Part shown: one piece after another, positions 1-36,256 of the stretch
Layout: each line of letters starts with the position of its first letter
Numbering within the stretch: the first letter of the stretch is position 1
Assembly: GCA_947374505.1 (NCBI GenBank)
Contig: CANCCE010000002.1
Coordinates: forward strand, 1 to 36,256
Source of the DNA: Comamonadaceae bacterium
GTDB taxonomy: Bacteria; Pseudomonadota; Gammaproteobacteria; Burkholderiales; Burkholderiaceae_C
Length of the DNA stretch: 36,256 nucleotides
Reading direction: 5' to 3'
Made by a program: the position numbers and the translations under genes
Notes under the pieces: generated by a model
What the model was told of the DNA's origin: nothing
Database searches by the model: none
Seen by the model: the letters and a program-made list of their open reading frames with translations, nothing else

Positions 1-1
1 T

Positions 2-154
2 CTGTTTCACAAGATCGTCGCTTCTGCGGGCACCGACGCCGGGGTCGACGCTTTCATCAGCGAGCGCTTGGGTGGCGCCCCGGACCATCCGATGACGGTG
101 ACTTTTCCCGAGGGCGAATACCTCAAGGGGCTGGTGCTGGTCAGAAAGCTTTGA
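2..154 (+). CDS. 3' end of an unidentified protein (partial)
   Basis: An open frame enters from the left window edge and ends at the TGA at 152-154. The 50 visible residues run from LFHKIVASAGTDAG to a C-terminus ending LVLVRKL. I do not recognise the family. The end looks beta-strand rich (MTVTFPEGEYLKGLVLVRKL), and the codon use matches the neighbouring genes, so it is probably a real gene cut by the window. The next gene starts 141 bases later on the same strand. Confidence 0.5.
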   Translation: MFHKIVASAGTDAGVDAFISERLGGAPDHPMTVTFPEGEYLKGLVLVRKL

Positions 155-295
155 GCAGAAGGCCTTGATGTCTGCAGGTTGGCCGGGTGGTAGCTGCAGC
201 CGCCGGCCCCGCTCGCTAAAATAGCGGGTTAATTTTGGCTCGCATCTTGTTGAGCTTCCTACTCGTTTTTTCAGATTTTTCTAGTTAGGCACACC

Positions 296-1366
296 ATGAG
301 TTTGATTCCCGTCACCATCTTGACCGGCTTTCTGGGTTCCGGCAAAACCACTTTGCTCAAACGCGTGTTAACTGAAGCCCACGGTCAGAAAATTGCTGTC
401 ATTGAAAACGAGTTCGGTGAAGAAAACATCGACAACGAGATTTTGGTGAACGACACCAACGAGAACATCATTCAGATGAACAACGGTTGCATCTGCTGCT
501 CGATTCGTGAAGACTTGCGCGAAACGCTGCAACTGTTGGCCGCCAAAAAGCGCAAGGGACTGCTGACGTTTGACCGTGTCGTGATTGAAACCACGGGCTT
601 GGCTGATCCAGGTCCGGTGGCGCAGACTTTCTTCATGGACGAAGAAATTGCCGAGCAGTACCTGCTGGACTCGATCCTCACCTTGGTGGATGCCAAGCAC
701 GCCGCCACACAGCTCAACGACCGCCAGGAAGCCCGACGCCAAGTTGGTTTTGCCGATCAGATCTTCATCAGCAAGACCGATCTGGTGGAGGACAGCGAAG
801 TCAAAGCCCTGATGCGCCGCTTGACCCACATGAACCCCCGCGCTCCGCAACGTGCGGTGCATTTTGGTGAAGTCGCCATCGCCGATGTGTTTGACCTGCG
901 CGGCTTCAACCTGAATGCCAAACTCGATATTGATCCAGACTTTCTGAAGGAAGAGACTGATGCTCACGCCGGCCATGACCATGCACCAGGTGAGCATTGC
1001 GACCATCCTTCGCATGCCCATGATGCCGCTGATGGCCACGCCGGACACGGCCATCACCACCATCATGACGATGACGTGAAAAGCTTTGTATTCCGCTCAG
1101 ACCGCGCCTTCAGCCCGGCCAAACTAGAAGATTTCTTGGGTGCTGTGGTGAATATTTATGGCCCCCGCATGCTGCGCTACAAAGGCGTGCTGAACATGGA
1201 AGGCACCGATCGCAAAGTGATCTTTCAGGGCGTGCACCAGCTCATGGGCAGTGACCTTGGCCCCGCCTGGGCGGAAGGCGAAGTGAAGACCAGCAAGATG
1301 GTTTTTATCGGCATTGACCTGCCGAAAGATATTTTTTTGCAAGGCCTTGAGCAGTGCCTGGTTTGA
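296..1366 (+). CDS. CobW/COG0523-family GTPase, probable zinc metallochaperone
   Basis: This is a G3E P-loop GTPase of the CobW/YjiA/ZagA group, whose members hand metal (usually zinc) to client proteins at the cost of GTP. Visible motifs are the P-loop GFLGSGKT (residues 11-18), the metal-binding GCICC (Cys65, Cys67, Cys68), an ETTG Walker B-like element (98-101) and SKTD (159-162) as the guanine specificity motif. A His/Asp-rich linker at about 224-260 includes a run of five histidines. A CobW C-terminal domain fills about 262-356. The length of 356 residues is normal for the family. It lies just upstream of a DksA variant that has lost its zinc ligands. No convincing Zur box is visible upstream. 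The metal is inferred to be zinc and is not proven by sequence. Confidence 0.9.
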   Translation: MSLIPVTILTGFLGSGKTTLLKRVLTEAHGQKIAVIENEFGEENIDNEILVNDTNENIIQMNNGCICCSIREDLRETLQLLAAKKRKGLLTFDRVVIETTGLADPGPVAQTFFMDEEIAEQYLLDSILTLVDAKHAATQLNDRQEARRQVGFADQIFISKTDLVEDSEVKALMRRLTHMNPRAPQRAVHFGEVAIADVFDLRGFNLNAKLDIDPDFLKEETDAHAGHDHAPGEHCDHPSHAHDAADGHAGHGHHHHHDDDVKSFVFRSDRAFSPAKLEDFLGAVVNIYGPRMLRYKGVLNMEGTDRKVIFQGVHQLMGSDLGPAWAEGEVKTSKMVFIGIDLPKDIFLQGLEQCLV

Positions 1367-1575
1367 GTTAGGCTCTCCGCAAACTGCAAAAGCTTGCGGT
1401 TCACGCTGACTTGAGGCTGGAGGGCTCGATGTCCGTTTCTTTTTTACAACGTTTCGGTTTTATGGCGCCCGGCGCAGCTGATGCGCCGCTAAAATCGCGC
1501 GCCGAATGAATCACCAGGACTCCGGTTTTGAAAGCCGAGGGTCATCCACAGGCCACTGCCCAAAGGAGACAAGAC

Positions 1576-2652
1576 GTGAAAACCCCCGCCAAAAAGAGCA
1601 AGACGCCTGTGAAAGTGGCAGTCAAGACGGTCGCAAAAGTTGCAGCAAATAAGCCGATTAAGAAGACGCTGACGAAGCCGACCAAGCCGGTTGCGAAGAC
1701 TCCCAGCAAGGCGGTGGCGAAGCGGGTAGTGACTCCGGCAAAGGCTCAGCCCGTGGCCGCCAAGAAAGCCCTTCCCGTCAATAAATCGAAAACCAAAGAA
1801 GTTGATAAGAAAAAAATTGTAGCTAAATCGGTTATAAAGCCTGTTGCCAAGCCGGCCATCAAGTCGGCAGCCAAGCCGGTTGTTAAGCCAGCCGCCAAGC
1901 CAGTTCCGAAATCTCCGTCAATCTCTTCTGTCAAAGTTGCACCGCTGAGTGCAACCAAAGCAGCGTCCCTACCTACCAAGCCGGCGCAGGCTGCCCAGCC
2001 CGCCGCGCCTCCAGCTCCAAAGACCATGATCACGCCTCCACCCGCTCTCAAACCCGGACGCAGAAGTTCCGCCCGCACCGCAGCGATGTCGCCACCGCCA
2101 GCACCGATGGTGCCGACCCACGCGCCCGATGCAGCTAAAGCCAGCTACTCGACCATCACGGAACGCGTGATTTCGCCGCCACCGCATGTGGCCGCACGCA
2201 AAGACCCCAAGCTTGCCAACAATTGGAAGACCAAGGAAGCCAACGAGTTGACGGACGAAGAAGTCAAGGCCATGCCTGACAGCGAGTACATGAACGACAA
2301 GCAGCTGGCTTTTTTCCGCCACAAGCTGTCGATCCTGAAAAGTGAAATTCACGCCAGTGCTGGTCAAACCACCGAAAACTTACGTGAAGACACGGTTGTT
2401 GTGCCCGATCCAGCCGACCGCGCGACGATCGAAGAAGAGCACGCCCTGGAGTTGCGCACGCGTGACCGCGAACGCAAGTTGCTCAAAAAAATCGAGCAGT
2501 CGATTTCCCGCATTGACGCGGGCGACTACGGCTATTGCGATGAGACCGGTGAAGCCATTGGCGTCGGCCGTCTGATCGCCCGTCCTACTGCCAGCTTGTC
2601 GCTGGAAGCGCAACAGCGCCGTGAGCTGAAACAAAAATTGTTCGGTGACTAA
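1576..2652 (+). CDS. dksA: DksA-type RNA polymerase-binding regulator with a long Lys/Ala/Pro-rich N-terminal tail
   Basis: DksA binds the RNA polymerase secondary channel and, with ppGpp, adjusts transcription of rRNA and amino acid genes. The last ~150 residues match the family. They show the coiled-coil tip DPADRA (Asp278, Asp281, Ala283), a long helix with LRTRDRERKLLKKIE, and the former zinc-finger region. Only one of the four zinc-finger cysteines remains (Cys321 in YGYCDETG); the others are Thr, Ser and Ala. The first ~200 residues are low-complexity Lys/Ala/Pro sequence with repeats such as AAKPVVKPAAKP, like a histone H1 tail. I chose the GTG at 1576 because AAAGGAG lies 7 bases upstream. 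A TTG at 1528 would add 16 residues. E. coli DksA is 151 residues; this one is 358. Confidence 0.85.
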   Translation: MKTPAKKSKTPVKVAVKTVAKVAANKPIKKTLTKPTKPVAKTPSKAVAKRVVTPAKAQPVAAKKALPVNKSKTKEVDKKKIVAKSVIKPVAKPAIKSAAKPVVKPAAKPVPKSPSISSVKVAPLSATKAASLPTKPAQAAQPAAPPAPKTMITPPPALKPGRRSSARTAAMSPPPAPMVPTHAPDAAKASYSTITERVISPPPHVAARKDPKLANNWKTKEANELTDEEVKAMPDSEYMNDKQLAFFRHKLSILKSEIHASAGQTTENLREDTVVVPDPADRATIEEEHALELRTRDRERKLLKKIEQSISRIDAGDYGYCDETGEAIGVGRLIARPTASLSLEAQQRRELKQKLFGD

Positions 2653-2677
2653 GCACTGACAGCGTGTCACCAGCCAG

Positions 2678-2702
2678 CTCTTGCGCACAGCCTGCGTAAG
2701 AG
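2678..2702 (+). terminator. Hairpin downstream of dksA, possible terminator
   Basis: The arms CTCTTGCGCA (2678-2687) and TGCGTAAGAG (2693-2702) pair over 10 bp with one G-U pair and a five-base loop, 25 bases after the dksA stop. There is no T-run after it, so it is a poor intrinsic terminator. It may instead protect the 3' end of the mRNA. Confidence 0.4.
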
Positions 2703-3035
2703 TGGTTGAGTGATTGGCAATAGCGGCAAGCTCAGTCTTTGTTCGCACGGTCAGCCCAGCACAAGCTCAGCCGAATCCTTCCCTCGCTTCCACACGAGTT
2801 CACGCACCGCACGATGGACTGCTGCGCTGCGCTCGCAGTGACGGGATTGTTTCGTTCGCATTGAAAAGATTTTTCCTCATCTTGGAAATCCCTGAGAAAG
2901 CACTTTCACAGCCATCGCTAAGTGCTTAATTTTGAACAACTTTTATCTGCCGGCAGCCTTTGAAAGCGGCTCTAAGTCCTTGATTTCATTGAAAATTATT
3001 CTTTAAAGCCACTTGCTTCGGGCGATATTCCTGAT

Positions 3036-3075
3036 AAAGTGGTGAAAAGTGCAGTTTTGTGGTGAAAAGTGTTTT
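3036..3075 (+). promoter_or_regulatory. MraZ operator: four direct repeats with a 10-bp period
   Basis: Four consecutive 10-mers stand immediately before mraZ: AAAGTGGTGA (3036), AAAGTGCAGT (3046), TTTGTGGTGA (3056) and AAAGTGTTTT (3066). GTG recurs at 3039, 3049, 3059 and 3069, one per helical turn. MraZ is known to bind tandem short repeats spaced by one turn in front of its own operon (TGGGN repeats in E. coli, AAAGTGKNNN repeats in mollicutes). The array ends 14 bases before the mraZ start, consistent with autorepression of the dcw operon. Confidence 0.85.
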
Positions 3076-3089
3076 AAAGGTCTAAGCCA

Positions 3090-3518
3090 GTGTTCCAAGG
3101 TGCGTCTTCCATTGTTCTCGATGCTAAGGGTCGGCTGTCTGTGCCAACCCGGCACCGTGATGTGCTGAGCGCCACCGCCGCAAGCCAGCTGACCATCACC
3201 AAACACCCGCACGGTTGCCTGATGATTTTCCCGCGCAACGAGTGGGAAAAATTCCGCGAGCGGATCGCTTCGCTGCCCATGCAAGCCCAGTGGTGGAAGC
3301 GTATTTTCCTGGGTAACGCCATGGACGTTGAGCTAGATGCCACCGGCCGCGTGCTGGTCTCGCCTGAACTGCGGGCGGCTGCCGGTATTAGCAAGGACAC
3401 GGTGTTGCTCGGCATGGGCAGTTACTTCGAATTGTGGGATTCGGCTACTTATGCGGCCCAAGAGGCTGAGCAGATGAAGGGCGAAATGCCCGACGTCTTC
3501 AAGGACTTTTCGTTCTGA
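3090..3518 (+). CDS. mraZ: Transcriptional regulator MraZ
   Basis: MraZ is a ring-forming DNA-binding protein with two AbrB-like SpoVT domains that represses the dcw cluster. The 142-residue protein shows the family start [23 protein letters not shown] and a second copy of the fold with the related [13 protein letters not shown] motif near residues 83-95, as expected for the duplicated domain. The start is GTG at 3090, with AAAGG at 3076-3080 nine bases upstream. It is the first gene of the cluster, sits right behind the four-repeat operator, and is followed nine bases later by rsmH. Confidence 0.96.
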
Positions 3519-3527
3519 AAGATCACG

Positions 3528-4445
3528 GTGCAAGACACATGGACACACCGCACCGTCTTGTTGAACGAAGCAGTCGACGCGCTGCAGATCAACCCGGACG
3601 GACATTACATCGACGCGACCTTTGGGCGCGGCGGTCACTCGCGCTTGATTCTCTCGAAGCTGTCGCCGCAGGGCCGGCTGACGGCGTTCGACAAAGACCT
3701 GGATGCGATTGCAGAGGCGGCCACGATCAACGATCCGCGCTTCAACATTCGCCACGAAGGCTTCAGCCATTTGGGCGAGTTGCAGGCCAACAGTGCCCGC
3801 GGGATTTTGCTGGATCTGGGGGTGAGTTCGCCGCAGATCGACAACGCGGCACGGGGATTTTCATTTCGCGGCAATGGGCCGCTCGACATGCGCATGGACA
3901 CCACCCGTGGCCAGAGCGTGGCCGAGTGGCTGGCCGATGCATCCATAGAAAGCATGACGGAGGTCATACGTGAATACGGCGAAGAACGGTTTGCTGGGCA
4001 GATTGCAAAGGCGATTGATCGTCGGCGGCTTGAACGGGGCCCACTTGGGAGCACCGCTGAATTGGCCGAAGTCGTGGCTAGCGCGGTCAAAACCCGCGAG
4101 CCGGGTAAGGACCCTGCAACGCGCACATTTCAAGCTTTTCGGATTTTCATCAATGCCGAGCTTGAAGAGCTGCAACAAGCGCTAGTGGCGTCGTTAAAAG
4201 TCTTGCAACCTGGAGGACGTCTGGTGGTGATCAGTTTCCACTCGCTCGAAGACCGCATCGTCAAGCAGTTCATCGCTGAGCATTCGCGCGAGGTGTTCGA
4301 TCGCCGCGCGCCGTTTGCCGAGCCCAAAGCGATGAAGCTCAACGCGCTGGGCCGTGTCAAACCGTCTGAAGCTGAAGTCTCCGGCAACCCGCGCTCACGC
4401 AGTGCCGTGATGCGCGTGGCCGAACGCACCGAGGTGCCAGCTTGA
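3528..4445 (+). CDS. rsmH: 16S rRNA (cytosine1402-N4)-methyltransferase RsmH
   Basis: RsmH (formerly MraW) methylates the N4 of C1402 in the ribosomal P site using S-adenosylmethionine. The 305-residue protein has the N-terminal [13 protein letters not shown], the SAM-binding TFGRGGHS (31-38), [20 protein letters not shown], and the C-terminal [16 protein letters not shown] typical of the family. The start is a GTG at 3528. No strong ribosome-binding site is visible, so coupling to mraZ (gap of nine bases) is likely. The stop overlaps the TTG start of ftsL by 4 bases. Confidence 0.97.
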
Positions 4446-4747
4446 CCCGCGTCAATCTGTTGCTGCTGGTGGCAGTCTTGCTGACGGCGCTGTATTTAGT
4501 CCACACGCAATACGAGTCGCGACGGATTTTTGTGGAGCTCGAAAAAGCCACGTCACAGGGGCGCAAGCTGGAGATTGACAACGAAACACTGCAGGCTGAA
4601 CGACGTTCGCAGGCGACGCCTTTGCGGGTCGACAAACTGGCCAAGGACAAACTGCAGATGGTGCCTGCCACGGCCGCCATCACGCAATATGTGACGAATC
4701 GTGCTCCTGCGACGCCTCTTGCCGTCACGGCCTCAGGCAAGCCATGA
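4442..4747 (+). CDS. ftsL: Cell division protein FtsL
   Basis: FtsL is a small bitopic membrane protein that forms a complex with FtsB and FtsQ and activates FtsW/FtsI. The 101-residue protein has a membrane helix at about residues 4-20 ([16 protein letters not shown]) followed by a coiled-coil stretch with [20 protein letters not shown]. It begins with TTG at 4442, overlapping the rsmH stop as TTGA, and its own stop overlaps the ftsI start as ATGA. Sequence conservation in this family is low; size, topology and position between rsmH and ftsI make the call firm. Confidence 0.93.
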
Positions 4748-6477
4748 GTCGCAGCGTTCGTTACAGCTCAAGTCCGCTGCTGGCCAGCAAGACGCCGGTT
4801 TGGCGGAGTAAATTCATTGTGGCGGCTATTGCCTTGGGTTTCGCCGGGTTGGCTGCACGCGCTGCACATATCCAGATTTTCGGCAACGAATTTTTCCAGC
4901 GTCAAGGCGAAGTGCGCTTTGTGCGAACGCTGGAGTTGCCTGCCAGCCGGGGTCGCATCCTGGATCGCAATGGGCTGATTCTGGCGTCGAGCATTCCGGC
5001 GGAAAGTATCTGGGCTATTCCTGAAGACGTCGAAGTGAGCAAGGCGCAGTTGGCTGAACTGGGGCGATTGCTGGAGATGCCTGTAGCGACGCTGGAAAAA
5101 AGACTGGCCGATGAGGATAAAACTTTTGTCTGGCTGAAACGGCAAGTCGACGAGTCGGTGGCCAAGCAAATTGCAGAACTGAATATAAAGGGTCTTTACC
5201 AGCGCAAAGAGTACAAGCGGCAGTACCCCGATGGCGAAGCGACAGCGCATGTGGTTGGTTTTGCAGACGTTGAAAACCAGGGCCTGGAAGGCATGGAATT
5301 GACCTTCAACAAAGAGCTCAACGGGCGTGCCGGATCGCGTCGTGTGATCAAAGACCGGCTGGGTCGTGTGGTGGAGGACATTCGTGAACAAGTGCCACCG
5401 GTAGAAGGCAAAGACTTGCAGCTGTCGATTGACAGCAAGGTGCAATTTTTCGCCTACCAAAAGTTGCGGGACACGGTGATTTCATTCAAGGCCAAGGCCG
5501 GCAGTGTGGTCGTCCTTGACTCCGTCACCGGCGAAGTGCTGGCGTTGGCTAATTACCCCAGCTATGTTCCGGACAAGCGTAAAAATCTCAGCGGTGAGCA
5601 GCTGCGCAATCGGGCCATCACAGACACCTTTGAGCCCGGCTCGACCATGAAACCGATCACGGTGGCGATGGCATTGGAGGCCGGTCGTGTGACGCCGCAA
5701 ACCACCATTGAAACCGGGCCGGGTCGGTTCACCATGGGCGGTTTCACGATCAGTGACACGCACAACTACGGCACGTTGACGGTCGAAGGTGTGATTCAAA
5801 AATCAAGCAATGTCGGTGCCCTCAAGATCGCGCAAAAAATGAGTCCGAATGAAATGTGGGACACCTACACCGCACTCGGCTATGGGCAAAAACCGCAGAT
5901 TCAATTTCCAGGCGCGGTCACTGGCCGGTTGCGACCCTGGAAGACATGGCGTCCGATCGAGCAGGCCACCATGGCCTATGGTTACGGACTGTCGGCATCG
6001 CTGTTTCAGATGGCGCATTCGTACACGGCCTTCGCCCACGACGGTCGCATCATTCCTTTGACCATGCTCAAGAGCACCGCGCCGGCCGTCGGTGTCCGGG
6101 TGTTCTCTTCTGAAAACGCGCATGCCGTACGCCGTATGTTGCAAATGGCCGCAGCCCCGGGGGGTACTGGCCAGTTGGCGCAGACCGTCGGTTATTCAGT
6201 CGGCGGCAAATCCGGCACTGCGCACAAGCAGGTTGGCAAGGGCTACGCCAGCAACAAATACCGTTCCTGGTTCACTGGCATGGCACCGATTGAATCACCA
6301 CGCATCATCGTCGCCGTGATGATTGATGAGCCTAGCAATGGCCAGTATTTCGGTGGTGTGGTGGCCGCGCCCGTTTTCAGTGAAACCGTGCAACAGACCT
6401 TGCGCATGATGGGCTTGCCCCCTGATGTGGCGGTCAAGCCTCAGATCGTTACCAGTCCCGTCGAGGAGTCATTTTGA
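4744..6477 (+). CDS. ftsI: Septal peptidoglycan transpeptidase FtsI (PBP3)
   Basis: FtsI is the class B penicillin-binding protein that cross-links septal peptidoglycan. The 577-residue protein has one N-terminal membrane helix (about 23-45), a pedestal domain starting at ASRGRILDRNG, and a transpeptidase domain. The three active-site motifs are present: SxxK as S300-T-M-K303, SxN as S354-S-N356 and KSGT at 489-492. It overlaps ftsL and murE by 4 bases on either side, as usual in the dcw cluster. Nothing looks damaged. Confidence 0.97.
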   Translation: MSRSVRYSSSPLLASKTPVWRSKFIVAAIALGFAGLAARAAHIQIFGNEFFQRQGEVRFVRTLELPASRGRILDRNGLILASSIPAESIWAIPEDVEVSKAQLAELGRLLEMPVATLEKRLADEDKTFVWLKRQVDESVAKQIAELNIKGLYQRKEYKRQYPDGEATAHVVGFADVENQGLEGMELTFNKELNGRAGSRRVIKDRLGRVVEDIREQVPPVEGKDLQLSIDSKVQFFAYQKLRDTVISFKAKAGSVVVLDSVTGEVLALANYPSYVPDKRKNLSGEQLRNRAITDTFEPGSTMKPITVAMALEAGRVTPQTTIETGPGRFTMGGFTISDTHNYGTLTVEGVIQKSSNVGALKIAQKMSPNEMWDTYTALGYGQKPQIQFPGAVTGRLRPWKTWRPIEQATMAYGYGLSASLFQMAHSYTAFAHDGRIIPLTMLKSTAPAVGVRVFSSENAHAVRRMLQMAAAPGGTGQLAQTVGYSVGGKSGTAHKQVGKGYASNKYRSWFTGMAPIESPRIIVAVMIDEPSNGQYFGGVVAAPVFSETVQQTLRMMGLPPDVAVKPQIVTSPVEESF

Positions 6478-7976
6478 ACACTCATAAACATAAAGCGCTC
6501 ACGTCTCCCAAAGAGGCTGCACGCTGGTTGCGGCAAAACGTCAGTGGGACCTTGGTGGCAGACAGTCGGCGCGTGAAGCCTGGTGATGGCTTTTTGGCTT
6601 GGCCCGGTGCTGCCAACGATGCGCGGCGTTTTGTGCCGGAGGTGCTGGCAGCGGGTGCGACGGCTTGTCTGGTCGAAGCGGATGGCGCACAGTTGACCGA
6701 TGACGCGCGAATCGCTACGTACAGGGGGCTCAAAAGCGCAGCAGCGCCGATTGCTGCGGCCTTCTTTTCTGAACCCAGTCTGGAGCTGTCGGTTGTTGCC
6801 GTCACAGGTACCAATGGCAAGACATCCACCGCCTGGTGGATGGCACAAGCGCTGAGCCAATTGGGTCAGCACTGTGCCGTGGTGGGTACCCTGGGCATTG
6901 GGGAACCCGGCGCGTTGGTTTTCAATGGCCTGACAACGCCCGACCCCGTGTTGTTTCAGGAACAACTGCGCTGCTTGGTCGATGAAGGTTTTGTGGCTTG
7001 TGCCGTCGAAGCTTCTTCGATTGGTATCGAAGAGCGACGGCTTGACGCGACGCAGGTGCACACGGCCGTCTTTACCAATTTCACGCAAGATCATCTCGAC
7101 TACCACGGCTCCATGGCTGCTTACTGGGCGGCCAAAGAGCAATTGTTCTACTGGCCAGGACTGCAAGCCGCGGTGGTGAATATTGACGATCAGCACGGTG
7201 CAGAATTAGCGACCGTGCTGTCAACACAGAAGCTCGATGTATGGACCGTTTCTTGCACAGGTGCGGCTCGCATCGAAGCACGTTCTATTCAGTACGGTCT
7301 CGACTCGCTGAGTTTTGAAGTGGTTGAGGGTGAGACGATTTGCCAGGTGACGGCCCCGGTCGTTGGAGATTTCAACGTCTCTAATTTGATGGGCGTGATC
7401 GGCGCATTGCGCAGTCTCGGCTTGCCGCTGAAGGCGATTGCCGCTGTCTGCGCAACACTGAGCCCGGTGCCGGGCCGCATGGAAACGCTGTCTACCGAAG
7501 CTGCACCTCTGGTCGTGATTGATTACGCGCACACACCGGACGCACTTGAAAAAACATTGCAAGCACTCAAGCCGCAAGCGCAAAGCCGCGGTGGCAAACT
7601 CTGGTGCCTGTTTGGCTGCGGTGGTGACCGTGATGCGAGCAAACGCCCTTTGATGGGTGCTGTTGCCGGCCGCCTTGCAGATTACACGGTACTGACCAGT
7701 GACAACCCACGCAGTGAAAAGGCGGGCGACATCATGGCGCAAATTCTGGCTGGCATGCCAGTGTCTGCACCCGTGCTTCAGCAGCCTGACCGGGCACTGG
7801 CCATTGCCGCTGCATTGCAGCAGGCACGGCCGCAAGACGTGGTGCTGATTGCCGGCAAAGGCCATGAAAGCTACCAAGAGATTCAAGGTGTGCGCCGGCC
7901 TTTCTCCGACCGAACTGAAGCTGAACTGGCTTTGGCGGTTTACACCAATAACGCAGGCAACGCTAACAACTCATGA
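6474..7976 (+). CDS. murE: UDP-MurNAc-L-Ala-D-Glu:meso-diaminopimelate ligase MurE
   Basis: MurE adds the third stem-peptide residue in the cytoplasm, using ATP. The 500-residue protein shows the ATP-binding GTNGKT (112-117), the central-domain TNFTQDHLDYHGSM, the carbamylated-lysine region AAKEQLF (Lys221) and the DNPR motif (410-413), which marks meso-diaminopimelate rather than lysine as substrate. The start is TTG at 6474, with GAGGAG at 6463-6468 as ribosome-binding site, overlapping the ftsI stop. Its stop overlaps murF. Confidence 0.97.
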   Translation: MNTHKHKALTSPKEAARWLRQNVSGTLVADSRRVKPGDGFLAWPGAANDARRFVPEVLAAGATACLVEADGAQLTDDARIATYRGLKSAAAPIAAAFFSEPSLELSVVAVTGTNGKTSTAWWMAQALSQLGQHCAVVGTLGIGEPGALVFNGLTTPDPVLFQEQLRCLVDEGFVACAVEASSIGIEERRLDATQVHTAVFTNFTQDHLDYHGSMAAYWAAKEQLFYWPGLQAAVVNIDDQHGAELATVLSTQKLDVWTVSCTGAARIEARSIQYGLDSLSFEVVEGETICQVTAPVVGDFNVSNLMGVIGALRSLGLPLKAIAAVCATLSPVPGRMETLSTEAAPLVVIDYAHTPDALEKTLQALKPQAQSRGGKLWCLFGCGGDRDASKRPLMGAVAGRLADYTVLTSDNPRSEKAGDIMAQILAGMPVSAPVLQQPDRALAIAAALQQARPQDVVLIAGKGHESYQEIQGVRRPFSDRTEAELALAVYTNNAGNANNS

Positions 7977-9373
7977 TGACTTTGGCCCAGGCTCAGCAAC
8001 ACTTGCCAATGGCGACATTGGTGGGGGGGGCGGCTGTGCATTTTTCGCGCGTGCACACCGATACCCGCAGCCTGCGTGCCGGTGATTTGTTTGTGGCGCT
8101 CAAGGGCGAGCGTTTTGATGCGCATGATTTTTTAAGCCAAGCAGCGTCGCAGGGTGCGGTCGCCGCGCTGGCTGAGCATGGCTTGGCAGAAGCAGGTTTG
8201 CCGGGTCTGCAAGTGCCGGATGCCAAAGCCGCATTGGGTCAGTTGGCGGCGGCTTGGCGCACGCAGTTTTCGCTGCCTTTGATCGCAGTGACTGGCAGCA
8301 ACGGCAAGACCACCGTGACGCAAATGATCGCGTCTATCCTGCGCGCCTTCAAAGGCGAACAGGGCTTTGCCACTGAAGGCAATTTCAACAACGACATCGG
8401 CGTGCCCTTGACCTTGCTGCGTTTGCGCGCAACCCACGCTGTTGGCGTGGTCGAGCTGGGCATGAACCACCCGGGTGAAATCGCCGGTCTGGCCGCCATG
8501 ACGCAGCCGACCGTCGCGCTGGTCAACAACGCGCAGCGGGAGCATCTTGAATTCATGGCGAGTGTGGAAGCTGTGGCACGTGAAAACGGTGCTGTGCTGA
8601 GTGCATTGCCGGCAGACGGTGTCGCCGTCTTTCCCGCCGACGAGGAGTACTCACCGCTGTGGCGTGAATTGGCTGGAACCCGTCGTGTCATGACCTTTGC
8701 ACTGAGCGGCCAAGCCGATGTGACGGCCGCCGCCGAATGGACCGGCGTGCTTTGGCAAGTGACAGCACAGACGCCACTCGGCCCCGTGACTTTTGCGTTG
8801 AATGTGGCCGGGCGTCACAACGTGAAGAACAGCTTGGCGGCCACCGCTTGCGCCTTGGCAGCTGGCGTCCCTTTGAGCGCTATTGGCGCGGGACTCACGG
8901 CCTTTACGCCGGTCAAAGGCCGTTCACGCGCACTGCCACTGACGCTTGGCGGTCGTGCGCTGATCTTGATTGACGACAGCTATAACGCGAACCCGGATTC
9001 AGTCCGCGCCGCCATCGATGTGCTGGCTGAATTGCCGGCGCCGCGCTTGCTGGTGTTGGGCGACATGGGCGAGGTCGGCGACCGCGGTCCAGCATTTCAC
9101 ACAGAGATCGGCGCACATGCGCTGCACCGCGGCATTGAACAGCTGGTCTGCACTGGTGACCTGACGCGTCACGCCGCTGAGGCTTTTCCGGGCGCGCGTC
9201 ACCACCATGCGTTTGAGGCCTTGTTGGCTGACGTTCAAAAAACCTTGCCAGACTGCGCCAGTGTGCTGATCAAAGGATCGCGCTTCATGAAGATGGAGCG
9301 CGTGGTCGAGGCGATTTCGAAACAAGCTGGCGCTGATGCCACTGCCAACACAAAGGAGAACGCATGTTCTTAA
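7973..9373 (+). CDS. murF: UDP-MurNAc-tripeptide:D-Ala-D-Ala ligase MurF
   Basis: MurF completes the cytoplasmic UDP-MurNAc-pentapeptide by adding D-Ala-D-Ala, made by the Ddl protein encoded further along. The 466-residue protein has the ATP-binding GSNGKT (108-113), the family signature [25 protein letters not shown] and the C-terminal [10 protein letters not shown]. Two ATG codons stand together (7973 and 7976); the first overlaps the murE stop as ATGA. The 3' end overlaps mraY by 10 bases. Confidence 0.96.
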
Positions 9374-10542
9374 GTCTGGCTCAGTGGCTGCAAACCTTGT
9401 CGCCTGAATTCGGGTTTTTCCGGGTTTTCCAATACCTGACCCTGCGCGCCGTCATGGCCGCACTCACAGCCTTGTTGATTGGCTTGATCGCCGGTCCGAT
9501 CGTCATTCGCCGCCTGACCGAATTGAAAATCGGCCAGCCGATCCGCGAGTACGCGATGCAGACGCACTTGAGTAAAAGCGGCACACCGACCATGGGCGGC
9601 GTGTTGATTCTGCTGGCGATTGCGATCTCGACCTTGTTGTGGGCCGACTTGAGCAACCGCTTTGTCTGGATCGTGCTGGTGGTGATGCTGGGTTTTGGCG
9701 CTATCGGCTGGGCCGACGACTGGAAAAAAGTGGTCAACAAAGATCCCGAAGGCATGCGCTCACGCGACAAATACCTCTGGCAATCGCTGATCGGGCTACT
9801 CGCCGCGTTGTACCTGGTGTTCAGCATTTCAGAAAGCTCGAACTTGCGCGTGTTCGAGCTGTTCGTGAATTGGGTCAAGTCGGGTTTTGACGTTAACTTG
9901 CCACCGCAAGCGGGATTGCTGCTGCCTTTCTTTAAATTGGTCAGTTATCCATTGGGTGTGTTTGGCTTTGTGATCCTCACCTACCTGGTGATTGTGGGAT
10001 CTAGCAACGCCGTGAATCTGACCGATGGGCTGGATGGCTTGGCCATCATGCCGGTGGTGATGGTGGGTTCAGCACTGGGCATTTTTGCGTACGTGACGGG
10101 CAGCTCGGTCTATTCCCGCTACCTGTTTTTCCCTTACATCCCGGGCGCCGGTGAACTGCTGATTTTTTGCGCTGCCATGGCGGGCGCTGGCTTGGCCTTC
10201 TTGTGGTTCAACACCCATCCGGCGCAGGTCTTCATGGGTGACGTTGGTGCGCTGGCACTCGGCGCTGCGCTCGGCACCATTGCGGTGATCGTGCGGCAGG
10301 AAATTGTGCTCGCCATCATGGGCGGCATCTTTGTGGTCGAGGCTTTGTCGGTCATGTTGCAGGTGACTTACTTCAAGTACACCAAACGCAAATACGGCAC
10401 CGGTCGGCGTATCTTGAAGATGGCGCCACTGCACCATCATTTTGAGAAAAGTGGCTGGAAAGAAACGCAAGTGGTGGTGCGCTTCTGGATCATCACCATG
10501 CTGCTCTGTCTGGTCGGTTTGTCGACCCTGAAACTGCGATGA
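9364..10542 (+). CDS. mraY: Phospho-N-acetylmuramoyl-pentapeptide transferase MraY
   Basis: MraY transfers phospho-MurNAc-pentapeptide to undecaprenyl phosphate, giving lipid I in the inner membrane. The 392-residue, ten-helix protein carries the catalytic Asp pair in GWADDWKK (Asp118, Asp119), [21 protein letters not shown] and the late HHHFEKSGW motif. AAAGGAGA just before the ATG at 9364 is a good ribosome-binding site inside murF. The stop overlaps murD as ATGA. The length agrees with other betaproteobacterial MraY proteins. Confidence 0.97.
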
Positions 10543-12116
10543 AAAATCTCGCAAATCAACATGTCTTGGTGCTGGGGCTCGGCGTGTCCGGCTTGGCACT
10601 GGCACGTTGGTGCGCGCGTCATGGCAGCCGCGTGACAGTCGCCGACACTCGGGCAGCTCCGCCGCAGTTGGCAGCCTTGCAGCAAGAGTGGCCAACGGTG
10701 ACATTTGTCGCCGGTGATTTCGCCGAGCTGATGAACCGAGGCGAGCACTTCGATGTGATGTTGCGCAGCCCCGGCTTGTCGCCCGCTGAGATCGCACCCG
10801 TGCAGCAAGCCGCTAAAGAGCAGGGCGTGGCTGTGGGGAATGAACTCAGCTTGTTTGCGGAAGCGCTGCGAGAGCTGGGCGAAGAAGATGTGAATACAGA
10901 AACGCCTGAGGTCGAACCGCAAAACGAATCTGAAGCGACAGCTGAGCCGCCTGCGGCGTCTACTCGCAAGCTCCCCTATCGTCCGAAAGTCATCGCCATC
11001 ACCGGCACCAATGGCAAAACAACCGTCACCTCACTGACCGGGCAACTGGTGCAGCGCGCCGGCAAAAGCGTCGCGGTCGCCGGCAATATCGGGCCCACAC
11101 TGCTCGACACCTTGCAGACCTGCATAGACACTGACGCGTTGCCGGATGTGTGGGTGCTGGAGCTGTCAAGCTTTCAGCTGGATGAAGTGACTGGCTTTGA
11201 GCCGAGTGTGGCGACGGTCTTGAACATCAGTCAAGACCATCTTGACTGGCACGGCTCCATGGCCGCCTACGTGCGCGCCAAGTCAGCCATTTATGGGCAC
11301 AGTGGCTTCATGTTGTTGAACCGCGATGACCCCCAGGTCATGGCCGTTGTCCCGCCGCTGGTCAAGGGTAAACAGCTGCGTCCGCTTCAAACTTTTGGCG
11401 CTGATGTGCCGCAAAGTCCTGGCGACTACGGCATTGAAACTGTCAATGGCATGGCTTGGTTGGTGCGTGCGGCAGAAGCCGACGAGACCATCAAGCGTCG
11501 GCGTGACGAAGACATCCCTGTCTATGTGCAGCGATTGATGCCGGTTGATGCTTTGCATATTCGCGGTCGTCACAATGCCACCAATGCGCTGGCTGCCTTG
11601 GGCTTGGCGAATGCCATCGGCTGCACCATGGCACCGTTGTTGCACGGCCTGCGCGACTACCGCGGTGAGCCGCACCGGCTCGAGTCGGTCGCCGTGGTCA
11701 ATGAGGTTGAATACTTTGACGACAGCAAAGGCACCAACGTCGGTGCCACCGTTGCTGCTCTGAATGGCTTGGGTCCGGACCGCCGTCTGGTGTTGATCTT
11801 GGGCGGTGAAGGCAAGGGGCAAGACTTTACGCCGCTGGCTGAGCCGGTGGCGCGCTATGCACGCGCCGTGGTGCTGATCGGGCGCGATGCGCCTTTGATT
11901 CAAGCCGCGATCGAAGACTCCGGTGTTGACATGCTGTCTGCCGATTCGATGTCGGCCGCGGTTGATCTTGCAGCCAGCGCGGCACAAGCCGGCGACGCCG
12001 TGCTGATGTCGCCGGCCTGCGCCAGCTTCGACATGTTCGACAACTATGGCCACCGGGCTCAGGTGTTTTGTGATGCGGTCCAAGCGCTGGCACTGGACGC
12101 GGGGGCTGTCATATGA
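10539..12116 (+). CDS. murD: UDP-MurNAc-L-Ala:D-glutamate ligase MurD
   Basis: MurD adds D-glutamate to UDP-MurNAc-L-alanine. It shows an N-terminal Rossmann region ([16 protein letters not shown]), the ATP-binding GTNGKT at 156-161, the central [11 protein letters not shown] and a C-terminal domain with [11 protein letters not shown]. At 525 residues it is nearly 90 longer than E. coli MurD (438). Part of the difference is an acidic, Pro/Glu-rich linker at about 112-148 between the first two domains, and there is a further stretch around 295-325. Both look like flexible insertions and leave the catalytic motifs intact. Confidence 0.96.
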
Positions 12117-13357
12117 GTATCAGCGCACGTCTGGTGGGCTGGTTTGGTGTGCCGCAGGACGGCCATGAGAAGCTGCCTGTTCGGACCAGTCTGGATCGAA
12201 TCAGCAACTCAGCACCCGTGCGCTTGCTTGGCTTTGACCAAGCCCTGGTGGGTGTCACGCTGGCACTCGTGCTGTGGGGCTTGATCATGGTGTATTCGGC
12301 CTCTATTGCGATGCCTGACAACCCCAGGTTCTCACGCTACGCCCACAACCACTTTTTAATTCGACACATTCTGTCAGTGTGCTTGGCACTGGCCGTGGCC
12401 TTTGTGACATTTCAAGTGCCACTGTCAGCATGGGAGAAATTTGCACCCTGGCTGTTCATTGGCTCATTGGTGCTGTTGTGTCTGGTGCTGCTGCCGTTCA
12501 TTGGCAAGGGTGTGAATGGCGCGCGCCGCTGGATCTCACTGGGGTTCATGAATTTTCAACCGTCTGAACTGGCCAAGTTTGCGGTCTTGATCTATGCCGC
12601 CGACTACATGGTCCGCAAGATGGACGTCAAGGAGCGTTTCTTCCGCGCTGTCCTGCCGATGGCTGCAGCCGTGGCGGTGGTTGGTGTTTTGCTGCTGGCC
12701 GAACCTGACATGGGTGCCTTCATGGTGATCTCGGTCATCGCTATGGGTATCCTCTTTTTAGGCGGCGTCAACGCGCGTATGTTCTTCGTGATTTCTACCG
12801 TCGTCGTGATTGCCTTTAGCCTGATGGTGGCACTCAGTGAATGGCGGCGTGAACGAATATTTGCCTATCTCGATCCGTGGGATGCCAAGCACGCTCTCGG
12901 CAAGGGTTATCAGTTGTCGCATTCACTGATTGCTTTTGGCCGCGGTGAATTCTTTGGTGTCGGGCTGGGGGGCAGCGTTGAAAAACTGCACTGGTTGCCA
13001 GAAGCGCACACCGACTTTTTGCTGGCGGTGATTGGTGAAGAGTTTGGCTTACTCGGTGTACTTGTTTTGCTGGGTCTGTTCTTGTGGCTGACGCGCCGCA
13101 TCATCCACATCGGCCGCCAGTCGATTGCGCTCGACCGTTTGTTCGCCGGTCTGGTGGCGCAAGGGGTTGGCATTTGGATCGGCTTTCAGGCCTTCATCAA
13201 CATGGGCGTGAATCTGGGTGCGTTGCCGACCAAGGGATTGACCTTGCCGCTGATGAGTTATGGCGGGTCTGCGATTTTGATGAATCTGGTGGCGTTGGCT
13301 GTGGTGTTGCGCATTGATTATGAAAATCGCGTGCTGATGCGGGGGGGCCGGCTATGA
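12113..13357 (+). CDS. ftsW: Septal peptidoglycan polymerase FtsW (SEDS family)
   Basis: FtsW polymerises lipid II at the septum together with FtsI. The 414-residue protein has a cytoplasmic N-terminal tail of about 45 residues followed by around ten membrane helices. SEDS landmarks include [18 protein letters not shown]-like [51 protein letters not shown] and the C-terminal [15 protein letters not shown]. It overlaps murD and murG by 4 bases on each side. Confidence 0.96.
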
Positions 13358-14436
13358 CGCGTCTTCACACTGCCCTCGTCATGGCCGGCGGCACCGGCGG
13401 GCATATTTTCCCGGGTCTGGCTGTCGCTGAAGCCTTGCGCGAGCGCGGCTGGCAGGTGCACTGGTTGGGCGGTAAAGGCCGCGTCGGTCGGCCGAGCATG
13501 GAAAGCCAGCTGGTGCCAGCGCAAGGGTTCGCATTTGAATCGATTGATTTTTCAGGCGTTCGCGGCAAAGGCCTACTCACGCTGCTCCTGCTGCCGCTGC
13601 GTTTGTTGCAGGCCTTTTGGCAAAGTCTTCAAGTTGTGCGCCGTGTCAAACCCGATGTGGTCATCGGCTTGGGCGGTTACGTCAGTTTTCCGGGCGGCAT
13701 GATGGCGGTGCTGCTGGGCAAGCCGCTGATCTTGCATGAGCAAAATTCAGTCGCCGGCATGGCCAACCGCGTGCTCGCGGGTGTGGCGGACCGGATCTTC
13801 ACGGCCTTTCCGAAGGTCTTCAAAAAAGCTGAGTGGGTGGGCAATCCGTTGCGCACAGCTTTCACGCAACACGCTGAACCGGCTCTGCGTTTCACCGGCC
13901 GCAGCGGACCACTCAAGTTGTTGGTGGTCGGTGGCAGTTTGGGTGCGCGGGCGCTGAACGAGTTAGTGCCAAAAGCGTTGGGGCTGATGAGTGAGGCCAG
14001 TCGCCCGCAAGTGGTGCATCAAAGTGGCACTCAACAGATTGAAGCATTGCGCAGCAACTATGCCCAAGCCGGCGTGGTGGCCGAGTTGACGCCTTTCATT
14101 GACGACACGGCGCAAGCCTTTGCCGATGCAGACCTCGTCATTGGCCGCGCTGGCGCTAGCACCGTGACTGAAATTGCAGCGGTGGGCGCAGCGGCTCTGT
14201 TCGTACCTTTCCCAGCCGCTGTGGATGACCACCAGACCCTCAATGCCCGCTTTTTAGTCGAGGCTGGCGGCGGTTGGTTGATCCAGCAGTCGGACTTGAC
14301 GCCAGAGGGCTTGGCGGGCTTGCTGCAGACCATGACGCGGGCCAATCTCTTAGAGCGGGCTGAGGCCGCATATCAAATGAAAAAGATCAATGCCACGGCG
14401 AGTGTCGTTGCGGCCTGTGAGGAATTGGCTCGATGA
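13354..14436 (+). CDS. murG: Lipid II synthase MurG (UDP-GlcNAc transferase)
   Basis: MurG adds GlcNAc to lipid I on the cytoplasmic face of the membrane, making lipid II. The 360-residue GT28 protein starts with the glycine-rich [17 protein letters not shown] (from residue 12), and has [25 protein letters not shown] and the donor-binding [15 protein letters not shown] plus [14 protein letters not shown]. It overlaps ftsW and murC by 4 bases each. Confidence 0.97.
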
Positions 14437-15842
14437 AGCACGCGGTTAACAATATTCACTTCATCGGCATCGGTGGTTCCGGCATGTCCGGCATTGCCGA
14501 AGTGCTGCACAACCTCGGGTATGTGATTTCCGGCTCCGACTTGGCTGACAGCGCGACGCTGCGACGCCTCGCCAGTTTGGGTATCAAAACCTATCTCGGC
14601 CACGCTGCCAGCAACCTGACCAGTGTCGATGCCGTGGTCACTTCGACGGCTGTGCGGGCAGACAACCCGGAAGTTCTGGCCGCTCGCGAAAAACGCATTC
14701 CGGTGGTGCCGCGCGCCCTGATGTTGGCCGAATTAATGCGTCTTAAACGCGGTATCGCGATTGCGGGTACGCACGGAAAAACCACCACCACCAGTCTGGT
14801 CGCCAGCGTGCTGGCTGAAGCCGGACTGGACCCCACCTATGTGATTGGCGGTCGTCTGAACAGCGCCGGCACCAATGCAAAATTAGGTTCCGGCGACTAC
14901 ATCGTGGTCGAAGCCGACGAATCCGATGCTTCGTTTTTGAACCTGCTGCCCGTGATGGCGGTGGTCACCAACATTGACGCTGACCACATGGAAACCTATG
15001 GTCACGACTTTGGCAAGCTGAAGGCGGCCTTTGTTGACTTTTTGCACCGTATGCCTTTTTACGGCACAGCGATTTTGTGTTCAGACGATGCTGCTGTCTG
15101 CGACATCATTCCGCAGGTCTCGTGCCCGGTCACCAGCTACGGCTTCAATGCAGGCGCGCAAGTGCGCGCCGTCGATGTACGCCATGTCAATGGCCAAATG
15201 CATTTCACCGTGCAACGCCGTAACGGCGTCACGATGCCAGACATGCCGGTGGTGCTGAACTTGCCCGGTGAACACAACGTGTTGAATGCGCTGTCAGCGA
15301 TTGCGGTGGCGGTGGAGCTGGATATTCCGGACGCTGCGGTGCAAAAAGCGCTGGCTGAATTCAATGGCGTGGGCCGACGTTTTCAGCGTTACGGTGAAGC
15401 GCCTGCCGCTGCGGGTGGGCACTTCACGCTGATTGACGACTACGGCCATCACCCGGTCGAAATGGCTGCCACGCTGGCTGCAGCGCGTGGCGCCTTTCCG
15501 GGCCGGCGTTTGGTGCTGGCTTTTCAACCGCATCGTTTCAGCCGCACACGCGATTGTTTTGAAGACTTCGTCAAGGTCATTAGCCAAGCCGATGCACTGC
15601 TGCTGGCAGAGGTTTATGCAGCGGGTGAGGCGCCCATTGTGGCGGCGGACGGTCGAGCCTTGACCCGTGCTTTGCGCATGGCCGGAAAGATTGAACCGGT
15701 GTTTGTCGATGCCATCGATGCCATGCCGCAAGCGATTTTGGATCTTGCGCAAGCCGGTGATGTGGTGGTTTGCATGGGTGCCGGCTCCATCGGTCTGGTT
15801 CCCGGCAAGGTCATGGCCATGGGAGCTGCTCATGCGCATTGA
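14433..15842 (+). CDS. murC: UDP-MurNAc:L-alanine ligase MurC
   Basis: MurC adds the first residue of the stem peptide. The 469-residue protein has the family start [16 protein letters not shown], the ATP-binding GTHGKT (112-117), [23 protein letters not shown] and the C-terminal [10 protein letters not shown]. The start overlaps murG as ATGA, and the 3' end overlaps ddlB by 11 bases. Confidence 0.97.
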
Positions 15843-16818
15843 ACCAAGCGTTTTTGGCAAGGTCGCCGTGCTCATGGGTGGGCATTCAGCTGAACGTGAA
15901 ATATCGTTCATGTCAGGTCGGGGGGTGCTGGCCGCCTTGCTGTCGCAAGGCGTCGATGCGCACGCTTTTGATCCCGCAGAGCGTCCCCTGAATGATCTCA
16001 AGTCAGAAGGGTTTGAGCGCTGCTTCATCACTTTGCACGGACGTTTTGGTGAAGACGGCACGGTGCAGGGTGCCCTTGAATTGTTGGGTATTCCGTACAC
16101 GGGTTCCGGTGTGATGGCCTCTAGCGTCTGTATCGATAAAGTCATGACCAAACGGATCTGGCTGGCCGATGGCTTGAGCACGCCGGGTTATGTTTTATTG
16201 CGCCGTGGTGTCTACAGTTCTGCGGATGTGATGGCAGTGCCCGACACCTTGGGTTTGCCGTTGATTGTGAAACCAGCGCGGGAGGGTTCGTCAATTGGCT
16301 TGACCAAAGTCACCCACGCCCATCAGATGGCCGACGCTGTAGCGCAAGCAGCGCAACTCGATGCCGATATTTTGTGTGAGCAGTTCATCAGCGGCGATGA
16401 AGTCACTTGTCCCGTACTGGGTTCCGGCACTGATGCACGAGCGTTGCCGGTGATTCGCATCGTCGCCCCCGAAGGCAACTATGACTACCAAAACAAATAC
16501 TTCACCGACACCACGCAGTACATCGTGCCCTGTGGCTTGCCGGCCGGAGAAGAAGCCGCCATTCAGGGATTGGTGCTGGCGGCCTACCAGACTTTAAATT
16601 GCCGTGGCTGGGCGCGCGCTGACGTGATGATCGACGCAACCACACGCCAGCCTTATTTGCTAGAGCTGAACACCTCGCCTGGCATGACCGGCCATTCATT
16701 GGTGCCGATGTCGGCACGTGCCGCTGGCATGTCGTATGAAGCGCTTTGTTTGGCGGTGTTGCAAAGCGCCAGTCTGGATCATCAACCGGCAGCATTGAGT
16801 GTGGGGGGCCGTGTATGA
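15832..16818 (+). CDS. ddlB: D-alanine:D-alanine ligase DdlB
   Basis: Ddl makes the D-Ala-D-Ala dipeptide used by MurF. I chose the ATG at 15832 because GGGAG lies 6 bases upstream and the resulting 328-residue protein begins with the family pattern [16 protein letters not shown]; the frame stays open further upstream inside murC. ATP-grasp features include [40 protein letters not shown] and the C-terminal [17 protein letters not shown]. It is slightly longer than E. coli DdlB (306). Confidence 0.96.
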
Positions 16819-17615
16819 GCCGCGCAAAACGCGCACCTTTCACCAAAGCCTTGCCGCTCGACGTCAGGTTGATGAATAACGCGGCTGTTGCTTTCCTGTC
16901 GGTTTTTGCAGCACTGTCAATGACCACTGTTGTCGGCTGGTTGGCCAAGCAGCCGGTTTTCAGCCTGAAGGCCATTCATGTCGACAACGAATTAGCGCAC
17001 AGCAACGCAGCAACCTTGCGGGCCAATGTGGCACCCAAGTTAACCGGTAACTTTTTCACGCTGGATCTGGCGCGTACCCGGAGTGCCTTTGAGAACGTGC
17101 CTTGGGTTCGGTATGCGGTGGTGCGGCGCGAGTTTCCAGACAGCCTTCGCGTCGAACTGCAAGAGCATCAGGCCGTGGCGTTTTGGGGTACTGAGGCAGA
17201 CTCGAAATTGGTGAATAGTTTTGGCGAAGTCTTTGAAGTCAACCAAGGCGATTTAGAGGCAGAAGACTTGCCATTGCTGAACGGTCCCAACGGGCAGTCT
17301 GCACTGGTGCTTCAGGTGTATCAAGCGGTGGCACCCATGCTCGAAAAGCTCGACATCAAATTGAACGAAATGGAATTGACCAATCGCGGTAGCTGGCGTG
17401 TCTTGCTGGACGGCGGCGGCGTGATTGAAATGGGCTTGGGCAGTCCGGCCGAGATTCAGGCTCGGGTACAGCGTTTCGTTGCCACAGTGGGACAAACCTC
17501 ATCCAAATTTGGACGCAATCTTCAGTCAGCGGATTTGCGCTATGCCAATGGTTATGCGATCAAGTTGCGCGGCGTCACAACGGTTTCCGCCGGTGACAAA
17601 CAGAATAAAAAATAA
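16815..17615 (+). CDS. ftsQ: Cell division protein FtsQ
   Basis: FtsQ is a bitopic inner-membrane protein that joins FtsL/FtsB to the divisome. The ATG at 16815 overlaps the ddlB stop as ATGA with a G-rich ribosome-binding site six bases before it. It gives a 266-residue protein with a membrane helix at about 22-43, a POTRA domain starting near [11 protein letters not shown], the family pattern [31 protein letters not shown] and a C-terminal beta domain with [18 protein letters not shown]. The frame is open further upstream, but that would extend it deep into ddlB. Confidence 0.95.
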
Positions 17616-17627
17616 GGTGTAAAGACT

Positions 17628-18857
17628 ATGGCCAAAGAATACAAAGATCTGGTTGTCGGGCTCGATATCGGTACCAGCAAAGTGATGGTGGTGGTTGCCG
17701 AAATATTGCTCAACGGAGAGCTCAAGTTGGCGGGCCTCGGCATCGCCGCCAGCAGCGGTCTCAAGCGCGGTGTGGTCGTCAACATCGACGCCACTGTGCA
17801 AAGTATTCAGCAGGCTCTGAAAGAAGCCGAATTGATGGCGGATTGCAAGATCGGTCGTGTCTACACCGGCATCACGGGCAGCCATATTCGCGGTATCAAT
17901 TCAAGCGGCATGGTCGCGGTTAAAGACAAGGAAGTCAGCCAGGCCGACGTCGCCCGGGTGATTGAAACGGCCAAGGCCATCAACATCTCGACCGACCAGC
18001 GTTTGCTGTTGGTGGAGCCACAAGAATTTGTGATTGATGGGCAAGATGTGCGCGAACCGATTGGCATGAGCGGCATCCGGCTGGAAGCGAAAATCCACAT
18101 CGTCACCGGTGCGCAAAGCGCCGCTGAAAACATCATCAAGTGCGTGCGCCGCTGCGGTTTGGAAGTGGATCAGTTGATGCTCAATCCGTTGGCATCCAGC
18201 TTGGCGGTGTTGACGCAAGACGAGCGCGAATTGGGCGTGGCGATGGTTGACATCGGCGCCGGCACCACGGACGTGGCGATCTTCACGGGGGGGGCCATTC
18301 GGCACACCGCGGTGATCCCAATTGCTGGCGATTTGATCACCAGCGACATCGCCATGGCGTTGCGCACCCCGACCAAAGACGCCGAAGACATCAAGGTTGA
18401 AAACGGCTGCGCCAAGCAACTGCTGGCCGACCCGGAGCGGCAAGTAGAAGTGCCCGGCTTGGGTGATCGTGGACCGCGCATGCTCAGCCGTCAGGCACTG
18501 GCTGGCGTGATTGAGCCACGCATCGAAGAAATTTACTCGCTGGTACAGCAAGTCATCCGCGAATCAGGCTACGAGGAAGTGCTGTCTTCGGGCATCGTCA
18601 TCACGGGCGGCAGCGCCGTCATGCCGGGCATGGTCGAACTGGGCGAAGACATCTTTTTAAAGCCGGTCAGGCGCGGTATGCCGCGCTATTCCAGCGCACT
18701 GTCAGACATGGTCGCGCAGGCCCGTGCCGCCACTGTGATGGGTCTTCTGGAAGAAGCCCGGCTGGCACGTATGCGCGGCTACAAGGTCTCGCAAAAAGCG
18801 GGCAGCATGCACAACGCTTTCGGTAAGGTCAAAGACTGGCTAGTGGGGAACTTTTGA
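17628..18857 (+). CDS. ftsA: Cell division protein FtsA
   Basis: FtsA is an actin-like ATPase that tethers FtsZ to the membrane and recruits later divisome proteins. The 409-residue protein shows the phosphate-1 motif GLDIGTSKV near the N-terminus, the second phosphate loop DIGAGTTDVAIF, ITGGSAVMPGM near the adenosine site, and a C-terminal amphipathic stretch (FGKVKDWLVGNF) that serves as membrane anchor in the family. It follows ftsQ after 12 bases and precedes ftsZ by 138 bases. Confidence 0.97.
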   Translation: MAKEYKDLVVGLDIGTSKVMVVVAEILLNGELKLAGLGIAASSGLKRGVVVNIDATVQSIQQALKEAELMADCKIGRVYTGITGSHIRGINSSGMVAVKDKEVSQADVARVIETAKAINISTDQRLLLVEPQEFVIDGQDVREPIGMSGIRLEAKIHIVTGAQSAAENIIKCVRRCGLEVDQLMLNPLASSLAVLTQDERELGVAMVDIGAGTTDVAIFTGGAIRHTAVIPIAGDLITSDIAMALRTPTKDAEDIKVENGCAKQLLADPERQVEVPGLGDRGPRMLSRQALAGVIEPRIEEIYSLVQQVIRESGYEEVLSSGIVITGGSAVMPGMVELGEDIFLKPVRRGMPRYSSALSDMVAQARAATVMGLLEEARLARMRGYKVSQKAGSMHNAFGKVKDWLVGNF

Positions 18858-18995
18858 TGATTCATTTATCAATGCAACGTCGTGCCTCATCTTGTCCAAC
18901 GCACTCGGGAGGGGCTGACCCGCCGTCATAAAAATCATGCTGACACTCATAAATTATTTAAATCCAAGCAATTGCAATACAAACAGGAGGCTCCC

Positions 18996-20231
18996 ATGAG
19001 CATCGAAATGATCGAGATTGAAGAGTTCAACCAAGGCACTCTGATCAAGGTGATCGGCGTCGGCGGCGGCGGCGGAAACGCCGTTGAACACATGATTGAA
19101 AGCGGCGTGCAAGGCGTCGAATTCATCTGTGCCAACACCGACGCGCAAGCGCTCGGTCGCGGCACCGCACACAAGACCATCCAGCTCGGCGGCAGTGGCC
19201 TGGGCGCCGGTAGCAAACCCGAAAAAGGTCGCGATGCGGCTGAGCTCGCGGTGGACGACATCCGTGAAGCCATCGCTGGTGCGCACATGCTGTTCATCAC
19301 CGCCGGCATGGGCGGTGGCACCGGTACTGGCGCTGCGCCGGTGATCGCTCGGGTGGCCAAGGAAATGGGCATTCTCACTGTCGGCGTGGTCACCAAACCG
19401 TTCGACTGGGAAGGCGGCCGTCGCATGACGAATGCCGACAGCGGCCTGGCCGAACTCGAAGCCAACGTCGACTCGCTGATCGTCGTACTGAACGAAAAAT
19501 TGCTCGACGTGTTGGGCGACGACATTACCCAGGACGAAGCCTTTGCACATGCCAACGATGTGTTGAAAAATGCGGTCGGCGGTATTGCTGAAATCATCAA
19601 CGTGCCCGGCCACGTCAACGTCGACTTTGAAGACGTCCGCACCGTCATGGGCGAACCCGGTAAAGCCATGATGGGCACTGCTGTGGCCAGCGGTCCTGAT
19701 CGTGCGCGCATCGCCGCCGAGCAGGCGGTCGCTTGCCCATTACTGGAAGGCATTGATTTGTCGGGTGCTAAAGGTGTCTTGGTGTTGATCACGGCGGCTA
19801 AAGGTTCGCTCAAATTGAGCGAATCCAAACTGGCCATGAACACCATTCGCGCCTACGCTTCACCGGATGCACATGTGATTTACGGCACCGCCTACGACGA
19901 CAATTTGGGTGATGAAATTCGTGTCACGGTGGTCGCCACCGGACTGAGTCGCCAGACGACTCGTCGCACAGCACCACCGCTGCAAGTGCTGCGCACCGGC
20001 ACTGACAATTTGCCGGTGTTGAACATGGCGGTTGGTAATGCAGGTCAAACCTACACCGCCAGCACCAACGCGCAACCGGCCAGCCCGGCACAGCATGACT
20101 ACGGCAATATGGCCGTGCCAAGCGTCTGGCGCACCAACCGAACGCAAGCTGCGGCGAAAGTGGATGCCTTGGCTTCGGGCGGCATGGACGACTTCGAGAT
20201 CCCGGCCTTTTTGCGCAAGCAAGCCGATTGA
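18996..20231 (+). CDS. ftsZ: Cell division GTPase FtsZ
   Basis: FtsZ is the tubulin-like GTPase that forms the Z ring. The ATG at 18996 has a strong ribosome-binding site (CAGGAGG, five bases upstream) and gives 411 residues; the frame is open upstream but without such a signal. Visible features are NTDAQAL (47-53), the tubulin signature GGGTGTG (106-112), the T7-loop region VNVDFEDVRTVM, a variable linker after about residue 330, and the conserved C-terminal FtsA-binding peptide FEIPAFLRKQAD. The 138-base gap after ftsA may hold an ftsZ promoter, but I cannot assign one. Confidence 0.97.
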   Translation: MSIEMIEIEEFNQGTLIKVIGVGGGGGNAVEHMIESGVQGVEFICANTDAQALGRGTAHKTIQLGGSGLGAGSKPEKGRDAAELAVDDIREAIAGAHMLFITAGMGGGTGTGAAPVIARVAKEMGILTVGVVTKPFDWEGGRRMTNADSGLAELEANVDSLIVVLNEKLLDVLGDDITQDEAFAHANDVLKNAVGGIAEIINVPGHVNVDFEDVRTVMGEPGKAMMGTAVASGPDRARIAAEQAVACPLLEGIDLSGAKGVLVLITAAKGSLKLSESKLAMNTIRAYASPDAHVIYGTAYDDNLGDEIRVTVVATGLSRQTTRRTAPPLQVLRTGTDNLPVLNMAVGNAGQTYTASTNAQPASPAQHDYGNMAVPSVWRTNRTQAAAKVDALASGGMDDFEIPAFLRKQAD

Positions 20232-20251
20232 GGCTGATGCTTTGCAGACTT

Positions 20252-20308
20252 TGCGTTCACGCCCTGACGGCGTGAACGCAGGGCTGCGAAACAGCAGAGC
20301 CCTTTTTT
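20252..20308 (+). terminator. Double-hairpin terminator between ftsZ and lpxC
   Basis: A perfect 12-bp stem (TGCGTTCACGCC at 20252-20263 with its complement at 20269-20280, loop of 5) is followed at once by a second hairpin. In the second, GGGCTGC at 20281-20287 pairs with GC and AGCCC up to 20302, with a two-base bulge, and six T follow at 20303-20308. The second unit has the form of a Rho-independent terminator. It would end the dcw transcript before lpxC. Confidence 0.8.
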
Positions 20309-20343
20309 CCTCACAGATCTGCTGTGCAAATTAAAATAAGCCC

Positions 20344-21267
20344 ATGCTGGCTCAAAGAACGCTCAAATCCCTGACCAAGGCGGTAGGCGTTGGCCTGCAC
20401 AGCGGTCAGCGCGTGGAGTTGACGCTGCGCCCAGCGCCGCCGGACACGGGGATCGTTTTCAGGCGCGTCGATTTACCGCAACCGGTGGACATTGTGGTGT
20501 CGGCAGTGGCGGTGACCGACACGCGCATGGCCTCGACCATTTCCAGCGGCAATGCCAAAGTCTTCACGGTTGAGCATCTGATGTCGGCTTGCGCCGGTCT
20601 CGGTATCGACAACCTGTTCATCGACATCACCGCCGAAGAAGTGCCTATCCTGGATGGCTCGGCGGCCTCGTTTGTGTTCTTGCTGCAGTCAGCCGGCATC
20701 GCCTTGCAACAAACACCCAAAAAGTTTGTGCGCGTCATCAAACCTGTTGAAGTCCGCGAAGGCGAGGGCGCCAGCACCAAGTGGGCGCGCCTGAGCCCTT
20801 ACGACGGCTACAAGCTCAGTTTCGAAATTGATTTTGACCACCCGGCCGTGGACTCCACTGGTCAACGGGTCGAGTTCGACATGGGCAGCGATTCGTATAT
20901 TCGCGACATTGCGCGGGCCCGCACCTTTGGCTTCACCAAAGACGTCGAGATGATGCGCGCCAACGGCTTGGCACTTGGTGGCGGTCTCGACAACGCCATC
21001 GTCATGGACGACTACAAGGTGCTCAATACAGAAGGCTTGCGCTACAACGACGAGTTCGTCAAACACAAGATTTTGGACGCCATGGGCGACCTGTATCTGC
21101 TGGGCAAACCATTGCTGGCCGCCTACAGCGCGTTTCGGTCGGGTCATGCGATGAACAACCAACTGTTGCGCGAGTTGCTGGCCCACCCTGAGGCCTATGA
21201 AATCGTCAGCTTCACCGACGAAAAAACCGCACCAAAAGGCTTGGCGCAACTTGCGCCGGCGTGGTAA
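20344..21267 (+). CDS. lpxC: UDP-3-O-acyl-N-acetylglucosamine deacetylase LpxC
   Basis: LpxC catalyses the committed step of lipid A synthesis using zinc. The 307-residue protein starts with [21 protein letters not shown], typical of the family. The zinc ligands are His78 ([15 protein letters not shown]), His241 and Asp245 ([11 protein letters not shown]); His268 in FRSGHAM is the catalytic base. Its own promoter is likely because a terminator lies upstream; a TAAAAT at 20332-20337 is too close to the ATG unless the start is leaderless. No clear ribosome-binding site is visible. Confidence 0.97.
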
Positions 21268-21293
21268 CCGGCACTTCACGCTAAGGCTTCACC

Positions 21294-21470
21294 ATGCTGC
21301 TCTTTCGTTGGCTTCTGATCTTGCTCATGCTGGCAGCTGGTGCCTGCTTCGCCTTGTTTGCCATCACCGGGCAGCCGCGCTTCAAACGCTACGGTCTGCT
21401 GATTTTGAAGTGGACGCTGGTCTCAGCCTTCGGCTTTTTCGCAGTCTTGACGCTTGAGCGCTTGCGTTGA
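21294..21470 (+). CDS. Small membrane protein (58 residues), function unknown
   Basis: ATG at 21294 to TGA at 21468-21470 encodes a 58-residue protein beginning MLLFRWLLILLMLAAGACF and ending LTLERLR. It has two hydrophobic helices (about 4-24 and 34-52) joined by a short basic loop (GQPRFKRYG). The start lies 26 bases after the lpxC stop, so it is probably cotranscribed. I cannot name the family. The regular two-helix pattern and codon use support a real gene. A ribosome-binding site is weak (CTAAGG). Confidence 0.6.
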   Translation: MLLFRWLLILLMLAAGACFALFAITGQPRFKRYGLLILKWTLVSAFGFFAVLTLERLR

Positions 21471-21630
21471 AGATCGATGGATCGTGGTCGATGTCTAGCG
21501 TGGCGTCGAATTTCTTGAACTTTCCGGTCACTGCGCCCCCCATCTGCTTGACTGTGAATTCAATCTGACTTTGATCCAGGATCACACCGCGAGGAGCGGC
21601 ATGGACAAGGCCTACCCAGTCAAAAAACAA
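21471..21630 (-). pseudogene. YceI-family protein remnant
   Basis: On the minus strand the frame from 21630 downwards reads a signal-peptide-like segment ending LVHAAP, then VILDQSQIEFTVKQMGG, AVTGKFKKFDATLDIDHD. This matches the N-terminal part of mature YceI-like periplasmic lipocalin-fold proteins (pattern S-x-I-x-F-x-x-K-Q-M-G...G-x-F-x-x-F-D-A). Similarity stops after about residue 50, where the frame runs into the 3' end of the small membrane gene on the other strand. No good start codon or ribosome-binding site is visible. The rest of the ~190-residue family domain is missing. Confidence 0.65.
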
Positions 21631-21735
21631 GCTTGCGGATGAAAGAACGCGACTTTAACCGACGACCTGTGTCGAATTTTTTAAAAGGGATAAACGCCAA
21701 AATACGCAGGCGCACAAATCTAAACAGCCTGCCGG

Positions 21736-23097
21736 CTACTCATCCCGCATCAACAGTGTTCGATTGGCACGCAGCGCCAGCAAGGTGCAGGCAACCCCCG
21801 ACAGCAGGTAAATGCTGACGGCCACCAGGCCAAAGCGTGCCGACAAACCGAGCGCGACCAGCGGCGCAAAAGCTGCGCCTATCAGCCAGGCCAGATCGGT
21901 CGTCAGCGCAGCACCGGTGTAGCGTAAGTGAGGCAAGAAGTTGGCTGTCACAGCACCGGCCGCCTGGCCATAAGACAGGCCCAGCAAGACAAAGCCAATC
22001 AGGATGAAGGTGTCCTGTCCGATGGTGCCACCGCCTAGCAACATGGGCGCAAACAAAGCAAACACGCCAATCAAAACAGCCAGCAAGCCCAGCGTACTGC
22101 GCCGTCCGATGCGGTCGGCCAACAGGCCACACACAGGCATGGCGCCAGCCGCCAGCAAAGCGCCAACTATTTGCACAACAAGGAACTCACCGATCAATTG
22201 CTCCGAGTACAACATCACCCAAGACAGCGGAAACACCGTGACGATGTGAAACAGGGCAAAACTGGCCAGCGCGGCAAAGGCGCCTATCAACAAGTTGTTG
22301 CCTTGGGTGCTGATCAGTTCGCGCAGGCTGCAGGGTTGCAGTTCATTGGCATCCAGCTCGCGCTCGTACTCACGCGTGACCACCAGGCGCAGGCGGGCAA
22401 ACAAGGCCACCACATTGATGGCGAAGGCGGCAAAGAAAGGGTAGCGCCAGCCCCAGTCTAAAAACTCCGCGCTGCTCAAATTGCTCCAGAGATAAGCAAA
22501 CAGACTGCAGGCAATCAAAAACCCCAGCGGTGCGCCCAGCTGGCCCAGCATGGCATACCAGCCGCGCCGGTCTTCGGGTGCGTTCAAGGCCAACAGCGAT
22601 GGGAGTCCGTCCCACGAGCCGCCAAGCGCCAAGCCCTGGCCGATTCGGCACAACGCCAGCAAGGCAATGGCGCCGACACCCAACACCTGGTAACTTGGCA
22701 ACAAGGCCATGCCGGCGGTGGCGCAACCCAGCAACAACAACGCCAGGCTGAGCTTGGCGCTGCGGCCGTAACGGCGTTGTAGCCACATGCCAGCGACCGT
22801 GCCCAAAGGTCGCACGACAAAGGCGAGGGAAAACAAAATAAACGCGTAGAGGGTGCCCTGCAGGCTGTCCACAAAAGGAAAGAACACCGCGGGAAAGACC
22901 AGCACCGAGGCGATGCCAAAAACAAAAAAATCGAAATACTCAGAAGCCCGCCCGATCACCACGCCCACAGCGATATCGCCCGGGGCGACGCTGTCGCTTG
23001 ATGGCGCAAGGCTGTGGCGACTGGGCTGTTGACGGGTGTCAGGACCGACAACGCTGGCTGGACAGAGGTTCATGGTGGGTGAGGCAGTGTTTTGCAT
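21736..23097 (-). CDS. MFS transporter, metabolite:H+ symporter (MHS) type
   Basis: This 453-residue protein has 12 predicted membrane helices after a hydrophilic N-terminal tail of about 40 residues. The sequence GVVIGRASEYFDFFVFGIAS in helix 1, FVVRPLGTVAGMWLQRRYGRSAKL in loop 2-3, and GLLADRIGRRSTL in loop 8-9 fit the MHS branch of the major facilitator superfamily (relatives transport shikimate, alpha-ketoglutarate, proline/betaine or citrate). The substrate cannot be told from the sequence. It is transcribed away from cyoA, and an FNR-type box lies 11 bases upstream of its ATG, so repression or control by oxygen is plausible. Confidence 0.88.
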   Translation of the reverse strand: MQNTASPTMNLCPASVVGPDTRQQPSRHSLAPSSDSVAPGDIAVGVVIGRASEYFDFFVFGIASVLVFPAVFFPFVDSLQGTLYAFILFSLAFVVRPLGTVAGMWLQRRYGRSAKLSLALLLLGCATAGMALLPSYQVLGVGAIALLALCRIGQGLALGGSWDGLPSLLALNAPEDRRGWYAMLGQLGAPLGFLIACSLFAYLWSNLSSAEFLDWGWRYPFFAAFAINVVALFARLRLVVTREYERELDANELQPCSLRELISTQGNNLLIGAFAALASFALFHIVTVFPLSWVMLYSEQLIGEFLVVQIVGALLAAGAMPVCGLLADRIGRRSTLGLLAVLIGVFALFAPMLLGGGTIGQDTFILIGFVLLGLSYGQAAGAVTANFLPHLRYTGAALTTDLAWLIGAAFAPLVALGLSARFGLVAVSIYLLSGVACTLLALRANRTLLMRDE

Positions 23098-23108
23098 GGT
23101 GAAAAAAG

Positions 23109-23122
23109 TTGATTCAAATCAA
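23109..23122. promoter_or_regulatory. FNR/ANR-type box 1 (MFS side)
   Basis: TTGATTCAAATCAA matches the FNR/CRP-family consensus TTGATNNNNATCAA at all ten defined positions. It begins 11 bases upstream of the MFS start codon (minus strand) and is the exact reverse complement of box 2. Confidence 0.85.
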
Positions 23123-23148
23123 TTTACCTTGGGCAATATGTCCAATCG

Positions 23149-23162
23149 TTGATTTGAATCAA
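23149..23162. promoter_or_regulatory. FNR/ANR-type box 2 (cyo side)
   Basis: TTGATTTGAATCAA matches TTGATNNNNATCAA perfectly. Its centre is exactly 40 bp from that of box 1. Its first six bases could serve as a -35 element, with AGTAAT at 23172-23177 as a -10 after 17 bases. A bound FNR-type protein would then block the cyo promoter. That promoter assignment is inference. Confidence 0.85.
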
Positions 23163-23223
23163 TGAAGCTACAGTAATGATCAATTCGCAATTAGCGTTTA
23201 CCCTTTGTAGCTGGTCACCAAGC

Positions 23224-24276
23224 ATGTCACTCCCACCGGATAGTTTTCGAACCTTAAAACGCTTGGCCCTGTTGCTGGCGACCTTGCCTTTAGCGGCTTG
23301 CAGCACGATTGTGATGAAGCCCTTCGGCGACATCGCGCAGCAGCAATCACAGCTGATTGTCACCGCCGTCGTGCTGATGCTGCTGATAGTGGTGCCGGTG
23401 ATCGCCCTGACGCTGGTGTTTGCCTGGCGCTACCGTAGCACCAACCAAGCGGCGCCTTACACGCCGGAGTGGGACCACTCGACCCGCCTTGAGTTGCTGA
23501 TTTGGGGCGCCCCTTTGCTGATCATCATTGCGCTGGGCGCAGTGACCTGGATCAGCACCCACAAGTTAGACCCCTACCGTCCTCTGGAACGGCTGGACGC
23601 CCATCGGCCACTTGTCGCTGGTGTCAAACCTTTCGTCGTTGAGGTCGTGGCGCTGGATTGGAAATGGTTGTTTGTTTACCCTGAGCTGGGCATTGCTACT
23701 GTGAACGAGCTGGCAGCTCCGGTAGACCGACCCATCGAATTCAAAATCACGGCGTCTACGGTGATGAATTCTTTCTATATTCCAGCGCTGGCAGGACAGA
23801 TTTACGCCATGCCCGGCATGCAAACTCAGCTGCACGCGGTGATCAACACAGCCGGCGTGTATGACGGCTTTTCGGCCAATTACAGCGGCCGGGGCTTTTC
23901 ACACATGCGCTTCAAGTTTTTGGGGTTGGCACCCGCAGATTTTGAGCGCTGGGTGCAAACCACCAGAAGCGCTGGCGGTGAGCTGGCCCGCCAGGAGTAT
24001 TTGAAACTCGAGCAACCCAGCGAAAGCGAACCGGTGCGGCGTTACGCCAGCGTTGACGCCGGGTTGTACCAAGCCATTTTGAACCGCTGCGTCGACAGCA
24101 ACAAGATGTGCATGGGCCAAATGATGGCCATCGATGCAGCTGGCGGTCTGGGCAAGGGCAGCATCGACGGTTTGTCGAGCCAACCTTGGCGAGATGTCCA
24201 GCGCACTTACGTCGCTGCCTTGTGCACGCCTGACAACCTCAGCGGCGAAGGCCCTGTGGCCTATTTAAAAAAATAA
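23224..24276 (+). CDS. cyoA: Cytochrome bo3-type ubiquinol oxidase subunit II
   Basis: CyoA is the membrane-anchored periplasmic subunit of the proton-pumping quinol oxidase. From the ATG at 23224 the 350-residue protein begins with a lipoprotein signal peptide ending in the lipobox LAAC (Cys26), followed by two membrane helices (about 43-67 and 93-113) and a cupredoxin domain. The domain has WKWLFVYPELGIATVNEL and YSGRGFSHMRFK but no CuA ligand set, as expected for a quinol rather than cytochrome c oxidase. An in-frame ATG at 23176 would add 16 residues ahead of the signal peptide and lies close to a putative -10, so I prefer 23224. Neither start has a strong ribosome-binding site. Confidence 0.93.
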   Translation: MSLPPDSFRTLKRLALLLATLPLAACSTIVMKPFGDIAQQQSQLIVTAVVLMLLIVVPVIALTLVFAWRYRSTNQAAPYTPEWDHSTRLELLIWGAPLLIIIALGAVTWISTHKLDPYRPLERLDAHRPLVAGVKPFVVEVVALDWKWLFVYPELGIATVNELAAPVDRPIEFKITASTVMNSFYIPALAGQIYAMPGMQTQLHAVINTAGVYDGFSANYSGRGFSHMRFKFLGLAPADFERWVQTTRSAGGELARQEYLKLEQPSESEPVRRYASVDAGLYQAILNRCVDSNKMCMGQMMAIDAAGGLGKGSIDGLSSQPWRDVQRTYVAALCTPDNLSGEGPVAYLKK

Positions 24277-24288
24277 CCGAGATCTCAC

Positions 24289-26289
24289 ATGTTCCCCGTT
24301 CAAGATATTTTGAAGCTTGTGTTTGGCCGCCTAGGCCCGGACGCCATACCGCACGACCCGATTGTTTTGGGCACCCTTGCGATGGTGATTCTGGGCGGCT
24401 TGTCACTGTTTGTGGCGATGACCTACTACCGCGTCTGGGGGACGCTGTGGCGCGACTGGATGACCAGCATCGATCACAAAAAAATTGGCATCATGTATAT
24501 CATCTTGGCGGTGGTGATGCTGTTGCGCGGTTTTGTTGATGCGCTTCTCATGCGCGCCCAACAAGCCATGTCATTCGGTGACAACGCCGGTTTTTTACCG
24601 CCTCACCATTACGACCAAATTTTCACGGCACACGGCGTGTTGATGATCTTTTTCGTTGCCATGCCAGTCATCACGGGCTTCATGAACTATGTGGTGCCCT
24701 TGCAAATCGGTGCGCGTGACGTGTCGTTTCCGTTCTTGAACAACTTCAGCTTCTGGATGACCGCCAGTGGTGCGGTTCTGATGATGATTTCTCTGTTTGT
24801 CGGCGAGTTTGCGGCTACGGGCTGGCTGGCTTATCCACCGCTGTCCGGCATTTTGCAGAGTTCGGGAGTCGGCGTTGACTACTACATTTGGGCGCTGCAA
24901 ATTGCCGGTGTCGGCACCTCGCTGTCGGGGATCAACTTGATCGCCACCATCATCAAAATGCGCGCCCCTGGCATGACCATGATGAAGATGCCCATCTTCA
25001 CTTGGACGGCACTGTGCACCAATGTCTTGATCGTCGCGGCTTTCCCCGTGCTGACGGCTGTGTTGGCTTTGCTGACACTGGACCGCACCGTCGGCACCAA
25101 CTTCTTCACCAATGACCTCGGCGGCAACGCCATGATGTACGTCAACTTGATCTGGATTTGGGGCCATCCCGAGGTCTATATCTTGGTTTTGCCTTGCTTC
25201 GGTATTTTCTCCGAGGTGATTTCAACCTACAGCCACAAACGCCTCTTTGGTTATGCCTCCATGGTTTACGCCACTGTCGTCATCACCGTGTTGTCGTACG
25301 TGGTTTGGCTGCACCACTTTTTCACCATGGGCTCGGGTGCCAGCGTGAACGCTTTCTTTGGCATCACCACCATGATCATCTCGATCCCGACCGGCGCGAA
25401 GATATTCAACTGGCTGTTCACCATGTACCGCGGCCGCATTGTTTTTGACGTGCCGATGCTGTGGTCGATTGGTTTCATGGTCACTTTTGTGATCGGCGGC
25501 ATGACCGGTGTGTTGTTGGCCGTGCCGGCGGCTGACTTCGTGTTGCACAACAGCTTGTTCCTGATTGCCCATTTCCACAACGTGATCATTGGCAGCGTTG
25601 TGTTTGGCATGTTTGCCGGTATCAATTACTGGTTTCCAAAAGCCTTCGGCTACAAGCTGGATGCGTTTTGGGGCAAGTGTTCATTCTGGTTCTGGCTGGT
25701 CGGCTTCTACATGGCCTTCATGCCGCTGTATGTGCTCGGTCTGATGGGCGTGACCCGCCGCATGAGTCATTTTGAGGATCCATCGCTGCAAATCTGGTTT
25801 CAGGTGGCCGCCTTAGGTGCCGTGCTGATCGCCATTGGGATTGCCTGTTTCTTGATCCAACTGGCCGTGAGCTACCGCAACCGGGAGCAGCTGCGCGACG
25901 CCACCGGCGACCCATGGAATGGCCGGACGCTTGAATGGTCAACGTCCTCGCCACCGCCGGAATACAACTTCGCCTTCACACCCGTCGTGCATGAACTCGA
26001 TGCTTGGCACGACATGAAACAGCGCGGACACCAGCGGCCGGTTGCCGGCTTCAAAGCGATTCACATGCCAAAAAACACGGCGGCCGGTTTTGTCATCGCC
26101 ATGCTCTGCGTTGTCATCGGGTTTTCTTTGACCTGGCACATGTGGCTGGTGGCCGGGCTGTTCTTCGCCCTGGTGCTGGTGACGGTTGTTGTGCACACCT
26201 TCAACTACCAACGCGACTTTTATATTCCGGCAGACCATGTCACCGAGATTGAAAACCTGCGCACGCTCTCCCTTGCGGCGCAGGCCTGA
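24289..26289 (+). CDS. cyoB: Cytochrome bo3-type ubiquinol oxidase subunit I
   Basis: CyoB carries the low-spin haem and the haem-copper centre and pumps protons. The 666-residue protein aligns with E. coli CyoB at an offset of nine. Low-spin haem ligands are His115 and His430; the high-spin haem ligand is His428. CuB ligands are His293, His342 and His343, with Tyr297 positioned for the His-Tyr cross-link. Asp144 and Glu295 mark the D channel. The quinol-site residues Arg80, Asp84, His107 and Gln110 are all kept. It follows cyoA by 12 bases. Confidence 0.97.
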
Positions 26290-26315
26290 ACTTAACTCTT
26301 GAAGCGTCCCTAACC

Positions 26316-26939
26316 ATGCAGACTTCTACACTTTTGGCGGCCGGTCACCCGGTACGCTTTTATGACGATGGTGCTCACCATCCCCAGCAAGGCACTTTGC
26401 TGGGATTCTGGATCTACCTGATGAGCGACTGCCTGATCTTTGCTGTCCTGTTTGCTGTTTATGCGGTGCTGGGTCGCGGTTATGCGGCCGGTCCATCGGG
26501 CGCTGATTTGTTCAACTTGCCGCTGGTGGCGGCCAACACAGCCTTGCTGTTGTTCTCCTCCGTCACCTATGGCTTGGCCATGATCGGCATGCAGCATGGT
26601 CACAAAAAGGCAGTGCTCGGTTGGCTGGCCGTCACGGCTTTGTTTGGCTTGGGCTTTCTGAGCTTGGAGCTGTTTGAGTTCTCGCATTTGATCCATGAAG
26701 GTGCGGGCCCGCAGCGCAGCGCTTTTCTATCGTCATTTTTCACCTTGGTTGGTACCCATGGTTTGCATGTCACCTTCGGCACGATCTGGTTGGTGACCTT
26801 GATGTTTCAAGTCAGTCGCTTTGGATTGACCCTTGAGAACAAGCGCCGCTTGATGTGCTTGTCGATGTTCTGGCACTTTCTGGATGTGGTCTGGATTGGC
26901 GTCTTCACCTTTGTTTATTTGATGGGAGTGTTGCCATGA
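26316..26939 (+). CDS. cyoC: Cytochrome bo3-type ubiquinol oxidase subunit III
   Basis: This 207-residue protein has five membrane helices and belongs to the haem-copper oxidase subunit III family. It starts with a hydrophilic N-terminus and has [58 protein letters not shown] and the C-terminal [20 protein letters not shown] typical of CyoC. It follows cyoB after 26 bases and overlaps cyoD by 4 bases (ATGA). Confidence 0.95.
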
Positions 26940-27331
26940 GCGAGCACCATATTGCGTCCGACGACCACAGCGATCACCACAGCGATGACGACAGCGGCTA
27001 CCACGCCAGCGTCAAAGGTTATTTGACCGGGTTTTGCCTGTCGGTGGTTCTCACCGCGATCCCCTTTTGGCTGGTGATGGCCAAGGTATTGCCCTCGTCG
27101 GGCATCACGGCCTTGGTGGTGCTGGGATTCGCCGCGCTGCAAATCGTCGTCCACATGGTTTACTTTTTACACATGAACACGCGGGTCGAGGGCGGCTGGT
27201 CGATGCTGGCCCTGCTGTTCACCGGGGTGCTGGTGCTGATCATGTTGTCTGGGTCGATTTGGGTGATGTACCACCTGAACACCAACATGATGCCGGTGCA
27301 CGACATGACGGAAATGCGTAACATGCCCTGA
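26936..27331 (+). CDS. cyoD: Cytochrome bo3-type ubiquinol oxidase subunit IV
   Basis: CyoD is a small three-helix assembly subunit. The ATG at 26936 overlaps the cyoC stop and gives 131 residues; the frame is open further back inside cyoC, but the overlap start is the natural one. The N-terminal 25 residues are rich in His, Asp and Ser. They are followed by [34 protein letters not shown] and a third helix ending in [13 protein letters not shown], all in line with the family. No cyoE (haem O synthase) follows, so that enzyme must be encoded elsewhere. Confidence 0.94.
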
Positions 27332-27334
27332 TCC

Positions 27335-28120
27335 ATGAGCAACGACACCGACCGCCCCCCGCCAGCTGCCAAGCCCTCATGGCTGTTGGCTTGGCTGTTG
27401 TTGGCTGCGGCCTTGTTTGTCGGCTTGCTGGCGCTGGGGGGCTGGCAGGTTCAGCGGCTGCAGTGGAAGCTGGCATTGATAGAACGGATTGAGCAGCGGG
27501 TACACGCCGCAGCAGTGGCGGCACCCGGCCCGGTCGAATGGTCCGCCATCAGCCGTGAATCGAATGAGTACAGCCGGGTTCAAGTCTCAGGGCGCTTCGA
27601 CCACGGCCGGGTCACGCTGGTGCGCGCCAGCACCGTGCTGGGCCGTGGTTTTTGGGTGATGACGCCGCTGCAGACCCGCGCTGGTTTTTGGGTGCTGGTG
27701 AACCGCGGCTTTGTGCCTGAGGCTGACAGTGCGCAACTGGCACGCTTGGGCCCTGCTGAGCCCCAAGTCATCAGCGGTTTGTTGCGGCTCAGCGAGTCTG
27801 GCGGCAGCTTTCTCCAGCACAACGATGCGGCTTCAGGTCGTTGGTACTCGCGAGACGTGCCGGCGATGGCGGCCAGCGTGAAACTCGACGCAACTTCCGT
27901 GGCGCCTTACTTTATTGACGCGGTGGCCTCGTCCGATACGCAGGCCTGGCCGCGCGGCGGGCTGACAGTGCTCAGCTTTAACAACCACCACATTGTTTAT
28001 GCGTTGACCTGGTTTGCGTTGGCGGCCATGTTGGCGTCTGCTGCAGCTTACCTTTGGTTTTCCGAGCGACAACTGCGCAACTTGTTGGCCAGTGGCAAGC
28101 AGGTGGCTTTACGTGCGTGA
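27335..28120 (+). CDS. SURF1-family oxidase assembly protein
   Basis: SURF1 proteins help insert haem into the catalytic subunit of haem-copper oxidases. The 261-residue protein has the two-helix topology (about 16-34 and 214-236) flanking a periplasmic domain with the signatures GWQVQRLQWKLALIERIEQR, RVQVSGRFDH, GFWVMTPLQTRAGFWVLVNRGFVP and an NNHHIVYALTWFALA-like second helix region. It starts 3 bases after cyoD, so it is part of the cyo operon. This recalls the quinol-oxidase-specific Surf1q of Paracoccus. Confidence 0.92.
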   Translation: MSNDTDRPPPAAKPSWLLAWLLLAAALFVGLLALGGWQVQRLQWKLALIERIEQRVHAAAVAAPGPVEWSAISRESNEYSRVQVSGRFDHGRVTLVRASTVLGRGFWVMTPLQTRAGFWVLVNRGFVPEADSAQLARLGPAEPQVISGLLRLSESGGSFLQHNDAASGRWYSRDVPAMAASVKLDATSVAPYFIDAVASSDTQAWPRGGLTVLSFNNHHIVYALTWFALAAMLASAAAYLWFSERQLRNLLASGKQVALRA

Positions 28121-29459
28121 ACCGCTGCAACTGTTGCCACTGCAGGCTGATGATTTGAGCGGCGGCGATGTCACTGAAATTCTGGCGGAGCGCAATAATT
28201 TACTTCAGCTGATTCAGCTGCGCTGGCTGGCGGTGGGTGGCCAGCTGACCACGATTTTGGGTGTTCAGTTTGTCTTGGGGGCCCGGCTTCCACTGGCCGA
28301 AATGTTGACCCTGGTCGCTGCGCTGAGCCTGTTCAACTTGGCCAGTTGGTTGCGCTGCCGTACGGCTGCGGGCGAAATCGTCAATGGCGAGTTGTTCACC
28401 GGCTTGCTGGTCGACGTGGCGCTGCTGAGTGCCTTGCTTTATTACAGCGGCGGCATTGCCAACCCTTTTATCTTTTTGTATTTGCTGCAGGTGGCGGTCG
28501 GCGCCGTGCTGCTCAAACCACGCTACATCTGGGCCATGGTGCTGCTGACCAGCGGCTGCTTTGTGCTGCTGACGCTGTGGCACCGGCCCTTGATCCTGCC
28601 AGACCTCGTGGACCTGACACTGTCGCTGCACTATATTGGGGGGTTGGTGGTTTGTTTTGCGCTGAATGCAGCGCTGCTGGTGATTTTCATTCACCGCATC
28701 AGCAGCAACTTGCGCCAGCGTGACGCCCGACTGGCCGATTTGCGCCAACGCGCAGCGGAAGAAGAGCACATTGTCCGCATGGGCTTGTTGGCCTCGGGCG
28801 CGGCGCATGAGCTGGGCACGCCGCTCGCCACCTTGTCGGTGATATTGGGTGACTGGGCGCACCACCCGCCCTTGGCCCATGACCTGGTCTTACGCGACGA
28901 GATCAAGCTGATGCAATTGCAATTGCAGCGCTGCAAGACCATCGTCAGCGGTATTTTGATGTCGGCGGGCGAGGCCCGCGGCGAGGCCTCGGTGGCGACC
29001 ACGTTGCATCTTTTTCTGGACCAACTGGTGGACGAATGGCGCAGCGCTCGCCCGACGCAAGTGCTCGACTATCAGCGCAACGACCTGCTGGACAGACCGA
29101 TTGTGTCTGACTCGGCGCTCAAGCAGATGGTGCGCAATGTGCTCGACAACGGCATTGACGCAGCGCCTTTCATGCCTTTGCAGCTGCGGGTGGAGTGTGC
29201 TGACGACTGGCTCTCGCTGAGTATCCGTGATGCGGGCCCGGGCTTTAGCTCTGACATCCTGGCTAATTTCGCCAAGCCCTACTATTCCACCAAAGGCCGA
29301 CCCGGTAGCGGGCTGGGACTTTTTTTGTCGGTCAATGTGGCGCGTACTTTGGGCGGCAGGATCGACGCCCGCAACCTGGCAGGCGGTGGCGCCGAGGTGG
29401 TGATCAAACTGCCATTGGCCGCGCTGACCCTGCGCGAAAGGACAGAGCATGGAAACTGA
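28113..29459 (+). CDS. regB: Redox-sensing histidine kinase, RegB/PrrB/ActS family
   Basis: RegB senses the redox state of the quinone pool and phosphorylates RegA. I chose the GTG at 28113, overlapping the SURF1 stop by 8 bases, with AGGTGG six bases upstream; it gives 448 residues. The protein has six membrane helices and the quinone-linked motif GGIANPF (113-119), matching GGxxNPF. The phospho-acceptor His232 lies in the H-box SGAAHELGTPLATL, and Cys274 in LQRCKTIV corresponds to the redox-active cysteine of RegB. An HATPase domain follows, with NVLDNGIDAAP, RDAGPGF and GSGLGLFLS. It overlaps regA by 11 bases. Its position after the oxidase genes suggests that it monitors the activity of this respiratory branch. 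Confidence 0.93.
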   Translation: MREPLQLLPLQADDLSGGDVTEILAERNNLLQLIQLRWLAVGGQLTTILGVQFVLGARLPLAEMLTLVAALSLFNLASWLRCRTAAGEIVNGELFTGLLVDVALLSALLYYSGGIANPFIFLYLLQVAVGAVLLKPRYIWAMVLLTSGCFVLLTLWHRPLILPDLVDLTLSLHYIGGLVVCFALNAALLVIFIHRISSNLRQRDARLADLRQRAAEEEHIVRMGLLASGAAHELGTPLATLSVILGDWAHHPPLAHDLVLRDEIKLMQLQLQRCKTIVSGILMSAGEARGEASVATTLHLFLDQLVDEWRSARPTQVLDYQRNDLLDRPIVSDSALKQMVRNVLDNGIDAAPFMPLQLRVECADDWLSLSIRDAGPGFSSDILANFAKPYYSTKGRPGSGLGLFLSVNVARTLGGRIDARNLAGGGAEVVIKLPLAALTLRERTEHGN

Positions 29460-29985
29460 ACGTCGGCTGCTGATTGTCGAAGACGACGATGCTTTCGCCT
29501 TGACCTTGAGCCGCTCGTTTGAGCGGCGCGGCTACCAAGTCAAACGCGCTGCGGGTCTGGTCGAGGTGCCCGCTTTGCTATTGACGCACCGGCCCCAATA
29601 CGCGGTCGTCGACTTGAAACTGGCGGCGGGCGCCTCCGGCCTGAGCTGCGTTCAACTGTTGCACGCGCACGATGCGCTGATGCTGATTGTGGTGCTGACC
29701 GGTTACGCCAGCATCGCCACGGCGGTCGAGGCGATCAAGCTGGGCGCGCGGCATTACTTGGCCAAGCCAGCCAACACCGACGACATCGAAGAGGCTTTCG
29801 CCCGCGCCCAAGGCGATACGGCGGTAGCGCTGACCACGCGGACAACATCGGTCAAGACCTTGGAATGGGAGCATATCCATGAAGCCTTAGCGGCTGCCGA
29901 CTTCAATATTTCAGAGACCGCAAGGCGTCTGGGTATGCACCGCCGTACCTTGGCTCGGAAGTTAGAAAAGCAGCGCATCAAATAA
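29449..29985 (+). CDS. regA: Redox response regulator, RegA/PrrA/ActR family
   Basis: RegA is the DNA-binding partner of RegB and controls respiration, carbon and nitrogen metabolism in proteobacteria. The 178-residue protein has a receiver domain with the acidic cluster EDDD (11-14), phospho-acceptor Asp55 in VVDLKL, Thr84 and Lys106. The linker is short, and the Fis-type helix-turn-helix ISETARRLGMHRRTLARKLEK ends almost at the C-terminus. Size and layout match RegA (about 180 residues). It is the last gene of the cyo-SURF1-regBA run. Confidence 0.93.
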   Translation: METERRLLIVEDDDAFALTLSRSFERRGYQVKRAAGLVEVPALLLTHRPQYAVVDLKLAAGASGLSCVQLLHAHDALMLIVVLTGYASIATAVEAIKLGARHYLAKPANTDDIEEAFARAQGDTAVALTTRTTSVKTLEWEHIHEALAAADFNISETARRLGMHRRTLARKLEKQRIK

Positions 29986-30190
29986 TTGGCGGTTTCTTTG
30001 ACGCTTTATAAATGCAGAAGTTTGTAGGGTGTCATTTTCGAGGTTTTTTCGCTACGCCATTCCTGAACTTAGGCTGGCAACCGACACCGTCCAGACGCTT
30101 CTTGTGCTTGCTCTGTACGGCCTGGTGCTGCTGAAGGGTATTGTTAACAACCCACCTGCTCGAATGGCTGTTCAATAGCCCTCTTCGGCT

Positions 30191-31102
30191 TCAAGTCATT
30201 TGATTCCAATTGCGCAGGGTGATCTGTTTGAGCAAGTGCTGCTTGAACGCTAACGCCAAGGGTGACAACTTCTTGCTTGCAGGGTGGACGATATGCCAGG
30301 CTGAGGGCAGGGGGAAGCCATCAACATCAATGACGCTCACACCGTGCTCCTTCTGACGACCATGCAGGGCATGCCGGGAAATAACCCCAATACCGAGCCC
30401 ACCAGCGACCGATTCTTTCACCGCTTCATTGCTTCCCAACTCAAGCCGGACATCTGGACGGAACCTCATCTTGCGAAAGTACTGGTCAGCAGCCATACGC
30501 GTCCCAGATCCTTTTTCTCGCAAGATGAAGCGACGTTCTGCGAGTTCAGGCAAGGCCACGAGTTTGCGTTTGGCCAGCGGATCTGAGGTCGGTGCAACCA
30601 ACACAATCGGATTTTGCATAAAGACTTCGTCACCCAGATCCATGTCAGTTGGTGGCATGGACATGATGTAGATATCATCGAGATTTTCGCGTAGACGATG
30701 AACCACGCCATCACGATTGAGGATCTCCAACGAAACGTCGATCGCCGGATACTGGGTGCAAAAGCTGCCGATCAAGCGGGGCATGAAGTACTTAGCGGTA
30801 CTGACCACGGACACCCTTAGCTTGCCTTGTGACAAGCCTTTGATGGCATCGACGCTCTGCCCGAATGAATCCCACGCTTGCGCCACAGAGCGGGCCGTCG
30901 CAGCCAACTCCTTACCGACATCAGTCAGATAGATTTTCTTGCCGACAACTTCGTAAAGTGGCAGTCCCACCGACTGCGTGATCTCCTTCAACTGCATAGA
31001 GGCCGTCGGCTGAGTCACATGCATCGCCTTGGCCGCGGCACTGACGCTGCCGGTCTCTGCCAATGCCAAGAAAACCCGGAGTTGTCGGAACGTGACGTTC
31101 AT
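30191..31102 (-). CDS. LysR-type regulator of the CbbR/CmpR group
   Basis: The 303-residue protein has an N-terminal winged helix (FRQLRVFLALAETGSVSAAAKAMHVTQPTAS) and a two-lobed substrate-binding domain. Several segments resemble the regulators of CO2 fixation and bicarbonate uptake (CbbR, CmpR): STAKYFMPRLIGSF, NRDGVVHRLRENLDDIYIMSMPP, ILREKGSGTR, LGSNEAVKESVAGGLGIGVISRH and the C-terminal GFPLPSAWHIVHPASKKLSPLALAFKQHLL. It is divergent from the SbtA-type gene across 84 bases, the usual setting for a LysR regulator and its target. Assignment to this subgroup is by remembered motifs and needs a tree. Confidence 0.88.
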   Translation of the reverse strand: MNVTFRQLRVFLALAETGSVSAAAKAMHVTQPTASMQLKEITQSVGLPLYEVVGKKIYLTDVGKELAATARSVAQAWDSFGQSVDAIKGLSQGKLRVSVVSTAKYFMPRLIGSFCTQYPAIDVSLEILNRDGVVHRLRENLDDIYIMSMPPTDMDLGDEVFMQNPIVLVAPTSDPLAKRKLVALPELAERRFILREKGSGTRMAADQYFRKMRFRPDVRLELGSNEAVKESVAGGLGIGVISRHALHGRQKEHGVSVIDVDGFPLPSAWHIVHPASKKLSPLALAFKQHLLKQITLRNWNQMT

Positions 31103-31186
31103 AGCTTTTTATCTATACATAAGTATTTAAGAATTGATTTTACTAGATAGTCTTAAATTTATAAAATTTGCAGAAGGAGAACCTTT
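31103..31186. promoter_or_regulatory. Divergent LysR/SbtA promoter region
   Basis: This very A/T-rich 84-base gap holds an inverted repeat, TTTAAGA at 31126-31132 and TCTTAAA at 31151-31157, with 18 bases between the arms. A -10-like TATAAA stands at 31160-31165. AAGGAG at 31174-31179 is the ribosome-binding site for the SbtA-type gene, seven bases before its TTG start. The inverted repeat is a candidate LysR operator; this is inference. Confidence 0.5.
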
Positions 31187-32191
31187 TTGCAAAACTTACT
31201 CGATCCCGCCATTCTTTTTTTCGTCATCGGCGTAGTGGCCGGAGCGGTCAAATCGAACCTCGAAATACCCCCCGCCATCTCTCGATTTCTGTCTTTGTAT
31301 CTGCTGATGGCCTTGGGGCTGAAGGGAGGCTTCGCTCTATCGCATTCAGGACTGACAGCCAACGTTGGCGTTAGTCTGGCGGCCACTATGTCACTGGCCA
31401 TCGTCATTCCATGGCTAGGCTACTGGTTCCTGAGGCGTTTTGTTTCCGGCTTTGACGCCGCAGCTGTCGCTGGGACTTACGGGTCCGTCAGTGCGGTCAC
31501 TTTTGTGACGGCTGTTCAGTACTTGGAAAATCAGCAAGTGGCTTACGGTGGGCACATGGCCGCAGGGATGGCCTTGATGGAGTCACCGGCCATCATCATG
31601 GCTGTTGTCTTTGCCAATACGCTCAGGCAAAAGGCGTCTCCAGAACCGATCGTCTTGGGAGGCGGCGTTGCGGCCATGGGCCGTCAAACGATCAAACGAA
31701 CGGTTTCGATTGGAAAAATCCTGCATGAGTCATTCACGGACGGCGCTCAGTTGTTGCTTCTCGGTGCCATGGTCGTGGGTTTGATCACGGGGGATGCGGG
31801 GCAGACGGCCATGCAACCTTTCTCCGGCGACCTGTTCAAAGGGATGTTGTGCTTCTTTCTGCTGGACATGGGTCTGATGGCTGCGCGCAATTTACCGCAG
31901 TTGCGCGGGAAATCTCCCGTGCTGATCGCTTATGCCGTGTTGGGACCGATCTTTCATGCCAGTCTTGCCCTGGGTCTGGCTTTTCTGTTGAACCTGCCAG
32001 CCGGCGATGCTGCCTTGCTCATGGTACTGGCTGCCAGCGCCTCGTACATTGCAGTGCCTGCAGTGCTGCGCTACGCCCTCCCGGAAGCCAATCCTTCGCT
32101 GTACTTCAGCCTGAGTCTCGGGGTGACTTTTCCGCTGAACATTCTGGTCGGGATACCCACTTACACGGCCATTGCGCAAGCGTGCCTCTGA
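31187..32191 (+). CDS. sbtA: SbtA-type sodium-dependent bicarbonate transporter
   Basis: The 334-residue protein has about ten membrane helices in two inverted repeats and matches the SbtA family (formerly DUF897), whose cyanobacterial members import bicarbonate with sodium. Features are LLDPAILFFVIGVVAG at the start, TYGSVSAVTFVTAVQYL, the central cytoplasmic loop around residues 143-175, and APASASYIAVPA-like LAASASYIAVPAVLR with FPLNILVGIPTY at the end. The start is TTG at 31187 with AAGGAG seven bases upstream. Heterotroph members of this family are mostly untested, so the substrate is inferred. No PII-like SbtB gene lies beside it. Confidence 0.87.
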   Translation: MQNLLDPAILFFVIGVVAGAVKSNLEIPPAISRFLSLYLLMALGLKGGFALSHSGLTANVGVSLAATMSLAIVIPWLGYWFLRRFVSGFDAAAVAGTYGSVSAVTFVTAVQYLENQQVAYGGHMAAGMALMESPAIIMAVVFANTLRQKASPEPIVLGGGVAAMGRQTIKRTVSIGKILHESFTDGAQLLLLGAMVVGLITGDAGQTAMQPFSGDLFKGMLCFFLLDMGLMAARNLPQLRGKSPVLIAYAVLGPIFHASLALGLAFLLNLPAGDAALLMVLAASASYIAVPAVLRYALPEANPSLYFSLSLGVTFPLNILVGIPTYTAIAQACL

Positions 32192-32228
32192 TGATTTTGC
32201 GATGACAACCCCCGCCCGGACTCTCTAA

Positions 32229-32757
32229 CTAGGTCGTCAAGTTGTCGTCCTGACTCAACACGGCAAGCAAGATCTGGTGTTGGCGCCGTTGGAGGCGGCC
32301 CTAGGCTGCCATTTGGTGCACACGGATGGCTATGACACGGACAGTTGGGCACGTTCGCCCGCGAGGTAGCCCGCCCCGGGTCACAAATGGACGCGGCTAG
32401 AAGAAAGGCAACCATCGGAATGGCCCAGACCCTTTTGCAGGCTTGATGCCATGGAACACCGAGGTCTTGCTCTGGGTCGATCAGGACAGCGAAAGTGAGG
32501 CGACTGGCTTCGCACAAGGACCGGCCCAAAGCCTTCAACGGGCGGTCAAAACTTGGGGAGAACTGGCGTCTTTCGCCGCTGAGGCCAATTTTCCGGAACG
32601 CCACTTAGCGTTACGACCCGGCCGAGACGATCATCTGGACACCATTAAGGGCGTCCATGACCAGAAAAGCCTGGTGCAAGCCTTTAATTTGGCAGTGGCG
32701 GAATCAGAATTTGGTCCTGCACGGTGTGCGCTAAACAAGATCATCGGCTTTTAAAAT
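32229..32757 (+). pseudogene. DUF6671-family gene, frameshifted and truncated
   Basis: Three frames together spell a DUF6671-like protein. The first (from 32229) reads GRQVVVLTQHGKQDL and then DGYDTDS. A one-base loss at about 32341 shifts to a second frame reading LGTFAREVARPGSQMDAARR, KATIGMAQT, which stops at the TGA at 32444-32446. The third (from 32446) reads MPWNTEVLLWVDQDSE, ATGFAQG, FPERHLALRPGRDDH and ends at 32754. Between KATIGM and MPWN the usual ~25 residues are reduced to about 8, so there is also an internal deletion. The C-terminal cysteine-rich segment and the N-terminal start are missing. Function of the family is unknown to me. Confidence 0.7.
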
Positions 32758-33115
32758 TTGGAAAGTTTGCAGACCCTGGCCGGTGTGATTTTTGTGACCC
32801 TTGACGATTGGGAAACAAGGGTCAGATTGACTGGGCGCAGTCCCCGGTTGAAACTAACTTTCGCTCCGGAATTCATTCCAACAAAGCTTAGGGCGAGCAG
32901 TCAGCAGAAATGATTTTGAAAATTTAGAAGCTGGTTGCGACTGAGTAGCCCTTCATGGCCTGAGTTTTTATCCCGGTTCTTTGCGACCGTCGGCTGATGA
33001 CACCAAAGCTGACGCTCGATAAGTCGACATGATTGACGCATCCGCTGCAAAAAGCCATACAGATCCAGTTCAGAATACGCAGCCAAGTCGCAAGGTGCGG
33101 TTGATAGAAAAAACA
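32758..33115. other. 358-base region without a recognisable gene
   Basis: Short open frames on both strands here match nothing I recognise and lack ribosome-binding sites. The only clear structure is a perfect 9-bp inverted repeat, TGACCCTTG at 32795-32803 with CAAGGGTCA at 32816-32824, without a T-run on either strand. Base composition is lower in G+C than the ruvC side. It is probably decayed DNA between the DUF6671 relic and ruvC. Confidence 0.5.
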
Positions 33116-33664
33116 TCACCGGCTGCGCCCATCCCGATAAGCCCCATCCATTTTTCCGCCCAAGCCGCTGGCCTTCGCCAGTCTGGCCATGGCCGGGCCA
33201 ACGTGCGCATGGGTGATGGCCAAGCCCAAAGCATCAGCAGCGTCTTTGCCCGGCAGTGACGGCAATTTGAGCAGCCGCATCACCATCTCTTGCACCTCGG
33301 CTTTGCCCGCTTTACCGTAGCCGGCCACAGCTTTTTTCATTTGCAAGGCGGTGTATTCGCTCACCTGCAAATCAGTCGATACCAGCGCGGTGATGCAGGC
33401 GCCGCGGGCTTGGCCCAACAACAAGGTGGCTTGCGGGTTGACGTTGACAAAAATGATTTCAACCGAGGCTTGATCGGGTTGGTAGCGGGCGACCACTTCG
33501 CGGACGCCGTCAAACAAAACCTTGAGTCGCGCCGGCAAAGGCCCGCCCACCATGTTCGTGGTTTTGATGGTGCCGCTGGCCACGTAGCTCAGTGTTGAGC
33601 CATCGACATCGATGACGCCAAAACCGGTGATTTGCAGCCCGGGGTCAATGCCTAAGATACGCAT
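33116..33664 (-). CDS. ruvC: Holliday junction endonuclease RuvC
   Basis: RuvC resolves Holliday junctions during recombination. The ATG at 33664 gives 182 residues starting [17 protein letters not shown]; the frame is open further upstream but that is mtgA sequence. The four catalytic acidic residues are Asp7, Glu69, Asp141 and Asp144 ([15 protein letters not shown]). The start overlaps the mtgA stop by one base (TGATG), so translation is coupled. ruvA and ruvB are not next to it. Confidence 0.96.
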
Positions 33665-34488
33665 CAGGGCACATCCACGCCGCCCATGCGCGCGACGATG
33701 GTGTTGGCACGCGAGGCCAGGTAGTCTGAGTTGGGCCGGCTTTCGAAATAGCGTGGTCGCGGCAGCATCACCGCCAACCGCGCGGCTTCGTAGGGGCTGA
33801 GTCGGGCGGCTGGTTTGCGAAAGTAGTGCTGGGCTGCAGCCTCGGCACCAAAAATGCCTTCGCCCCATTCGACGTTGTTGAGGTAAATTTCCAGAATGCG
33901 TTGTTTGTTGAGCATCGATTCAAGCAGCAGTGTCAGCAGCAGTTCTTCACCTTTGCGCAGCAAGGTGCGCTCACCGGAGAGAAAAAGATTTTTGGCCAGT
34001 TGCTGGGTGATGGTCGAGCCGCCGATGATTTTGGGCGCTTTGGCGACAAGTGTCGGGGGTGCAGGTGCAGCGCTGAAAATGCTGGACTTTTTGCCTTGCT
34101 GACGCTTAGCCATGTCGGCGGCGATCCTGTCCGCTTGTTTTTGTGCGCGTTGCTCGGCAACGGCATTTTTCCCCCAGGCTTTTTCGAGCGCTTCCAGATC
34201 CAGCCCGTCATGTTCGGTGAAGCTGGCGTCTTCCGAGGCGATGACAGCGCGCTTCAGGTTGACTGAGATTTGCGCATAAGGGACCCAGCGCTGACTCCAT
34301 TTGAGCGCCCCCGTGGTGCTCACCACCCGGTAAATTTCCGAGCGTTGAAATGCGGTGGATTCAGGCGCGAGGATGGCCATCAGTGCGATGCGGCCGACAA
34401 AATAAAGCTGCAGGGCCAGCAACGCCACAAGCACCAGCAAGAGCAACTTGAAAAGGGGCCGCAACAGTGCTTTCAAAGCGAGGCTCAT
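33664..34488 (-). CDS. mtgA: Monofunctional peptidoglycan glycosyltransferase MtgA
   Basis: MtgA is a GT51 enzyme that polymerises lipid II without transpeptidase activity. The 274-residue protein has one N-terminal membrane helix (about 13-36), the catalytic [12 protein letters not shown] (Glu86), [15 protein letters not shown] (from 156), a second Glu in [18 protein letters not shown] and [13 protein letters not shown]. Between the first two motifs it carries an extra Ala/Lys/Gln-rich segment at about 111-152 that E. coli MtgA (242 residues) lacks. It overlaps ruvC by one base. Confidence 0.94.
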
Positions 34489-34571
34489 GGCTGCGCCGCC
34501 CGCATGACTTGCCGCACCAGCGCAGATTTTCTACTGGCGATGTAGTTTTTTGTGTCGAGGTGTTGCTTCAT
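34485..34571 (-). CDS. Possible 28-residue ORF between the TonB-like gene and mtgA
   Basis: ATG at 34571 to TGA at 34487-34485 encodes a 28-residue basic peptide starting MKQHLDTKNY and ending VMRAAQP. Its stop overlaps the mtgA start in the ATGA arrangement seen for translationally coupled genes, and the frame stays open about 15 codons further upstream. There is no strong ribosome-binding site. It may be a real short gene, or the tail of a gene lost from this place. I do not recognise it. Confidence 0.25.
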   Translation of the reverse strand: MKQHLDTKNYIASRKSALVRQVMRAAQP

Positions 34572-34588
34572 TTTTTGCTCGTCTTGGA

Positions 34589-35437
34589 TCAGCGTTGGCT
34601 GAGCCGGGTCTGCAATGTGTCATCCCGACTGAAATTAAACCGCGAAACCACCACAATCTGGTCGGCTTGACGCCGCATCTCGGGCGTGAATCGTCCAAAC
34701 GGGGCAGACCGCAAGGCGATGCTTTGTGCTTGCCTGTCCAGCGTGAGATTACCCGAGGTTTGCATGACTTCTGTCGCTAGCAGTTGGCCGTCGAAATTAA
34801 CCGTCAGGGCCATGGTCAGTTCACCATAAAGTTTTTGGCCGGCGAGTGCTGGAAAGGCGGTCGTGCCTTGGCTTTCAATCTTGCGTCGCAAGCGGTCGTA
34901 ATACAGCGCGTAGACCTCTTCGCGCGTGGCCGGACTGATGTAACGTTTTTTGGGACGTTCGTTTTCGGCGCTGATGCGTTTTTCGATCTCGGCCAGGATG
35001 TTGATCAGTTGCCGGCGTTTTTCTTCACGCTCAGCCTGCGCCGGGTCTTGCGACATTTTTGCGACAACCGGTGGTGGCATCGCGGCGAGCTGTTTTTTGA
35101 GCTGTGTCAGCAACTGCATTTGCTGCGCTTGCATCGACTCAATCTTGCGCTGGACTTCGTCGGTGGGGTCGCCCAAATCAGTCAGTGCCGATGTCGGCAG
35201 AGGCGATGTGGCGCGGCCTTTGTCCAAGTCGCCACCGCCAGCCAGTGAAAACTGCGCAATGGCTTTGGCTTGGTCAGGCCGCTCGTTGGCCTTGCTGTTG
35301 ACCAAAATGACTTCCAGCGGGGTGTCTTGGAAAATCCGGTCAAATTGAGCCGGGTCGACCCAGCGAACCGCCAGCAACACGACATGCAGCAGCACGGAAA
35401 TGCCCAAGGCCAGTTGCAAGGTGCCGGGCGATTTCAC
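34589..35437 (-). CDS. TonB/TolA-like cell envelope protein
   Basis: The 282-residue protein has an N-terminal membrane anchor (about 9-25, ISVLLHVVLLAVRW) and a long central region with two likely coiled coils (about 93-117 and 133-165, rich in Gln, Lys, Glu). A C-terminal TonB-like domain follows (about 180-275, with LRRKIESQG, GELTMALTVNFDGQLL and RSAPFGRFTPEMRR). Members of this group usually carry energy or force from the inner membrane to the outer membrane, but partners cannot be told here. The start is a GTG at 35437. It follows the exoribonuclease gene by 30 bases, so the two are probably cotranscribed. Confidence 0.82.
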   Translation of the reverse strand: MKSPGTLQLALGISVLLHVVLLAVRWVDPAQFDRIFQDTPLEVILVNSKANERPDQAKAIAQFSLAGGGDLDKGRATSPLPTSALTDLGDPTDEVQRKIESMQAQQMQLLTQLKKQLAAMPPPVVAKMSQDPAQAEREEKRRQLINILAEIEKRISAENERPKKRYISPATREEVYALYYDRLRRKIESQGTTAFPALAGQKLYGELTMALTVNFDGQLLATEVMQTSGNLTLDRQAQSIALRSAPFGRFTPEMRRQADQIVVVSRFNFSRDDTLQTRLSQR

Positions 35438-35467
35438 GGGTCAGCTGCTGTGGTGATGCATCGCTGA

Positions 35468-36256
35468 TTACGCAGCGGCCGCGCTGGCGGCGTTGGCCGC
35501 ATCGCCGTCGGGCTCGTTCAGGTCAACGGCGATAGAGATTGGACCGGCGGCGAATTCCGACTCTTCTGAGTCCAAGTCTTCGTCTGCGGCCGCTGCAGCG
35601 TCTTCCGGCTCGGTGTCGAGTCGCTCAATCACGGTGCTGTGAATGTCCAGCGTGATCTCGTCTATCTCACCCAGCTTGACGCGCACCCGTGCGCCGCGCG
35701 GCAAGCCTTGCGCGCCCGCTGCCGGCAGCACCAGCGGCAAGTCATCGGCACGCACCAAGTTGTCTTTAAAGAAGGTCGCGGTGAGTTCGGTGATGCCGTT
35801 TTGTTGCAGGTACTTGAGCGTCCAGTAACGCTCGATCCCGGACTGAAAACCGTTGTAAGCGCTATACGCCGCATCGAAGCCAGAGATGATGGCGAAGAGT
35901 TCGGTGTCGCGTTGCTTGAAGGGCGCGGCCAGTGCGGCGGTGCGGCCATGCCGCACGCAAGAAATGATCTGCCACTGGTTCACCAAGTCAACATAACGGC
36001 GTAGCGGTGAGGTGCTCCAGGCGTAGCTTTTGACGCCAATGCCAGCGTGTGGCAAGGCCTTGGTGCCCATGCGCACTTTGACGCCCGGCGCCATGCTGGC
36101 TTGGCTGCGGTAAATGCCCGGCACGCCATGCTCGGCCAGCCATTCGCCCCAGGTGCTGTTGGCCAAAATCATGGCCTCGGCGACGATCAAATCAAGCGGC
36201 GCACCGCGCTGGCGAATGCTGATGCTGACGACCTCATCGCCTTGCGGTTCGCCGCC
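35468..36256 (-). CDS. RNB-family exoribonuclease (RNase II/VacB type), 3' part
   Basis: The frame runs from the right window edge down to TAA at 35470-35468, showing the last 262 residues. The C-terminal part of the RNB catalytic domain is visible, with DLIVAEAMILANSTWGEWL, GVPGIYRSQ and the strongly conserved TSPLRRYVDLVNQWQI. After it come an S1-like segment (PRGARVRVKLGEIDEITLDI) and an acidic, Ala-rich tail of about 50 residues. These enzymes degrade RNA from the 3' end. The catalytic aspartates lie outside the window, so RNase II and RNase R cannot be told apart with certainty. The layout looks like the RNase II-like protein common in Burkholderiales. Confidence 0.88.
   Translation of the reverse strand, partial: GGEPQGDEVVSISIRQRGAPLDLIVAEAMILANSTWGEWLAEHGVPGIYRSQASMAPGVKVRMGTKALPHAGIGVKSYAWSTSPLRRYVDLVNQWQIISCVRHGRTAALAAPFKQRDTELFAIISGFDAAYSAYNGFQSGIERYWTLKYLQQNGITELTATFFKDNLVRADDLPLVLPAAGAQGLPRGARVRVKLGEIDEITLDIHSTVIERLDTEPEDAAAAADEDLDSEESEFAAGPISIAVDLNEPDGDAANAASAAAA

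Follow-up and report, generated by a model that had tools for sequence, protein, structure and literature searches.

The window analysed here, a stretch of 36,256 nucleotides from a Comamonadaceae bacterium, carries what is most probably the housekeeping dksA gene in a Polaromonas-like freshwater member of that family, whose product would regulate RNA polymerase through the secondary channel. The product begins with a lysine-rich tail of about 150 residues which, judged by comparison of related loci, is translated and evolves as protein, the lysines being its conserved element. On balance, sequence, structural model and analogy suggest that this disordered polycationic tail tethers DksA to polyanions near RNA polymerase, the nucleoid or granules.

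Location of dksA and its translation start

As placed by an earlier sequence-only reading, dksA was found at positions 1576..2652 of the forward strand in the form of a single open frame of 358 codons (358 aa), which starts with the GTG at 1576 and ends with the stop codon at 2650-2652. A Shine-Dalgarno (SD) sequence, AAAGGAG (1562..1568, forward strand), lies 7 nt 5' of the GTG. The gene is flanked by mraZ-mraW-ftsL-ftsI and by a COG0523/CobW-type GTPase gene with a His-rich loop (296..1366, forward strand), which adjoins it on the 5' side and on the same strand and whose product scored 190 bits with PF02492 and 78.5 bits with CobW_C in a Pfam profile search. The closest loci belong to freshwater Comamonadaceae MAGs, with a DksA core 99 % identical, and Polaromonas comes next.

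In the alignment of 35 dksA upstream regions the best conserved, near-universal block was AGGAGAC...GTGAAAGCC (AGGAGAC...GTGAAAgCC). The SD-GTG pattern was present in 64 of 81 loci, and most of the 80 family loci demonstrated one strong SD start exactly at the beginning of the tail. The sequence-only reading had taken the tail as part of the protein, and no supported start inside or after it was detected: the last 100 codons 5' of the DksA core contain no SD-supported start in the window, and only scattered relatives have one.

Another block, MSVSFLQRFGF...LKSRAE* (tGTnTCnnTTnTnCAAC ... TAcAATCGCGCGCC), is situated at 1429..1509 (forward strand) in frame with dksA and is closed by the TGA at 1507-1509. 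Many relatives have an in-frame M[IFL]VSxLQ block upstream of dksA, and the block is frequently open and in frame with the gene among them. A longer DksA N-terminus beginning at the in-frame ATG further 5' (M[IF]VSILQ...) was rejected since the window has the TGA at 1507, locus L002 no longer possesses the ATG, and L015 and L066 carry the block in another reading frame. The block is more likely promoter DNA than coding sequence, the putative promoter having a GC-rich discriminator. The promoter-like −10 motif TAAAAT (1490..1495, forward strand) is followed by the GC-rich stretch CGCGCGCC, and TACAATCGCGCGCC or TAAAATCGCGCGCC is kept at the putative −10 region among Polaromonas-like relatives. 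The open in-frame block could lead gene callers to a too-long dksA start.

The DksA domain and its zinc finger

Residues 209-358 constitute a complete DksA, which scored 139 bits with the TIGR02420 dksA equivalog (cutoff 115.5) and matched PDB 1TJL with E = 4e-31. The coiled-coil domain DksA_N, PF21157, covers residues 243-313 (2302..2514, forward strand; 96 bits, cutoff 27) and is followed by a degenerate zinc-finger domain, PF01258 (2521..2625, forward strand; 37 bits, cutoff 24.9), with a single Cys codon at 2536-2538. Alignment to 1TJL placed the DxxDxA coiled-coil tip at residues 278-283 (2407..2424, forward strand), where DPADRA, invariant in 30 relatives, retains D278, D281 and A283, the counterparts of E. 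coli D71, D74 and A76. With E. coli numbering counted from the C114/C321 match, L302, K305 and R336 correspond to L95, K98 and R129 and are kept, and E. coli K139 is replaced by Gln; these four E. coli residues belong to the ppGpp site. A search with the AlphaFold2 model retrieved DksA structures and DksA2 only, the high rmsd of the alignment being due to the uncertain relative placement of the domains. Probed with PF01258, the host genome (an assembly 70 % complete) gave this one match and no second DksA; single matches were also found in some complete genomes of the family, e.g. G127 and G189, so the protein is probably the sole DksA of its host.

Exactly one zinc-ligand cysteine is kept, Cys321, equivalent to E. 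coli C114, and the other three positions are occupied by T, S and A. The sequence-only reading had counted one of four correctly, but its view of a lost zinc finger as a peculiarity of this gene or a partner of the tail did not hold up: of the four ligand positions a single one is Cys in 137/137 loci of the family and 60/60 loci from other families of the order, i.e. in all 197 sampled DksA orthologues, tailed or tail-less, and tails occur on C4 DksA as well. Going by this distribution, the one-Cys finger is the norm for the order and not a loss within the dksA of the window. In place of the four ligand Cys of a C4 zinc-finger DksA the protein has a C4-less globular domain of the DksA fold, matching 4IJJ in sequence and in the model, whose zinc-finger region is of low confidence. 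The ability of DksA to function without the C4 finger has been established for DksA2, RSP2654 and SMc00469 (PMC9239242).

DksA paralogues without the C4 motif, controlled by Zur and with COG0523 genes nearby, were described by Haas et al. 2009 (PMC2770081). In 129 of 135 family loci the gene immediately 5' of dksA, on the same strand, encodes a COG0523 metal-chaperone GTPase. Such a gene also adjoins dksA on the 5' side in approximately 25 of 60 loci from the other families of the order (a few of the matches being weak), and every one of these dksA genes was of the one-Cys type. No Zur-like palindrome was seen near cobW or dksA in positions 1-300 or 1367-1580.

Composition and conservation of the tail

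The sequence-only reading had described a Lys/Ala/Pro stretch before a normal DksA domain. This was confirmed, with all three DksA profiles above cutoff and 208 pre-core residues consisting of approximately 153 Lys-rich residues and a linker of 55. Together they contain 41 A, 38 K, 36 P, 24 V, 17 T and 17 S and have a net charge of about +40. The Lys/Ala/Pro-rich tail itself (residues 1-153; 1576..2034, forward strand) has a net charge of about +35 and is predicted to be disordered; in the AlphaFold2 model the pLDDT is below 50 across most of residues 7-196 and secondary structure is absent before residue 211. The conserved linker, PPPALKPGRRSSARTAA...HAPDAAKASYSTITERVISPPPHVAAR (residues 154-208; 2035..2199, forward strand), is of lower charge than the tail, and its A186 and K188 are invariant in 30 relatives. 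Immediately N-terminal of the DksA domain lies the family-specific motif KDPKLANNWK (residues 209-218; 2200..2229, forward strand), a short helix in the AlphaFold2 model, with K209, D210 and A214-K218 invariant in alignment A1. The motif is nearly invariant within the family, tail-less members included, and DksA proteins of other families can be aligned only from about core residue 8-18 on, downstream of it.

The best 100-aa window of the tail contains 29 Lys, which is tied for the highest density among 1417 stop-to-stop frames in a background sample of 436 kb from the host genome; one other frame equals it and the next has 18, so the Lys richness is not a matter of chance. The frame of equal density encodes a SWIB/MDM2-domain protein (L258:19372-19833, contig C12), which has an N-terminal H1-like tail of the KAAPAKK type and a weak HC2 match below cutoff. 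The proposed resemblance of the DksA tail to histone H1 was borne out in its Lys/Ala/Pro composition and, on the profile evidence, is one of composition only, since none of the Pfam models matched the tail even with E allowed up to 0.1. Membership of the tail in a known histone family (Hc1, HC2) was rejected on the same grounds, with no Hc1 match in the genome either.

Selection on the tail was estimated from close pairs of relatives. In 15 of them omega was 0.14-0.34 in the tail and 0.01-0.07 in the core, where one value was zero; in a 16th pair the tail dS was saturated. Pooled pN/pS rose from 0.035 in the core to 0.125 in the linker and 0.35 in the Lys-rich part. Lysine was kept in 85 % of Lys columns versus 55 % for other tail residues, a figure that the aligner may raise by favouring Lys; L055/L059, a pair aligned without gaps, kept Lys in 44 of 45 such columns. 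The length and order of the repeats drift fast. The conserved SD-GTG, the lack of an SD-supported internal start in the window and tail pN/pS and omega values well below 1 together argue for translation of the tail.

Distribution of tails among relatives

At least 60 Lys-rich residues were found in 72 of 80 loci in one set from the family and in 38 of 55 in another, so the tail that the sequence-only reading had wanted compared among relatives is widely shared there; its net charge across family loci varies from about +5 to +59. In Acidovorax MR-S7, Diaphorobacter aerolatus and Comamonas BIGb0124, all of which retain DPKLANNWK, the tail has been lost or disrupted, and it is short or absent in the close relatives L037, L054, L076, L070 and L148, in whose lineages it must therefore be dispensable. 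L037, L054 and L076, all Comamonadaceae, have an intact DksA core and a disrupted or missing tail frame, and they constitute natural tail-less controls.

Outside the family most genomes of the order are tail-less, with isolated tailed lineages (L168, L184, L186-187, L190, L199, L200, L207 and L229). In the wider-class sample, picked for long frames and over-representing tailed members, tails were present on C4, C2 and C1 DksA. The class-level relatives L220 and L221 have a C4 DksA with tails rich in Arg as well as in Lys, and L089, a C4 DksA of the same order from a small genome of 1.4 Mb, bears a tail of almost perfect KAVAKPAAK repeats. On a DksA core tree of 96 rows, at least 12 gains or losses separate tailed from tail-less proteins, a count that holds for the sampled rows only, given the short alignment, the many open forks and the over-sampling of tailed class members. 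By this tree, DksA tails came and went repeatedly. The occurrence of tails on C4, C2 and C1 DksA, together with these changes, indicates that tail and zinc state are independent.

Possible role of the tail

From its charge, predicted disorder, selected lysines and recurrence we infer that the tail binds polyanions, tethers DksA and thereby affects transcription. The repeated gain and loss of tails on DksA suggests that they probably hold the protein near DNA, RNA or polyphosphate. The tail of approximately 150 residues, attached via the conserved linker, would bind nucleoid DNA, nascent RNA and possibly polyphosphate in a sequence-nonspecific manner. Such tethering would raise the local concentration or residence time of DksA near RNA polymerase, or put DksA on the nucleoid or granules. 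The coiled coil and the ppGpp site would work in the way known from other DksA proteins, and the globular domain would be free of zinc. The short or absent tails of some close relatives, the fast drift of the repeats and the Gln in place of E. coli K139 count against the tether.

Polyphosphate is a serious second candidate ligand in view of the precedent of AlgP, which has a KPAA tail, sits at polyphosphate granules and requires the tail for granule spacing (PMC9239181). According to work cited in the same paper, the accumulation of polyphosphate in E. coli is under the control of DksA. That the tail binds mainly polyphosphate and couples DksA to starvation granules, from which it would be set free or where it would be sequestered with rising polyphosphate, is nevertheless rather unlikely, the tail composition fitting polyphosphate, DNA and RNA binding alike. 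It is similarly doubtful that a low-complexity expansion, nearly neutral, functionless in itself and tolerated on a free N-terminus, makes up the tail. Its fast-drifting length, its absence or extreme shortness in some relatives and a pN/pS of the Lys-rich part about 10 times that of the core would agree with such an origin, but this pN/pS is still well below 1, the lysines are selectively kept, as seen in L055/L059, and the same make-up recurs across unrelated lineages.

A processed variant of DksA observed in Xanthomonas (PMC5559785) would be in line with a tail that is cleaved off or bypassed by downstream initiation, leaving a standard DksA of some 150 residues as the active form. This is improbable, since Xanthomonas uses the first GTG (PMC5559785), no SD start is available within 100 codons 5' of the core and the tail shows selection at the amino-acid level. 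As to a tail linked to the loss of the zinc finger and replacing one of its functions, both features co-occur in the dksA of the window, but the distribution already contradicts the link and makes it scarcely credible: the 60 one-Cys orthologues from elsewhere in the order are mostly without a long tail, and many C4 DksA in the class bear long Lys tails.

DksA, a factor of the stringent response to starvation, is thought to work by diffusing into the secondary channel of RNA polymerase. Returning to the tether as the preferred explanation, a recurrent basic tail on what is apparently the only DksA of a family suggests an extra layer on top of this, which E. coli-based work could not reveal as E. 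coli DksA has no tail. As a tentative generalization, bacteria may repeatedly have made DksA nucleoid- or polyphosphate-tethered by means of H1-like tails, with control by location and polyanion level in addition to ppGpp.

Comparison with known systems

E. coli DksA (1TJL, 5VSW, 7KHI) has the tip residues, the fold and most ppGpp-site residues in common with the protein described here, but possesses four Cys, a zinc finger and K139 and no tail, in contrast to one Cys, a tail and Gln. DksA2 of Pseudomonas aeruginosa (4IJJ) and RSP2654 of Rhodobacter sphaeroides are likewise of DksA type without a C4 zinc finger, and 4IJJ shows the same CxETGEPIG...RPTA motif. DksA2 is, however, a tail-less zinc-starvation paralogue, whereas the protein of the window is apparently the only DksA.

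CarD of Myxococcus comes closest as a working analogue: it combines an RNA-polymerase-binding module with a basic disordered DNA-binding tail, for which the C-terminal region of histone H1 can substitute (PMC8156234). CarD differs in having an unrelated domain and a C-terminal tail with AT-hooks and an acidic stretch. Pseudomonas AlgP and PhaF also have a long disordered tail of the KPAA type, but there it is C-terminal and joined to a domain other than an RNA polymerase factor.

In the open-access literature searched for an earlier account of a Lys-rich DksA tail, only the start-site paper on Xanthomonas came up, and no description of such tails as a recurrent feature was found. Proteogenomics demonstrated that dksA of Xanthomonas euvesicatoria, previously annotated with 147 aa, has 256 codons and a GTG start and gives a processed form too (PMC5559785). 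Truncated annotations of this kind may affect many dksA genes. The Xanthomonas extension, of approximately 109 aa, was assigned no role in that paper, and its likeness to the present protein rests on the N-terminal extension and the GTG start, not on sequence. An N-terminally extended, GTG-started DksA is thus already known and the missing C4 finger is ordinary; the interesting part is the Lys-rich tail.
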